From contig JADFYO010000022.1 in the NCBI GenBank assembly GCA_015233015.1, positions 1 to 51,530 of the forward strand: 51,530 nucleotides of DNA, read 5' to 3'. The notes beneath the pieces are model-generated. The model ran no database searches, was not told the DNA's origin, and worked only from the letters and a program-made list of their open reading frames with translations. The stretch is from Nitrospirota bacterium (GTDB lineage Bacteria; Nitrospirota; Thermodesulfovibrionia; Thermodesulfovibrionales; Magnetobacteriaceae). A program made the translations under genes and the position numbers. Each line of letters begins with the position of its first letter. The first letter of the stretch is position 1. Of this stretch, positions 1-51,530 are shown one piece after another.

Positions 1-154
1 AGGAGAAAAGGACTACTGACTTAGGACATACACCCGCCCCTTTGGGGCTTGGGCTATGAAAAATATATGGACTTGCTGTAACTTAAAAAAGGCAATTTTC
101 TGTCTTGACAAATGGGTCCACCATAGAGTGCAAAATTGAGTTGATCTTCAGCCT
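1..154. other. Left-edge non-coding stretch
   Basis: No gene can be supported here. There is a small hairpin GCCCC-TTT-GGGGC at 36-48. A short open frame on the plus strand runs off the left edge and stops at 57-59, too short to judge. The stretch lies downstream of the minus-strand rubredoxin gene. Confidence 0.4.
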
Positions 155-322
155 TTAAGATTCTACAGGTTTGAAGAATTTTTTACCTACCCCACAGAGC
201 GGACATTTCCAATCTTCCGGTAAGTCCTCAAATCTCGTACCGGCTGGAATCTTACCTCTTTTATCTCCCTTCGCTGGATTGTATATATACCCACAATTAC
301 CTGTAGATTGACATTGCCACAT
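155..322 (-). CDS. Rubredoxin with unusual CX5C first cluster
   Basis: Small non-haem iron electron carrier of 55 residues. The single Fe would be bound by four cysteines: C4 and C10 (followed by GYIYNP) and C40 and C43 (in CPLCG). The body has the family hallmarks [20 protein letters not shown]. Length fits a standalone rubredoxin. The ATG at 322 has a good ribosome binding site, AGGAGG at 331-336 read on the minus strand. Oddly, the first cysteine pair is spaced CX5C, where almost all rubredoxins have CX2C and a few type II forms have CX4C. The redox partner cannot be told from the neighbours; rubredoxins typically serve oxygen or superoxide reduction or anaerobic electron transfer. The gene is transcribed away from a Crp/Fnr-like palindrome at 433-448. 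Confidence 0.88.
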
Positions 323-432
323 AAACTTTTCCTCCTAAAATAGTTCGATTTAATAGTTCTATAGATATACGATATGCAGGCCGATAAGCGCTGACCACTG
401 CTTAGTATAGTATATAAGTAGTGTGCTATGAA

Positions 433-448
433 TATGATTTAAATCATA
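433..448. promoter_or_regulatory. Crp/Fnr-family-like operator palindrome
   Basis: A perfect 16-bp palindrome, TATGATTTAAATCATA, fits the TTGAT-N4-ATCAA half-site pattern of the Fnr/Crp family except at the outer base. It lies between the rubredoxin gene (minus) and the small exported-peptide gene (plus). Minus-strand TATACT hexamers at 404-409 and 409-414 would put a rubredoxin start near 397, leaving the palindrome centred about 42-44 bases upstream, the usual place for a class II activator. The sequence is seen; the function is inferred. Confidence 0.45.
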
Positions 449-521
449 GAGTTTTTAATTTGACTTGATTATTATAGATATCAGGTTATCTGCTTATTGT
501 AGTTAACAAGAGTAAACACAC

Positions 522-540
522 CTCTTCTGATACAGAAGAG
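522..540 (+). other. Hairpin in leader of small exported-peptide gene
   Basis: Seven-base perfect stem CTCTTCT / AGAAGAG with a GATAC loop, ending 11 bases before the GGAGG ribosome binding site of the gene starting at 562. It could stabilise the message or modulate translation. It is not followed by a T run, so it is not a classic terminator. Confidence 0.4.
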
Positions 541-561
541 AAAAAATTCTTGGAGGTATCT

Positions 562-735
562 ATGAAGAAAATACTTGTGTTGAGTATCGTAGCAGTAGTT
601 ATGTTGTCGGGTCTGTGTTATGGGATGGAAGAATTATCTTTCTCACCTAAAGGTAGTCCTGTGTTGGCTGCTGGAGATGGACATATCCTAACTTCCTATA
701 GAACAGAATTGTCGTTCTCTCCATCAAAACATTAA
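562..735 (+). CDS. Small secreted peptide with repeated ELSFSP motif
   Basis: Unrecognised 57-residue protein. The start at 562 is chosen because GGAGG at 552-556 is optimally spaced and because the product then begins with a clean signal peptide: MKK, a hydrophobic core of about 15 residues, and likely cleavage after CYG (residue 21). The mature peptide would be about 36 residues and is bracketed by two copies of ELSFSP, one near its start and one next to its C-terminus. The residue before the signal-peptide Cys is Leu, so a lipoprotein is unlikely. The strong ribosome binding site and leader hairpin favour real expression. Function is unknown; it could be a periplasmic or secreted peptide or a processed signal. 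Confidence 0.6.
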   Translation: MKKILVLSIVAVVMLSGLCYGMEELSFSPKGSPVLAAGDGHILTSYRTELSFSPSKH

Positions 736-889
736 ATCACCTATGGTCATACCGGTGTATTCCACGCCCATTTCTTATTACAATGAACCTGTAAAAAACA
801 TCCCATTATGCAATTATACCGGAGTATGGGTATCAGTTCGTCTTGTTATTATCAAATGGCAGGGCGTCTGATTGCTTGACAGGTGCTGG

Positions 890-1288
890 TCAAGGCAATA
901 GCTTCTTAATAAATGTTTCAGCTTCTTTCATTTCTTCTTTAACCGTTGTTACATGCGTTATTAATCCCCTGTAATATCCGGCAATATGCAATGTTTCATA
1001 CAGCCTGTCAAATTCCCTTACGAGCTTGCCATTGTTGACGGACAGGTGCTTCTTTATGGCGGCCATGTACCCGTCCACTGACTTAGGTAATTCTTTGCGG
1101 GTAAGACCCTTTTTTATCAGAGCCTCGTTAATCGCTTCCAGTATGGCAAGGTACGCCGTGCCGAACGCTTCACGGACGGGCTTTTTGTCGAGGTAGGTAT
1201 TGTCTTCAATGGCTGCGGCTTTCAACAGACCTTTAGCGTTTTCCATGTACCGGTACGCTTCCTTTTCTTTGTGTACCTGCTTAGGCAT
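890..1288 (-). CDS. HEPN-like helical protein (DUF5618-like)
   Basis: A 132-residue, mostly alpha-helical cytoplasmic protein. Near the C-terminus it has R-G-L-I-T-H, which fits the RX4-6H motif of HEPN-fold RNases and nucleotide-binding partners. The N-terminal part (AYRYMENAKGLLKAA, followed by a conserved YLDKKPVREAFGTAYLAILEAINEAL-type helix region) resembles the small DUF5618 family; this resemblance is from memory. HEPN proteins often pair with a MNT nucleotidyltransferase antitoxin, but none adjoins it here. It sits alone between the small peptide gene and tRNA-Gly, reading away from the tRNA and tgt genes on the same strand. It may be an orphan toxin-like protein or have another role. 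Confidence 0.6.
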   Translation of the reverse strand: MPKQVHKEKEAYRYMENAKGLLKAAAIEDNTYLDKKPVREAFGTAYLAILEAINEALIKKGLTRKELPKSVDGYMAAIKKHLSVNNGKLVREFDRLYETLHIAGYYRGLITHVTTVKEEMKEAETFIKKLLP

Positions 1289-1432
1289 TCTTAACTATCC
1301 CCATGCTTAATAGTAACCCTTTTAGATTATCAGTGTCAACACGGACGGCAAAGACAGTGATTAGTATTCGCTCTTAGGAATTTCAAGGGGTATTTCAAGA
1401 AATATCTTTCCGTCTGAAAAAAATATGAGGAA

Positions 1433-1503
1433 GCGGGCGACGGGATTCGAACCCGCGGCCAATAGCTTGGGAAGCTATCACTCTACCACTGAGTTACGCC
1501 CGC
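1433..1503 (-). tRNA. tRNA-Gly (anticodon CCC)
   Basis: The minus strand folds into a full cloverleaf of 71 nt. It has acceptor GCGGGCG/CGCCCGC, D arm ACTC/GAGT, anticodon stem ATAGC/GCTAT around loop TTCCCAA (anticodon CCC), and T arm GCGGG-TTCGAAT-CCCGT. The CCA end is not encoded, so it must be added by CCA transferase. It decodes GGG. Confidence 0.96.
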
Positions 1504-1549
1504 AACAGATGGCAGCTTGAAAAATTATAACACGTAGGGCAAAAATCTT

Positions 1550-3642
<2,093 letters not shown>

Positions 3643-3650
<8 letters not shown>

Positions 3651-3663
3651 ATCGATTTCATAT
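3643..3663 (-). repeat. Start-codon tandem duplication at rnz
   Basis: GATTTCATAT occurs twice, 11 bases apart (3643-3652 and 3654-3663). On the minus strand this gives two copies of ATATGAAATC. The upstream ATG would yield only MKSI before a stop, so the downstream copy is the functional start. Confidence 0.6.
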
Positions 3664-3681
3664 TTAAAAGTCTTCGTGCTA

Positions 3682-3716
3682 TATGATACAATGTCCCAGT
3701 ATTGTTATGATACAAT
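3682..3716 (+). promoter_or_regulatory. Duplicated -10-like motif upstream of galT
   Basis: The 11-mer TATGATACAAT occurs at 3682-3692 and again at 3706-3716. Each holds two -10-like hexamers (TATGAT and TACAAT). This could be tandem promoters or a direct-repeat operator for galT, which starts at 3757 behind a strong TAGGAGGACC ribosome binding site. No matching -35 is clear. Confidence 0.35.
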
Positions 3717-3756
3717 AATATATTGTGATTTGATAAAATAATGTTTAGGAGGACCA

Positions 3757-4749
3757 ATGTCTGAGCTAAGAAAGGACCCGATAATAGGCAGGTGGGTTAT
3801 CATCTCAACAGAAAGAGGGAAAAGGCCGTCAGATTTCATCTCCCCGTCACACAAGAGAAAAAAGACAGTGGGGTTTTGTCCATTTTGCAAGGGACATGAG
3901 TTCACTACTCCAAACGAAATAATGGCCTTCCGCGGGCCGGATAAGATGGGGGCGTCGGACTGGACACTCAGAGTAGTGCCAAATAAATTCCCCGCTCTTC
4001 ACATCGAGGGTGAGCTTGACAGGTCAGGCGATGGTATCTTCGGGAGAATGAACGGCATCGGCGCTCACGAAGTTATCATAGAAACCCCGCACCATGATTT
4101 ATCGCTCGCCTCGATGAGCACGAAATCAGCTGCCGATGTCCTCTGGGCTTTCTATTCAAGGATGACTGACCTGCGTAAGGACAAGAGATTTAAGTATGTA
4201 CTTATCTTTAAAAACGAGGGGGAGGCCGCAGGTTCAACCCTCGAGCATACGCACAGCCAACTGATAGCCCTTCCCATCGTCCCTAAAAGGGTGCAGGAAG
4301 AGCTTGACTCGGCCAAAAAATACCACAACTTCATGGAGAAATGTATCTACTGCGACCTCATCGAGCAGGAATCCAATATCAACAGAAGGATTATCTATCA
4401 AAATACATCATATATAGCCATCTCGGCATATGCACCACGAGTGCCGTTTGAGACATGGATACTCCCACGCCGCCATGAGTCGGCCTTTGCTCCCGATAAC
4501 AACGATTTCACCTATCTGGCCGAGACCCTTCAGTCAGTGCTGAGGATGTATGATAAGATTCTTGACGTGCCGCCATACAGCTTCATAGTCCATACGGCAC
4601 CGTTTACAGAAGAAGACAACAGCTACTACCACTGGCATATAGAAATATTCCCTAAACTGACCAAAACAGCTGGTTTTGAGTGGGGCTCAGGCTTCTATAT
4701 AAACCCGACATCCCCCGAAGACGCCACAAGATATATGAGAGAAGGATAG
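3757..4749 (+). CDS. galT: Galactose-1-phosphate uridylyltransferase family
   Basis: HIT-superfamily nucleotidylyltransferase of 330 residues, converting galactose-1-P plus UDP-glucose to UDP-galactose and glucose-1-P (Leloir pathway). It shows the N-terminal DPIIGRWVIISTERGKRPSDF block and the zinc cysteines CPFCKGHE, then VVPNKFPAL and GAHEVIIETPHH. The active-site signature H164-T-H166-S-Q168 places the nucleophile at H166. The usual HPHGQ is HTHSQ here, as in several bacterial homologues of looser specificity, so an ADP-glucose- or other sugar-1-P-acting enzyme is possible. A second metal region CIYCDLIEQE and the C-terminal HWHIEIFPK block are present. No other Leloir genes are adjacent. 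Confidence 0.88.
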   Translation: MSELRKDPIIGRWVIISTERGKRPSDFISPSHKRKKTVGFCPFCKGHEFTTPNEIMAFRGPDKMGASDWTLRVVPNKFPALHIEGELDRSGDGIFGRMNGIGAHEVIIETPHHDLSLASMSTKSAADVLWAFYSRMTDLRKDKRFKYVLIFKNEGEAAGSTLEHTHSQLIALPIVPKRVQEELDSAKKYHNFMEKCIYCDLIEQESNINRRIIYQNTSYIAISAYAPRVPFETWILPRRHESAFAPDNNDFTYLAETLQSVLRMYDKILDVPPYSFIVHTAPFTEEDNSYYHWHIEIFPKLTKTAGFEWGSGFYINPTSPEDATRYMREG

Positions 4750-4784
4750 ATAGAGAGGGATAGAGAGGCAGAGGGATAGAGAGA
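4744..4784 (+). repeat. GGATAGAGAG-type short tandem repeat
   Basis: Purine-rich tandem units related to GGATAGAGAG begin in the last codons of galT and fill the first part of the gap before the response regulator gene. It is probably a slippage-prone spacer with no visible function. Confidence 0.5.
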
Positions 4785-4844
4785 CGCTTTGTGTTTGAGT
4801 TGATTTGTATTATAAATTTATAAATTATATAAAGGAGGAATAGA

Positions 4845-5195
4845 ATGAAGGTTTTAATTGTAGATGATGACCCGCACCTGAGGAAGCTGTATAAGGAAGA
4901 ATTAGAGGATGAGCACTACGATGTTTATATAGCAAGTTCCGGCAAAGAGGCCCTTGAGATATTCGCTAAGGAGCTGCCTGACATCGTAACCCTTGATATT
5001 CTCATGCCCGGCATGGACGGCATCGAGGTGCTGCGAAGAATGAAGGAGCAAAAACCAAATCTGCCCGTGATAATGTCCACGGCGTATGATTACAGGGATG
5101 ATTTTTCGGTATGGGCGTCTGATGCCTACGTAGTAAAATCTGCCGACATGACGGAGCTGAAAAATACGATAAAGAATCTCCTCAGTAAAAAATGA
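4845..5195 (+). CDS. Single-domain CheY-like response regulator
   Basis: A 116-residue stand-alone receiver domain with no output domain. Acidic pocket D7-D8-D9, phosphoacceptor D51 in LDILMPGMDG, S78/T79 switch residues and invariant K98 are all present, so it should accept phosphate. It would act by protein-protein contact, for example with a flagellar motor, a kinase or a phosphorelay. AAAGGAGG lies just before the ATG. Its stop overlaps the start of rlmD (ATGA), so the two are translationally coupled. No kinase is adjacent; the nearest in the window is the flagellar kinase at 25.4 kb. Confidence 0.93.
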   Translation: MKVLIVDDDPHLRKLYKEELEDEHYDVYIASSGKEALEIFAKELPDIVTLDILMPGMDGIEVLRRMKEQKPNLPVIMSTAYDYRDDFSVWASDAYVVKSADMTELKNTIKNLLSKK

Positions 5196-6436
5196 AGACC
5201 TTGGAGTTGGACTCCCTTGCCCCCATTTATGGAGGCATGTGCCTGTCGCGGCTTGACGGGGTTGTGTTCATAAAGGGCGCAATCCCCGGAGAAAAGGTGC
5301 TGGCTGAGTTGAAGGAGACCAAAAGGGATTATTCCATCGCCGAGGCTATAGAGATTCTCAACGGTTCCTCAGACAGGGTAACGCCCCGGTGCCGTGTCTA
5401 TGGCATGTGCGGTGGCTGCCACTACCAGCACATCTCATATGAGAGGCAGCTATCGATTAAAGAGGAAATTGTTAATGACTGCCTCAGGCGGATAGCTAAA
5501 ATTGATATTCCCGTTGACGGGACAATTGCGGGAAGCCAATGGAACTACCGGCGAAAGGTTCAGTTTAAGTTGTCCGGCGGCTCTACCCCTGCTATAGGTT
5601 TTTACAGAGAGGGCACAAGAGACGTTGTAGGTGTCGATGAGTGTGCGCTGCTCAACGCCGGGTTAAACAGATTTCTTATGAAATTAAAAGGGGCGCGCTT
5701 TCTCAATGGCGTCAGGGAAGTCCACATGCTTACGGGCAAGACCACGGTAGCCTTCCTCAAAGGCCCTGAAGTGGATGAGGCAAAACTTGAGTTCATGCTG
5801 GATATAGGATTTGACGGAGCCGTCGGGGCGCTTGCCCCGGACTATCATCGAACGCACTTGGCCGGGGAGGCGTATTGTCTTCTAACGATAGGAGATGAAC
5901 TCAATCAGGGGATAGATTATACCGTGTCGCCGCAGGGTTTTTTCCAGTCAAACTGGGAGTTAAATCAGGTGTTGGTCGGGAAGGTTAAGGAATTATTGGG
6001 TGATGTCAGCGGCAAGAGGGTGATTGATATTTACGGCGGGGCGGGCAACTTCTCACTCCCCCTGTCAAAAACGGCCAAAGAGATAACTATCGTGGAAGAC
6101 AACCCATACTCGGCAGCCGACGGTGAGCGAAATATAGCGCTTGGTAACTTTAATAACATAACATATATAACGAAGTCGTTTGAGATAATGAGAGAAAACA
6201 AGACATATGACGTAGCAATCGTCGACCCGCCGCGAATAGGTCTCACAAAGGCTGCAATCGGGAAGCTGTTGTCTCTGAAGGCAGAGACGATTGCCTATAT
6301 TTCATGCAACCCTTCGACATTTGCCCGCGACGCGGCAAAGCTTCAGGACAGATACACGCTGTCCCCGGTAATATTAATAGATATGTTTCCAAACACATAC
6401 CACTGCGAAGTTCTGGGAATATTTCACAGCAGATAA
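5192..6436 (+). CDS. rlmD: 23S rRNA (uracil-5-)-methyltransferase, RlmD/RumA family
   Basis: SAM-dependent m5U methyltransferase of 414 residues. An N-terminal TRAM RNA-binding domain (about 1-55) is followed by a 4Fe-4S-type cysteine set C67, C73, C76, C151. The C-terminal Rossmann domain has VIDIYGGAGNFSLPLS (SAM site), DPPRIGL, and YISCNPSTFARD with the catalytic C372. The RumA-type iron-sulphur cysteines separate it from TrmA. Target U1939 (RlmD) versus U747 (RlmC) cannot be told from sequence alone, so the symbol is tentative. It overlaps the upstream regulator gene by 4 bases. The stop TAATG overlaps a 14-codon mini-frame that runs into the next gene. Confidence 0.92.
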   Translation: MKTLELDSLAPIYGGMCLSRLDGVVFIKGAIPGEKVLAELKETKRDYSIAEAIEILNGSSDRVTPRCRVYGMCGGCHYQHISYERQLSIKEEIVNDCLRRIAKIDIPVDGTIAGSQWNYRRKVQFKLSGGSTPAIGFYREGTRDVVGVDECALLNAGLNRFLMKLKGARFLNGVREVHMLTGKTTVAFLKGPEVDEAKLEFMLDIGFDGAVGALAPDYHRTHLAGEAYCLLTIGDELNQGIDYTVSPQGFFQSNWELNQVLVGKVKELLGDVSGKRVIDIYGGAGNFSLPLSKTAKEITIVEDNPYSAADGERNIALGNFNNITYITKSFEIMRENKTYDVAIVDPPRIGLTKAAIGKLLSLKAETIAYISCNPSTFARDAAKLQDRYTLSPVILIDMFPNTYHCEVLGIFHSR

Positions 6437-6480
6437 TGGAAACCCCTGAGGGCATGGGTATGAAGACCAGGTTTAAATGA
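6436..6480 (+). other. 14-codon mini-frame linking rlmD to AAA+ gene
   Basis: An ATG at 6436 overlaps the rlmD stop (TAATG). Its frame of 14 codons ends in a TGA overlapping the ATG of the ATPase gene (ATGA at 6477-6480). The ATPase gene has no good ribosome binding site of its own, so this mini-frame could couple its translation to rlmD. It may also be chance. Confidence 0.3.
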
Positions 6481-7799
6481 GGGTAAACGGCGAGTTTCTG
6501 CGTCTTATCGATTTACGCGAGTCCACACCTTGTCCGCTGAGCGTTAGCGGGCGTTTTATTCATAGAGTAAGGGAGATGATTGCCCTTGACGAGAATGCCT
6601 TCCCTGAGATATTTGGACTCGGTCATGTGAAACGCCGGCTTGTAGAGGTGCTGGCAACAGGCAGCGGGGTTCTCATAAAAGGTGATTTCGGCGTTGGTAA
6701 GACACATTTATGCAGCGCGGTGTTTGCCGTCTTACAAGGGTACTATCTGAGACATCCGGTTTATACTAACGAGGGCTGTCCGGTAAGGGAAAACTCCATT
6801 CACCTGTTTAATTATATCGTAAATAATGACCAATCTTCGTTAGACAATATCTGCCCGGTGTGCAGACACAGATACGCCTCTGGTGCTGCCGGACTGATAC
6901 CCATAGAGAGGGTTTATATTACCGAGGGCGGCGGGTTTGCCCGCATTCAGGGTAATGAAGACATAGAACCGGAAAAGATACTCGGCATGTACCATCTTAC
7001 AAGATTTGCCGAGATAGGCGACCCCTTTGACCCGCGGGTGCTGGAGGGGGGGAAGATTGCACAGGCATCGGGCGGCGTCCTCTTTGTCGATGAGCTTGGA
7101 CTTATGAATAACGAGGCACAGTACGCCCTTATCCAGTCGCTTCAGGAAAGGCGCTTTACGCCGTCAAACAGCAGGATGACATTCCCCATCGATTTACTTT
7201 TCGTCTCTACGACAAACAATACTAACGATTTCAGGATTCACAAGGCCGTGGCAAACCGTCTCGTGGGTATCCCCATTGACCGGGTGGAACTGGCGGACGA
7301 GGTGCTGATTGTGAAAAAAGAGATTGCACAAAACGGTCTGGACGTGAGATTTCCTGAGCTGTTTCTTGAGTTTATTGTGAGCACTTTAAGGACACTGAAT
7401 AATGTCGTCGTATATCTTGGGCCGCGCTCATCCATACGGGCAGCTCAGATTGCCTGTGCCTCGGCTTTTGTCGAATGCCGCGGGACGGTGTCATTTTGCG
7501 ACGTAAAAGAAGGTCTTCATACGGAGATAACCGGTCAGGGCAGCGAGGAGACATTTGACGAGATAAATGAAATGTTGTCGAAGGATTTTCCATCAGTAGT
7601 AGAATTTATAAAGGAGCGGGTGCCTGTTATAGAAAATGCCTTTTCGATCATCGATACTTTTAAAGACGCGGAGACCGCCTTTTTATTCATGGACATGCAG
7701 CTGATAGACGACATGATGGCATATCTTAAGGAGGATGACCGCAGGCCGGAGACCATTAAGGCGTACCTCGATGCCTATGCCGTTACGTGCGTGTTGTGA
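6477..7799 (+). CDS. MoxR/ChlI-like AAA+ ATPase
   Basis: AAA+ ATPase of 440 residues resembling magnesium-chelatase subunit I and MoxR-type chaperone ATPases. Walker A is GDFGVGKT (69-76); Walker B is GGVLFVDELGLM (about 200), followed by sensor 1 LLFVSTTNN and AVANRLVGIPID for the arginine-finger region. Between Walker A and B an insertion carries cysteines (GCPV and, about 30 residues on, CPVCRHRY), a candidate zinc knuckle. It is followed 7 bases later by a VWA protein, the usual partner arrangement (BchI/BchD, NorQ/NorD, CbbQ/CbbO, MoxR/VWA). Such pairs remodel target proteins or help insert metals. No chelatase H subunit or obvious client is present, so the substrate is unknown. Confidence 0.85.
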   Translation: MRVNGEFLRLIDLRESTPCPLSVSGRFIHRVREMIALDENAFPEIFGLGHVKRRLVEVLATGSGVLIKGDFGVGKTHLCSAVFAVLQGYYLRHPVYTNEGCPVRENSIHLFNYIVNNDQSSLDNICPVCRHRYASGAAGLIPIERVYITEGGGFARIQGNEDIEPEKILGMYHLTRFAEIGDPFDPRVLEGGKIAQASGGVLFVDELGLMNNEAQYALIQSLQERRFTPSNSRMTFPIDLLFVSTTNNTNDFRIHKAVANRLVGIPIDRVELADEVLIVKKEIAQNGLDVRFPELFLEFIVSTLRTLNNVVVYLGPRSSIRAAQIACASAFVECRGTVSFCDVKEGLHTEITGQGSEETFDEINEMLSKDFPSVVEFIKERVPVIENAFSIIDTFKDAETAFLFMDMQLIDDMMAYLKEDDRRPETIKAYLDAYAVTCVL

Positions 7800-7806
7800 A
7801 GCCGCT

Positions 7807-8970
7807 ATGTTAATGAAAGACATAAGGCCGTGGTGTACGGGTGTGTTGCAATATGAGCGGGAAGGGTGCTGTTTTCTGCCGCCGGTGATTTTTGGTATGC
7901 TGTTGGATGAGAATGTCGGCTCCGGGGATGAGTTTGCTGCAAAGGCTATGGAAAAAATTAACCCAACGCCAAAAAACCTGTATGTGCCTTTTAATCCACC
8001 AGTGTTTCCATTTGACAACAGGGATTTCGAGGACCCGTTTTACCTTGTTGAGAACAGTCCCTGCGATATAATTGATTTGCAGTATCTTAAAGATATCCCG
8101 GACGATGAACTCATCGGCTATTTTAAAGATATATTTGTTAGATTTTCATATAAATCCAATGGCAGGATAAAGATAAAAAAGAAGGAACTCCTCCATTATG
8201 CAGGGAAAAACTACTATTTCGAGATAAAACGGGCAGAGGCAGGAAAAAAAGTTAAGGCAGAGAAACCCAGACAGAAATCCTTTCTCACGGGGAAAATCAA
8301 ATCGACAACGGCAATACACATTCCCGAAACAGCTCGCCGCAGCGTTATAAGGCGAAGAGTTTGCCTCGATGATATGATAATTCGGGATGAAGATGTCGTC
8401 AATCTCAAGCGGCGCGCCAGAGAGAGGTCAGATATCCTCGTGGCCTTGGACTCAAGTACATCGATGGAGCAGGGCGGCAAACTGGAATTCGCGAGGAAGG
8501 CCTGCCTGTCGTTTCACTATTACCAAAACAGTGGGCAGGACAGCAGGGATGCACGGGTGGAGTTCGTATCGTTTAACGATAAGATTGAAAAGATTGCCCC
8601 ACTTGACGTCCTCACACTAAAACCTATGGGGATGACCCATACTGCCGGGCTTCTTGATTTCGTATTCCGGTATTTCTCCCGAATGGGCAGTGATAATCAT
8701 GAACTCTATATCGTTACAGACGGCTACCCGCAGTGTGCCGGGATTGAAGACGCCGAATATCTCTCAATCACACTAAAAACGGCACTAAGGCTTAGGCGGC
8801 TTCTTATAAAGACAAGAATTCTCCTCGTCCACGCCCCGGGTTATGAGATTAATCCGAACAATTTGAAGTACAACAAATTAATCTGCGAAAGTTTGGGCGG
8901 TGAACTCATCAGGGTTGATGCGGATGGCCTGTCAGTTGCCTTGATAGACATAAAGGCGGCTTCTAATTGA
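7807..8970 (+). CDS. VWA-domain partner of the AAA+ ATPase
   Basis: Protein of 387 residues when started at 7807. Longer in-frame extension back to 7735 overlaps the ATPase gene and reads as low-quality sequence, so it is rejected. The N-terminal half (about 1-200) is unrecognised and ends in a basic stretch. The C-terminal half is a von Willebrand A domain with a full MIDAS: DSSTS (about 214-218), the Thr in GMTHT (about 276), and the Asp in IVTDGYP (about 303). An intact MIDAS predicts Mg2+-dependent protein binding. With the ATPase 7 bases upstream it should form a chaperone-like complex. Its stop overlaps the TTG start of rnhA. Confidence 0.82.
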   Translation: MLMKDIRPWCTGVLQYEREGCCFLPPVIFGMLLDENVGSGDEFAAKAMEKINPTPKNLYVPFNPPVFPFDNRDFEDPFYLVENSPCDIIDLQYLKDIPDDELIGYFKDIFVRFSYKSNGRIKIKKKELLHYAGKNYYFEIKRAEAGKKVKAEKPRQKSFLTGKIKSTTAIHIPETARRSVIRRRVCLDDMIIRDEDVVNLKRRARERSDILVALDSSTSMEQGGKLEFARKACLSFHYYQNSGQDSRDARVEFVSFNDKIEKIAPLDVLTLKPMGMTHTAGLLDFVFRYFSRMGSDNHELYIVTDGYPQCAGIEDAEYLSITLKTALRLRRLLIKTRILLVHAPGYEINPNNLKYNKLICESLGGELIRVDADGLSVALIDIKAASN

Positions 8971-9431
8971 GCGCGCCTCCTAAAGTGATTATATATACAG
9001 ATGGTGCGTGCAGCGGCAATCCCGGCGCCGGCGGTTATGGCGTTGTTATGATGACATCCACAAAAAGGAAGGAACTCTCCGCGGCATTTCGTGCAACCAC
9101 AAATAACAGAATGGAGCTTTCGGCGGTAATCGCTGGATTAGCGGAGTTGAGGACACGGTGCGAGGTCTCAATCTATACAGATTCACAGCTTATAGTAAAC
9201 GCCATGACAAAGGGATGGATTAAAAACTGGCAGGCTAATAACTGGGTAACAAGCTCCAAATCAAAAGTAAAAAACATAGACTTGTGGGAAAAACTATCGG
9301 CCCTATGTAAAGAACACGACGTTACATTTCATTGGATACGCGGGCACAGCGGCAATGCGGAAAACGAACGCTGCGATGTCCTTGCGCGCGATGCCATTAA
9401 ATCAGGGAAGTTCGGGGACATGGATGATTGA
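8967..9431 (+). CDS. rnhA: Ribonuclease HI
   Basis: Degrades the RNA strand of RNA-DNA hybrids (Okazaki primers, R-loops). It has 154 residues, as usual for the family. Catalytic acidic residues are D12 (YTDGACSGNPG), E50 (NNRMELSAV) and D72 (IYTDSQ), followed by HWIRGHSG and a final Asp in ERCDVLA. The start is TTG, overlapping the previous stop as TTGA, with AGGCGG upstream. The next gene begins inside its end (ATG at 9424, stop at 9431), so it is embedded in a coupled operon. Confidence 0.96.
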   Translation: MSAPPKVIIYTDGACSGNPGAGGYGVVMMTSTKRKELSAAFRATTNNRMELSAVIAGLAELRTRCEVSIYTDSQLIVNAMTKGWIKNWQANNWVTSSKSKVKNIDLWEKLSALCKEHDVTFHWIRGHSGNAENERCDVLARDAIKSGKFGDMDD

Positions 9432-11835
9432 ACAAATAAGGCACTATTTTCGGGATAATATATATTTATTGGTATTTATAGCGGCCAAGTTATATTATTT
9501 TGCACCGCATTATGATTTTTATCCCGAGAATGATACCTCATGTGTCTTTCACTTTTTCCATTATTATTACAATGAGTATTGTATAAATAATACTATTCCA
9601 TTATGGGCTCCATATAATCTTTACGGTATGCAAACAGATTATTATATCGGCATTGCCATGTCTGTAACCCTTTATTTAGTTGCGTCGATTGGAAAGTTAT
9701 TACATATTAAGAATTCATTGTTTCTGTTTAAAGCAGGATTAATAATGGAAGAGTATTTGTTTGTTTATGGAACATATCTTCTGTCAAGGAGATTGTTTAA
9801 AAGCAGAATAGCGCAATTATTCGTAACTTTAGGAGCAATAACGGCTACTCAGGTACAAGCTCAGATATATTTAAATTTCAGACTTTATTATCTCTTTCCA
9901 CTCATTCTGCTGTTGTTGATTAATTTCTTTGATAAAAGACGGTTCTACTTTCTTTGGCTGTCAATCACAGTGACGATTATCAGCCTATGCGGAAATACTA
10001 CATACTTTGCCCCTATATATCTGTTTATCGGTTTGATTTTTATAGCCAGCCTGATATATTTTGCAAATCGAAACATTACACAAATAGTATTTACCGATAT
10101 ATTTTCAACCCTATCACTCATGACGTTAACGTTAATGTGTGTAACTGCGTATATATACATTGATATGACGACACATATTTTTGATAACATCATGGTGTAT
10201 GCCAGACATAGACCGCCAGGGATGACTTCAAGTCCATTTCCGGTATTCATGGATTATGCGGGAGGTTCAATATATAATCTATGGCAGTTTATTTATGCTG
10301 CTCCAGTAACGACAGATCAGATATTATTTATTGGAACCATTCCATTAGTATTTATTGTTTATGCCATTATTTATGAGACAGAAAATCGTTATCTTCCGGT
10401 TTTTGCGATTACAGCTCTGTTCATTGCGTTGCTGTCATTATCAAGAGCGTCATTTGTCGATTATATTGTTTATTATATCGTTCCTTATATGTCGCAAGCC
10501 CGCCATTTAGGTCTGATGTTATCGTCAGTAAAGATATTTCTTCTGATTATTGCCGGCTATGGCGTCGATAGATTTTATAATAAAATAAATAGTAACGATG
10601 GAAATAATCTAGTTATAAATGGTCATATCAGGCGAATTATTTATATCAGTTCCGCCCTGGTTGCTTTAATTTTGTTTTGTGATTTACTATTCGGTAATAA
10701 ATACCCATACCCTGATCCTATTATAGTCGGGTATTCCTTTCATTATTTCAGCGTTATTCTGTTAGTTTGCTTTATTTTCTATCTTATCAGGTCAATTAAG
10801 AGTAGGGGGATATTGTTCAAATATGCCGCTATTGTATTTTATTTTATTGAAATATTCTCATTTTATTTTATTGTAATGGACGGATTAGCTTCACGGTTAG
10901 AGCCAGACCCGCCTCTAAATATGTATAATGAATCAGTGCCCTATCTGTATAATGATTATCAGGAAGATCTTAATAAAGTAAAAGAAATCTTTAATGTAAA
11001 ACCATATAAATATCAGAATGTCCGGGTTCGGGATAACACAACTCATGACTTGCTTCCGGCATTTAAGAAATATATGACGGCGAGCAGTTCCATTGACTAT
11101 TCCGCATATTATGTGGATGTCTGCATACCAAAACTCAGGCATGAGATGCTGCCTCTGGGAATTGACAGGTATTATAGGGCAAGACGGGGTCTTGACATTG
11201 ATAAGATATTTATTAACGTCGTATCTGAAGTTTATAAACTGGAAAACGACCCTGTAACGATGAATGTATTTGGCTGCGACAGGAGTAAGTTACGGATTGC
11301 CTATAATGTTGTCTTTGCAGGTAATTTAGATGATGCTGCATACAAAATCGACACGGTTTTATCTTCGTCGGATCCTTATTCATATCCGGTTATAATTAGG
11401 AACTCCGTTGAAGAATATGCTTTAGCCAATAATCCAAAAAAAAATGAAACAATAAATGTTTCCACAGGCGACATGAATAAAATATCAATTGAGGGAGAAA
11501 ACATAAATGTTCTTTTTTTTACGGCAAACACTATCATCTTAGAGGCCTTTACAGATAATGAAAAGGCATGGTTAATTTACGCCGATAGTTATAATCCAAA
11601 TTGGACAGCGAAGGTCAATGGACAGTATCGCTCTATAGCTATTTCAAATTTAGCATTCAAGGCCGTGAAACTCGATAAGGGAAATAACAAGGTCATTTTT
11701 AATTTTAAGGGAAATCACCAGACGCTGCTATATGTCAGATATTTTATTGCTCTAAGCGTATTATTTTGGTTGTATATTCTTTTTATCACCCTTAGACCTG
11801 AATTTATAGTTGGTGAATCTAACGGCAGCCCGTAA
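9424..11835 (+). CDS. YfhO-like multi-pass membrane protein (GT-C type)
   Basis: Large integral membrane protein of 803 residues from the ATG at 9424; further upstream codons would lie inside rnhA. About a dozen hydrophobic helices fill the first two thirds, with an acidic YFAPHYDFYPEND-type loop early on. A soluble C-terminal beta domain then has ADSYNPNWTAKVNG followed by AFKAVKLDKGNNKVIFNF, typical of YfhO-family proteins, and a last membrane helix ends the protein. The family is thought to glycosylate lipid-linked or cell-surface polymers. The gene is visibly AT-richer than rnhA and rnr on either side, suggesting later acquisition or relaxed codon use. Substrate unknown. Confidence 0.78.
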   Translation: MIEQIRHYFRDNIYLLVFIAAKLYYFAPHYDFYPENDTSCVFHFFHYYYNEYCINNTIPLWAPYNLYGMQTDYYIGIAMSVTLYLVASIGKLLHIKNSLFLFKAGLIMEEYLFVYGTYLLSRRLFKSRIAQLFVTLGAITATQVQAQIYLNFRLYYLFPLILLLLINFFDKRRFYFLWLSITVTIISLCGNTTYFAPIYLFIGLIFIASLIYFANRNITQIVFTDIFSTLSLMTLTLMCVTAYIYIDMTTHIFDNIMVYARHRPPGMTSSPFPVFMDYAGGSIYNLWQFIYAAPVTTDQILFIGTIPLVFIVYAIIYETENRYLPVFAITALFIALLSLSRASFVDYIVYYIVPYMSQARHLGLMLSSVKIFLLIIAGYGVDRFYNKINSNDGNNLVINGHIRRIIYISSALVALILFCDLLFGNKYPYPDPIIVGYSFHYFSVILLVCFIFYLIRSIKSRGILFKYAAIVFYFIEIFSFYFIVMDGLASRLEPDPPLNMYNESVPYLYNDYQEDLNKVKEIFNVKPYKYQNVRVRDNTTHDLLPAFKKYMTASSSIDYSAYYVDVCIPKLRHEMLPLGIDRYYRARRGLDIDKIFINVVSEVYKLENDPVTMNVFGCDRSKLRIAYNVVFAGNLDDAAYKIDTVLSSSDPYSYPVIIRNSVEEYALANNPKKNETINVSTGDMNKISIEGENINVLFFTANTIILEAFTDNEKAWLIYADSYNPNWTAKVNGQYRSIAISNLAFKAVKLDKGNNKVIFNFKGNHQTLLYVRYFIALSVLFWLYILFITLRPEFIVGESNGSP

Positions 11836-11908
11836 CAGTTATGTTGATTTCACCGGTGCTGCAAACAGACGTGTTGCTATTAATGGCTGAAATCTGTTAG
11901 CATTACCT

Positions 11909-13999
11909 ATGATAGACAGAGAAAAATTAAGCAAGTGCTTTACTACAAAGAAAAAACCGGTTTCATTTCGTGACCTCGGCAGGGAATTCTGTTCATCAAA
12001 ACAGGACTACCGCCTCTTAAAAAAGCTCCTGAAACAACTTACCTCAGCTGGAGATATTATCGTCAACAAGAAAGGCTTATACGGCAAGTCCGAGGAGATG
12101 AGCCTGGTTACCGGCTATTTTGAGGCACATAAGACTGGGTATGGTTTCGTAATTTTAGAGACACCCGGACAGAGAGACGTGTTTATCCCTGCGCGAAAGG
12201 CCATGGGCGCTATGGACAACGACAGGGTCGTTGCCAGAGTGGAAAACATGAAAAACCGTGAAGGCAGAATAGTAAGAATAGTAGAGCGCGCCCATACAAA
12301 GATATCCGGAACTCTCGACTTTACCGATGATTCATGGTTTCTCCGCCCCAAACACTCGTCCATTCCATTCGACATACTAATCCCTAAGAAGCATATTTTA
12401 AATGCCGAAAAGGGCGATATGGTTGTCGTAGAGATAACACAATTCAATAACGAAAACAGGCCGCCCATTGGCAAGGTCATCAAAAAAATTGATAAGCCCG
12501 AAGATCCTAAATCGGAAATCGAGGCCGTAATTGACGAGTTTCACTTATCGAGGAAATTCCCAAAACACGTTACTGACGACGCTAAAACGCTGCCCGAGGC
12601 CGTCACGCCGGAAATGCTTATAGGCCGCAGAGACCTTCGCAGCCTTAACACAGTAACTATCGACGGGGAACGTGCAAAGGATTTCGACGACGCCGTATCT
12701 ATAGAGAAGACCCACGAGGGCTTTAAACTCTATGTCCACATAGCCGACGTTGGATATTTTGTCCCGTGGGACAGCATAATTGACACTGAGGCAAGGGAGA
12801 GGGCAACGAGCGTTTATTTCCCGGACAGGGTTCTTCCAATGCTTCCAAGAAGACTCTCTGAAGACCTCTGCAGTCTGAAACCAAAACTCGACAGGCTTAC
12901 CTTTACGGCCGAACTGGATTTCGACGGCAAAGGAAACAGAACTGCGTCGGCCTTTTATCCTTCCGTTATCAACAGCAACGAGCGAATGACTTATACGAAT
13001 GTTGAAAAAATCCTCATAGGGCAAGATAAAAAACTTAGGGCTAAGTACAATCTATTGCTTAATGAATTCGAACTTATGTCAATGCTCTGCAAGGATTTAA
13101 GGCAGATGAGAAAGAAGCGCGGGAGCCTCGATTTTGACCTGCCTGAGCCGGAAATCCTGCTCGATATTCGGGGGAATCTCTCTGATATAGTCAAGACGCA
13201 GAGGAACTTTGCCCACTCCATCATCGAGGAATTCATGATAGCCGCAAACGAGGCCACGGCTGAATACTTAACGTCCCTCGGCGTGCCATCTCTCTTCAGG
13301 ATACACGAAGAGCCTGACGTCAGGAAGATGGACGAGATAATGAAGGTGGTAAACTGCACGATTTCCTATAAGAAGGCCAAAATAACGCCGGTGGATTTCT
13401 CAAAGATAATTCACAAGGCCTCCGGTACCCCCTATGAAGAGGTTATTAATTATCTCATTCTAAGAAGCCTTAAACAGGCCCGTTATTCCCCGATAAATGT
13501 GGGGCATTTTGGGCTTGCCTCAACATGCTATACGCATTTTACGTCTCCAATCAGGCGGTATCCCGACCTCGTGGTTCACAGGATATTGAGAGATACGCTG
13601 AGTAATGAAAAGCCAGACAAAAAAACCATCGAAAAGACAGTTCAACGGCTTTCTGACGTTGCCTTCAATTCCTCGCGCCGCGAGCGCGTGGCTGAAGAGG
13701 CGGAACGAGAGGTTATCGACGCCATGAGGACATGGTTTATGAAAGGCAAGGAAGGGGAAGTCCTCGATGGTAAAGTCGTCGGCATGAACTCCCACGGTAT
13801 GAAGGTGAGATTAAACGACTACTTTGTCGATGGCTTTCTCCATATATCGTATATGGTTGACGATTACTATGTGTATGACGAAGGCTCACTTACAATCATA
13901 GGTAAGAACACAAAGCGTACTTTTTCAATCGGGCAGACCATTCAGGTAAGAATAGACAAGGTTGACATCGATGAGCGTGAGATACTTTTCGGCGTTTAA
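11909..13999 (+). CDS. rnr: Ribonuclease R family 3'-5' exoribonuclease
   Basis: Processive 3'-5' exoribonuclease for structured RNA, rRNA quality control and mRNA decay; 696 residues. An N-terminal winged-helix region (1-60) is followed by cold-shock OB folds (GYFEAHKTGYGFV), then the RNB catalytic domain with TIDGERAKDFDDAVSIE (metal-binding Asp cluster) and HFGLASTCYTHFTSPIRRYPDL. A C-terminal S1 domain (EGEVLDGKVVGMNSHGMKVRL) is present, but the long basic tail of E. coli RNase R is absent. No strong ribosome binding site precedes the ATG, and the gap to the upstream membrane gene is 73 bases. Confidence 0.95.
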   Translation: MIDREKLSKCFTTKKKPVSFRDLGREFCSSKQDYRLLKKLLKQLTSAGDIIVNKKGLYGKSEEMSLVTGYFEAHKTGYGFVILETPGQRDVFIPARKAMGAMDNDRVVARVENMKNREGRIVRIVERAHTKISGTLDFTDDSWFLRPKHSSIPFDILIPKKHILNAEKGDMVVVEITQFNNENRPPIGKVIKKIDKPEDPKSEIEAVIDEFHLSRKFPKHVTDDAKTLPEAVTPEMLIGRRDLRSLNTVTIDGERAKDFDDAVSIEKTHEGFKLYVHIADVGYFVPWDSIIDTEARERATSVYFPDRVLPMLPRRLSEDLCSLKPKLDRLTFTAELDFDGKGNRTASAFYPSVINSNERMTYTNVEKILIGQDKKLRAKYNLLLNEFELMSMLCKDLRQMRKKRGSLDFDLPEPEILLDIRGNLSDIVKTQRNFAHSIIEEFMIAANEATAEYLTSLGVPSLFRIHEEPDVRKMDEIMKVVNCTISYKKAKITPVDFSKIIHKASGTPYEEVINYLILRSLKQARYSPINVGHFGLASTCYTHFTSPIRRYPDLVVHRILRDTLSNEKPDKKTIEKTVQRLSDVAFNSSRRERVAEEAEREVIDAMRTWFMKGKEGEVLDGKVVGMNSHGMKVRLNDYFVDGFLHISYMVDDYYVYDEGSLTIIGKNTKRTFSIGQTIQVRIDKVDIDEREILFGV

Positions 14000-14151
14000 T
14001 GCGGCATTTCCTGCCAGTTAATTTTTTTTTCAGTTTTTTTCCGGCATGTGTATCCTGTGATACAGACTTGAAAAAGAATATCTGTTAAATTAAAAGCAAG
14101 CTCAGTACAAGTTAATTGAGAAGCCAGTCGTAACCAAGCAGGAGTTAATCG

Positions 14152-14168
14152 AGGGTTCTTAGAACCCT
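14152..14168 (+). promoter_or_regulatory. Palindrome upstream of TM2 gene
   Basis: AGGGTTCT-T-AGAACCCT, a perfect 8-base inverted repeat 31 bases before the TM2-protein start codon. It may be an operator or a leader hairpin; it has no T run. Confidence 0.4.
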
Positions 14169-14199
14169 AATCATCGACACAAGCATAAGGAGTAGTAAA

Positions 14200-14421
14200 A
14201 TGTCAGAAAATGAATCCCCTAAAAGCCGTTTAGTCGCATTGTTGTTATGTTTCTTCCTCGGATGGGCCGGTGGACATCGTTTCTATTGCAATAAGATCGG
14301 AACGGGAATTATCATGTTCCTGACGATGGGCGGTTTTGGAATCTGGTACTTTGTCGACCTCATCATGATTTCACTCGGCGCGCTCAAGGATAAGGATAAT
14401 CTGCCAATAACTAAGTGGTAG
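14200..14421 (+). CDS. TM2-domain membrane protein
   Basis: A 73-residue protein with the TM2 domain: a short polar N-terminus, helix LVALLLCFFLGWAGGHRFY, the conserved GxGxxxxxTxGGFGIWyfvDL segment, and a second helix. Both termini probably face the cytoplasm. TM2 proteins are widespread, of uncertain function. AAGGAG precedes the ATG. It is monocistronic, bounded by a palindrome upstream and a strong hairpin downstream. Confidence 0.9.
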   Translation: MSENESPKSRLVALLLCFFLGWAGGHRFYCNKIGTGIIMFLTMGGFGIWYFVDLIMISLGALKDKDNLPITKW

Positions 14422-14435
14422 TCTTTTAGCTAAGG

Positions 14436-14474
14436 TTTTGCGTGCGGGAGAGCAGAGCTTATCCGCACGCAAAA
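14436..14474 (+). terminator. Intrinsic bidirectional-type terminator
   Basis: A 12-base perfect stem TTTTGCGTGCGG / CCGCACGCAAAA with a 15-base loop, 14 bases after the TM2 stop codon. The A/T flanks allow termination on either strand. Confidence 0.75.
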
Positions 14475-14531
14475 TTATGTTGATTTGCAGGTATGCTCAA
14501 AAACTAAACAAGAATTCTGGTGAATAGATAA

Positions 14532-14777
14532 ATGTATTACATAGCCCTGGTAATTGTTATTGTTATGGTGGCTTTATGGAAAAGAGATATGAAGGAGACT
14601 AAAGCTGCATATCTCACCATACTTGGCGAACTAAAAAGCGAGCGTATGGAGTTTGATAAACTCAAGGAGAAGTATCTGGTTCTCCTGACTGAGCAGTGCG
14701 CCCGGCCAGGCAAATCTGACAAATCTAATAAAGCCGGCAAGAGGAAATCCCGGACAGCCGGCAGTAATGTATTGTAA
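14532..14777 (+). CDS. Small single-pass coiled-coil membrane protein
   Basis: Unrecognised 81-residue protein. An N-terminal membrane helix (about 2-16) is followed by a charged helix predicted to be coiled coil (KETKAAYLTILGELKSERMEF region). A basic, Lys/Arg/Ser-rich tail (about 58-78) could bind acidic lipid or nucleic acid. The ribosome binding site is weak (GGTGA). It sits between the terminator and the converging EamA gene. Confidence 0.5.
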   Translation: MYYIALVIVIVMVALWKRDMKETKAAYLTILGELKSERMEFDKLKEKYLVLLTEQCARPGKSDKSNKAGKRKSRTAGSNVL

Positions 14778-14811
14778 GTAAATAAGATGTCGTAAAAAAT
14801 AAGACATATGG

Positions 14812-15696
14812 TCAGCCTTTTCTTATTATAATATACCCTGCGGCTATTATCAGCAGTCCCCCTGAGAGAGATAACGCGTCAGGGTATTCCGACAGTATAA
14901 TCGCGCCAAGTATAATCGCCCCAATTGGTTCGATATAACCTAAAATTGCCGCCTTGTTTGCCTCCGCACGTTCTATCCCGCTGTAATACAGGTATGTCGC
15001 CGCGGTTGAATAGAGCGCCCCCATGACTGCGATTATCCAAATCTGCCCGACGGCATGGGGTGGCGGCCCGGCAAAAGGCAGCAGAAGCAGCACCATAAAC
15101 AGGTTCTGAAAGAACACGACCACATATTTATTATATCTCCCCGATATAATTTTCAGGATAATAATCATCGTCCCATAGGCCACCCCTGAGGCAAGCCCGC
15201 ACAATATCCCTACTGCGTCGGCCTTAAATCGCGTATCAGGTGAAGTCGCAGAATTAGTAATAATATGTGCCGCTATATCGATGACCGAGATGTCCCTCAT
15301 AATAATCCATAGCCCGACGGATGCAAGCGCAACTGAGAAAACGGCAGCCATAGTTATTTTTTCTTTCAGGAAAATGGGCGCCAGTAGAAGGACAACTATA
15401 GGTGCAATGTAGTGTGTGAAGACCGCGTTCGATATGGAAGTGTACGAGAAGGCGTAAAAGTAAGTCAGCGTGTTAATCAGCGTCAGAATGCTGAGCATAA
15501 AAATTGTTAATAAACCCCTGGCTGAGGGAAGCTCTTTGGATGTCCTGAGGAAGATAAACGATTGGATGAAGAGGGACACTATGAGGGAATAACACACAAT
15601 CGACACGACGGGCATCTTTGCCGCCCTGACGATAATCCCCTGAGAACTCCAGATAAGAAGCGCCGAGATTATATAGAGATAGCCTTTATTCGACAT
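14812..15696 (-). CDS. EamA/DMT-family transporter
   Basis: Ten-helix drug/metabolite transporter of 294 residues with two EamA repeats: helices 1-5 up to about residue 140 and 6-10 after about 160, joined by a polar loop. Typical features are the starting GYLYIISALLIWSSQG, TLTYFYAFSYTSISNAVFTHYIAPIVV, and GYIEPIGAIILGAIILSEYPD near the end. The substrate (amino acid, metabolite or cofactor precursor) cannot be told. It starts 23 bases after the coaD stop and probably ends the rsmD-coaD transcript. Confidence 0.9.
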   Translation of the reverse strand: MSNKGYLYIISALLIWSSQGIIVRAAKMPVVSIVCYSLIVSLFIQSFIFLRTSKELPSARGLLTIFMLSILTLINTLTYFYAFSYTSISNAVFTHYIAPIVVLLLAPIFLKEKITMAAVFSVALASVGLWIIMRDISVIDIAAHIITNSATSPDTRFKADAVGILCGLASGVAYGTMIIILKIISGRYNKYVVVFFQNLFMVLLLLPFAGPPPHAVGQIWIIAVMGALYSTAATYLYYSGIERAEANKAAILGYIEPIGAIILGAIILSEYPDALSLSGGLLIIAAGYIIIRKG

Positions 15697-15719
15697 GTTA
15701 AATTCCGGGCAAGGGTCGA

Positions 15720-16208
15720 TTACGTGTTATTCTTAAATTTTTCCATGAGTGCGGACTTAACGGCAGGCGGCACAAGACCTTCAACACTGCCGCCTAACTG
15801 CGCGATTTCCTTTACCGCGGTCGAGGTCAGAAAAGAGTACTCCTCAGATGACATTTTAAATATCGTTTCGATATTAGGGTTTAATCTTCTGTTTAATAAG
15901 GCCATCTGCATCTCGTATTCGAAGTCGGACACCGCGCGAAGGCCGCGAATTACGATGATACTTCCCCTTTTTTCGGCGTAATCGACTAAGAGGCCGCCAA
16001 AACTCTCAACGGATATATTGCTGCCGGCGGGCAGAGATTTTTCTATAAGCGCCATCCTTTCCGGTACGCTAAAAAGAGGCGTTTTTTTGACATTAGTCGT
16101 AACGGCTATGATAAGGCGGTCAAAAAGCCTCACGCTCCTCAGAACGAGGTCGAGGTGCCCGTTGGTAAAAGGGTCAAAGGTGCCCGGGTAAATTGCTATT
16201 TTATTCAT
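15720..16208 (-). CDS. coaD: Phosphopantetheine adenylyltransferase
   Basis: Fourth step of CoA synthesis: 4'-phosphopantetheine plus ATP to dephospho-CoA. It has 162 residues, the standard length. Nucleotidyltransferase motif T15-N-G-H18 lies in YPGTFDPFTNGHLDL. Also seen are IVIRGLRAVSDFEYEMQMALLNRRL and the C-terminal YSFLTSTAVKEIA, both CoaD hallmarks. It starts 21 bases after rsmD, the frequent rsmD-coaD pairing. Confidence 0.97.
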   Translation of the reverse strand: MNKIAIYPGTFDPFTNGHLDLVLRSVRLFDRLIIAVTTNVKKTPLFSVPERMALIEKSLPAGSNISVESFGGLLVDYAEKRGSIIVIRGLRAVSDFEYEMQMALLNRRLNPNIETIFKMSSEEYSFLTSTAVKEIAQLGGSVEGLVPPAVKSALMEKFKNNT

Positions 16209-16229
16209 TATTATCCCCTGTTAAAATAA

Positions 16230-16802
16230 TCAACATTTATTATATACACTTAATGAGGCGTCGCCGTATCTGTATGTCTTATATAGTATCAGCCTGCCGG
16301 TTGAAGCGGGCATCGATTTCTTTGAGGAATGCTCGACTATGACTAAGGCGTCTTTATCATCGCTGAGTATCCATGAATGTTCAAGTGCGGGGAGTAGCTT
16401 TTCTATATCGCCTGAATTATAAGGCGCATCGGCGAAGACTATATCGAATGGGGCCAGATGCCGTACTCGTAATTTCTCAGGTGCGGGTTTGCTGATAAAG
16501 CCCACGGTATCTGAGCATATGGCCGCATTTAACGGGTTTTCAGAAAATGCGGGATGCCTTGAGATGGTATCGATGGCATGTCTGTCGATATCCACAAATA
16601 CGACGTACCTCGCGCCGCGGCTCAGCGCCTCAAATCCGACCGCACCACTTCCGGCGTACAAGTCGGCAAAGGAGCTGTTCTGTACACGCTGCCTTATAAT
16701 ATTGAACAGGGCTTCCCTGACCTTTGCGGACGTTGGTCTGAGGTCCTTACTGTGTCTTACGGGGACTGTTTTTCCCTTGAGGCTTCCGGCGATAATTTTC
16801 AT
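16230..16802 (-). CDS. rsmD: 16S rRNA (guanine(966)-N2)-methyltransferase
   Basis: Methylates G966 of 16S rRNA; 190 residues. It begins MKIIAGSLKGKTVPV and continues RPTSAKVREALFNII, both diagnostic. The SAM-binding loop is FADLYAGSGAVGFEALSRGA. The catalytic tetrapeptide usually written [ND]PP[FY] reads DAPY here (FADAPYNSG), a mild variant. First gene of a minus-strand run with coaD and the EamA gene. Confidence 0.95.
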   Translation of the reverse strand: MKIIAGSLKGKTVPVRHSKDLRPTSAKVREALFNIIRQRVQNSSFADLYAGSGAVGFEALSRGARYVVFVDIDRHAIDTISRHPAFSENPLNAAICSDTVGFISKPAPEKLRVRHLAPFDIVFADAPYNSGDIEKLLPALEHSWILSDDKDALVIVEHSSKKSMPASTGRLILYKTYRYGDASLSVYNKC

Positions 16803-17184
16803 TTCTTAATCAGCAATACCTGATTAACAATATCACGTACAGGGCAAAAAATTCAAGTACGAAAAAAGGACGAACGCACTATGATGATGTGATATTTCTT
16901 TTTCTGTCATTGCTGCCTGCACTGGCCGACCATGTCCCCATTAATCGTCCTTGTGCCAAGTTGCGTTCATAGAAGTAAGAAAACTTGAATCATCCTGAGC
17001 CTGTCGAAGGATGCTTCTTTAAGTCTCATTTCCCCACAAATCGGAAATCCTTCGACAGGCTCAGGATGATTCTGTTAACAGGCTTATTTTTACTCATATG
17101 ATTACAACTTGGTATTAACCTACGCTTTCCCTTTACTGCCGATCTATTATATAATATTGCTAAAGCGCAATTGAAGGAGGGGTT
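16803..17184. other. Intergenic region with inverted-repeat element
   Basis: About 380 bases between divergent rsmD and the antitoxin-like gene. The only gene-independent structure is the 86-bp inverted-repeat element at 16987-17072. A TATAAT hexamer at 17150-17155 followed by GAAGGAGGGG just before 17185 looks like the promoter end and ribosome binding site of the next gene. No coding sequence is seen. Confidence 0.6.
16987..17072. repeat. MITE-like element with 26-bp perfect terminal inverted repeats
   Basis: The left arm at 16987-17012 contains CATCCTGAGCCTGTCGAAGG; the right arm at 17047-17072 is its exact reverse complement; 34 bases lie between. The core sequence is one I recognise as recurring between genes in many unrelated bacterial genomes. 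It has no coding content. It could be a non-autonomous mobile element or a bidirectional hairpin. Confidence 0.75.
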
Positions 17185-17424
17185 ATGGAAGTTCTCGAAT
17201 TAGAAGGTTTACCGGTTGAAGCAATCGAGAGGATGAGGCAGTTAGCGGATATTCTAAAAAACGATAAAGGCGGGGCGCTGAAAATGATTGACGAGCTTAT
17301 AGATGAGATTCAATGGGATGTCGCCTTTAGCAATTCGCAGGATGCCATAGAAAAACTGGCTGAAGAGGCATTAAGAGAGATTGAGGCAGGGGATGTGGAA
17401 CTGATGGACCTGGATAAACTGTGA
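17185..17424 (+). CDS. Antitoxin-like small acidic protein
   Basis: A 79-residue acidic protein. The N-terminal strand/helix MEVLELEGLPVEAIERMRQLAD resembles short antitoxin dimerisation regions. The C-terminal part (DVAFSNSQDAIEKLAEEALREIEAGD) matches the toxin-wrapping tail common in RelB/ParD-type antitoxins (AFanSqd.l.klAdEAl). The ribosome binding site GGAGG is strong. No RelE-like toxin follows; the next gene converges from the other strand. It therefore looks like an orphan antitoxin or one whose toxin was lost. Assignment is by pattern only. Confidence 0.6.
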   Translation: MEVLELEGLPVEAIERMRQLADILKNDKGGALKMIDELIDEIQWDVAFSNSQDAIEKLAEEALREIEAGDVELMDLDKL

Positions 17425-17455
17425 AATCCTAATTCAGCCAGAATTACATATCTGA

Positions 17456-17992
17456 TTAGCCTTGTATAATAGTTTTCAGGTCGAAATACATAAGTCTTGT
17501 ATCATCGGTTTTATCTTTTTCAGAGAGGAAATCAAAGCCGTTTTTCAGGTAAAACCCAACTGAATCACTATATGAGTCAATAGTAATAAACCGGCAGCCC
17601 GCTTTATTACTGTCAAGAAAGAAACGTTTAATATGATTCATCATTTTTCTTCCAATTCTTTTGTTATGGAAATCTCTATGTACGGCAAATCGGCCAATCT
17701 TCACAGCCGGATAGCTATGGTAGCTGCGTTTCTTATGAGGGATGTCATGCAATAGTTTCTTTTTAAAGAAATTCAAAGAGTCTGCATCAAGGCGGCGAAC
17801 ACTGTCGTTGAGGACGCTGAAATAGGCCTTCGTGCAGTCCTCATTTTCAAACAGATACGTCATCGCCAAGAGCTGCTTTGCGTGTTCGACGGCATCCTTA
17901 AAAAGGAATTCGTTCAGGTCGGCATTGCCGCAATCAAAGGGCTTTATTCGATAATCAGCAGATAACCTTATGAGGTGTGGATATTCGCTCAA
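17456..17992 (-). CDS. GNAT acetyltransferase, toxin-like
   Basis: GNAT-fold N-acetyltransferase of 178 residues. The N-terminal segment FDCGNADLNEFLFKDAVEHA is the pattern seen in GNAT toxins of the TacT/AtaT type, which acetylate charged tRNA. The acetyl-CoA loop is HNKRIGRKMM, preceded by VKIGRFAVHRDF, and the C-terminus has the usual FYLKNGFDFL. The start is TTG at 17992, overlapping the TGA of the 52-residue upstream gene (TTGA), which implies translational coupling. This two-gene layout suggests a toxin-antitoxin pair; a non-toxic acetyltransferase is the alternative. Confidence 0.8.
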   Translation of the reverse strand: MSEYPHLIRLSADYRIKPFDCGNADLNEFLFKDAVEHAKQLLAMTYLFENEDCTKAYFSVLNDSVRRLDADSLNFFKKKLLHDIPHKKRSYHSYPAVKIGRFAVHRDFHNKRIGRKMMNHIKRFFLDSNKAGCRFITIDSYSDSVGFYLKNGFDFLSEKDKTDDTRLMYFDLKTIIQG

Positions 17993-18147
17993 AATCTTGA
18001 CAGCTTTTTAATTTCTTCGTAATCTGCCATCAACTTGTCGTACTCTTCCTTTGAGATTCGCCGCTTATCAACCTGCTCCATCTTCTCTAAAAAACGCTTT
18101 GCATCTTTCCCCGTCAAGGTCGGAGTTTCTTTTATCGGTCGTGCCAT
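17989..18147 (-). CDS. Small protein, putative antitoxin of GNAT pair
   Basis: A 52-residue charged helical protein starting MARPIKETPTLTGKDAKRFL and continuing with a Lys/Glu-rich helix that ends KKLSRF. The ribosome binding site GGAGGAACTGAC precedes the ATG. It is not the ribbon-helix-helix DUF1778 antitoxin that usually accompanies GNAT toxins, so it would be a different antitoxin class if the pair is real. Its stop codon overlaps the GNAT start. The early PTLTGKDAKRF segment looks like a conserved short motif. Confidence 0.65.
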   Translation of the reverse strand: MARPIKETPTLTGKDAKRFLEKMEQVDKRRISKEEYDKLMADYEEIKKLSRF

Positions 18148-18622
18148 GTCAGTTCCTCCCTATGAACTTCCGGTAACGCATTAGTTATTATAACTATGGT
18201 GCTGTCCGAAAGTCAAATGTCATCCAAATCCCACCATTCAGACCCTGTCGAAGGTCGCCGCCCGATTAAATCCAGCCCCCGTCTGTCATTCCCGCCAACG
18301 AGCGGGAATCCAGAGAACTCTCTACCGTGCCAACATCAAAACAAGCCGACAACACTATGTTATAAATAATATTTATATCTTTATAAAAATAATTAATTTG
18401 ACTTTATTCTACCCCCCCCCATAATAAACAAATCTTTTAAAAATCAGTCGCTTAGAGGTCTGTTTGGTTACATGAGTCTTTAAAAGAGGGAGGTATCGCG
18501 GGGAATGACTTTTTATACTTATTAGTTATGACTTTAGCATTGGCATCGTTGATTAGTATGTTGTGTGACGAAGGCGTTTTTTAATGACTTGTCGTTTATG
18601 ATGATTTTCTGGGAGGAATTAC
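18148..18622. other. Intergenic region with repeats and C9 tract
   Basis: About 475 bases between divergent genes. It contains a half-copy resembling the 17.0-kb repeat (CCTGTCGAAGG at 18244-18254), a short inverted repeat at 18288-18309, an AT-rich tract followed by nine Cs at 18412-18420, and the GGGAGGAATTAC ribosome binding site of the gene at 18623. No coding sequence is seen. Confidence 0.55.
18288..18309. repeat. ATTCCCGC/GCGGGAAT short inverted repeat (dRS3-like)
   Basis: Arms ATTCCCGC and GCGGGAAT flank CAACGA, with TGTC before and CCAGAG after. This resembles the small repeats (such as Neisseria dRS3, ATTCCC-N-GGGAAT) scattered between genes in many bacteria, where they serve as integration or recombination targets. 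One copy is seen here. Confidence 0.5.
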
Positions 18623-19276
18623 ATGAGAAAGCTTAGAGTATTGTTTGTGTGTTGTATTTTTTTACTTGTCTTTATTAATTGCGCAACTGCCTCGGCTGCA
18701 ACCGTTACTGCCATCGCAGGCGGGGGTAGACACGCGATAGCGCTGATGAGTGATGGGACTGTCTATACTTGGGGGCGGAACTCAGAGGGCCAGTTAGGCA
18801 ACGGCACGAATACGAACAGTAATATACCTGTACAGGTTAGTGGTTTAACCGGTGTTACCGCCATCTCAGGGGGGTATTGTCATACGATAGCGCTGAAGAA
18901 TGGTGGAACTGTCTGGACTTGGGGTTATAACTACTATGGCCAGTTAGGCAACGGCACGAGTACGAACAGTAATACACCAGTACAGGTTAGCGGTTTAACC
19001 GGTGTTACTGCCATTGCCGGTGGGGCGGGTTACTCTACGACAGCCATGATGAGCGATGGGACCGTCTGGGCTTGGGGTTATAACTACTATGGCCAGTTAG
19101 GCAACGGCACGAGTACGGACAGTAATACACCAGTACAGGTTAGCGGTTTAACCGGAGTTACTGCCATCGCCAGTGGGGTTTATCATACGATAGCACTGAG
19201 GAGCAGTGGGGCTGTCTGGACCTGGGGGTACAATGGCTGGGGGCCAGATGGGAAATGGAACGAATACGAACAGTAA
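18623..19276 (+). CDS. Secreted RCC1-repeat protein, N-terminal part (frameshifted)
   Basis: Starts with a signal peptide (MRKLRVLF, a hydrophobic core, cleavage likely after ASA at 25), then RCC1-type blades of about 50 residues: GVTAIAGGGRHAIALMSDGTVYTWG and QLGNGTNTNSNIPVQVSGL, repeated. The frame holds three full blades and most of a fourth, then reads GPDGKWNEYEQ and stops. Removing one G from the five-G tract at 19239-19243 restores WGQMGNGTNT and joins it to the overlapping frame at 19206-21065. RCC1 repeats form beta-propellers; bacterial secreted forms are thought to be adhesins or binding scaffolds. A good GGGAGG ribosome binding site precedes the ATG. Confidence 0.8.
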   Translation: MRKLRVLFVCCIFLLVFINCATASAATVTAIAGGGRHAIALMSDGTVYTWGRNSEGQLGNGTNTNSNIPVQVSGLTGVTAISGGYCHTIALKNGGTVWTWGYNYYGQLGNGTSTNSNTPVQVSGLTGVTAIAGGAGYSTTAMMSDGTVWAWGYNYYGQLGNGTSTDSNTPVQVSGLTGVTAIASGVYHTIALRSSGAVWTWGYNGWGPDGKWNEYEQ

Positions 19277-21065
19277 TACGCCAGTACAGATAAGCGGTTT
19301 AACTGGAGTTACAGCTATTGACGGAGGGGCTTATCATACGACAGCGCTAAAGAGCGGTGGAACTGTCTGGACTTGGGGGGGGAACGACAATGGTCAGTTA
19401 GGAAATGGGACGAATACGAACAGTTCTACGCCAGCGCAGGTAAGCGGCTTAACCGGAGTTACTGCCATCGCCAATGGGTGGAATCTTTCGATAGCGCTGA
19501 AGAGCGATGCGTCTATCTGGGCTTGGGGGGAAAATAACGAGGGCGATTTAGGCCACGGCACGAATACGGATAGTAGTGTGCCTGTACAGGTTTTATTTTC
19601 TGATACACCCACTTCTTATACTCTTACTGTCACGAAAGCCGGAACGGGTTCAGGCACAGTAACGGCGTCAAGTGGAACTCTCAGCTGGAGCGGCAGCACC
19701 GGCACTGCGTCATATACGTCCGGCACATCAGTAATTCTAACGGCAACGGCGGATTCCGGTTCTACATTTACAAGCTTGAGCGGATGTGATTCGACAAGCG
19801 GTTCTACCTGTACCATTACAATGTCAGCGGCAAAAAGTGTAGCGGCAACGTTTACCACAGCGTCACCATCTACTTATGCCCTGACTGTAACGAAGTCCGG
19901 CACGGGTTCAGGCACAGTAACGGCGTCAAGTGGAACTCTAAGCTGGAACGGCAACACCGGCACAGCGTCATATACCTCTGGCACATCGGTAACGCTGACG
20001 GCGGCGGCTGGTTCCGGTTCTACTTTTACGAGTTGGTCAGGGTGTGATTCGTCAAGCGGTTCTACCTGTACTGTTACAATGTCAGCGGCTAAAAGCGTAA
20101 CCGCGACGTTTTCATCATCGTCGTCAAATACTTATGGTTTGACTGTAACGAAAAACGGCACGGGTTCAGGCACAGTAACGGCGTCAAGCGGAACTCTGAG
20201 CTGGAGCGGCAGCACCGGCACTGCCTCATATACGTCCGGCACATCGGTAATTCTGACGGCATCAGCCTCCTCCGGTTCAACGTTTTCGGGCTGGTTTGGA
20301 TGCGATTCGTCAAGTGGCGCTGCCTGTACGGTGACAATGTCAGCGGCTAAAAATGTATATGCAACATTTGCGTCAGGCTCATCAAATGGTTATGCGCTGA
20401 GCGTATCGAAATCCGGCAAGGGCACGGGAACGATAACAAGCAGCCCATCAGGGATAAGCTGCGGCACAACATGTTCTGCGTCTTTCACATCGGGCACATC
20501 GGTGGCTCTGACGGCAACGGCCGCCTCCGGTTCTACTTTTTTAAGCTGGACAGGATGTGATTCGACAAGCGGTTCTCAATGTACGATCACAATATCAGCT
20601 GCTAAGTCTGTAACGGCTGGATTTAGTATGGACAATGAAACCGCCTCTGCGGCAATTACCTCAATCTATAATGGATATACATGGTTGTTTGGGACAGCGT
20701 CTGGAACATTAGGGACGGGAACAGCTAGCACCGGCACATACTATTACCAATGGTATTCCAATGGGGCGGCCCTTGTAGCCGCGGCAGACGGCTATATGTA
20801 CACTTATTATTACGGTACTTTGTACCCGTTAAACATGAGTTGGCAGACATTAGGTATAGCAGCCACAGGGATCAACACAATCTATAACCAATACGTCTGG
20901 TGGTTTGGGACAACATCTGGAGGCATACAGACAGGAACATCCGGCTCGTCCACATACTATGTCCAATGGTTTACCAATGGTGCCGCTGTTGTAGCCTGGA
21001 CAGACGGCTATCTATATACTTATTACAACGGCACTTCGTACTCTTTAGGGGTGAAATGGCAATAG
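19206..21065 (+). CDS. RCC1/InlB-like repeat protein, C-terminal part (frameshifted)
   Basis: Continuation of the upstream frame after a +1 shift; the GTG at 19206 is only the formal frame start and probably not a real initiation site. It carries the rest of blade 4 plus two more RCC1 blades. Four copies of a roughly 85-residue repeat follow (YTLTVTKAGTGSGTVTASSG ... WSGCDSTSGSTCTITMSAAK), like divergent InlB B-repeats with a paired-Cys loop. It ends with two copies of a Tyr/Trp-rich repeat of about 66 residues (YNGYTWLFGTASG, then WYSNGAA...DGYMYTYYYGT). The composition (Ser, Thr, Gly, Tyr) suits an extracellular adhesin. There is no membrane anchor, so secretion is by an unknown route. Confidence 0.78.
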   Translation: MGLSGPGGTMAGGQMGNGTNTNSNTPVQISGLTGVTAIDGGAYHTTALKSGGTVWTWGGNDNGQLGNGTNTNSSTPAQVSGLTGVTAIANGWNLSIALKSDASIWAWGENNEGDLGHGTNTDSSVPVQVLFSDTPTSYTLTVTKAGTGSGTVTASSGTLSWSGSTGTASYTSGTSVILTATADSGSTFTSLSGCDSTSGSTCTITMSAAKSVAATFTTASPSTYALTVTKSGTGSGTVTASSGTLSWNGNTGTASYTSGTSVTLTAAAGSGSTFTSWSGCDSSSGSTCTVTMSAAKSVTATFSSSSSNTYGLTVTKNGTGSGTVTASSGTLSWSGSTGTASYTSGTSVILTASASSGSTFSGWFGCDSSSGAACTVTMSAAKNVYATFASGSSNGYALSVSKSGKGTGTITSSPSGISCGTTCSASFTSGTSVALTATAASGSTFLSWTGCDSTSGSQCTITISAAKSVTAGFSMDNETASAAITSIYNGYTWLFGTASGTLGTGTASTGTYYYQWYSNGAALVAAADGYMYTYYYGTLYPLNMSWQTLGIAATGINTIYNQYVWWFGTTSGGIQTGTSGSSTYYVQWFTNGAAVVAWTDGYLYTYYNGTSYSLGVKWQ

Positions 21066-21224
21066 ACACGAACGCTGAATACCGTTGACGTGATTGGAAA
21101 TGGCGGCTTAAAGGCCGCCATTTCTATTTAGGCACTCTACCAGACCCCTCGTTTTCCCTGGGATAAAAAATCATGGATGATTTAGTACAACCCCATATGC
21201 TATACTCACGCTGGTGGTAAACCA

Positions 21225-22007
21225 GTGAACAGCCTTTTCCTTCATACGTCCAAAGGGGACGAAGTCGCGTATCTGAAGCATGGCTCCGGCAGCCGGAAGG
21301 TCGTCTTTATCCACGGCAATCTTGCATCGTCGGTTTGGTGGACTAAGACCCTCCAGCTTGTCAGACCGGGATATGAGGCATACGCCGTTGACCTGCCCGG
21401 CTCCGGCGGTACGCCGGATACTCGGCACCGCCATACGCTTGAATATCTGGCCTCGTTTGTCAACGATTTTACCGACGCACTCAGGTTAAATCGCTTTTAT
21501 CTTGCCGGACATTCGATGGGCGGGGGTGTTGCCCAGTTGTTTGCAATAAACTACCCTGAGAAGGTTGAAAAACTTGTTCTTATAAATTCAATCGCTATGG
21601 ACGGGCTTAACCTCGGCTTTGAGTACGACGATAACATGATGCGCGCGGTTATGAAAAACGAAACATTACTGAGGCATTGGTTGAGAGGGGTTACGCCGGG
21701 CATGGAAGACGATGAATTGTTTGAGCAAATCTTAGCACATGCGTTGAAATCATCTGAGAAGGTCTTTCTGGAGCATCCCAAGGCGATGTCCGAGGCCGAC
21801 TGGACGCACAGGATTCATCAAATCAAATGCCCCACACTCTTTGTCCATGGAATCTGGGACGATTTCATAGCTAAGACCGGCAGCGAAAAGACGGCGAAGG
21901 CTATCAGCAATTGTCAGCTTATGTATCTGGAAAAATGCGGCCACAGCCCAATGCTTGAAACGCCTCAGGCGTTTAACAATCTGATGTTTGATTTTTTCGA
22001 TAAATAA
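21225..22007 (+). CDS. Alpha/beta-hydrolase
   Basis: Alpha/beta-hydrolase fold protein of 260 residues starting at GTG 21225. The oxyanion-hole motif is FIHGNLAS and the nucleophile elbow is GHSMGGG. The acid is in HGIWDDFI and the catalytic His in KCGHSPMLE. A cap domain lies around residues 125-185. Substrate unknown: esterase, lipase or C-C hydrolase are all possible. It is a single gene between the repeat-protein gene and a 300-base regulatory gap before the flagellar island, with a GC-rich hairpin 33 bases downstream. Confidence 0.88.
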   Translation: MNSLFLHTSKGDEVAYLKHGSGSRKVVFIHGNLASSVWWTKTLQLVRPGYEAYAVDLPGSGGTPDTRHRHTLEYLASFVNDFTDALRLNRFYLAGHSMGGGVAQLFAINYPEKVEKLVLINSIAMDGLNLGFEYDDNMMRAVMKNETLLRHWLRGVTPGMEDDELFEQILAHALKSSEKVFLEHPKAMSEADWTHRIHQIKCPTLFVHGIWDDFIAKTGSEKTAKAISNCQLMYLEKCGHSPMLETPQAFNNLMFDFFDK

Positions 22008-22039
22008 TCCACAGCAATTTCAATGTAAGGATTAAAGAC

Positions 22040-22060
22040 GAAGGGGGATAATCCCCCTTC
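22040..22060 (+). terminator. Hairpin after hydrolase gene
   Basis: GAAGGGGGAT-A-ATCCCCCTTC, a ten-base perfect inverted repeat 33 bases past the hydrolase stop. It has no T run, so it is either a rho-assisted or 3'-protecting structure rather than a textbook terminator. Confidence 0.5.
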
Positions 22061-22268
22061 ACCCCTGGTTTCACACATGTTGTATCATCAGGTTTGGGCC
22101 AATTCTTAATTATTTTAACTAACTGTGTCAAAATATTAACGGGTTCAGAAATTAATTATGATAAACTATTGCTTTAATATAATATCATAATGTATTGTTA
22201 TACAGGAATAAGTATGGCGATTGGCCTTTTTCGGCCAACCAGTGCCGCATATAAACAGTGTTTTAATA

Positions 22269-22297
22269 TTGACATAGCACAAAAATAGCTATACAAT
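22269..22297 (+). promoter_or_regulatory. Consensus sigma-70 promoter of the flagellar activator
   Basis: TTGACA at 22269-22274, 17 bases, then TACAAT at 22292-22297. Transcription should begin near 22304, only about six bases before the ATG at 22310. No ribosome binding site lies between, so the mRNA would be nearly leaderless. This is the best housekeeping-type promoter in the window. Confidence 0.7.
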
Positions 22298-22309
22298 ACA
22301 ATTTATAGT

Positions 22310-23350
22310 ATGGAAATAAGAACACATTTTTATAAGCTGATCGGGAAATCCGCCCAGATGCAGCGCCTCTACAGTATGATAGAGAAGGTCTCGCGCGCTG
22401 ACAGTACGGTTCTCATAACCGGAGAAAGCGGCACAGGCAAGGAACTCGTTGCCAAGGCAATACACCATAATAGCGCAAGGGCAGAAAATCCAGATAATCC
22501 TTTTATTCCATTAAACTGCGGCGCTATCCCTAAGGACCTGCTTGAGTCAGAGTTGTTTGGGCACGAAAAGGGTGCCTTCACCGGGGCCATAAATACCCGC
22601 AAGGGGCGTTTTGAGCTGGCGGACAAGGGAACAATACTGCTCGATGAGATAGGAGAACTTCATCCATCGCTTCAGGTAAAACTTCTAAGAGTGCTTCAGG
22701 AAAGAGAATTTGAGCGCGTAGGCGGAACAAGGACAATCAAGGTCGATATCAGGATTTTGGCAGCGACCAATAAAGACCTCGGTGAGGCCGCCAATAACGG
22801 TACTTTCAGGGAAGACCTGTTCTATCGTCTAAACGTTATTCCTCTTCACATCCCCCCTCTGAGGGAACGCAAAGACGATATCCCAATACTTATTGACCAC
22901 TTTATAAACGTATTTATAGGGAAGATATTAGCTTCACGGCCAGGGCAGACGGTTCCCGAAACGCTGAAAATCACTCCAGAGACCTTGAACCTGATGCTTA
23001 ACTATCAGTGGCCGGGAAACGTCAGGGAACTTGAGACGCTGATAGAGAGGTTTGTTATTTTAAATGAGACAGGCACGATAACCCCCGACGATTTGCCACC
23101 GCGGTTTTTTGATACGAAACAACGGGCGGAATCCCCTGCAATCTCTCCATATCAGATGTCCCCCGAGGGAATTGATTTACAGGCACACCTCGATGACATT
23201 GAAACATCTTTTATCTCGCAGGCTATGGAAATCGCAGGCGGCGTAAAAAGCAAGGCGGCGGCTCTGCTAGGGCTGAACAGGACAACATTTCTCGAGAAAC
23301 TCAAGAAAAAGGGACTTGACACAAAGACGTACGAACCGCCGGCTACATAA
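22310..23350 (+). CDS. Sigma-54 activator without receiver domain (FlrA-like)
   Basis: Bacterial enhancer-binding protein of 346 residues. It is almost only an AAA+ domain and a Fis-type HTH: Walker A GESGTGKE (38-45), sigma-54-contacting GAFTGA (88-93), Walker [10 protein letters not shown] (108-116), then a C-terminal HTH ([22 protein letters not shown]). Only about ten residues precede the AAA+ domain, so the N-terminal regulatory domain of FlrA/FleQ is missing. Its level or another protein, rather than a sensory domain, would then control it. It lies just upstream of a sigma-54 promoter and the flagellar genes, which suggests it is the flagellar master activator. No ribosome binding site is visible. 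Confidence 0.88.
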
Positions 23351-23415
23351 CCCCCAAAGCGTCGTTTTTTTGACATCCAACATTATAAAACCTTTAATAT
23401 TCGATATTTACATCA

Positions 23416-23431
23416 TGGCATATAATTTGCT
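23416..23431 (+). promoter_or_regulatory. Sigma-54 (-24/-12) promoter of TPR-kinase-regulator operon
   Basis: TGGCATATAATTTGCT has the invariant GG and GC elements exactly ten bases apart and matches the TGGCAC-N5-TTGCW consensus well. Predicted start near 23442, 41 bases before the ATG of the TPR gene. The upstream neighbour encodes a sigma-54 activator, so the circuit is local. Confidence 0.75.
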
Positions 23432-23482
23432 ACTATATTATTAAGATGTGCGTTCCGTTGTGGTAATACGTGGTATATTGAG

Positions 23483-25390
23483 ATGAATAGATTTCTGAAA
23501 AATTTGATGATTGCAGCAGTCATAGCCCAGTTTGTTTATGGCGCAGATGTGGTGTATGCCATGGACGTAAGTAAGGTGTTGACAACGCCCGGACTGAAGA
23601 AGGCGTGGGTTTTTCTTGAGGTGAATGACTATAAACGTGCGGAGGAGACGCTCAATGAATGTTATTTAAATACCACGGAGACCGGCGCCGCATGTAATTT
23701 TATCTACGCAAGGATTCTTGACAGGCAGAAAAACCCCCTGGGCGCTATTGAAGCGTACAGGAAGGCATATGCGCGCTCCACGAACTCCAGCATTCGCGAT
23801 GAGGCACTTTTCCGGAAGTCAGAGCTTTTTTTCGAAAGAAGGTACTACTATGAAGCCCTTGCAGGGTTCAGACAGTTTACCAGGTTATTCCCTAATGTAA
23901 AAAATACAGAAAAGGCTTACCTGTATCTTGCGAAATGTCTTGATCTTACAAAGGAACAACCTGAGGCACTGGCGGCTTATGAAAAGGCCGGCGATAGTTC
24001 GTCAGCACTTTACGGCAAGGCGAATATGCTTCAGAGGCTCGGCAGGTCTAAAGAGGCTCGGGAGGCATATGATAAGGCAGTTGCACAAGATGCTGGTTAT
24101 ATGGAAAAAAACGACGAGACGTATGTCTTATATGGTGAAAATCTCTTCCAGACGGGCAACATACCAAAGGCCAAAGAGGTGTTCCAGCAGTTAACAGGGA
24201 ATAAGATGGCACCCGATAACGGGACGATAACAGATAACAAGACGATAACAGATAATAAGACGATAACCGTCAATAAGTTAGATAATAACTTAAAAGATAA
24301 GGCCAACCTTGCACTTGGTGTAATTGAGGCCGGCAGCTCAAATGACAAGGATGCGGTCAAATATTTGACTGCGGCTGCCAAATCACTAAACATGGACGTC
24401 AAGGTTAAGGCCTTATTACAGCTTGCAGGCATTCAGCTGGCGTCAGAAAAATTGGCAGAGGCGAGGAAGACCCTCGACGCCTTGAAGAGGGTTTCTGTAA
24501 GCGGCAAGGACAGGGAAGACAGGGATATGATTTCCTTTGCCCTTCTATTGAAAGAGAAAGATTATAAAGAGGCAGTTAAAGTATTGAAAACTATGTTTGC
24601 CAATAAGCCGGACTCAAAAGATCTCATTCAAAAACTTGAAGCCGTTCTCAACGACGCGGCGCAATCCGATAATGAGCAGTTTATAGCCCTGTGGGAAGAC
24701 AACGGAAAGAAATTCATGGATAAATCTCACGAAAAACTTATCTTACAGGCCGCCGAAATATTGAAAGAACGCGGCGGCAAGCCGTACGTCGATGTCCTTG
24801 AGTGGATTTTACGCAACACCTCGGACGAAGAAAGGCAAAAGGCCCTCTATGCACTCTCCCAGCACTACGCCGACATTGGCGACAAGGCAACGGCCGTTAA
24901 ATACCTGGGTTTGCTGAAGAGGTTTAAAGTGCCGGCTGACGACATTCTGAGGTCTGAGGCGAAAGTGCTTTACGAAAACAATGATTTAAAGGGTGTTTAC
25001 GAAAAATTGACGGCCATGAAGCATTTGAAAAAGGAGGACATCTCAATGCTCAGGGATACCGTAAGTGTTGCCGCGGACAAGGAGAAGGCACTGGCGTTTT
25101 ACGAACAGGCAATGAAAGGTCTGGGGGGTGAAACCGGAGACGCCATGACGATGGCAGAGAATTTATATCTTATTGGCAAAAAAGACGAGGCCGTTTATTA
25201 TTATAAACAGGTTCTTGCCAAAGACCCGTCAGACGAATGGGCACTCTACAGGATTGGCATAATATTAGGCGGCGCCGAGGGGAAAGAGGCATTGAAAAAA
25301 CTCAGCGAGGGGAAATCTCAGTTGAGTAAATTTGCAAGGTCGATAATCCAGGGGGACAGCATTAATAAATCACTGGAGGATTTACAGTAA
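23483..25390 (+). CDS. Exported TPR-repeat protein
   Basis: A 635-residue protein with a signal peptide (MNRFLKNLMIAAVIAQFVYG, cleavage likely after VYA at about 26). Many tetratricopeptide helices follow, e.g. ARILDRQKNPLGAIEAYRKAY, ALAAYEKAGD, GNIPKAKEVFQQL and a final YLIGKKDEAVYYYKQVLAKDPS. It should be periplasmic. A Thr/Asn-rich linker at about 248-266 comes from an 18-bp tandem repeat. It is the first gene after the sigma-54 promoter and is followed 27 bases later by the kinase gene, so it is probably co-regulated with flagella. A role in motor or basal-body assembly is possible but not shown by the sequence. Confidence 0.8.
   Translation: MNRFLKNLMIAAVIAQFVYGADVVYAMDVSKVLTTPGLKKAWVFLEVNDYKRAEETLNECYLNTTETGAACNFIYARILDRQKNPLGAIEAYRKAYARSTNSSIRDEALFRKSELFFERRYYYEALAGFRQFTRLFPNVKNTEKAYLYLAKCLDLTKEQPEALAAYEKAGDSSSALYGKANMLQRLGRSKEAREAYDKAVAQDAGYMEKNDETYVLYGENLFQTGNIPKAKEVFQQLTGNKMAPDNGTITDNKTITDNKTITVNKLDNNLKDKANLALGVIEAGSSNDKDAVKYLTAAAKSLNMDVKVKALLQLAGIQLASEKLAEARKTLDALKRVSVSGKDREDRDMISFALLLKEKDYKEAVKVLKTMFANKPDSKDLIQKLEAVLNDAAQSDNEQFIALWEDNGKKFMDKSHEKLILQAAEILKERGGKPYVDVLEWILRNTSDEERQKALYALSQHYADIGDKATAVKYLGLLKRFKVPADDILRSEAKVLYENNDLKGVYEKLTAMKHLKKEDISMLRDTVSVAADKEKALAFYEQAMKGLGGETGDAMTMAENLYLIGKKDEAVYYYKQVLAKDPSDEWALYRIGIILGGAEGKEALKKLSEGKSQLSKFARSIIQGDSINKSLEDLQ
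24224..24277 (+). repeat. Three 18-bp tandem repeats inside TPR gene
   Basis: Units ACGATAACAGATAACAAG, with small changes, repeat three times in frame. They encode TITDNK-like hexapeptides in a linker between TPR blocks. Being a multiple of three, copy-number change would alter linker length without breaking the frame. Confidence 0.8.
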
Positions 25391-25417
25391 CAGTTAAATA
25401 ACATATAAGGAAAACTA

Positions 25418-26581
25418 ATGGAAACCTTAAAGCCAATGGAAGACATATCGCGTTTAAACGACGCATTTCAAAATTTTATGCTCGCATCGCAAAGTCTCGA
25501 GCATATGTATCAGCAGCTCAAAGACCGCGTGCTCTATTTGACCGAGGAGCTTGAGGAGAAGAACAGGCAATTAGAAAATGCCTTGTATAACACTGAAGAA
25601 GCGGAGGACTACCTGAAGGGGATTCTGGAGAGCCTTAGCGAATCGATAATTGTCATCGATCCCTGCGGCGATGTTACCATGTTTAACAAGGCAGCCGAAA
25701 AACTGATAGCTCTGAGCGCGGAAGACGTAATAGGAAGGAAGTTTGACAGTCTTGGAATAAGGCTTGAAAGCGATGGGTCAGATACGTTTCTAAAGACGCG
25801 CAAAAAGACGCATAACGTGTTCATATCACGCTCAAATGTAACCGACTCGAGGGGGTCTGTCAGAGGACAGGTGATAATGATACAGGATATGACGAGGATT
25901 AAGGAGCTGGAGTCCCATCAGGAGCGAAACAAACGCCTCATAGCAATGGGTGAGATGGCGGCACAGATAGTGCATGAAATAAGAAGCCCTCTTTGCAGCA
26001 TAGAGCTGTACGCCAGTATGCTTGAAAACGAACTGGGCAACGCACCCCAGACAACCTTTGCAAAGGGAATCTACACAGGGATAAGGAGTCTTAATAACAT
26101 ACTTACAAATATGCTGTTTTTCGCAAAACCGCAAAAGCCGGTCTTCCACGCCCTGAACTTAAACTCCATAGTGAGTGAGACAATATTCATGCTGATGCCG
26201 CTGGTAGAGGCGCGTGGAATAAACTTTACGAGGAGAGAGTGCAGCGACGTCCAAATCCTTGGCGACGGCGAGCTGTTAAAACAGGTACTTATGAACGTAA
26301 TTATAAACGCAATACAGGCTGCCGGTGAGGGCGGCGAAGTTGGTATCAACGAAAGTGTAAACGGCGCCGCTGTCGTAGAGGTTACAGACAACGGCGAGGG
26401 CATAGAGCACGAAAACCTTGAGAGGATTTTCGATCCTTTTTTCAGCACAAAGGAAAAAGGCACGGGACTTGGGCTTGCCATTGCCTCGAAGATAATGCTG
26501 GTTCACGACGGGATAATCAGGGCGAGGAGCGAAAAGGGCATGGGCAGCACCTTTCAGATTGTTCTGCCGCTAAAATTATGA
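25418..26581 (+). CDS. Cytoplasmic PAS sensor histidine kinase (FlrB/FleS-like)
   Basis: Histidine kinase of 387 residues with no membrane helices. An N-terminal coiled coil (about 25-65) is followed by a PAS domain (about 65-160, ILESLSESIIVIDPCGDVTMFN). The HisKA phosphoacceptor is H186 in VHEIRSPL. The HATPase domain has the N box (NVIINAIQAA), G1 (DNGEGIE), and G2 (GTGLGLAIA). Cytoplasmic localisation, PAS and position just before an NtrC-type regulator match FlrB/FleS, which read flagellar assembly state. Its ATG lies 28 bases after the TPR gene behind AAGGAAA. Confidence 0.93.
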   Translation: METLKPMEDISRLNDAFQNFMLASQSLEHMYQQLKDRVLYLTEELEEKNRQLENALYNTEEAEDYLKGILESLSESIIVIDPCGDVTMFNKAAEKLIALSAEDVIGRKFDSLGIRLESDGSDTFLKTRKKTHNVFISRSNVTDSRGSVRGQVIMIQDMTRIKELESHQERNKRLIAMGEMAAQIVHEIRSPLCSIELYASMLENELGNAPQTTFAKGIYTGIRSLNNILTNMLFFAKPQKPVFHALNLNSIVSETIFMLMPLVEARGINFTRRECSDVQILGDGELLKQVLMNVIINAIQAAGEGGEVGINESVNGAAVVEVTDNGEGIEHENLERIFDPFFSTKEKGTGLGLAIASKIMLVHDGIIRARSEKGMGSTFQIVLPLKL

Positions 26582-26618
26582 CCGGAATTATGTTACAATA
26601 ATTAATGAGGAGAGCCGA

Positions 26619-27941
26619 TTGAAAGCGATGAAACCTATTTTAGTGGTCGATGACGACCCTCAGATGAGAGATGCGTTAAAAGAGGCCATTCAGAGGCTTG
26701 GTTACCAGGCCACAGTGGCCGAAAACGGCCAGGAAGGTCTGAGTAAGATGGCAAATACGCCGTTTGCTATGATTATTACCGACATGAAGATGCCGAGAAT
26801 GGACGGCCTTGCCTTTCTGAAAGAGGTAAGGAAGCGGGTCGGTAACCTTCCTGTTTTGGTAATAACCGGCTACGGTACTGTGGAAAACGCCGTCGAGACT
26901 ATGAAAGAAGGCGCCACGGACTACCTCATGAAACCTTTTTCGTTCGATAAGTTAGGCGGCAAGATAAGCTCCATTATGGAGGCTGTGGCCTCAGACAGGG
27001 ATATTATCACAGGGAATCCTAAGATGGCGCGCCTGCTGCAAATCTCGCGCGATGTCGCGGCCGGAGACACAACGGTGCTGATCTATGGCGAGAGTGGCAC
27101 TGGCAAAGAATTGATTGCCAGATACATACACAGCCAAAGCCTCAGAAAGACAAAACCCTTCGTTGCCGTAAACTGTGCGGCAATCCCCGAAAACCTCATG
27201 GAGTCTGAGCTTTTCGGCCACGAAAAGGGTTCTTTTACGGGTGCAACCGACAAAAAACTTGGGAAATTCGAACTAGCCAACGACGGCACTATCCTTCTTG
27301 ACGAGATCGGGGAGATGCCGATGGGCCTTCAGGCCAAACTGCTGCGCGTGCTGCAGGAGAGGGAAATCGACCGGATAGGTGGAAAACACGCTATCCCTAT
27401 CAATACCAGGGTACTGGCTACGACCAACAGGGACCTTGTAAAAGAGGCAGCCGCGGGGAATTTCAGAGAAGACCTCTACTACAGGCTCAGCGTCTTTCCC
27501 CTTCACGTCCCGCCGCTGAGGGAACGCCTCGAGGATGTTGCTTTGCTTTCCGATTACTTTGTAAAGAAGTTCTCCGCCCTGCTTAACAAAGAAGTAAAAG
27601 GGCTGACAGATGATGCCCTGAATTTCCTGTTAAGAAATCCGTGGCGCGGTAATATCAGAGAGCTGGAAAACGCCCTGCACCGGGCAGTGCTCCTTTCAAG
27701 GGGTCAATTGATCGATATATCGGATTTTATGCTCGATGAGCCGCCTGCGCAGAGAAATATCGACATGCCTCTTGACAACAATAAACGCGGCATCAAGGAA
27801 ATGGAAAAGGACTTGATCATGAAAACACTCAAAGACGTAAACGGCAATAAGACAAAGGCCGCAAAGATACTCGGCGTAAACGTAAGGACGATTAGAAATA
27901 AACTGAGCGAATATGGGAAAATTTTTCCAGATGAACAGTAA
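26619..27941 (+). CDS. NtrC-family flagellar response regulator (FlrC/FleR-like)
   Basis: A 440-residue regulator. The receiver domain has D55 as phosphoacceptor (ITDMKMPRMDG), T83 and K105. The AAA+ domain has Walker A GESGTGKE (from residue 157). The sigma-54-contacting loop reads GSFTGA (204-209) instead of GAFTGA. A Fis-type HTH ends the protein (GNKTKAAKILGVNVRTIRNKL). The start is taken as TTG at 26619 because AGGAGAG ends 4 bases before it; the ATG at 26628 is the alternative. It is paired with the kinase and lies directly before flgB, as in flrB-flrC systems that switch on hook and basal-body genes. Confidence 0.93.
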   Translation: MKAMKPILVVDDDPQMRDALKEAIQRLGYQATVAENGQEGLSKMANTPFAMIITDMKMPRMDGLAFLKEVRKRVGNLPVLVITGYGTVENAVETMKEGATDYLMKPFSFDKLGGKISSIMEAVASDRDIITGNPKMARLLQISRDVAAGDTTVLIYGESGTGKELIARYIHSQSLRKTKPFVAVNCAAIPENLMESELFGHEKGSFTGATDKKLGKFELANDGTILLDEIGEMPMGLQAKLLRVLQEREIDRIGGKHAIPINTRVLATTNRDLVKEAAAGNFREDLYYRLSVFPLHVPPLRERLEDVALLSDYFVKKFSALLNKEVKGLTDDALNFLLRNPWRGNIRELENALHRAVLLSRGQLIDISDFMLDEPPAQRNIDMPLDNNKRGIKEMEKDLIMKTLKDVNGNKTKAAKILGVNVRTIRNKLSEYGKIFPDEQ

Positions 27942-28080
27942 ACTGTTGGAAATATGACAGTTCGTCGACATGTCGCAGACGAATGGCGCTATGATAAGCA
28001 ATAATTAGTATATAATGAATACAAGTAGTTATATTATATTATTTAAAGAATAGGTTTAATTGTAAAGTGTGTTATTAGCT

Positions 28081-28097
28081 CTGGCATGGTTATTGAT
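28081..28097 (+). promoter_or_regulatory. Near-consensus sigma-54 promoter of flgB operon
   Basis: CTGGCATGGTTATTGAT matches the -24 element fully and TTG of the -12 element, but the invariant -12 C is A. Predicted start near 28108, 35 bases before the flgB ATG. Its position fits control by the FlrC-like regulator encoded just upstream. Confidence 0.55.
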
Positions 28098-28142
28098 AGG
28101 TATCTTGAGTAGATGTTTAGTATGATTTTGGAGGAGCGTGTT

Positions 28143-28520
28143 ATGGATTTCGACAGTGGATTTGAAAACTTGCAGAAATTGATGAGTGCTACTGCCATCA
28201 GGCATAAGGTGCTGTCGTCAAACATTGCCAACTCCGATACGCCCAACTACAAGGCGAAGGATGTTGACTTTGGCTCATATTTTGACGGCGGGCAATTGAG
28301 TATGGATGCAACGAAGCCGATGCACTTTACAAATGGCGCGCCTTTGGGTTCTTCCGGCCAGATTGTGGAGAATAATGCCCTGATGTGGGGCGACGGCAAT
28401 GACGTCGAAGTAGATATGGAAGTTGCGAAGATGACTGAAAACGCCTTAAAATTCCAGGCGGCAGTGAAGTTGGTATCCGAGAAGATAACGATGTATAAAA
28501 ACGCTATAAAGAGGGTTTAG
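28143..28520 (+). CDS. flgB: Flagellar proximal rod protein FlgB
   Basis: Rod protein next to the MS ring, 125 residues from the ATG at 28143, chosen for the GGAGGAG ahead of it; the ATG at 28113 is poorly supported. The N-terminal rod motif is LSSNIANSDTPNYKAKDVDF, and the C-terminal amphipathic helix ends VSEKITMYKNAIKRV, typical of the family. Exported by the flagellar type III apparatus without a cleaved signal. Followed immediately by flgC. Confidence 0.95.
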   Translation: MDFDSGFENLQKLMSATAIRHKVLSSNIANSDTPNYKAKDVDFGSYFDGGQLSMDATKPMHFTNGAPLGSSGQIVENNALMWGDGNDVEVDMEVAKMTENALKFQAAVKLVSEKITMYKNAIKRV

Positions 28521-28522
28521 TA

Positions 28523-28936
28523 ATGGATTTATACGGAGTCTTTAAAACAAGCGCGTCGGCCCTCGAGGCCCAGCGTGAGAGAATGAACATCGTCGCGTCG
28601 AATCTGGCAAACGTCCACACGACAAGAACAGACGAGGGCGGCCCGTATAAGAGAAAGGATGTGGTCTTTCAGGTGACGCCTGTGGATAAAGACCCGAACT
28701 CGATGAATAATGGCGTAAAAGTCTCTGAAATAGTAGAGGACCAGACGCCGCCTACGCTTATTTATGACCCCACACACCCTGATGCCAACACTGAGGGGTA
28801 TGTGGCGATGCCAAACGTCAATGTAATAGAAGAAATGGTAAATATGATGATGTCGTCAAGGGCATACGAGGCCAACGTACAGGCTTTTAACATCTCTAAG
28901 GGTATGTTCCTCAAAACATTGGAAATAGGGAAATAG
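28523..28936 (+). CDS. flgC: Flagellar proximal rod protein FlgC
   Basis: Rod protein of 137 residues. It begins MDLYGVFKTSASALEAQRER, then the rod consensus NIVASNLANVHTTRT, and ends in the conserved NVNVIEEMVNMMMSSRAYEANVQAFN-type helix. It starts 2 bases after the flgB stop, so the two are co-translated. Confidence 0.96.
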   Translation: MDLYGVFKTSASALEAQRERMNIVASNLANVHTTRTDEGGPYKRKDVVFQVTPVDKDPNSMNNGVKVSEIVEDQTPPTLIYDPTHPDANTEGYVAMPNVNVIEEMVNMMMSSRAYEANVQAFNISKGMFLKTLEIGK

Positions 28937-28946
28937 GAGGTAAGTT

Positions 28947-29258
28947 ATGTCTGACATAAAAATCAACGGTTCTAGCCTTGAAGTCCCTCAGCAGTTGAAG
29001 TCCACCAATAAGGCTGCAGATAAAGGCGCAGGCGAATCCGGTGCCGGGGGTTTTGACGCTGCCCTGAATGAGGCATTTACAAAGGTCAATGCCATTCAGC
29101 AGGAGGCCGACAAGGCAGTCGCAGACCTCACTAAAGGCGGCGATGTAACCAACGCGGTGATGGCGATGCAGAAGGCAGACATGTCATTTCAGTTAATGGT
29201 GGAAGTGAGGAACAGGCTTCTCACCGCATACGATGAAGTGATGAGGATGCAGGTGTAG
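28947..29258 (+). CDS. fliE: Flagellar hook-basal body protein FliE
   Basis: MS ring-rod junction protein of 103 residues, needed for export of the rod proteins. The C-terminal half has the family pattern GDVTNAVMAMQKADMSFQLMVEVRNRLLTAYDEVM. A strong AGGAGGTAAG precedes the ATG. Closes the flgB-flgC-fliE group; a 212-base gap follows. Confidence 0.95.
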   Translation: MSDIKINGSSLEVPQQLKSTNKAADKGAGESGAGGFDAALNEAFTKVNAIQQEADKAVADLTKGGDVTNAVMAMQKADMSFQLMVEVRNRLLTAYDEVMRMQV

Positions 29259-29272
29259 CGTTGCTACTGCAG

Positions 29273-29297
29273 CCGCGCAGGGTGTCGGATTGCGCGG
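29273..29297 (+). other. Hairpin between fliE and fliF
   Basis: CCGCGCA / TGCGCGG, seven-base GC-rich stem with an 11-base loop, 15 bases after the fliE stop. It may attenuate or separate the rod genes from the fliF group; there is no T run. A very similar CCGCGCAT / ATGCGCGG stem follows flgE at 39099-39129. Confidence 0.45.
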
Positions 29298-29470
29298 TTC
29301 CCGAAGTGGATTGTGCGCCGGCTGAGGAATTCTCAGCAGGCAGAGTTTAGACAGTAGTTGTTGCGATTATTTTCTGAAAAGCCTGCCTGGCTTTGAAGTT
29401 AGGTGTGGTGCGTTGCTCAGACACTTAATCGGATTATGAACCATAAAAAAAGTAAGCACAGGACAAATAT

Positions 29471-31081
29471 ATGGCAAATGCTATTGAAACGATAAAAAAC
29501 TGGTCTAATAAGAAAAAGGTAGTCATTGTGTTGTCTCTGGCGTTGGGGATTGCGGCTATAGTGTTATTGTTTTCCTGGTCGCAGATGCCAAACTACGCGG
29601 TATTGTTTGCCAATCTTTCCGAAGGCGATGCGGGAAAGATAGTCGAAAAACTACAACAGCTGAAGATACCATATCAGGTGACGTCAAACAGCATCATGGT
29701 TCCTGTGGAGAAGGTTTATGATCTCAGGCTTCAGATGGCTGCCCAGGGGCTTCCCCAGGGTGGTGGAATAGGTTTTGAAGTGTTCGATAAAGCAGACTTT
29801 CAGTCAACTGACTTCGTTCAAAAGCTCAACTATAAGAGGGCGCTCGAGGGGGAACTTGCCAGGACTATAACGGCACTTGGTGAGGTTGACAGGGCAAGGG
29901 TTCATCTGGCATTGCCTGAGAGGTCTCTCTTTGTGAAGGACAAACAGCAGCCGACGGCGTCTATCCTTGTTTCTTTAAAATCGTCGAAATCCCTGACGCA
30001 GGGCCAGATACAGGGTATTGTGCACCTTGTCTCGAGCAGCATCGAGGGGTTAAATCCCAACGATGTGACGATTGTCGATAGCAGCGGCAACATGTTGACA
30101 AGGCCGGCTGACGAAATGATGGGTTTGACGAGCACGGAGTTGGATTATCAGAAAAAATATGAAAAGGATATAGAGGCAGGTATTCGCGACATACTCGAGC
30201 CTGTGGTGGGCAAGGATAAAGTCAAAGTAAAGGTACACACCGAGCTGGACTTTTCGCGTACGGAAAAGACCGAGGAAGTATATGACCCTGATGGGGAAGT
30301 AATAAGAAGCAAGCAAACGACCAGTGAGGAGTCCAAGTCTGGCGCACCGGCTGGTGTAGTCGGCACCCAATCGAATCTGCCGGCAAAGGCCGCACCGCAG
30401 GCACAGGGCGGGCAGCAGCAGGTGAAGAAGACCAGCGAGACGATAAATAACGAAATCAGCAAGACGACAAGCCATGTTATAGCCCCATACGGCAACGTAA
30501 AGAAACTCACTGCCGCAGTTTTGGTCGATGGCGTTTATGCGATGAAACAAGACTCGAAAGACCCCAAAGACGTTGTATATACGCCGCATAAAGAGGAAGA
30601 GTTAAAGCAATACGAGAACCTTGTGAAGAAGGCCATTGGTTTTACCGAAAAGAGGGGAGACGAGGTAACTGTAATCAACATGCCATTTGAACCGCTGCCA
30701 AAGGAAGAGATCCTGCCGGAAGCGAAGAAAGGCCTTTCAGACTATATTAAGGATGGCGTGATAATTACAAAGTATCTGGCGCCTGTATTGTTAGCGCTGT
30801 TGTTTGTGGTATTCGTGGTCAGGCCGATAGTTAAATCTATGGTACAGGAGACAACTCCGGTTGTGAAGGAGATGCCATATTCCAGGTCAATGGCCGCCGC
30901 AGTAGAGCAGGAGGGCAAGAAGGAGCCGGCGGGGAAGGATAAGGTGAAGATGCCGCCTACGGAGGAGATGACTATTAAAAGAGAGATGTCAGGCTGGTCG
31001 GACTGGGTGAAAGAGAACCCCACGCAGGCTGCCACACTCATTAAAGAATGGATGGGGACGGGGACTGAGGAGCCGTCATAA
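29471..31081 (+). CDS. fliF: Flagellar MS-ring protein FliF
   Basis: Forms the inner-membrane MS ring; 536 residues. Membrane helix 1 is at about 17-37, followed by the YscJ/FliF ring-building domains (YAVLFANLSEGDAGKIVEKL; ALEGELARTITALGEVDRARVHLALPE) and a polar, Gln-rich insertion at about 305-325. Helix 2 is at about 433-453. The cytoplasmic tail ends with the FliG-binding segment GWSDWVKENPTQAATLIKEW. The stop overlaps the ATG of a small gene that repeats this segment. No strong ribosome binding site is visible. Confidence 0.96.
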   Translation: MANAIETIKNWSNKKKVVIVLSLALGIAAIVLLFSWSQMPNYAVLFANLSEGDAGKIVEKLQQLKIPYQVTSNSIMVPVEKVYDLRLQMAAQGLPQGGGIGFEVFDKADFQSTDFVQKLNYKRALEGELARTITALGEVDRARVHLALPERSLFVKDKQQPTASILVSLKSSKSLTQGQIQGIVHLVSSSIEGLNPNDVTIVDSSGNMLTRPADEMMGLTSTELDYQKKYEKDIEAGIRDILEPVVGKDKVKVKVHTELDFSRTEKTEEVYDPDGEVIRSKQTTSEESKSGAPAGVVGTQSNLPAKAAPQAQGGQQQVKKTSETINNEISKTTSHVIAPYGNVKKLTAAVLVDGVYAMKQDSKDPKDVVYTPHKEEELKQYENLVKKAIGFTEKRGDEVTVINMPFEPLPKEEILPEAKKGLSDYIKDGVIITKYLAPVLLALLFVVFVVRPIVKSMVQETTPVVKEMPYSRSMAAAVEQEGKKEPAGKDKVKMPPTEEMTIKREMSGWSDWVKENPTQAATLIKEWMGTGTEEPS

Positions 31082-31230
31082 TGTCAGAATTGGATAGAAT
31101 AATACCACAGCCGCCAGGGAAAAAGGAAACGCCTGAAGATATAGAGAGATGGTCCAAATGGGCTAAGGAAAACCCTGAACAGGCGGCCGTAATGATAAAA
31201 GACTGGATTGGAACTGTCGAAGGAGGATAA
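31081..31230 (+). CDS. 49-residue FliF-tail-like mini-protein
   Basis: Small gene between fliF and fliG; its ATG overlaps the fliF stop (TAATG) and its stop lies 3 bases before fliG. The product has a short Pro/Lys-rich start (IIPQPPGKKETPED) and then RWSKWAKENPEQAAVMIKDW. Against the FliF C-terminus this has 15 identities in 22 positions (W-S-x-W-x-K-E-N-P-x-Q-A-A-x-x-I-K-x-W-x-G-T). In FliF this region is the FliG N-domain-binding element. There is no membrane helix. It probably arose by duplication of the fliF 3' end and could bind FliG independently of the ring. AGGAGG near its end serves fliG. I know of no named family for it. Confidence 0.8.
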   Translation: MSELDRIIPQPPGKKETPEDIERWSKWAKENPEQAAVMIKDWIGTVEGG

Positions 31231-31233
31231 GAA

Positions 31234-32217
31234 ATGGAGCTGACCGGTGCGGAAAAAGCCGCGATATTTCTAACGGCAATTGGCGATGACGCCGCTGCTG
31301 AAGTCCTCAAAAGAATGGACTTTAAGGAAATAGGCAAAGTTAGTTCAATGATGTCAAAGATGCAATCACTGAAAGAGGATGAGATAAAGTCAGTCTTCAA
31401 GGAGGCATCTGCGAAGATTGAAAAGGGAGATGTATTTGTAGGCGGCGGCGAATACGTAAGGCAGATGCTGACTAAGGGCCTGGACGAAAAAAGCGCGAAA
31501 AAAATCCTGGAAAAAACCGCTGTTGAGGCAACTCTGGAATCATTAAAGAAGGTTGACGCAAAAAAACTGACCAACTTTTTGCTTACCGAGCATCCCCAGA
31601 CCATTGCCCTTATTCTTACTCTGCTTGATCCCGTACAGGCGGCAACTGTTTTAACCACTCTTCCAAAGTCATTAAAAGTTGATGTTGCCCTGAGAATGGC
31701 GATGACAGAAGGTATTCCGCTTGACGCAATCGAAGAGATAGAGGAAGTGCTGAAAAGCGAACTTGACCTTGACAGGAGCGAGGGCATTAAGGTTGGCGGC
31801 GTGAAAAAGTTTGCCCAAATCCTTAATTCCACAGATAAGGCAACGGAAGAGCTTATTTTAGAGAGCATAGAGAGCAACGACTACGAACTTGCCGATTCTA
31901 TAAGGCAGTTCATGTTTGTATTCGAGGACATTGTCAAGATATCTGACAGGGATGTTCAGGCTATACTTAAAGAGGTTAGCACCGAGGAACTGTCACTTGC
32001 TCTGAAGACTGCCTCTGATGCGCTGAAAGATTTGATATTTAAAAACATGTCGAAGAGGGCCGCCGAAATACTTAAAGAAGATATGGAGGTAAAAGGTCCG
32101 GTAAGGGTTTCAGAGGTTGAGAAGGCTCAGCAAAATATCATCAAGATAACAAGGAAGCTCAGCGAGGCCGGCAAGATAACGTTGCCCGGAAGTGGAGAGG
32201 AAGAGGCACTTGTATAG
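31234..32217 (+). CDS. fliG: Flagellar motor switch protein FliG
   Basis: Rotor protein joining the MS ring to the C ring and taking torque from the stator; 327 residues. The N domain (LTGAEKAAIFLTAIGDDAA) binds FliF. The middle domain has EHPQTIALILTLLDP (the EHPQ motif), and the C domain has FEDIVKISDRDVQAILKEVSTEELSLALK with the charged torque helix and a terminal KNMSKRAAEILKEDME. A strong AGGAGG lies upstream, inside the mini-gene. Confidence 0.97.
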   Translation: MELTGAEKAAIFLTAIGDDAAAEVLKRMDFKEIGKVSSMMSKMQSLKEDEIKSVFKEASAKIEKGDVFVGGGEYVRQMLTKGLDEKSAKKILEKTAVEATLESLKKVDAKKLTNFLLTEHPQTIALILTLLDPVQAATVLTTLPKSLKVDVALRMAMTEGIPLDAIEEIEEVLKSELDLDRSEGIKVGGVKKFAQILNSTDKATEELILESIESNDYELADSIRQFMFVFEDIVKISDRDVQAILKEVSTEELSLALKTASDALKDLIFKNMSKRAAEILKEDMEVKGPVRVSEVEKAQQNIIKITRKLSEAGKITLPGSGEEEALV

Positions 32218-32863
32218 CGGCAGGGTATTAAAAAACTTCAATCCTGACATATATACTCTGCCTTCTCTGGAGATAGAACATCATATCCTGGAGGAGGGGG
32301 ATGTCCCGCCTGAGTGCGTGGTGGATCCCGCGGCCATCGAGCGTGAGGCAAGGGAAAGAGCGGCTCAAATAGAAAAGGATGCGTATGACAAAGGTTTTCA
32401 GGCAGGGCTGACAGAAGGTAAAAGGTCATTCGATGAAAAGGCATCCCTGTTGATAGGACAACTTGACACTATGATAACCCAGTTTGCGGAATTGAAGGAC
32501 AAGCTGTTTCGGGAGGCTGAGCCGCAGCTGCTTGAGCTTGCCATAACCATCGCAAAGAAAGTGCTCTACGAAGAGCTTTCCGTTAAACCTGAAATACTTA
32601 CCCGGCTTGTCAGAGAGGGTATAAACAGAATTGAGAAAATGGGACAGATTACTATAAAGGTTCACCCGTCATTGCATGAGATGTTTCTGAAGAGCATACC
32701 GGAATTTCTTGAACTGCACCAGGAGATAGTGCTGGACATAGACCCGTCGCTGCCGGTAAACGGCCCTTTGGTGGTCGGCCCTATGGAAGAGGTTGTTACC
32801 AATATCGATGAACTTCTTATAAACACATTGGAAGATATGAGGCTAAACCTTGCAGTCCATTGA
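32210..32863 (+). CDS. fliH: Flagellar export ATPase regulator FliH
   Basis: Negative regulator and peripheral stalk of the FliI ATPase, about 217 residues. TTG at 32210 is preferred because GGAGAGG lies 9 bases ahead and the product then starts near the usual SGRVLKNF motif; GTG at 32192 is the alternative. The middle is charged coiled coil with GFQAGLTEG (GxxxG-like). The C-terminal domain (LLELAITIAKKVLYEELSVKPE...VNGPLVVGPMEEVVTNID) resembles ATP-synthase delta. It overlaps fliG and fliI at its ends. Confidence 0.92.
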   Translation: MYSGRVLKNFNPDIYTLPSLEIEHHILEEGDVPPECVVDPAAIEREARERAAQIEKDAYDKGFQAGLTEGKRSFDEKASLLIGQLDTMITQFAELKDKLFREAEPQLLELAITIAKKVLYEELSVKPEILTRLVREGINRIEKMGQITIKVHPSLHEMFLKSIPEFLELHQEIVLDIDPSLPVNGPLVVGPMEEVVTNIDELLINTLEDMRLNLAVH

Positions 32864-34169
32864 TCTATCGCCCTATATAAAGGCAGCCGAGAAGTCTGAA
32901 CCCCTGAGGGTTTATGGCAGGATAACCGAAATAACCGGTATCATGATAAAGGCAACAGGCCTGAAGGCCAGCGTGGGAGAGGCCTGTAAGATTTATTCGG
33001 ATAACCAGATTCCAATAGATGCGGAAATCGTTGGATTTAAAGATTCTAAGGCACTGTTAATGGCCACCGGCGATATATCATGGATTAAACCCAACAGCAG
33101 GATACTTTCCCTTGGGAAAAAGGTCTCGATAAAGGTCGGCGAAGGACTTATCGGCAGGGTCATAAACGAATCCGGCAATCCCATCGATGGAAAAGGCCCG
33201 ATAAGCGGCATCAGCTATCCGTTGATGTCAATACCGCCGAATCCCATGTCAAGGGAACGAATTCGTGAACCCATAGACCTCGGCATTGCGGCAATCAACG
33301 GCCTTTTGACAGTTGGTAAAGGCCAAAGAATAGGAATAATGTCTGGAGCCGGCGTTGGAAAAAGCGTCCTGCTTGGAATGATGGCAAAATACACAAGGGC
33401 AGACATCAACGTAATCGCCCTCGTTGGAGAGAGAAACAGAGAGGTAAGGGAGTTTATCGAAAGGGACCTTGGGCCGGAGGGAATGAAGAGGTCTGTTGCC
33501 GTGGTCTCTACGTCCGAACAGTCGCCGGTTGCAAAGGTCAAGGGGGCATTTGTGGCCACGGCCATAAGCGAATATTTCAGGAGTTTGGGCAAGGATGTGC
33601 TCTTGTTTATGGATTCGCTTACACGTATTGCCATGGCCCAGCGCGAGATAGGGTTGGCGGTGGGCGAGCCGCCTGCTACCAAGGGCTACACGCCGTCGGT
33701 GTTTGCCCTTCTGCCTAAGCTCCTCGAAAGGGCAGGGACACAACAGGGAAAGGGAAGTATCACGGGTATTTATAGCGTCCTTGTCGAGGGAGATGACCTT
33801 TCTGACCCTGTGGCTGATGCCGTTATGTCCATTTTGGACGGCCATATCGTCCTCTCCAGAGACCTGGCTATGGAAAACCATTATCCCGCTATTAATATTT
33901 TGAGGTCAATAAGCAGGGTAATGCCGGATATAATAAAAAAGGGACATATGGATGTCGCCGGCAGATTTATCGAAGTGATGTCGATTTATAAGAGGTTTGA
34001 GGATATGATAAATCTGGGCGCTTACAAAGAAGGTTCAAATCCCAAGGTTGACTATGCCATTTCAATGATTGACAGGTTAAATGCTTATTTAAAGCAGGGG
34101 ATGAATGAGAAAAGGGATTTTCAGTCCAGTCTTAAGGGACTTGAAGAGTTATTTTCAAAATCAAAATAG
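32850..34169 (+). CDS. fliI: Flagellar type III export ATPase FliI
   Basis: F1-beta-like ATPase that drives substrate unfolding and export; 439 residues. Walker A lies in GIMSGAGVGKSVLLG (about 162-176), with LVGERNREVREFIE and Walker B LLFMDSLTRIAMAQREIGLAVGEPP following. It starts with TTG at 32850, supported by GAGG 7 bases upstream, and overlaps the end of fliH by 14 bases. Confidence 0.97.
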   Translation: MQSIDLSPYIKAAEKSEPLRVYGRITEITGIMIKATGLKASVGEACKIYSDNQIPIDAEIVGFKDSKALLMATGDISWIKPNSRILSLGKKVSIKVGEGLIGRVINESGNPIDGKGPISGISYPLMSIPPNPMSRERIREPIDLGIAAINGLLTVGKGQRIGIMSGAGVGKSVLLGMMAKYTRADINVIALVGERNREVREFIERDLGPEGMKRSVAVVSTSEQSPVAKVKGAFVATAISEYFRSLGKDVLLFMDSLTRIAMAQREIGLAVGEPPATKGYTPSVFALLPKLLERAGTQQGKGSITGIYSVLVEGDDLSDPVADAVMSILDGHIVLSRDLAMENHYPAINILRSISRVMPDIIKKGHMDVAGRFIEVMSIYKRFEDMINLGAYKEGSNPKVDYAISMIDRLNAYLKQGMNEKRDFQSSLKGLEELFSKSK

Positions 34170-34179
34170 GGAATAATGA

Positions 34180-34620
34180 ATGTCTAAACTGGATACGCTT
34201 AAACGAATAGAACAGGTCAGGGAATTTAAAAAAGACGAGGCCGAAAGCGAGGTTCATAAGGCGTGGAAGGCCCTGAGAGTGGAGCAGGAAGCCCTCATAA
34301 TGCTGGAGAAACTCCTGGCTGATACGATAGACGTCCTGGAACAGAAAAAAACCGGCACTATTGAAGTTGCGTATGAACTTACGATTTACTACAATTATAT
34401 CGACCTGTTGTATAAAAAAATAGACGAACAAACACTCGTAGTGCAACAAAAGGATGAGGAGCTTCAACAGAAGCAGGTTATCCTCGTAGAGACGTATAAG
34501 GAATTAAAAACAGTTGGAATACTTAAGGACAAGGTAATAAATGAAGACGAAAGGAGGAAAACATCCCTTGAACAGCGCCAGATGGACTTCGCGTATCTTT
34601 CACGCCTTACAAAGCAATAG
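34180..34620 (+). CDS. fliJ: Flagellar export chaperone FliJ-like
   Basis: A 146-residue, entirely coiled-coil protein (SKLDTLKRIEQVREFKKDEA start, Gln/Glu/Lys-rich throughout, YLSRLTK end). Length, composition and position directly after fliI identify FliJ, the gamma-subunit-like stalk of the export ATPase. Sequence signatures of FliJ are weak, so position carries much of the weight. Its end overlaps the next gene. Confidence 0.85.
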   Translation: MSKLDTLKRIEQVREFKKDEAESEVHKAWKALRVEQEALIMLEKLLADTIDVLEQKKTGTIEVAYELTIYYNYIDLLYKKIDEQTLVVQQKDEELQQKQVILVETYKELKTVGILKDKVINEDERRKTSLEQRQMDFAYLSRLTKQ

Positions 34621-35080
34621 TAAGATACTGCCGGCACTGGTGTTTTTGGCCTGTGTCTATGGCAGCTCCGTTTATGCGGCCGATACCCCTGCCGATTCTG
34701 GAAAAGTGAAAAACATAGAATTATCGAAAAGGGAAGATGCCGTAAGAAAGGAAGAGGAGAGGCTGAACGAGTTAAGAGCAGATGTGGACAATAAAATCGC
34801 CGAATATGAAAAACTCCTGAAGCAGCTCGATGCGGTAATGGCAAAAATTAAAGAAGCTAACAGCGAGAAAATGGCTAACTTAGTCAAGACTTATGAGGCG
34901 ATGCCGGCTGAAAATGCCGCAAAGGACCTCGAAGCGTCTGATGAAGAGCTGGCAGCCACAATACTAAGTAAAATGAAAAGCCGTAAGGCAGGGTTGGTCC
35001 TTGCCGCAATTGGACAAAGAAAGGCCGCTGTGCTAACCGAGCGGATGTCAAAGGTACTGAAAAATTTACCTGCTAAGTGA
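34568..35080 (+). CDS. motE: MotE-like flagellar periplasmic coiled-coil protein
   Basis: About 170 residues from TTG 34568, which follows AGGAGG by 10 bases; ATG 34541 is the alternative and lacks a ribosome binding site. It has an N-terminal hydrophobic export signal (ILPALVFLACVYGSSVYA), then a coiled coil (KREDAVRKEEERLNEL...KLLKQLDAVMAKIKE). The C-terminal MgtE-N/FliG-middle-like domain reads TYEAMPAENAAKDLEASDEELAATILSKMKS and RKAGLVLAAIG. This architecture and the place after fliJ match MotE, a periplasmic partner in motor function. The gene overlaps fliJ, suggesting coupled translation. Confidence 0.78.
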   Translation: MNSARWTSRIFHALQSNSKILPALVFLACVYGSSVYAADTPADSGKVKNIELSKREDAVRKEEERLNELRADVDNKIAEYEKLLKQLDAVMAKIKEANSEKMANLVKTYEAMPAENAAKDLEASDEELAATILSKMKSRKAGLVLAAIGQRKAAVLTERMSKVLKNLPAK

Positions 35081-35153
35081 AAAATTTTCCCATAGTTTCT
35101 CCTGATTTCTTCGTTTTAGCATAAATAACTCAACAATCACGGCCTGCGTTTAG

Positions 35154-35170
35154 TTGGCATGTATTTTGCT
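35154..35170 (+). promoter_or_regulatory. Consensus sigma-54 promoter of fliK
   Basis: TTGGCATGTATTTTGCT: GG and GC are ten bases apart and the -24 and -12 elements both match the consensus. The predicted start is 35181, two bases before the ATG at 35183. This makes the ATG at 35159, which lies inside the promoter, unlikely as a start. Confidence 0.75.
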
Positions 35171-35182
35171 CTTACTACTTTC

Positions 35183-37075
35183 ATGAGTGAGATATTACAA
35201 ATAAACACAGGCAACACGGCGCAGACAGCGCCAAGGCCGGAAGCGAGAGACTACAACTCATCGAGGTCAGGTGCAGACGACACGAGGAACTCCTCCGATG
35301 CGTCCCGCTCAACCGTGTCCGGCAGAAAGGACGCCTCCGCGTCCCGTTCAAACAGGGACACCTCCGCGAAGCGCTCTGATAGCGGCAGCGCCCAGCGGTC
35401 AGACAATTCAAAAGGTTCATCGAGGCAGGCGTCCAACGCGGCGCAGGGAGCGGCAGATTCAACCAGTCAGCGTTCAGACGATACCGCCACTGGAAAGGAC
35501 GATGAACAGTTTAACAGCATTCTCGATAAGTTAATGAAAGGCAGTAAAGATAATATCGCTGCCGCTGAGTTGGCGGGTTCAGCCGCTGCCGCCGCTACTA
35601 TTAACCTTCAACCCATCGGTCTTACCGGTGTCAATTCAGATGGAGTGGAATCAGTTAGTGCCAATAGTGCCAACGCCGCAAAAAATGATATTCTGTCTCT
35701 ACTTGGTGCAAAGCAGCCATCAAACGCCAACACCGGAATGACCCCGGACACAGCTAATATTCTTGCCCGGCAGCCCGGTAATGTCATCGAGGACAATAAC
35801 GGCGTAATCTCTCTGCCAGATACAAAACAGACGCCGAGCACTGTCCCCCAAACAGATACAGCCACAGCCGATGCTCTGACGCAGACCGTTTTGGATGCCG
35901 ATACTCTAACGAAGACCGCTCTGGAGAAGGCCGCTGCTAAACTTGCCCCTGAAACCATTACACAGGACATGACCACGGCGGAGATTAAGCCCTCGGCGAT
36001 ACAAACTGATGACACAATAACCGCGGCTAAAACGATAACGCCCGATATGATAGCGGCTAATACGATAACTCCGGAAATGATGGCGGTTAAAACGATAGCT
36101 CCTGAGATGATGGCGGCTAAAACGATAGCTCCTGAGATGATAGCGGCTAAAACGATAGCTCCTGAGATGATAGCGGCTAAAACGATAGCTCCTGAGATGA
36201 TAGCTGCAAATACGGCGTCTCCCGATATGATGGCGGCTAAAACTATAGCTCCCGAGATGATAACCACCGCGATGAATGCCTTAAACGTAATGGCCCCGGA
36301 TAACAATCCTCGGGAAATAAATCCCGCAGATTCGAATGCCGTGCGTCGCTCTAAGCACGATTTGTCAACAAAGGATATATCTAATGCCCTCAAGGATGTC
36401 ACGTCGAATGCGAAGGACGGCGACAGCAGCCCGCGGGAAATAAATATTACAGATTCAAACAGTGTGCAGCTGTCTAAGCACGACTTATCATCGAAGGACA
36501 CGCCTGACAGCATTAAGGAATTCTCACTGAAAGGCAGCGATTCCAAACAGGATGAAGGCGTGGCTAATATGGTTGATAAAACTCAGCAGGCGTATCACGA
36601 CGCAGCGGGGAAAGCTGCCCATGCCGAAGTAACCACGGCACCGGACACAGGCGATAAACTCGCTGTCGGCACCCCAAGGACAATAGAATTAAACGGCAAT
36701 AAGTTTACAATAATGAGGAAAAGCGACACGTCAGTAGAGGTAAAACTTGAGCCGGACGGCATAGGGAAGCTTAACCTCAGTATAAATGTCGAAAAAGGCG
36801 TTATCAACGCAAACATCAGCGCTTCTGACGCGGGAGCCAAAGGAATCATAGAGAAGAACCTTCACGAAATAGTCAACGCGCTCACAAAAGAAGGTCTTAC
36901 CGTGGGAGGGTTTACTGTTTCTCTCAAAGATAGAGGCGGAAATTTTAAAGAAGGAAGAAACGAAAACAGCTCAGATAAAAAAACGAGAGAAGAAAGGGAA
37001 ATACAACCCGTTGCGGTTGCAGGGTATGTAAAGCCCAGATACAGTATAAATGACGGCATAAGTATTTTTGCATAA
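35183..37075 (+). CDS. fliK: Flagellar hook-length control protein FliK
   Basis: About 630 residues from the ATG at 35183. The long N-terminal and middle part is Ser/Thr/Asp-rich and disordered. It includes eight 10-residue repeats (TIAPEMIAAK type) and two copies of a roughly 40-residue block (PREIN..DSN.V..SKHDLS.KD). The C-terminal 120 residues form the conserved Flg_hook domain (VEVKLEPDGIGKLNLSINVE, ANISASDAGAKGIIEKNL), which flips export specificity from hook to filament. The long repeated region is the molecular ruler. Transcribed from its own sigma-54 promoter, with no visible ribosome binding site. Confidence 0.92.
   Translation: MSEILQINTGNTAQTAPRPEARDYNSSRSGADDTRNSSDASRSTVSGRKDASASRSNRDTSAKRSDSGSAQRSDNSKGSSRQASNAAQGAADSTSQRSDDTATGKDDEQFNSILDKLMKGSKDNIAAAELAGSAAAAATINLQPIGLTGVNSDGVESVSANSANAAKNDILSLLGAKQPSNANTGMTPDTANILARQPGNVIEDNNGVISLPDTKQTPSTVPQTDTATADALTQTVLDADTLTKTALEKAAAKLAPETITQDMTTAEIKPSAIQTDDTITAAKTITPDMIAANTITPEMMAVKTIAPEMMAAKTIAPEMIAAKTIAPEMIAAKTIAPEMIAANTASPDMMAAKTIAPEMITTAMNALNVMAPDNNPREINPADSNAVRRSKHDLSTKDISNALKDVTSNAKDGDSSPREINITDSNSVQLSKHDLSSKDTPDSIKEFSLKGSDSKQDEGVANMVDKTQQAYHDAAGKAAHAEVTTAPDTGDKLAVGTPRTIELNGNKFTIMRKSDTSVEVKLEPDGIGKLNLSINVEKGVINANISASDAGAKGIIEKNLHEIVNALTKEGLTVGGFTVSLKDRGGNFKEGRNENSSDKKTREEREIQPVAVAGYVKPRYSINDGISIFA
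36032..36271 (+). repeat. Eight 30-bp in-frame tandem repeats in fliK
   Basis: Units of the form ACGATAGCTCCTGAGATGAT + AGCGGCTAAA, eight in a row, the central ones nearly identical. They encode TIAPEMIAAK decapeptides. Because the unit is a multiple of three, copy-number change would lengthen or shorten the FliK ruler without frameshift. Confidence 0.9.
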
Positions 37076-37102
37076 AAAGCTAGTATAAGTAAGGAGGAAA
37101 TT

Positions 37103-37684
37103 ATGGGTGTATCATCGGTAGGCAGTGCAAGTACAATGGGAAATTATTATCAGGCAAACAAGAGCGCGAATGCCGTAAAATCCTCGGCTTCGTCTTCATC
37201 CACTACAGGTTCCAGCTCATCGACTACAGGTTCGTCGTCATCGACGACAGATTCTACATCGACGACGGGCACTACATCTTCCAGCACCAGCTCCGGCTCG
37301 GATATTGGAAATATGACGAGCTTCCTGCAGCTTTTCACCACGCAGCTGAAATATCAGGATCCGATGAACCCGATGGATACATCGAATTTCTCAAGCCAGC
37401 TCGCTCAGTTCACCTCAGTCGAGCAGTTGACGAATATCAATACTAATCTGCAGGCTCTCAGCGCGTATTCAAACTCGTTAAACAACATGGAGGCAACAAG
37501 TCTTATCGGCAAGGGTGTTGTCATGAATGACGGCACTTCCGGTACTGTCAGCGGTATAAAGTTTGATAACGGCGTTACGTATCTTACGCTCAGTGACGGG
37601 AGCAGTGTGCAGATGATTAACGTAAAACAAATAACTTCAGCAGCCAGCACATCTGGTTCTAGCACATCGACTAAAACAACATAA
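37103..37684 (+). CDS. flgD: Flagellar hook-cap scaffolding protein FlgD
   Basis: Hook assembly cap of 193 residues. The N-terminal linker is Ser/Thr-rich with SSSTTG repeats (about 28-65). It is followed by the FlgD core FLQLFTTQLKYQDPMNPMDTSNFSSQLAQFTSVEQL and a short Tudor-like segment (GTVSGIKFDNGVTYLTLSDG). The FlgD Ig-like domain of enterobacterial FlgD is absent. AAGGAGGAAA precedes the ATG. It lies between fliK and flgE, as usual. Confidence 0.95.
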   Translation: MGVSSVGSASTMGNYYQANKSANAVKSSASSSSTTGSSSSTTGSSSSTTDSTSTTGTTSSSTSSGSDIGNMTSFLQLFTTQLKYQDPMNPMDTSNFSSQLAQFTSVEQLTNINTNLQALSAYSNSLNNMEATSLIGKGVVMNDGTSGTVSGIKFDNGVTYLTLSDGSSVQMINVKQITSAASTSGSSTSTKTT

Positions 37685-37710
37685 AAATTAAAATAAAGGA
37701 GGGTTAATAT

Positions 37711-39060
37711 ATGATATCTGCACTATGGAGCTCAGTAAGCGGATTGAACAGCACCAGTACCGGTTTAGACGTTGTTAGTAATAATATTGCCAATATGAAC
37801 ACAACGGGTTATAAAACCAGCAGGGCCAATTTTGGAGACGTGCTCAGCCAGTATGTCGGGACTTCAGACGGACAGGTTGGAAGCGGCACAATAGTAAGCA
37901 GCATCTCTACGTTTTTTACGCAGGGTTCTCTGGTGACTACCGGCAATACATACGATATGGCGATAGACGGCGAAGGGTTCTTTGTGGTTAAAGATCCTTC
38001 AACGAAGGTACAGGAGTATTCGAGGTCGGGGAATTTCACTCTCGACAAAAGCGGTTATCTTGTAACATCTTCGGGAATGAGGGTTCAGGGATATATGGCC
38101 AGCGATGTTAACGCTACGACTTCTGGCACTGATAATGGCGTTTTGACAGACATCAAGGTACAAAGCACTATAGCGACGTCACAGGCAACGGCTAACGTAA
38201 CCACTGGCGTCAATCTTAATTCACAGGCCTCGGTTATCTCCGCCGCGTTTACACTAGACGGCAACGGCGACGGTGTTAACAATGACCCGTCGAATTATAA
38301 CTATTCCAATACAACGACGGTTTATGATTCACAGGGCGGCTCTCACGAAGTTACGGCATATTTTACAAAGGTTGCCGCTAATTCATGGGCGGTTCACTAT
38401 GCCTATCCGGCTGGCAATACAACATCGTCAACCGGCTCAAGTCCAACGCTTACAATGGCGTCAGGCACCCAGACCCTCACGTTTAATACGAGCGGCAAGC
38501 TGTTAAATGACGGGGCAACTGCTTCGTCAACAACTGACCCGACTATATACTTTGATTTCGGCAGCTCGGTGGGAAATCCAGAAGGCATTGTGTTTGATTA
38601 TGGAAAGTCTATAAACGAAGGCGGTACAGGGGTTAGCGGCAGCACACAGCTTGCCGAAAGCAACCAGATGTTGAACTCGACACAAGACGGTTACGCGGCA
38701 GGTTCTGTAAAAGCTGTTACCATTGGCGATGATGGAACGATTAGCGCCACTCTTTCAAATGGTCAAATAGCCACTCTTGGTCAGATAGTGCTTGCCCGCT
38801 TCAATGACAATAACGGCCTTACTAAACTCAGTGGTAACTTATACGCAGCGTCAAAGAGTTCAGGCAACCCTATTATCAACATAGCTAAGTCAGACGGACT
38901 TGGTCGCGTGGTCTCCGGTTCTCTGGAGTCGAGCAATGTTGACCTCAGCTCTGAATTCGTCAATATGATAACATACCAGAGGGCATTTGAGGCGAACTCC
39001 AAGGGTATCCAAACTATAAACGAGATGCTTCAGACGCTCAATACCCTAAAGCAGGGCTAA
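37711..39060 (+). CDS. flgE: Flagellar hook protein FlgE
   Basis: Hook subunit of 449 residues. The N-terminus has the rod/hook motif VVSNNIANMNTTGYKTSRANF and MAIDGEGFFVV. The central variable domain is Ser/Thr/Gly-rich (FlgE D2). The C-terminus has SNVDLSSEFVNMITYQRAFEANSKGIQTINEML, the flagellar basal-body rod C-terminal motif. AAAGGAGGG precedes the ATG. Last gene of the flagellar run here; filament and stator genes are not in the window. Confidence 0.96.
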   Translation: MISALWSSVSGLNSTSTGLDVVSNNIANMNTTGYKTSRANFGDVLSQYVGTSDGQVGSGTIVSSISTFFTQGSLVTTGNTYDMAIDGEGFFVVKDPSTKVQEYSRSGNFTLDKSGYLVTSSGMRVQGYMASDVNATTSGTDNGVLTDIKVQSTIATSQATANVTTGVNLNSQASVISAAFTLDGNGDGVNNDPSNYNYSNTTTVYDSQGGSHEVTAYFTKVAANSWAVHYAYPAGNTTSSTGSSPTLTMASGTQTLTFNTSGKLLNDGATASSTTDPTIYFDFGSSVGNPEGIVFDYGKSINEGGTGVSGSTQLAESNQMLNSTQDGYAAGSVKAVTIGDDGTISATLSNGQIATLGQIVLARFNDNNGLTKLSGNLYAASKSSGNPIINIAKSDGLGRVVSGSLESSNVDLSSEFVNMITYQRAFEANSKGIQTINEMLQTLNTLKQG

Positions 39061-39098
39061 TAGCTATTTGTAGGGTTTTAAAATCAGCCTTGCAAGAG

Positions 39099-39129
39099 CC
39101 GCGCATTCAGGCGGAGCCGGGATGCGCGG
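39099..39129 (+). terminator. Hairpin after flgE
   Basis: CCGCGCAT / ATGCGCGG, eight-base stem with a 15-base loop, 38 bases after flgE. It probably marks the end of the flagellar transcript, though no T run follows. Confidence 0.5.
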
Positions 39130-39162
39130 ACAATCCCCCCGTGTTTTAAGTCAGGTCTTTTG

Positions 39163-39171
39163 TGCTATAAT
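39163..39171 (+). promoter_or_regulatory. Extended -10 promoter of ubiD-like gene
   Basis: TGCTATAAT, an extended -10 element, lies 26 bases before the ATG at 39198; the -35 region (near 39144) is weak. This separates the decarboxylase gene from flagellar control. Confidence 0.55.
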
Positions 39172-39197
39172 AAAAGCGGTTATTTGGGACTGATTAA

Positions 39198-40640
39198 ATG
39201 GCATATAAAGATCTTAGTGATTTTATAAAGACGCTGGAAAAGAAGGGGCTGCTTAAGCGCGTTAAGGCGGAGGTTGACCCTGTTCTGGAGATCCCGGAGA
39301 TTAATGACCGCATAGTGAAAGTAGGCGGTTCAGCGCTTTTGTTTGAGCGCTGTAAGGGGTCTGAGTTTTCGTGTGCGGTAAATCTTTTTGGTTCTTATGA
39401 GAGGATGTGTCTTGCCCTTGGTGTTTCTTCATTAGACTCGATAGGAAAGGATATCATCGAATTTCTGGAGCCTGAGATCCCCACCAATTTTATCGATAAG
39501 CTAAAGGCGCTGCCGATGTTGAAACGCCTTGCCGATTTTTTCCCTTCATACGTCAAACACGGGCAGTGTAAGGATGTGATAATAAGAAATAACCCGTCTC
39601 TGTTTTCCCTGCCGATTTTAAAGACATGGCCAAAGGACGGCGGCAGATTTATCACGCTGCCAATGGTGTTCACCAAAGACCCGGAGACCGGAGAGAGAAA
39701 CTGCGGCATGTACAGGATGCAGGTGTATGACGACACCACAACGGGGATGCACTGGCATATGCACAAAGACGGCGCGAGGCACTACAAAAAGGCGGAGAAA
39801 CTGGGAAGGCGTCTCGATGTTGCGGTTGTACTAGGCACTGACCCTGCAACGCTTTATACCGCTACCGCACCGCTTCCCGAAGGCATAGACGAGATGCTCT
39901 TTGCGGGGTTTTTAAGGAAATCCCCTGTCGAACTTATTAAATGTGAGACCGTGGCGCTTGAAGTCCCGGCCAATGCCGAGTTCGTCCTGGAAGGTTATGT
40001 CGAGCCGTTTGAACGGCGCACGGAGGGGCCTTTTGGAGACCATACGGGATATTACTCTTTAGAAGACGAGTTTCCCGTGTTTCACCTGACATGTATCACC
40101 CACAGGAAAAATGCCATATACCCGGCCACTATCGTAGGGAAGCCTCCCATGGAGGATTGCTTTATTGGGAAGGCCACGGAGAGGATATTCCTGCCGCTGC
40201 TCAGAAAACAGCTCCCTGAAATCGTGGATATGAACCTGCCGCTTGAGGGCGTCTTTCACAACATTGCCATTATATCTATTGACAAACGCTACCCCGGTCA
40301 CGCCCGAAAGGTGATGTATGCCCTGTGGGGTATGGGGCAGATGAGTTTTACCAAGATGATTGTTATTGTAGATAAATGGGTGGACGTTCAAAACCCGTCG
40401 GAGGTCGTCTGGAGAATAGGCAACAATGTTGACCCAAAGCGCGATACTGTCATTGTTGAGGGTCCGCTGGACGTTCTTGAACACGCCTCGGCGATACCTG
40501 CATACGGCGGCAAGATTGGCATAGACGCGACAAAGAAACTTGCCTCTGAGGGGTTTACCCGAAATTGGCCGGATGATATAGCGATGTCCCCTGAAATCAC
40601 CGCCCTCGTCAATAAGCGTTGGCCTGAGTACGGTTTATAA
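39198..40640 (+). CDS. UbiD-family prenyl-FMN decarboxylase
   Basis: A 480-residue (de)carboxylase of the UbiD group, which uses prenylated FMN made by a UbiX enzyme (not in this window). Family features include the N-terminal LSDFIKTLEKKGLLKRVKAEVDP, GMYRMQVYDDTTTGMHWH (prFMN/Mg region), and EGPFGDHTGYYS with the catalytic acid. The C-terminal domain has IISIDKRYPGHARKVMYALWG. Likely roles are menaquinone/ubiquinone precursor or aromatic acid decarboxylation; sequence alone does not decide. It is followed 10 bases later by a cation-exchanger gene. Confidence 0.92.
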   Translation: MAYKDLSDFIKTLEKKGLLKRVKAEVDPVLEIPEINDRIVKVGGSALLFERCKGSEFSCAVNLFGSYERMCLALGVSSLDSIGKDIIEFLEPEIPTNFIDKLKALPMLKRLADFFPSYVKHGQCKDVIIRNNPSLFSLPILKTWPKDGGRFITLPMVFTKDPETGERNCGMYRMQVYDDTTTGMHWHMHKDGARHYKKAEKLGRRLDVAVVLGTDPATLYTATAPLPEGIDEMLFAGFLRKSPVELIKCETVALEVPANAEFVLEGYVEPFERRTEGPFGDHTGYYSLEDEFPVFHLTCITHRKNAIYPATIVGKPPMEDCFIGKATERIFLPLLRKQLPEIVDMNLPLEGVFHNIAIISIDKRYPGHARKVMYALWGMGQMSFTKMIVIVDKWVDVQNPSEVVWRIGNNVDPKRDTVIVEGPLDVLEHASAIPAYGGKIGIDATKKLASEGFTRNWPDDIAMSPEITALVNKRWPEYGL

Positions 40641-40650
40641 AAGACGGTTT

Positions 40651-41751
40651 ATGAAGCCCATATTGGGGATTGCCGCCGTATTGGCATTACTTGGCTGTAT
40701 GTTTTACTTTCTGAGACACGTATCCCACGCATATACCCCCGATGAGTTATCATATCAAGCACTTGTTGTCATAATTATCCTGTCAATGGGCGTAATATTA
40801 GGCGGCTGTGAGCTGTTTGCAAACGGTGTCGAGAATTTTGGGCAGCACATGAATTTATCTCACGCGGCTGCGGGAGGGATTTTGGCCGCCGTGGGGACAG
40901 CGCTTCCTGAGACGCTTGTCCCGATTTTTGCCCTAATCTCCGGCACGAAACAACACGGCGAGGGTATTGCTATTGGGGCGATTTTAGGGGCGCCCTTTAT
41001 GCTTACTACGCTGGCTATGTTTTCCCTTGGCGTGACTACTTTTATTTTATGGCTGAAAAAGGACAGGGAAAGGCCGTTGTTTAATGCCAATATCACAGCC
41101 CTTATGACGGACTTATTTTTTTTTATACCCACTATGGCTGTTGTCCTGTGTATCAGCATATGGGGAGGCACCGTAATTAAGTCAATTGGCGTGCTGGGGC
41201 TGATAATAACTTATGCGGCGTTTTGCAAGGTAACATTAAGCCACGAGGCGCAAGACGGGGAGGAGTATGAGGAGAAATTGTATTTTAACTGTTATTTCAG
41301 CTGCTCTAAAACTCAGGCAAATATCGTCGTTCAGATACTCATCGGCCTGTTATTTATCGTAGTCGGGGCGCATATTTTTATAGATTATATTACGATTGTT
41401 TCGATGAAATCAGGCATATCAGCCCTTGTTCTTTCATTAATCATTGCCCCCATTGCAACAGAACTTCCGGAGAAATATAACTCAATCACATGGACAGTTC
41501 AGGGCAAGGACACGCTTGCAATGGCAAACATCACCGGGGCGATGATATTTCAATCCACGATACCCATCTCGATAGGCCTGCTCTTTACGCGCTGGCAATT
41601 GGGACATACAGAGCTGTTGAACATTATGATAGCCATCACTATGGCCACCGCGATTTTAATTACGGTAAAAATAAAGAAGCGGCTTCCGGGCTGGACATTG
41701 TTGATAGGCGGGATATTTTATATGGCGTATATTGTGAGAATATTAGGATAA
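40651..41751 (+). CDS. Sodium/calcium exchanger family membrane protein
   Basis: CaCA-superfamily antiporter of 366 residues with about ten membrane helices in two halves. Alpha-1 repeat: GGCELFANGVENFG...AAVGTALPETLVPIFALISG; alpha-2 repeat: SALVLSLIIAPIATELPEKYNSI. Both hold the acidic/proline motif of the ion site (PE in ALPETLVP and ELPEKYN). A central cytoplasmic loop (about 190-220) is acidic and contains Cys. It probably exports Ca2+ or a similar cation against H+ or Na+. Co-transcription with the upstream decarboxylase is likely by spacing. Confidence 0.88.
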   Translation: MKPILGIAAVLALLGCMFYFLRHVSHAYTPDELSYQALVVIIILSMGVILGGCELFANGVENFGQHMNLSHAAAGGILAAVGTALPETLVPIFALISGTKQHGEGIAIGAILGAPFMLTTLAMFSLGVTTFILWLKKDRERPLFNANITALMTDLFFFIPTMAVVLCISIWGGTVIKSIGVLGLIITYAAFCKVTLSHEAQDGEEYEEKLYFNCYFSCSKTQANIVVQILIGLLFIVVGAHIFIDYITIVSMKSGISALVLSLIIAPIATELPEKYNSITWTVQGKDTLAMANITGAMIFQSTIPISIGLLFTRWQLGHTELLNIMIAITMATAILITVKIKKRLPGWTLLIGGIFYMAYIVRILG

Positions 41752-41785
41752 AAAGTTGATTAAAAGATGAACACGAGAATAATCT

Positions 41786-43372
41786 GTGCTGACAAATAAG
41801 TATAAAAGCTCACTTAACATGTTAATAAAGTTAATATTAATAATAGTTATTATATTGCTCTCCTTTAGATGTATCAATCATTATACGGCTTTTACAGAGA
41901 GATCCGACGGTTCAATCTTTGCGGATGTAGCTTACCACATGCTTATGGGGAAATCTCTGTATAAGGAAGTATATGACCATAAGCTCCCTCCCGTCTTTAT
42001 TTTGAATTTTATGGCTCTTAAGATTTCTGGTAAGAGTATTGGCAGTATTCTTGCCATGGAGAGACTTTTTGCGGTTATGATTACAATATGTTTTTTCATT
42101 ATATTATTGCACCTATTTCCCGGTAATCTATTTACTGCTTTTATATTTACACTTGTCTTTTTAATGTATTTTTATGAGCCAAAACTATTGTGCAATGGAA
42201 ACAGCATCGAAGAATATGGTTCTGCTTTTTTACTTGCAGGAGTTTTATCCTCGCTCCTGTGTTTAAACTCTTTCGGCAGGAAAAGGAGTGCCTTTATGAT
42301 ATTGGCCGGTTTAATGTTTTCTTTATCGGTTCTGACAAAAGAACCTTTCATTTTTTTATCAATTCCATGGCTTATTTATATGTTTCTGAAATTGGAGACA
42401 AATAATAGCGATAAAATCAGACTAAGTATTATTATTCTGGCCTCAGCTATACTGCTGCCTCTGCTATTAGTCGTATATTTTACATGGACTGGGCGGCTGG
42501 AAGCTCTGATAGAAGTGATTTCTAATAATTTTGCATATGCAAAGTATTATTCACACGTAAGCTCAGGATTGCGTTTAATGCGCTCAGGAACTGCCCTTAC
42601 ATGGTATATCCTGAACGACATAACGACTGATATATTTTTTCTTGCCGGCGTTTTAAGTGCGTTTTATGCCGATTTCAATAAAGATTTCAGACATGTTCCG
42701 TTACTGTTATTATCCTGGTTCATCTTTGGACTCATAAGTGTTAACATGACGAGTACGCATTTTGGCCACTATTATCTTCTACTTGTTACACCTTTTGTGG
42801 CTATGAACGCATCGGGAGCGGTCTTTATGTCATATAATCTCAGAAGAGACTTTAATTTTGCGGATATGACGTCAAAAATCGTTATAACGGTTATATTTAT
42901 TATTTGTCTTCTTAGTTTTGATACCGACACTGTTTATCAATTTTATGGTCGCATAATAGAGCCATACAACGTAAGAAACCTTCAGGAATCTTCCCTGTTT
43001 ATTAAAAACAATACATCTGAAAATGATTATATATGGGTCCCGGTAGATAACAAATATGTGTACCTTGAAAGTGAACGCCTTAGCCCAACCCCGTATTTGT
43101 TTGTTTTCAGACACCTGTTTATTGACACATTTAAGAGCAAAGGTACAGATAAATCTAAACTACTTCTCGATAATTTAATGAGTAAACCGCCTAAGTTTAT
43201 TGTGATAGGCACGACTAAAGGTTTGTTTGAGGAATTTAACTATCATGTTCCTGAATCCGTTAAACGATGGATTCAGGATAACTACCATCTGCGGGTGAGT
43301 CTGAATGACTGTATTATTATCGAGAATAACGCCTTTATACCGCATGAAACCACTTCGGACACCGGATATTGA
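41786..43372 (+). CDS. GT-C/PMT-like membrane glycosyltransferase
   Basis: Multi-pass membrane protein of 528 residues starting at GTG 41786. After the first helix it has DGSIFADVAYHMLMGKSLYK and EVYDHKLPP, the acidic loop and D-H-K-x-P-P motif typical of PMT/ArnT-type GT-C enzymes that use polyprenyl-phosphate sugars. About ten helices follow, then a small periplasmic C-terminal domain (about 400-520). AT-rich relative to the genes before it. Donor and acceptor unknown. A similar gene follows 24 bases downstream. Confidence 0.75.
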   Translation: MLTNKYKSSLNMLIKLILIIVIILLSFRCINHYTAFTERSDGSIFADVAYHMLMGKSLYKEVYDHKLPPVFILNFMALKISGKSIGSILAMERLFAVMITICFFIILLHLFPGNLFTAFIFTLVFLMYFYEPKLLCNGNSIEEYGSAFLLAGVLSSLLCLNSFGRKRSAFMILAGLMFSLSVLTKEPFIFLSIPWLIYMFLKLETNNSDKIRLSIIILASAILLPLLLVVYFTWTGRLEALIEVISNNFAYAKYYSHVSSGLRLMRSGTALTWYILNDITTDIFFLAGVLSAFYADFNKDFRHVPLLLLSWFIFGLISVNMTSTHFGHYYLLLVTPFVAMNASGAVFMSYNLRRDFNFADMTSKIVITVIFIICLLSFDTDTVYQFYGRIIEPYNVRNLQESSLFIKNNTSENDYIWVPVDNKYVYLESERLSPTPYLFVFRHLFIDTFKSKGTDKSKLLLDNLMSKPPKFIVIGTTKGLFEEFNYHVPESVKRWIQDNYHLRVSLNDCIIIENNAFIPHETTSDTGY

Positions 43373-43396
43373 CTATTATAAAACGAAGGAGAGAAA

Positions 43397-45286
43397 ATGA
43401 GATTAATCGGTAATAGAGATAATGATAAAAAATACCGGTATATATATTATTTCTCTATAGTGCTTAGTTTTCTCTATCTTTTACATATGAGCTGGATGAG
43501 ATGGGGCGACATTCTTATCGATACATTTACATGGAACTTCTACGTACCGTTAAAGATATTAAATGGGGCAGTATTATATAAGGATATATACGACAATGTC
43601 GGCATTTTGCCAACTTATCTGATTGCGATATTATTTAAACTGTTTGGCGGGAACAATTATACTATAATATATCTGGGGGTGTTTATTACCTTAACGTGTA
43701 GTTTCATGTTATATAAATTAACCAGGTTTCATTTAAACAGATTATTTGCGACTTTAGTTTCTATAAATTTTCTGTTTATGTTCGCATTTAATAACCGGTC
43801 AATAACGGGTATATTTAATTTTATTATGCCGTACCGTACATCTTCAACTCTTTTTTTTATGTTTATTTTAGCTTCAACGCTCTTTTTTGAGTATTTTATA
43901 TATTCGGAAAAAACCAAGTATCTCCTGTTCTGGTCTCTTGCGTTATGGTTTGCGTTAATGAGCAGGATAGAAATAGCAATGACCGTATGGTTCGGTTTCC
44001 TATTATTATGGGTGTGCTGGTTATATAAAAAGCGGCCAATTACCAGATATCTGTTATATCTCATATTGCCAATTATTATGACAATATTATCATATAGCGC
44101 GTTTCTTTATTATAACGACGCGTTTTGGGGTTTCAAGCGCGGTATTATCGATTTTATCGTGACAAATATAAAATTCAATACCGCATATTCAAAACTGATA
44201 GCGGGATACGACAAACCATGGGAAAATATTTCGGATATACTCAAAAGCGCCATATTTCAGACGCTGATGTTGTCTGTATTATTACCAGTAAGCAACATGA
44301 TGTATGATTACTATGAAAGATATAAACGTAATTACGTAGTACGCTTCATTATAATCGTGTTGTTATTATTATATGCTTTTATTATTGGACAAATATCACT
44401 GTCATTTATTGCCCCTATCCAGTATAAAATGCTTGGCATAATCTTTGTTGGCGGGATAATAGCTTATCTCTGTCTATTCATAAAGGCCGATACGTATAAT
44501 AAGAAATATTTAATGTTGCTTACTATTATTCTGATAGCGTTTATTCTTACTATCAGAATAATATTAAAGTATGTTCCAAACGGTTATGGGTTCTATCTTT
44601 TACCTATGGGGTTGATATCTTATTACATATTTTACATTGGAATATTTCCTTCTCTGTATAATAAATTGCTTAATGTGAGGAGAACAGATTTGCGCTTTTA
44701 TTATATCGCCGTAATAATTATATTGATACAATTATCTCTTCCATTTTGTTATAAAAGCTATCGGTACTATAAAAGCAGAACTATAGCCGTAGTTACCGTA
44801 CTGGGCCGATTTAATTTTCCCGATATGGACAGGACGCATAAAGTATTGCAGATGGCAAAATACTTAACGGATAATGCGCCGGAAGCATCCTCGGTCGTTG
44901 TATTTCCCGAAGGTGTAAGCCTCAATGTAATCTCGAAAAAGGACAACCCATTGCCTTATTATTCTTTTTTACCAATGGATCTGAAAACTATTGGCGAAGT
45001 TGAAATAATCGGGAGACTATCGAAGGAAAAAATTGATTATATTGCGGTATTAAGTTCTGATACGGCAGAATATGGATATGACAATTTTAAATCATATGCG
45101 AAAGAATTATACGCATGGATAGTTAATAATTATACACTCGATGCCGTAGCTGCTACCCCGTTGGATCGCGAAAATGTGGAAAACATCAGGTCATATTCTT
45201 TTAACGATGCTGAATCGATTGAAAAAATAATGCAAAATAACTATAAAGCCGGCGATTTTACCATCTTGTTGTTCAGGCGCAAGTAG
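43397..45286 (+). CDS. Second GT-C-like membrane protein
   Basis: Multi-pass membrane protein of 629 residues, with AAGGAGAGAAA before the ATG. The early loop DTFTWNFYVPLKILNGAVLYK and DIYDNVGILPTYL parallels the G-x-x-LYK-(E/D)-x-YD motif of the preceding protein, so the two are probably distant paralogues in surface-polysaccharide or lipid glycosylation. About 12 helices are followed by a soluble C-terminal domain from about residue 470. Strongly AT-rich. Family assignment is by motif and topology only. Confidence 0.68.
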   Translation: MRLIGNRDNDKKYRYIYYFSIVLSFLYLLHMSWMRWGDILIDTFTWNFYVPLKILNGAVLYKDIYDNVGILPTYLIAILFKLFGGNNYTIIYLGVFITLTCSFMLYKLTRFHLNRLFATLVSINFLFMFAFNNRSITGIFNFIMPYRTSSTLFFMFILASTLFFEYFIYSEKTKYLLFWSLALWFALMSRIEIAMTVWFGFLLLWVCWLYKKRPITRYLLYLILPIIMTILSYSAFLYYNDAFWGFKRGIIDFIVTNIKFNTAYSKLIAGYDKPWENISDILKSAIFQTLMLSVLLPVSNMMYDYYERYKRNYVVRFIIIVLLLLYAFIIGQISLSFIAPIQYKMLGIIFVGGIIAYLCLFIKADTYNKKYLMLLTIILIAFILTIRIILKYVPNGYGFYLLPMGLISYYIFYIGIFPSLYNKLLNVRRTDLRFYYIAVIIILIQLSLPFCYKSYRYYKSRTIAVVTVLGRFNFPDMDRTHKVLQMAKYLTDNAPEASSVVVFPEGVSLNVISKKDNPLPYYSFLPMDLKTIGEVEIIGRLSKEKIDYIAVLSSDTAEYGYDNFKSYAKELYAWIVNNYTLDAVAATPLDRENVENIRSYSFNDAESIEKIMQNNYKAGDFTILLFRRK

Positions 45287-45343
45287 GTATTGAATTCAGT
45301 ATCGCGATACGGCTAAACCAATATCCTATTATATCAAATAGCG

Positions 45344-46195
45344 TTATAAAATTTTCAGACTGATGTCGGCTGCCTTTGCCGAATGGGTGATATAGCCCGT
45401 TGAGATTATATCTACGCCGGTCTCTGCTATTTTACGGACGTTTTCAAGCGTTACATTTCCCGACGCCTCGATGAGCACACCGATTCGCGCTGCCCGTGCT
45501 ATGGCGACGGCATGTTTCATTGTTTCAGTGTCCATGTTGTCGAGCATTATTACGTCAACACTTACAGTGGCGAGCGCCTCTTTGAGTTCTTCTATGTTTT
45601 TTACCTCGACCTCTATCTTTGTAAGCAGCGGGGTCTTCTTAACTTTTTCTATCGCGTTTTTAATACCGCCTGAGGCCGCTATGTGATTGTCCTTTATTAA
45701 AACCCCATCGTACAAACCAAACCGGTGGTTGTCACCGCCGCCAGCCCTTACCGCATACTTCTCCATGTATCTCATGTTGGGGGTGGTCTTTCTTGTATCC
45801 ACGATTTTAACGGGAAGGTCAGCGACTGCTGAAACGAACTGCCGCGTCAGTGTGGCAACCCCGCAAAGCCTCTGCATGATGTTAAGGGCAACACGCTCTG
45901 CCGTCAGTATCGACCGTGTGCTGCCGTGTATAGAGGCGATTAGGCTGCCTTTTTTTATAAGCTGCCCGTCAACTGTTAATGCCTTAATCTCTACGCTGGG
46001 GTCAACGATTGAAAACACGGTCTCAAAAAAGGGAAGCCCGGCAACAACCGTATCTTCCTTGGCAGTAAGAACTGCCTCCGAGCGCGATGAGGCGTCTATT
46101 GTCAGCGTGGTGGTTATGTCGCCGTGGCCAATGTCCTCAGCCAGGGCGTTTCTTATCGAATCCATTACGGAGGGTGGAATATGGTGAGCGGTCAT
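45344..46195 (-). CDS. nadC: Nicotinate-nucleotide diphosphorylase (carboxylating)
   Basis: Makes nicotinate mononucleotide from quinolinate and PRPP in NAD synthesis; 283 residues. Signatures: ALAEDIGHGDITT, GVATLTRQFV, VDTRKTTPNMRYMEKYAVRAGGGDNHRFGLYDGVLIKDNHI and IEASGNVTLENVRKIAETGVDIISTG. Its ATG overlaps the valS stop by 4 bases (ATGA), so it is translationally coupled to valS. nadA and nadB are not in this window. Confidence 0.97.
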   Translation of the reverse strand: MTAHHIPPSVMDSIRNALAEDIGHGDITTTLTIDASSRSEAVLTAKEDTVVAGLPFFETVFSIVDPSVEIKALTVDGQLIKKGSLIASIHGSTRSILTAERVALNIMQRLCGVATLTRQFVSAVADLPVKIVDTRKTTPNMRYMEKYAVRAGGGDNHRFGLYDGVLIKDNHIAASGGIKNAIEKVKKTPLLTKIEVEVKNIEELKEALATVSVDVIMLDNMDTETMKHAVAIARAARIGVLIEASGNVTLENVRKIAETGVDIISTGYITHSAKAADISLKIL

Positions 46196-49047
46196 TTGTC
46201 CAGTTTTTTTATCTTATCTACATTGTTTTGAATGCGGTCTCTTTTTTCTATCAGTTCGGAGTATTTCAATTTATCTTTTTCAATGACCGCCTTTGGCGCG
46301 CGGTCTCTGTATTCCATGTTTGAGAGTTTCACCTCGATGTCCATTATGGCGGTGTTGAGTTTCTTTAACTCTTTACCAAGTCGCTGAAGTTCGGCCTGAA
46401 CGTCAAAAAGCCCGCTTAACGACACGTAAATTTCCATGCCGGTCTTGACCGATGTCATAGTGGAGGGTTTTTTCTCTATGTTGCCGCCTATTTCCAGTGA
46501 TTCCAGCTTTGCCAGATCGACAATAAAGTCGTAGTTATCGCTGAGAGTTCGCTCTGATGTCTTTATTGAAACATTCAGTCTTTTCGATGGGGCAATATTA
46601 AATTCGCCGCGAATTGTTCTTATCCCGCTTATGGCGTCTATTACAAGAGACATCTCATCGCGCGCGTCAATATCTGAATCCTGACGCAGATTTTGGGGGA
46701 CAGGGTAGGGCGCAAGGGATATGGTTTGTCCACTTTGGGGAAAGGATTTCCAGAGTTCCTCCGTAATAAACGGCATAAATGGATGAAGCAATCTTAGAGA
46801 ATTGTCTAATACATATATGAGACACTTTAGTGTTACGGCGGCGTTGGGATAATTTCTCTCGAAGGAAGTCTTGGTAAGCTCTATGTACCAGTCGCAGAGT
46901 TCGTGCCAGACGAACTGGTAAACAGCACTCGAGGCGTCGTTAAAACGGTAATCCGAGAGGGCTTTGTCAATATCTGCGGCGGTCTCGGAAAGCCTGGCAA
47001 GTATCCATCTGTCCGGCAATGTAAGAGAGTCCCTTTGGATCTCATTTATTTCTTTGCTGAGTTCCTCAATATTGTCAATCCCCTCAGGCATGATTTTATC
47101 TATGTTAAGCTTTATGAACCTCGACGCGTTCCAGAGTTTATTGGCGAAGTGGCGGTAGCCTTCCACGCGCTCCTCGGCAAACTTTATATCTCTTCCCTGA
47201 GCGGCAAAGGCGGCAAGGGAGAATCTGAAGGAATCCGTCCCGTATTTTTCGATAATCGTAAGCGGATCAATCACATTGCCCTTTGATTTGCTCATCTTTT
47301 GTCCATGCTCGTCCCTGACAAGGGCGTGAATATAAACATCGTGAAACGGGACTTTTTTCATAAACTTCTGCCCCATCATAATCATCCTTGCAACCCAGAA
47401 GAATAATATATCAAAACCGGTTACAAGTACGCTCGTTGGATAAAACGCCTTCAGATCGTCTGTATTGTCTGGCCATCCAAGCGTACTAAACGGCCACAGG
47501 GCCGACGAAAACCACGTGTCTAATACGTCGGGGTCTTTGACTAAGGCGGCACCGCCGCACTGGGGGCACTTATTTAAGTCATCGCGGTCTGAAAACGGCC
47601 TTACCTGAATGTCTATGGTTATGGTCTTAGCATTTGAGATAATCTCGGAGTGGACAAGTCCTGCGGCTTTAAGCTCTTCGTATGTGCCTTCCGCAATCCC
47701 GTTCATCTCCTTTAATAATGCTACATGAATGTGTTGTCCCTGTGAAATGCCTGCGTCTGTGGTGCAATCGGCGCAGTACCAAACGGGTATCCGGTGTCCC
47801 CACCAAATCTGCCGGGAGATGCACCAGTCTTTTATATTTTCCATCCATGAGAAATAACTGTTCTTCCATCCCTCCGGAATAATATTAATCTTGCCGCCTC
47901 TGACCAAATCAATGGCGTCTTTTGCCATGGATTCGACATCGACATACCACTGGGCGGTTGGCAGGGGTTCGATTGTTGTCCTGCATCTGTAACAATGGGC
48001 TACTGAGTGGGTATGCTTATCTTCTTTTACGAGAAGCCCCTTTCCCTTCAGGTCCTCGATAACTGCCTTCCTGCAGTCGTAACGGTCAAGGCCGGCGTAT
48101 TTTATACCGGCGTTAGCCGTCATCTTACCGTCCTGCCCGATTACCGGTATGAAGGGAAGATGCGGTGACTGGCGTTTTGCTATGGCCTCGTCGTTAAAAT
48201 CGTGCGCAGGGGTTACCTTTACCGCACCCGTGCCAAAGGCGGGGTCAACTTCCCTGTCGGCAATTATTGGGATAGTACGACCGGCAAGCGGCAGTCTTAG
48301 TAACTTTCCAATGTGGCTCTTATATCTTGCATCATCAGGGTTGACGGCCACTGCGGTGTCTCCAAGCATTGTCTCCGGGCGCGTTGTGGCAACTATGATG
48401 TAGTCGTGTTCGTCAAGGAGCGGATAACGAATATATGTCAATTTGCCATCATACTCATCATGCTCGGCTTCAAGGTCCGAAAGTGCGGTACAACACCGCG
48501 GACACCAGTTTATTAATCTCGTAGAGCGATATATAAGGCCCTCCTCAAACAAGGACACAAATACCTCGCGAACCGCCCTTGAAAGCCCCTCGTCCAGTGT
48601 AAATCTCTCACGCGACCAGTCGCATGAAGCGCCAAGCTTTTTCAGCTGGTGGATTATTTGCCCGCCGTTGAGTGCCTTCCACTGCCACACTCTGTCAATA
48701 AAGGCAGCCCTTCCTAATGTTTCACGGTTGATGCCTTCAGCGGCCAGCTGTTTTTCTACGACATTTTGTGTAGCGATTCCGGCGTGGTCTGTCCCGGGTA
48801 TCCATAACACCCGGAAGCCTTTCATTCGCTTCCATCGGCACAGGATATCCTGCAGGGTAACGTTAAGGGCATGTCCCATGTGCAGAGAGCCGGTAACGTT
48901 TGGCGGCGGGATAACTATGGAGCAGGTTTGCTTCGAGGAATCACCTGACGGCTGAAAAAAGCCGTTTTCCATCCAGAAGGAATACCACCTTTGCTCAACA
49001 TCCTTTGGTTCATAAGACTTTGCTATCTCTTTAATCGAGGTGTTCAT
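46192..49047 (-). CDS. valS: Valyl-tRNA synthetase
   Basis: Class I synthetase of 951 residues, full length. The HIGH-type motif is in PPPNVTGSLHMGHALN and KMSKS in DEHGQKMSKSKGNVIDP. The editing CP1 domain has VATTRPETMLGDTAVAVNP, and zinc-type cysteines are in INWCPRCCTALSDLE and NKCPQCGG. The C-terminal coiled-coil arm (LQRLGKELKKLNTAI onward) binds tRNA. A 15-bp-period tandem duplication lies directly upstream (49050-49077). Overlaps nadC. Confidence 0.98.
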   Translation of the reverse strand: MNTSIKEIAKSYEPKDVEQRWYSFWMENGFFQPSGDSSKQTCSIVIPPPNVTGSLHMGHALNVTLQDILCRWKRMKGFRVLWIPGTDHAGIATQNVVEKQLAAEGINRETLGRAAFIDRVWQWKALNGGQIIHQLKKLGASCDWSRERFTLDEGLSRAVREVFVSLFEEGLIYRSTRLINWCPRCCTALSDLEAEHDEYDGKLTYIRYPLLDEHDYIIVATTRPETMLGDTAVAVNPDDARYKSHIGKLLRLPLAGRTIPIIADREVDPAFGTGAVKVTPAHDFNDEAIAKRQSPHLPFIPVIGQDGKMTANAGIKYAGLDRYDCRKAVIEDLKGKGLLVKEDKHTHSVAHCYRCRTTIEPLPTAQWYVDVESMAKDAIDLVRGGKINIIPEGWKNSYFSWMENIKDWCISRQIWWGHRIPVWYCADCTTDAGISQGQHIHVALLKEMNGIAEGTYEELKAAGLVHSEIISNAKTITIDIQVRPFSDRDDLNKCPQCGGAALVKDPDVLDTWFSSALWPFSTLGWPDNTDDLKAFYPTSVLVTGFDILFFWVARMIMMGQKFMKKVPFHDVYIHALVRDEHGQKMSKSKGNVIDPLTIIEKYGTDSFRFSLAAFAAQGRDIKFAEERVEGYRHFANKLWNASRFIKLNIDKIMPEGIDNIEELSKEINEIQRDSLTLPDRWILARLSETAADIDKALSDYRFNDASSAVYQFVWHELCDWYIELTKTSFERNYPNAAVTLKCLIYVLDNSLRLLHPFMPFITEELWKSFPQSGQTISLAPYPVPQNLRQDSDIDARDEMSLVIDAISGIRTIRGEFNIAPSKRLNVSIKTSERTLSDNYDFIVDLAKLESLEIGGNIEKKPSTMTSVKTGMEIYVSLSGLFDVQAELQRLGKELKKLNTAIMDIEVKLSNMEYRDRAPKAVIEKDKLKYSELIEKRDRIQNNVDKIKKLDK

Positions 49048-49049
49048 TA

Positions 49050-49077
49050 TATATCCAAATCGTTTATATCCAAATCG
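49050..49077 (-). repeat. Tandem duplication in valS leader
   Basis: TATATCCAAATCG occurs at 49050-49062 and 49065-49077, directly ahead of the valS ATG. It fills almost the whole 31-base gap between the upstream regulator gene and valS, and leaves no recognisable ribosome binding site. Confidence 0.6.
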
Positions 49078-49078
49078 C

Positions 49079-50635
49079 CTACATAAACTCAGATTTTATT
49101 TGCTCTATTTCATGATTGATAAGACGCTCGGCAACCCCTGGAACGGCCTCCCAAATGACTTTCTCGACATCCCTTTTTATTGCCGGAATATTATCCTGCA
49201 ACACGCCGGTTATCACCCTTTCCGTTACCTCCCGTGTCATTTTGAATATCTCCGCGGGAAGCGTTGCTAATATTCCTTTTATCGTTGAGGAAATCACCTG
49301 GTTGACTATGACCTCGAGGTTGATAGTTCCGATTACATCACTGATCTTTTTATTTATCGCGTCCGAGACCATATCATTTAAGCCCAGGGACACATCCTTA
49401 AAACTATCGTTAATAAAGCCGTTAACGGATTCTCTGAAAATAGATAAAATGGTGCCTTCATCAATAATCTGCTGTACTTTTTGATCGAGACTCCTCTGCA
49501 AAAAGTAAGATACATCTGCGGTTGTTAATAATACGTTTCCTGTGTGTGTATACAACGGGGGCTGCTCCCTCATTGGTTCGGCCAATGGGGGCGGCGGCGC
49601 CGAGGGCTGTACGGGTATTGCTGGTTTCGGGGGTTCGGCAGCCTGCTGAGGCGTTTGAATTGCTTGAAGCCGGAGCTCCGCAGGTTCCGGGGCGCTTGGT
49701 GCCTGGGGAACAGTCTGAGGTTTTTCCTCTTTCTTTTTTATCTCTTTTTCAGGGGGCTGCGATAACCCCGTTAAAATATTTTCATTGGCAAAGGATGTTT
49801 CATAGTCCTGCGTCTGCTCACTCCAACCCGGCTCCGGCTGAGCCTGGGTCTCGGCTGCACTGACGATTGATTCTATTGGCAGTTCCTCTGCTATAACGAC
49901 TGTCTTCTGCGCATCGTTATTATCTATGTCGGAAGGTTCCTCTGACATTGTCCCGGCAAGCAAGGCCTCTATGTCGTCATCATTCATAACCTGCGGCTTT
50001 TTGGATTCGCCCCTGTCCTTTTCACGAGCTTCTCCGGATAAACTATCAAGCACATCCTTGAGTTCTCTTGTCGTTAAATCGCTGTCCGAGATGCTCTGCA
50101 TTTCGCCGCTGTCCTGGGAGGCAGACTGACCCTCTTCAAAGACCCCCGTATCCTCAAAGGGGTTCAGATCTTCTACTTCGTCGTCTCCCACCAATGAGTC
50201 GCCCAAATCCAGCGGCTCATCATCTTTTGCGGCTTCATCGAAAGTTGTAACTTCGCCGCCTGACGAAAATTGGCTTAATACGGTGTTGACCTTGTTTAAA
50301 AATTCCTGAGACTCAAACGGCTTAATCAAATAATCCGATGCGCCGCATTCTTTAAAATTATTTTCATTTAACGGCTCAAACGCCCCCACAAGGAGTATAA
50401 CAGGAATATGTTTCGTTTTTTCATTCGCTTTAATCTGTTTACATAGATTGTAACCGTTTATTTTCGGCATCTCTATGTCGGCAAGTACGATGGACGGGTT
50501 GAATTTACTTACCTTGTCGAGTGCCTCCTGACCATCGTTGACGGAAACGATCTCGAAGTCTTCTTCCGATAGTATCAATTCCACCACCTTTTGTATCGTG
50601 ATGCTGTCGTCCGCTAATAATAGTCTCTTAGGCAT
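49079..50635 (-). CDS. Response regulator with Pro-rich linker and helical C-terminal domain
   Basis: A 518-residue protein. The receiver domain (1-120) has DD at 9-10, phosphoacceptor D53 (LADIEMPKING) and K105, but the conserved Ser/Thr position reads V83 (ILLVGAFEP). Acidic linkers (about 130-220) and a Pro/Gln/Ala-rich segment (about 290-360) are disordered. The C-terminal 150 residues are amphipathic helices (SYFLQRSLDQKVQQIIDEG ... VPGVAERLINHEIEQIKSEF), repeating an x-V-I-x-x-V-I pattern and ending like the pole-organising or regulator tails seen in deltaproteobacterial FrzS-type proteins. It may be a polar scaffold or cell-polarity regulator; this is inference. It ends 31 bases before valS. 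Confidence 0.8.
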   Translation of the reverse strand: MPKRLLLADDSITIQKVVELILSEEDFEIVSVNDGQEALDKVSKFNPSIVLADIEMPKINGYNLCKQIKANEKTKHIPVILLVGAFEPLNENNFKECGASDYLIKPFESQEFLNKVNTVLSQFSSGGEVTTFDEAAKDDEPLDLGDSLVGDDEVEDLNPFEDTGVFEEGQSASQDSGEMQSISDSDLTTRELKDVLDSLSGEAREKDRGESKKPQVMNDDDIEALLAGTMSEEPSDIDNNDAQKTVVIAEELPIESIVSAAETQAQPEPGWSEQTQDYETSFANENILTGLSQPPEKEIKKKEEKPQTVPQAPSAPEPAELRLQAIQTPQQAAEPPKPAIPVQPSAPPPPLAEPMREQPPLYTHTGNVLLTTADVSYFLQRSLDQKVQQIIDEGTILSIFRESVNGFINDSFKDVSLGLNDMVSDAINKKISDVIGTINLEVIVNQVISSTIKGILATLPAEIFKMTREVTERVITGVLQDNIPAIKRDVEKVIWEAVPGVAERLINHEIEQIKSEFM

Positions 50636-50661
50636 TTTTACCTCTCTTAGGCATTCTTACC
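50624..50661 (-). repeat. 19-bp tandem duplication of RBS and start codon
   Basis: TCTCTTAGGCATTTTTACC at 50624-50642 and TCTCTTAGGCATTCTTACC at 50643-50661, one mismatch. On the minus strand each carries AGAGGTAA(A/G)AATGCCTAAGAG, i.e. ribosome binding site plus ATG. The upstream copy encodes only eight codons (MPKRGKNA) before a stop. Confidence 0.85.
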
Positions 50662-50782
50662 TCTTTATAATATCGTTCATTGCACGAGGAATTAAGAGAT
50701 CCTCCCAATTTTTGCCATTTGACCAGTATTTTATTCATTTTTGACCAGGTTTTGAACTCACGGTTCAACAGGACGAAACACC

Positions 50783-50971
50783 TCATGTGCCGCCAAAATG
50801 GCCGGAGCCGGAAGACATCCCGCCCTGTGCCAACGTATAACTAAAGCTGGACAACAGCTTCGCCGTGTTCGATGAATTACACTGTGGACAGGCCGCATCG
50901 CCTGCACCTACTTTCTGCAGGAGTGTAAATTGCTCCTTACAATCCATACAAGTGTATTCGTATAATGGCAT
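50783..50971 (-). CDS. FmdB-family zinc ribbon protein
   Basis: A 62-residue protein: MPLYEYTCMDCKEQFTLLQK, then CPQC, giving a CxxC...CxxC zinc ribbon, followed by SAKLLS-like NTAKLLSSF and a Gly/Ser-rich tail. This is the FmdB (putative regulatory protein) pattern. AAGGAG precedes the ATG. Role unknown; such proteins occur near metabolic or stress genes. It is separated by about 150 bases from the regulator gene downstream on the same strand. Confidence 0.9.
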   Translation of the reverse strand: MPLYEYTCMDCKEQFTLLQKVGAGDAACPQCNSSNTAKLLSSFSYTLAQGGMSSGSGHFGGT

Positions 50972-51102
50972 AATACTATCTCCTTAACGGTTCAATTTTC
51001 TCAACGCTGCATATACTAACATATTCATGTCTTAATTTAATATATGTCAAAAAATATTTTATGTCATTTATACCCTGATTCACCATCAAAAAAAGAAGGG
51101 AA

Positions 51103-51171
51103 CCTCGTTGTTACCCGTGGGAACGGGATGTTAGAATAAGTTTGTGGAACAAAAAACTAACACCAACGAGG
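51103..51171 (+). repeat. Inverted repeat at IS1380-like remnant end
   Basis: CCTCGTTG at 51103-51110 and CAACGAGG at 51164-51171 bracket a smaller hairpin (CCCGT / ACGGG). It lies just before the transposase remnant and ends 10 bases before its ATG. The left end of the element probably starts near 51103. Confidence 0.5.
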
Positions 51172-51181
51172 TGAATATATT

Positions 51182-51301
51182 ATGGCACAAGGGACGCTAA
51201 AATATGAATACGGCAAGGATGAAAGCAAAACAGGGATGACGGCGTTAGGAGGGTTGCCGGTGTATATGGATTTAGCGGTATCATCGGGGCTATTAACCTA
51301 G
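51182..51301 (+). pseudogene. IS1380-family transposase remnant (N-terminus)
   Basis: Thirty-nine codons, MAQGTLKYEYGKDESKTGMT then ALGGLPVYMDLAVSSGLL, followed by TAG. The opening resembles IS1380-type transposases (K-Y-E/F-G ... LTG..GL). The catalytic DDE core is missing: the frame ends at 51301 and the following bases do not resume it. A dead fragment. Confidence 0.6.
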
Positions 51302-51385
51302 AAAAAGCAGTTGAATTATGAAGTGGGATAAAAATAATATATAAGACAAGGAGTTATTAATCAGTACATAAGTAAGTGGACATAT

Positions 51386-51529
51386 TTATAGCGCATATTG
51401 TAATTTTTTATGCATAAAAAAGCTGCGAATTATGTCTGGTAATTTCTGTAAAGAACGTAGGAAATACGAGACTTTATTCTTAAAGTCATCTGAGCTTGTT
51501 ATTCTTTGTTTTCCTATTCCATGATGCTT
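51386..51529 (-). CDS. Partial transposase C-terminus (IS630-like?)
   Basis: A frame entering from beyond the right edge and ending at the stop at 51386-51388. It reads KHHGIGKQRITSSDDFKNKV and continues YFLRSLQKLPDIIRSFFMH. The pattern S..DF...V..FL..L..LPDIIRS resembles the C-terminal end of IS630-type DDE transposases, but only 47 residues are visible. It could be a complete element outside the window or another remnant. Confidence 0.45.
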   Translation of the reverse strand, partial: KHHGIGKQRITSSDDFKNKVSYFLRSLQKLPDIIRSFFMHKKLQYAL

Positions 51530-51530
51530 T

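Follow-up and report, generated by a model that had tools for sequence, protein, structure and literature searches.

Docking of FliF to FliG sets how torque and ring size are passed on from the MS-ring to the C-ring; to our knowledge it is poorly known how FliG stays unassembled before this docking takes place. In the stretch of DNA analysed here (51,530 nucleotides, called the window below), which belongs to the genus Candidatus Magnetominusculus, a magnetotactic group of the Nitrospirota, a short frame resembling the end of FliF is found between fliF and fliG. This raises the question of whether the frame is a gene and, if so, what a second, free FliF tail could do beside FliG. As far as our searches reach, it is a conserved, previously unnamed small flagellar gene built from a known interaction element.

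The small gene between fliF and fliG

The window contains a standard flagellar cluster in the order flgB, flgC, fliE, fliF, small gene, fliG, fliH and fliI, followed by more flagellar genes, with the outer genes of the cluster named by inspection; all its features described here are on the + strand. The fliF gene (29471..31081) encodes an MS-ring protein of 536 aa recognised by family models in Pfam (PF01514, 6.5e-68; PF08345, 2.8e-47) and NCBIfam (TIGR00206, 9.5e-115, model positions 12-551 of 555). This FliF is intact and has its own C-terminal FliG-binding tail, EMSGWSDWVKENPTQAATLIKEWMGTG, located by profile match at 30983..31063, which is the segment copied by the small gene. The small gene itself (31081..31230), identified as an ORF with homologues, is a frame of 150 bases whose 49-aa, soluble product is MSELDRIIPQPPGKKETPEDIERWSKWAKENPEQAAVMIKDWIGTVEGG, followed by the stop codon. 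Its ATG overlaps the fliF stop TAA (31079-31081) as TAATG, and the ATG of fliG (31234..32217, 327 aa; TIGR00207, 2.3e-93; PF14842, 8.3e-27) lies at 31234, 3 bases past the small-gene stop. The Shine-Dalgarno sequence GAGGAG of the small gene falls within the last fliF codons (31067..31072), and that of fliG, AAGGAGG, lies in the final codons of the small gene (31220..31226). The initial annotation had described a 49-residue ORF between fliF and fliG; its coordinates, the TAATG overlap and the 3-base spacing are all exact, and so is the identity of 15 of 22 residues to the FliF tail that it had claimed (WSDWVKENPTQAATLIKEWMGT vs WSKWAKENPEQAAVMIKDWIGT).

The local BLOSUM62 score of the small protein against the FliF tail is 104, compared with a maximum of 69 in 20,000 shuffles, and the tail pattern W..W..NP.QAA..IK.W of FliF is present in the small protein. 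The two DNA copies are identical at 18, 20 and 8 of 23 codon positions 1, 2 and 3, respectively. Since their differences lie mostly at third codon positions, the duplication is old and both copies have been retained as protein. The copies of the genus have a fixed Lys where FliF has Asp, between the two tryptophans, and the packing positions are common to both. No match to FliF was obtained for the 49-aa protein in Pfam or NCBIfam, as only the tail is copied, and neither database holds any known family name for it. Searches with a tail profile gave only chance-level matches to PDB chain sequences, with no sequence link to 5TDY or 5WUJ, and plasmid records gave no match. Duplication of the fliF 3' end is the best explanation for the origin of the small gene.

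The product falls into two parts. From the pLDDT values and the alignment, the N-terminal part (31081..31146) is variable, proline-containing and charged, and is predicted to be disordered. The conserved core RWSKWAKENPEQAAVMIKDWIGT (31147..31215), supported by pN/pS and the structural model, is predicted to form two helices broken at Asn-Pro. Conservation covers about the last 25 residues (W.KW.K..P..A......W, with the helix break at Asn/His-Pro), and seven columns of the homologue alignment are invariant (W24, K26, W27, K29, P32, A35 and W42). The core pN/pS was 0.32 in frame, compared with 1.03 and 1.49 for the two alternative frames, and third positions change most (100/87/175 differences at the three codon positions); the signal is clear, although it comes from a small sample of 21 codons in eight genomes. 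Fourteen loci were compared, namely those of seven genomes of the genus, the MAG MYbin6, both operons of G001 in genus g2 and four genomes of genus g7. A purine-rich Shine-Dalgarno sequence precedes the gene's own ATG in 14/14 loci, and the distance to fliG is -4 to +9 bases in all of them. In each of the eight members of the Magnetominusculus group, the start codon of the small gene and the stop codon of fliF overlap. The gap to fliF ranges from -1 to +102 bases across loci; it amounts to 47 and 102 bases in genus g2, and coupling to fliF is loose there. Judged from its sequence, the small ORF is a real, translation-coupled operon gene under coding selection. The view that it is conserved, separately translated, spaced for translational coupling to fliF and fliG, and of the FliG-binding tail type in its conserved part thus holds. 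A chance ORF was ruled out by the conservation, the in-frame selection and the shuffle test.

Occurrence in relatives

A separate frame of 49-57 aa occurs at the same place in all six of the other Magnetominusculus genomes. The small gene also occupies this place in MYbin6 (67 aa), in four of four genomes of genus g7 (67-88 aa) and in both flagellar operons of G001 (97-98 aa), giving a range of 49-98 aa across the carriers. The initial annotation had made its reading depend on the gene being kept intact in close relatives; it is present there at the same place and its frame is unbroken. FliF retains the full tail in every carrier (every FliF examined), and there is one fliG per genome except for two in G001. 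The two clusters of G001 (L089 and L090), each of the form fliE-fliF-small gene-fliG-fliH-fliI, lie within one MAG and reflect either a duplication or two strains; the latter is possible because the MAG has a completeness of 79% and a contamination of 3%. In MYbin6, fliG is apparently split into two frames (L042:4366-4383), which may be a sequencing error.

Within the same family, genera g4 and g6 had no detectable copy of the small gene, and none was found in two outgroup Thermodesulfovibrio-like genomes, where fliG directly follows fliF. The fliF-fliG gap is 0-4 bases in G003, G006, L040 and L041, which have no small gene. Longer gaps with no recognisable small gene, of 180 bases in G008 (L009:about 1300-1480, -) and 81 bases in G004 (L011:about 1405-1486, -), are possible remnants of lost copies. 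Across 296 Nitrospirota genomes, the tail profile matched almost nothing but full-length FliF; the well-scoring short frames were limited to this family, and there were a few weak short-frame matches, e.g. in G116, G056, G139, G079 and G258. A tree of the 28-column tail fits either one origin or repeated copying (p-AU 0.16 with the copies held together), and the combined tree of FliF and FliG agrees with a single gain, possibly followed by one loss.

G007 and G002, which represent two more genera of this family, encode proteins of 100 and 122 aa away from fliF; in each, a linker joins a membrane helix to a FliF-type tail. The membrane microprotein of G007 (L018:1492-1794, -; G007:C3) comprises the last FliF membrane helix and the tail, and the final 99 positions of the FliF model align to it (2.8e-7). 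Its gene is flanked by genes for an M20-type peptidase and a PhoU-like protein, and this genome also has fliG separated from fliF. The G002 microprotein (L019:1489-1857 / L088:1694-2062, -; G002:C31) has the same plan, is encoded directly downstream of an aspS-like gene and matches the same part of FliF in FliF proteins (5.7e-5). The two are weakly similar to each other (20% identity), and no further free-standing copies of either type were found in 206 genomes of the class. Taking the soluble form between the genes together with the membrane form, duplicates of the FliF tail come in at least two architectures within this family.

Predicted docking and possible roles

Since the small gene and fliG share a frame in the window and in several relatives, the small protein and the FliG N-terminal domain (FliG-N, 31234-31527, the presumed binding partner) were modelled as a read-through product. 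The small protein was predicted to form two helices beside FliG-N (residues 18-30 and 32-44, pLDDT about 80), after a mostly disordered stretch of 20 residues (mean pLDDT 34 for residues 1-10 and 48 for residues 11-20). In the control, an ordinary FliF tail read through into FliG-N (L040), the same two helices were predicted at residues 24-34 and 36-48; because a read-through product links the helices covalently to FliG-N, the model is a consistency check and not an independent test of free docking. The small-protein model matched the FliG middle-domain armadillo of 8wiw (Z 10.7, 2.8 A, 92 residues) and the control matched FliG middle-domain armadillo structures (Z 12.1, 2.4 A, 90 residues), both alignments spanning the tail helices plus FliG-N, though Z values below about 13 are not strong alone for helical repeats. 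Such a match of both models is the behaviour reported for the co-folded domain of the FliF tail and FliG-N (PMC7355467). In the tethered form, the helix pair of the small protein is thus predicted to complete the FliG-N armadillo fold like the true FliF tail.

We hypothesize, with about an even chance of being right, that the small protein, which is soluble and translation-coupled, stands in for the FliF tail and holds FliG-N until FliF takes over. It consists of a leader predicted to be disordered, followed by a free version of the FliF C-terminal tail, and translational coupling would cause it to be made just before FliG. Most likely, its binding site on FliG-N would be the groove that otherwise takes up the FliF tail, and by co-folding with this domain it could keep new FliG in a folded, soluble state and out of assemblies. 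The numerous FliF tails, lying next to one another in an MS-ring, would then displace it from FliG-N. It would act in this way as an assembly placeholder or chaperone and may also buffer free FliG. The retained tail features point to FliG-N as the partner and to the FliF groove as the site, and translation just ahead of FliG together with the lack of a membrane anchor makes a stand-in the simplest role. Furthermore, FliG was reported to be unstable in E. coli without its partner FlhF (PMC11236974), and this need for a stabilising partner in a foreign host speaks for the placeholder role. On the other hand, FlhF is encoded in these genomes too, which may make another partner for FliG unnecessary. 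Moreover, a competitor made in equal amount could harm motor assembly, and the genera g4 and g6 without a detectable copy also count against this role.

Sequence alone cannot separate a placeholder from a ring filler, an inhibitor or an adaptor. It is rather unlikely that the small protein is a permanent motor part, sitting on C-ring FliG subunits without a FliF partner or tuning C-ring size. Its predicted interface would be the same as that of a placeholder, and a 33-mer MS-ring beneath a 34-mer C-ring was reported for Salmonella (PMC11087270). However, most work favours a 1:1 ratio of FliF to FliG, reported or assumed, in which FliF templates the size of the C-ring and the MS-ring sets its width (PMC12222027, PMC7355467), and this weakens the idea in the initial annotation that the small protein fills unpaired sites; sister genera also build motors without the gene. 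We likewise consider it unlikely that the small protein is a dedicated motor component, a free FliF-tail protein on FliF-less C-ring FliG by which motors tolerate or exploit unequal numbers of FliF and FliG, and that a related form anchored in the membrane plays this part in sister genera.

Titrating inhibitors are classically built as a free copy of the segment that binds the partner, and the small protein, produced in coupled fashion next to FliG, matches this design. As a dominant-negative microprotein it would block FliG-N and thereby limit the motors built or set the flagellar number. This is improbable, however, because constant coupling to fliF and fliG would give a fixed ratio and hence a poor regulator, and because mean identity is lower in the core (0.72) than in the tail of FliF (0.88). 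A role as an adaptor, with the tail on FliG and the variable arm recruiting a lineage-specific polar landmark, magnetosome or envelope structure, is quite improbable. The N-terminal arms of 20 to 73 residues and the segment IPDKS..K.E.TLK common to the arms of the two genus g2 copies would fit such a role, but the arm varies in length and sequence, is not alignable between genera, is as short as about 23 residues in the genome of the window and is predicted to be disordered.

It is very improbable that the frame is a duplicate that is decaying or neutral, or that it serves only to couple the translation of fliF and fliG. Its small size, its variable length and the overlap of its ends with its own Shine-Dalgarno site and that of fliG could be read in this way, but its core is under purifying selection, it is kept in at least three genera and no broken copies were seen among the small-gene loci compared. 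Moreover, genomes without the gene can have fliG directly after fliF, so a coupling spacer is not needed. Programmed frameshifting that would fuse the small protein to FliF and yield two FliG-binding tails has next to no likelihood despite the TAATG overlap in the genus, as the gap to fliF differs among loci (-1 to +102), each copy has its own start codon and Shine-Dalgarno sequence, and the varying frame offsets relative to fliF (2, 1 or 0) exclude a shared frameshift and, with the intact FliF tails, rule out a split FliF as well.

Being a conserved docking element that nature supplies in free form, the small protein makes it testable how FliG is held back before assembly, as it could be added to FliG or removed from it in vitro. 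The small gene also provides a genetic handle on ring stoichiometry, and it illustrates a simple route by which a new small motor gene can arise, namely duplication of the end of the adjacent gene.

Comparison with known systems

As described in reviews, the FliF tail in the FliF:FliG-N complexes of T. maritima and H. pylori (PDB 5TDY, 5WUJ) consists of two short hinged helices, like the small protein. With the FliF of its own genome, the small protein has the pattern W..W..NP.QAA..IK.W in common, and it is predicted to complete the FliG-N armadillo as the FliF tail does. Unlike FliF, it is free-standing, soluble and encoded by its own gene, with neither periplasmic domains nor a membrane helix, and it differs from the FliF tail in having its own disordered leader and the fixed Lys in place of the Asp of the genus FliF. 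The FliG-interacting domain of FlhF resembles the proposed small protein in that it is cytoplasmic and keeps FliG held and stable ahead of contact with FliF, but it has an unrelated fold and binds the middle/C-terminal part of FliG, leaving the FliF site free (PMC11236974), whereas the small protein would occupy that site. SwrB of Bacillus subtilis, compared by description only, is likewise a small accessory protein at the FliF/FliG assembly step, although it is a membrane protein described as acting through FliF (PMC4526659). Searching the literature for FliF-like small proteins, FliF paralogues and FliG chaperones yielded nothing relevant, in agreement with the initial annotation, which knew of no described protein of this kind. 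MicroProteins are single-domain paralogues that mimic a partner-binding segment, and their usual role is the titration of regulators. The small gene resembles them in that it arose as a copy of a single interaction segment from a larger protein, but unlike the usual MicroProteins it is translation-coupled to both original partners within a structural operon.
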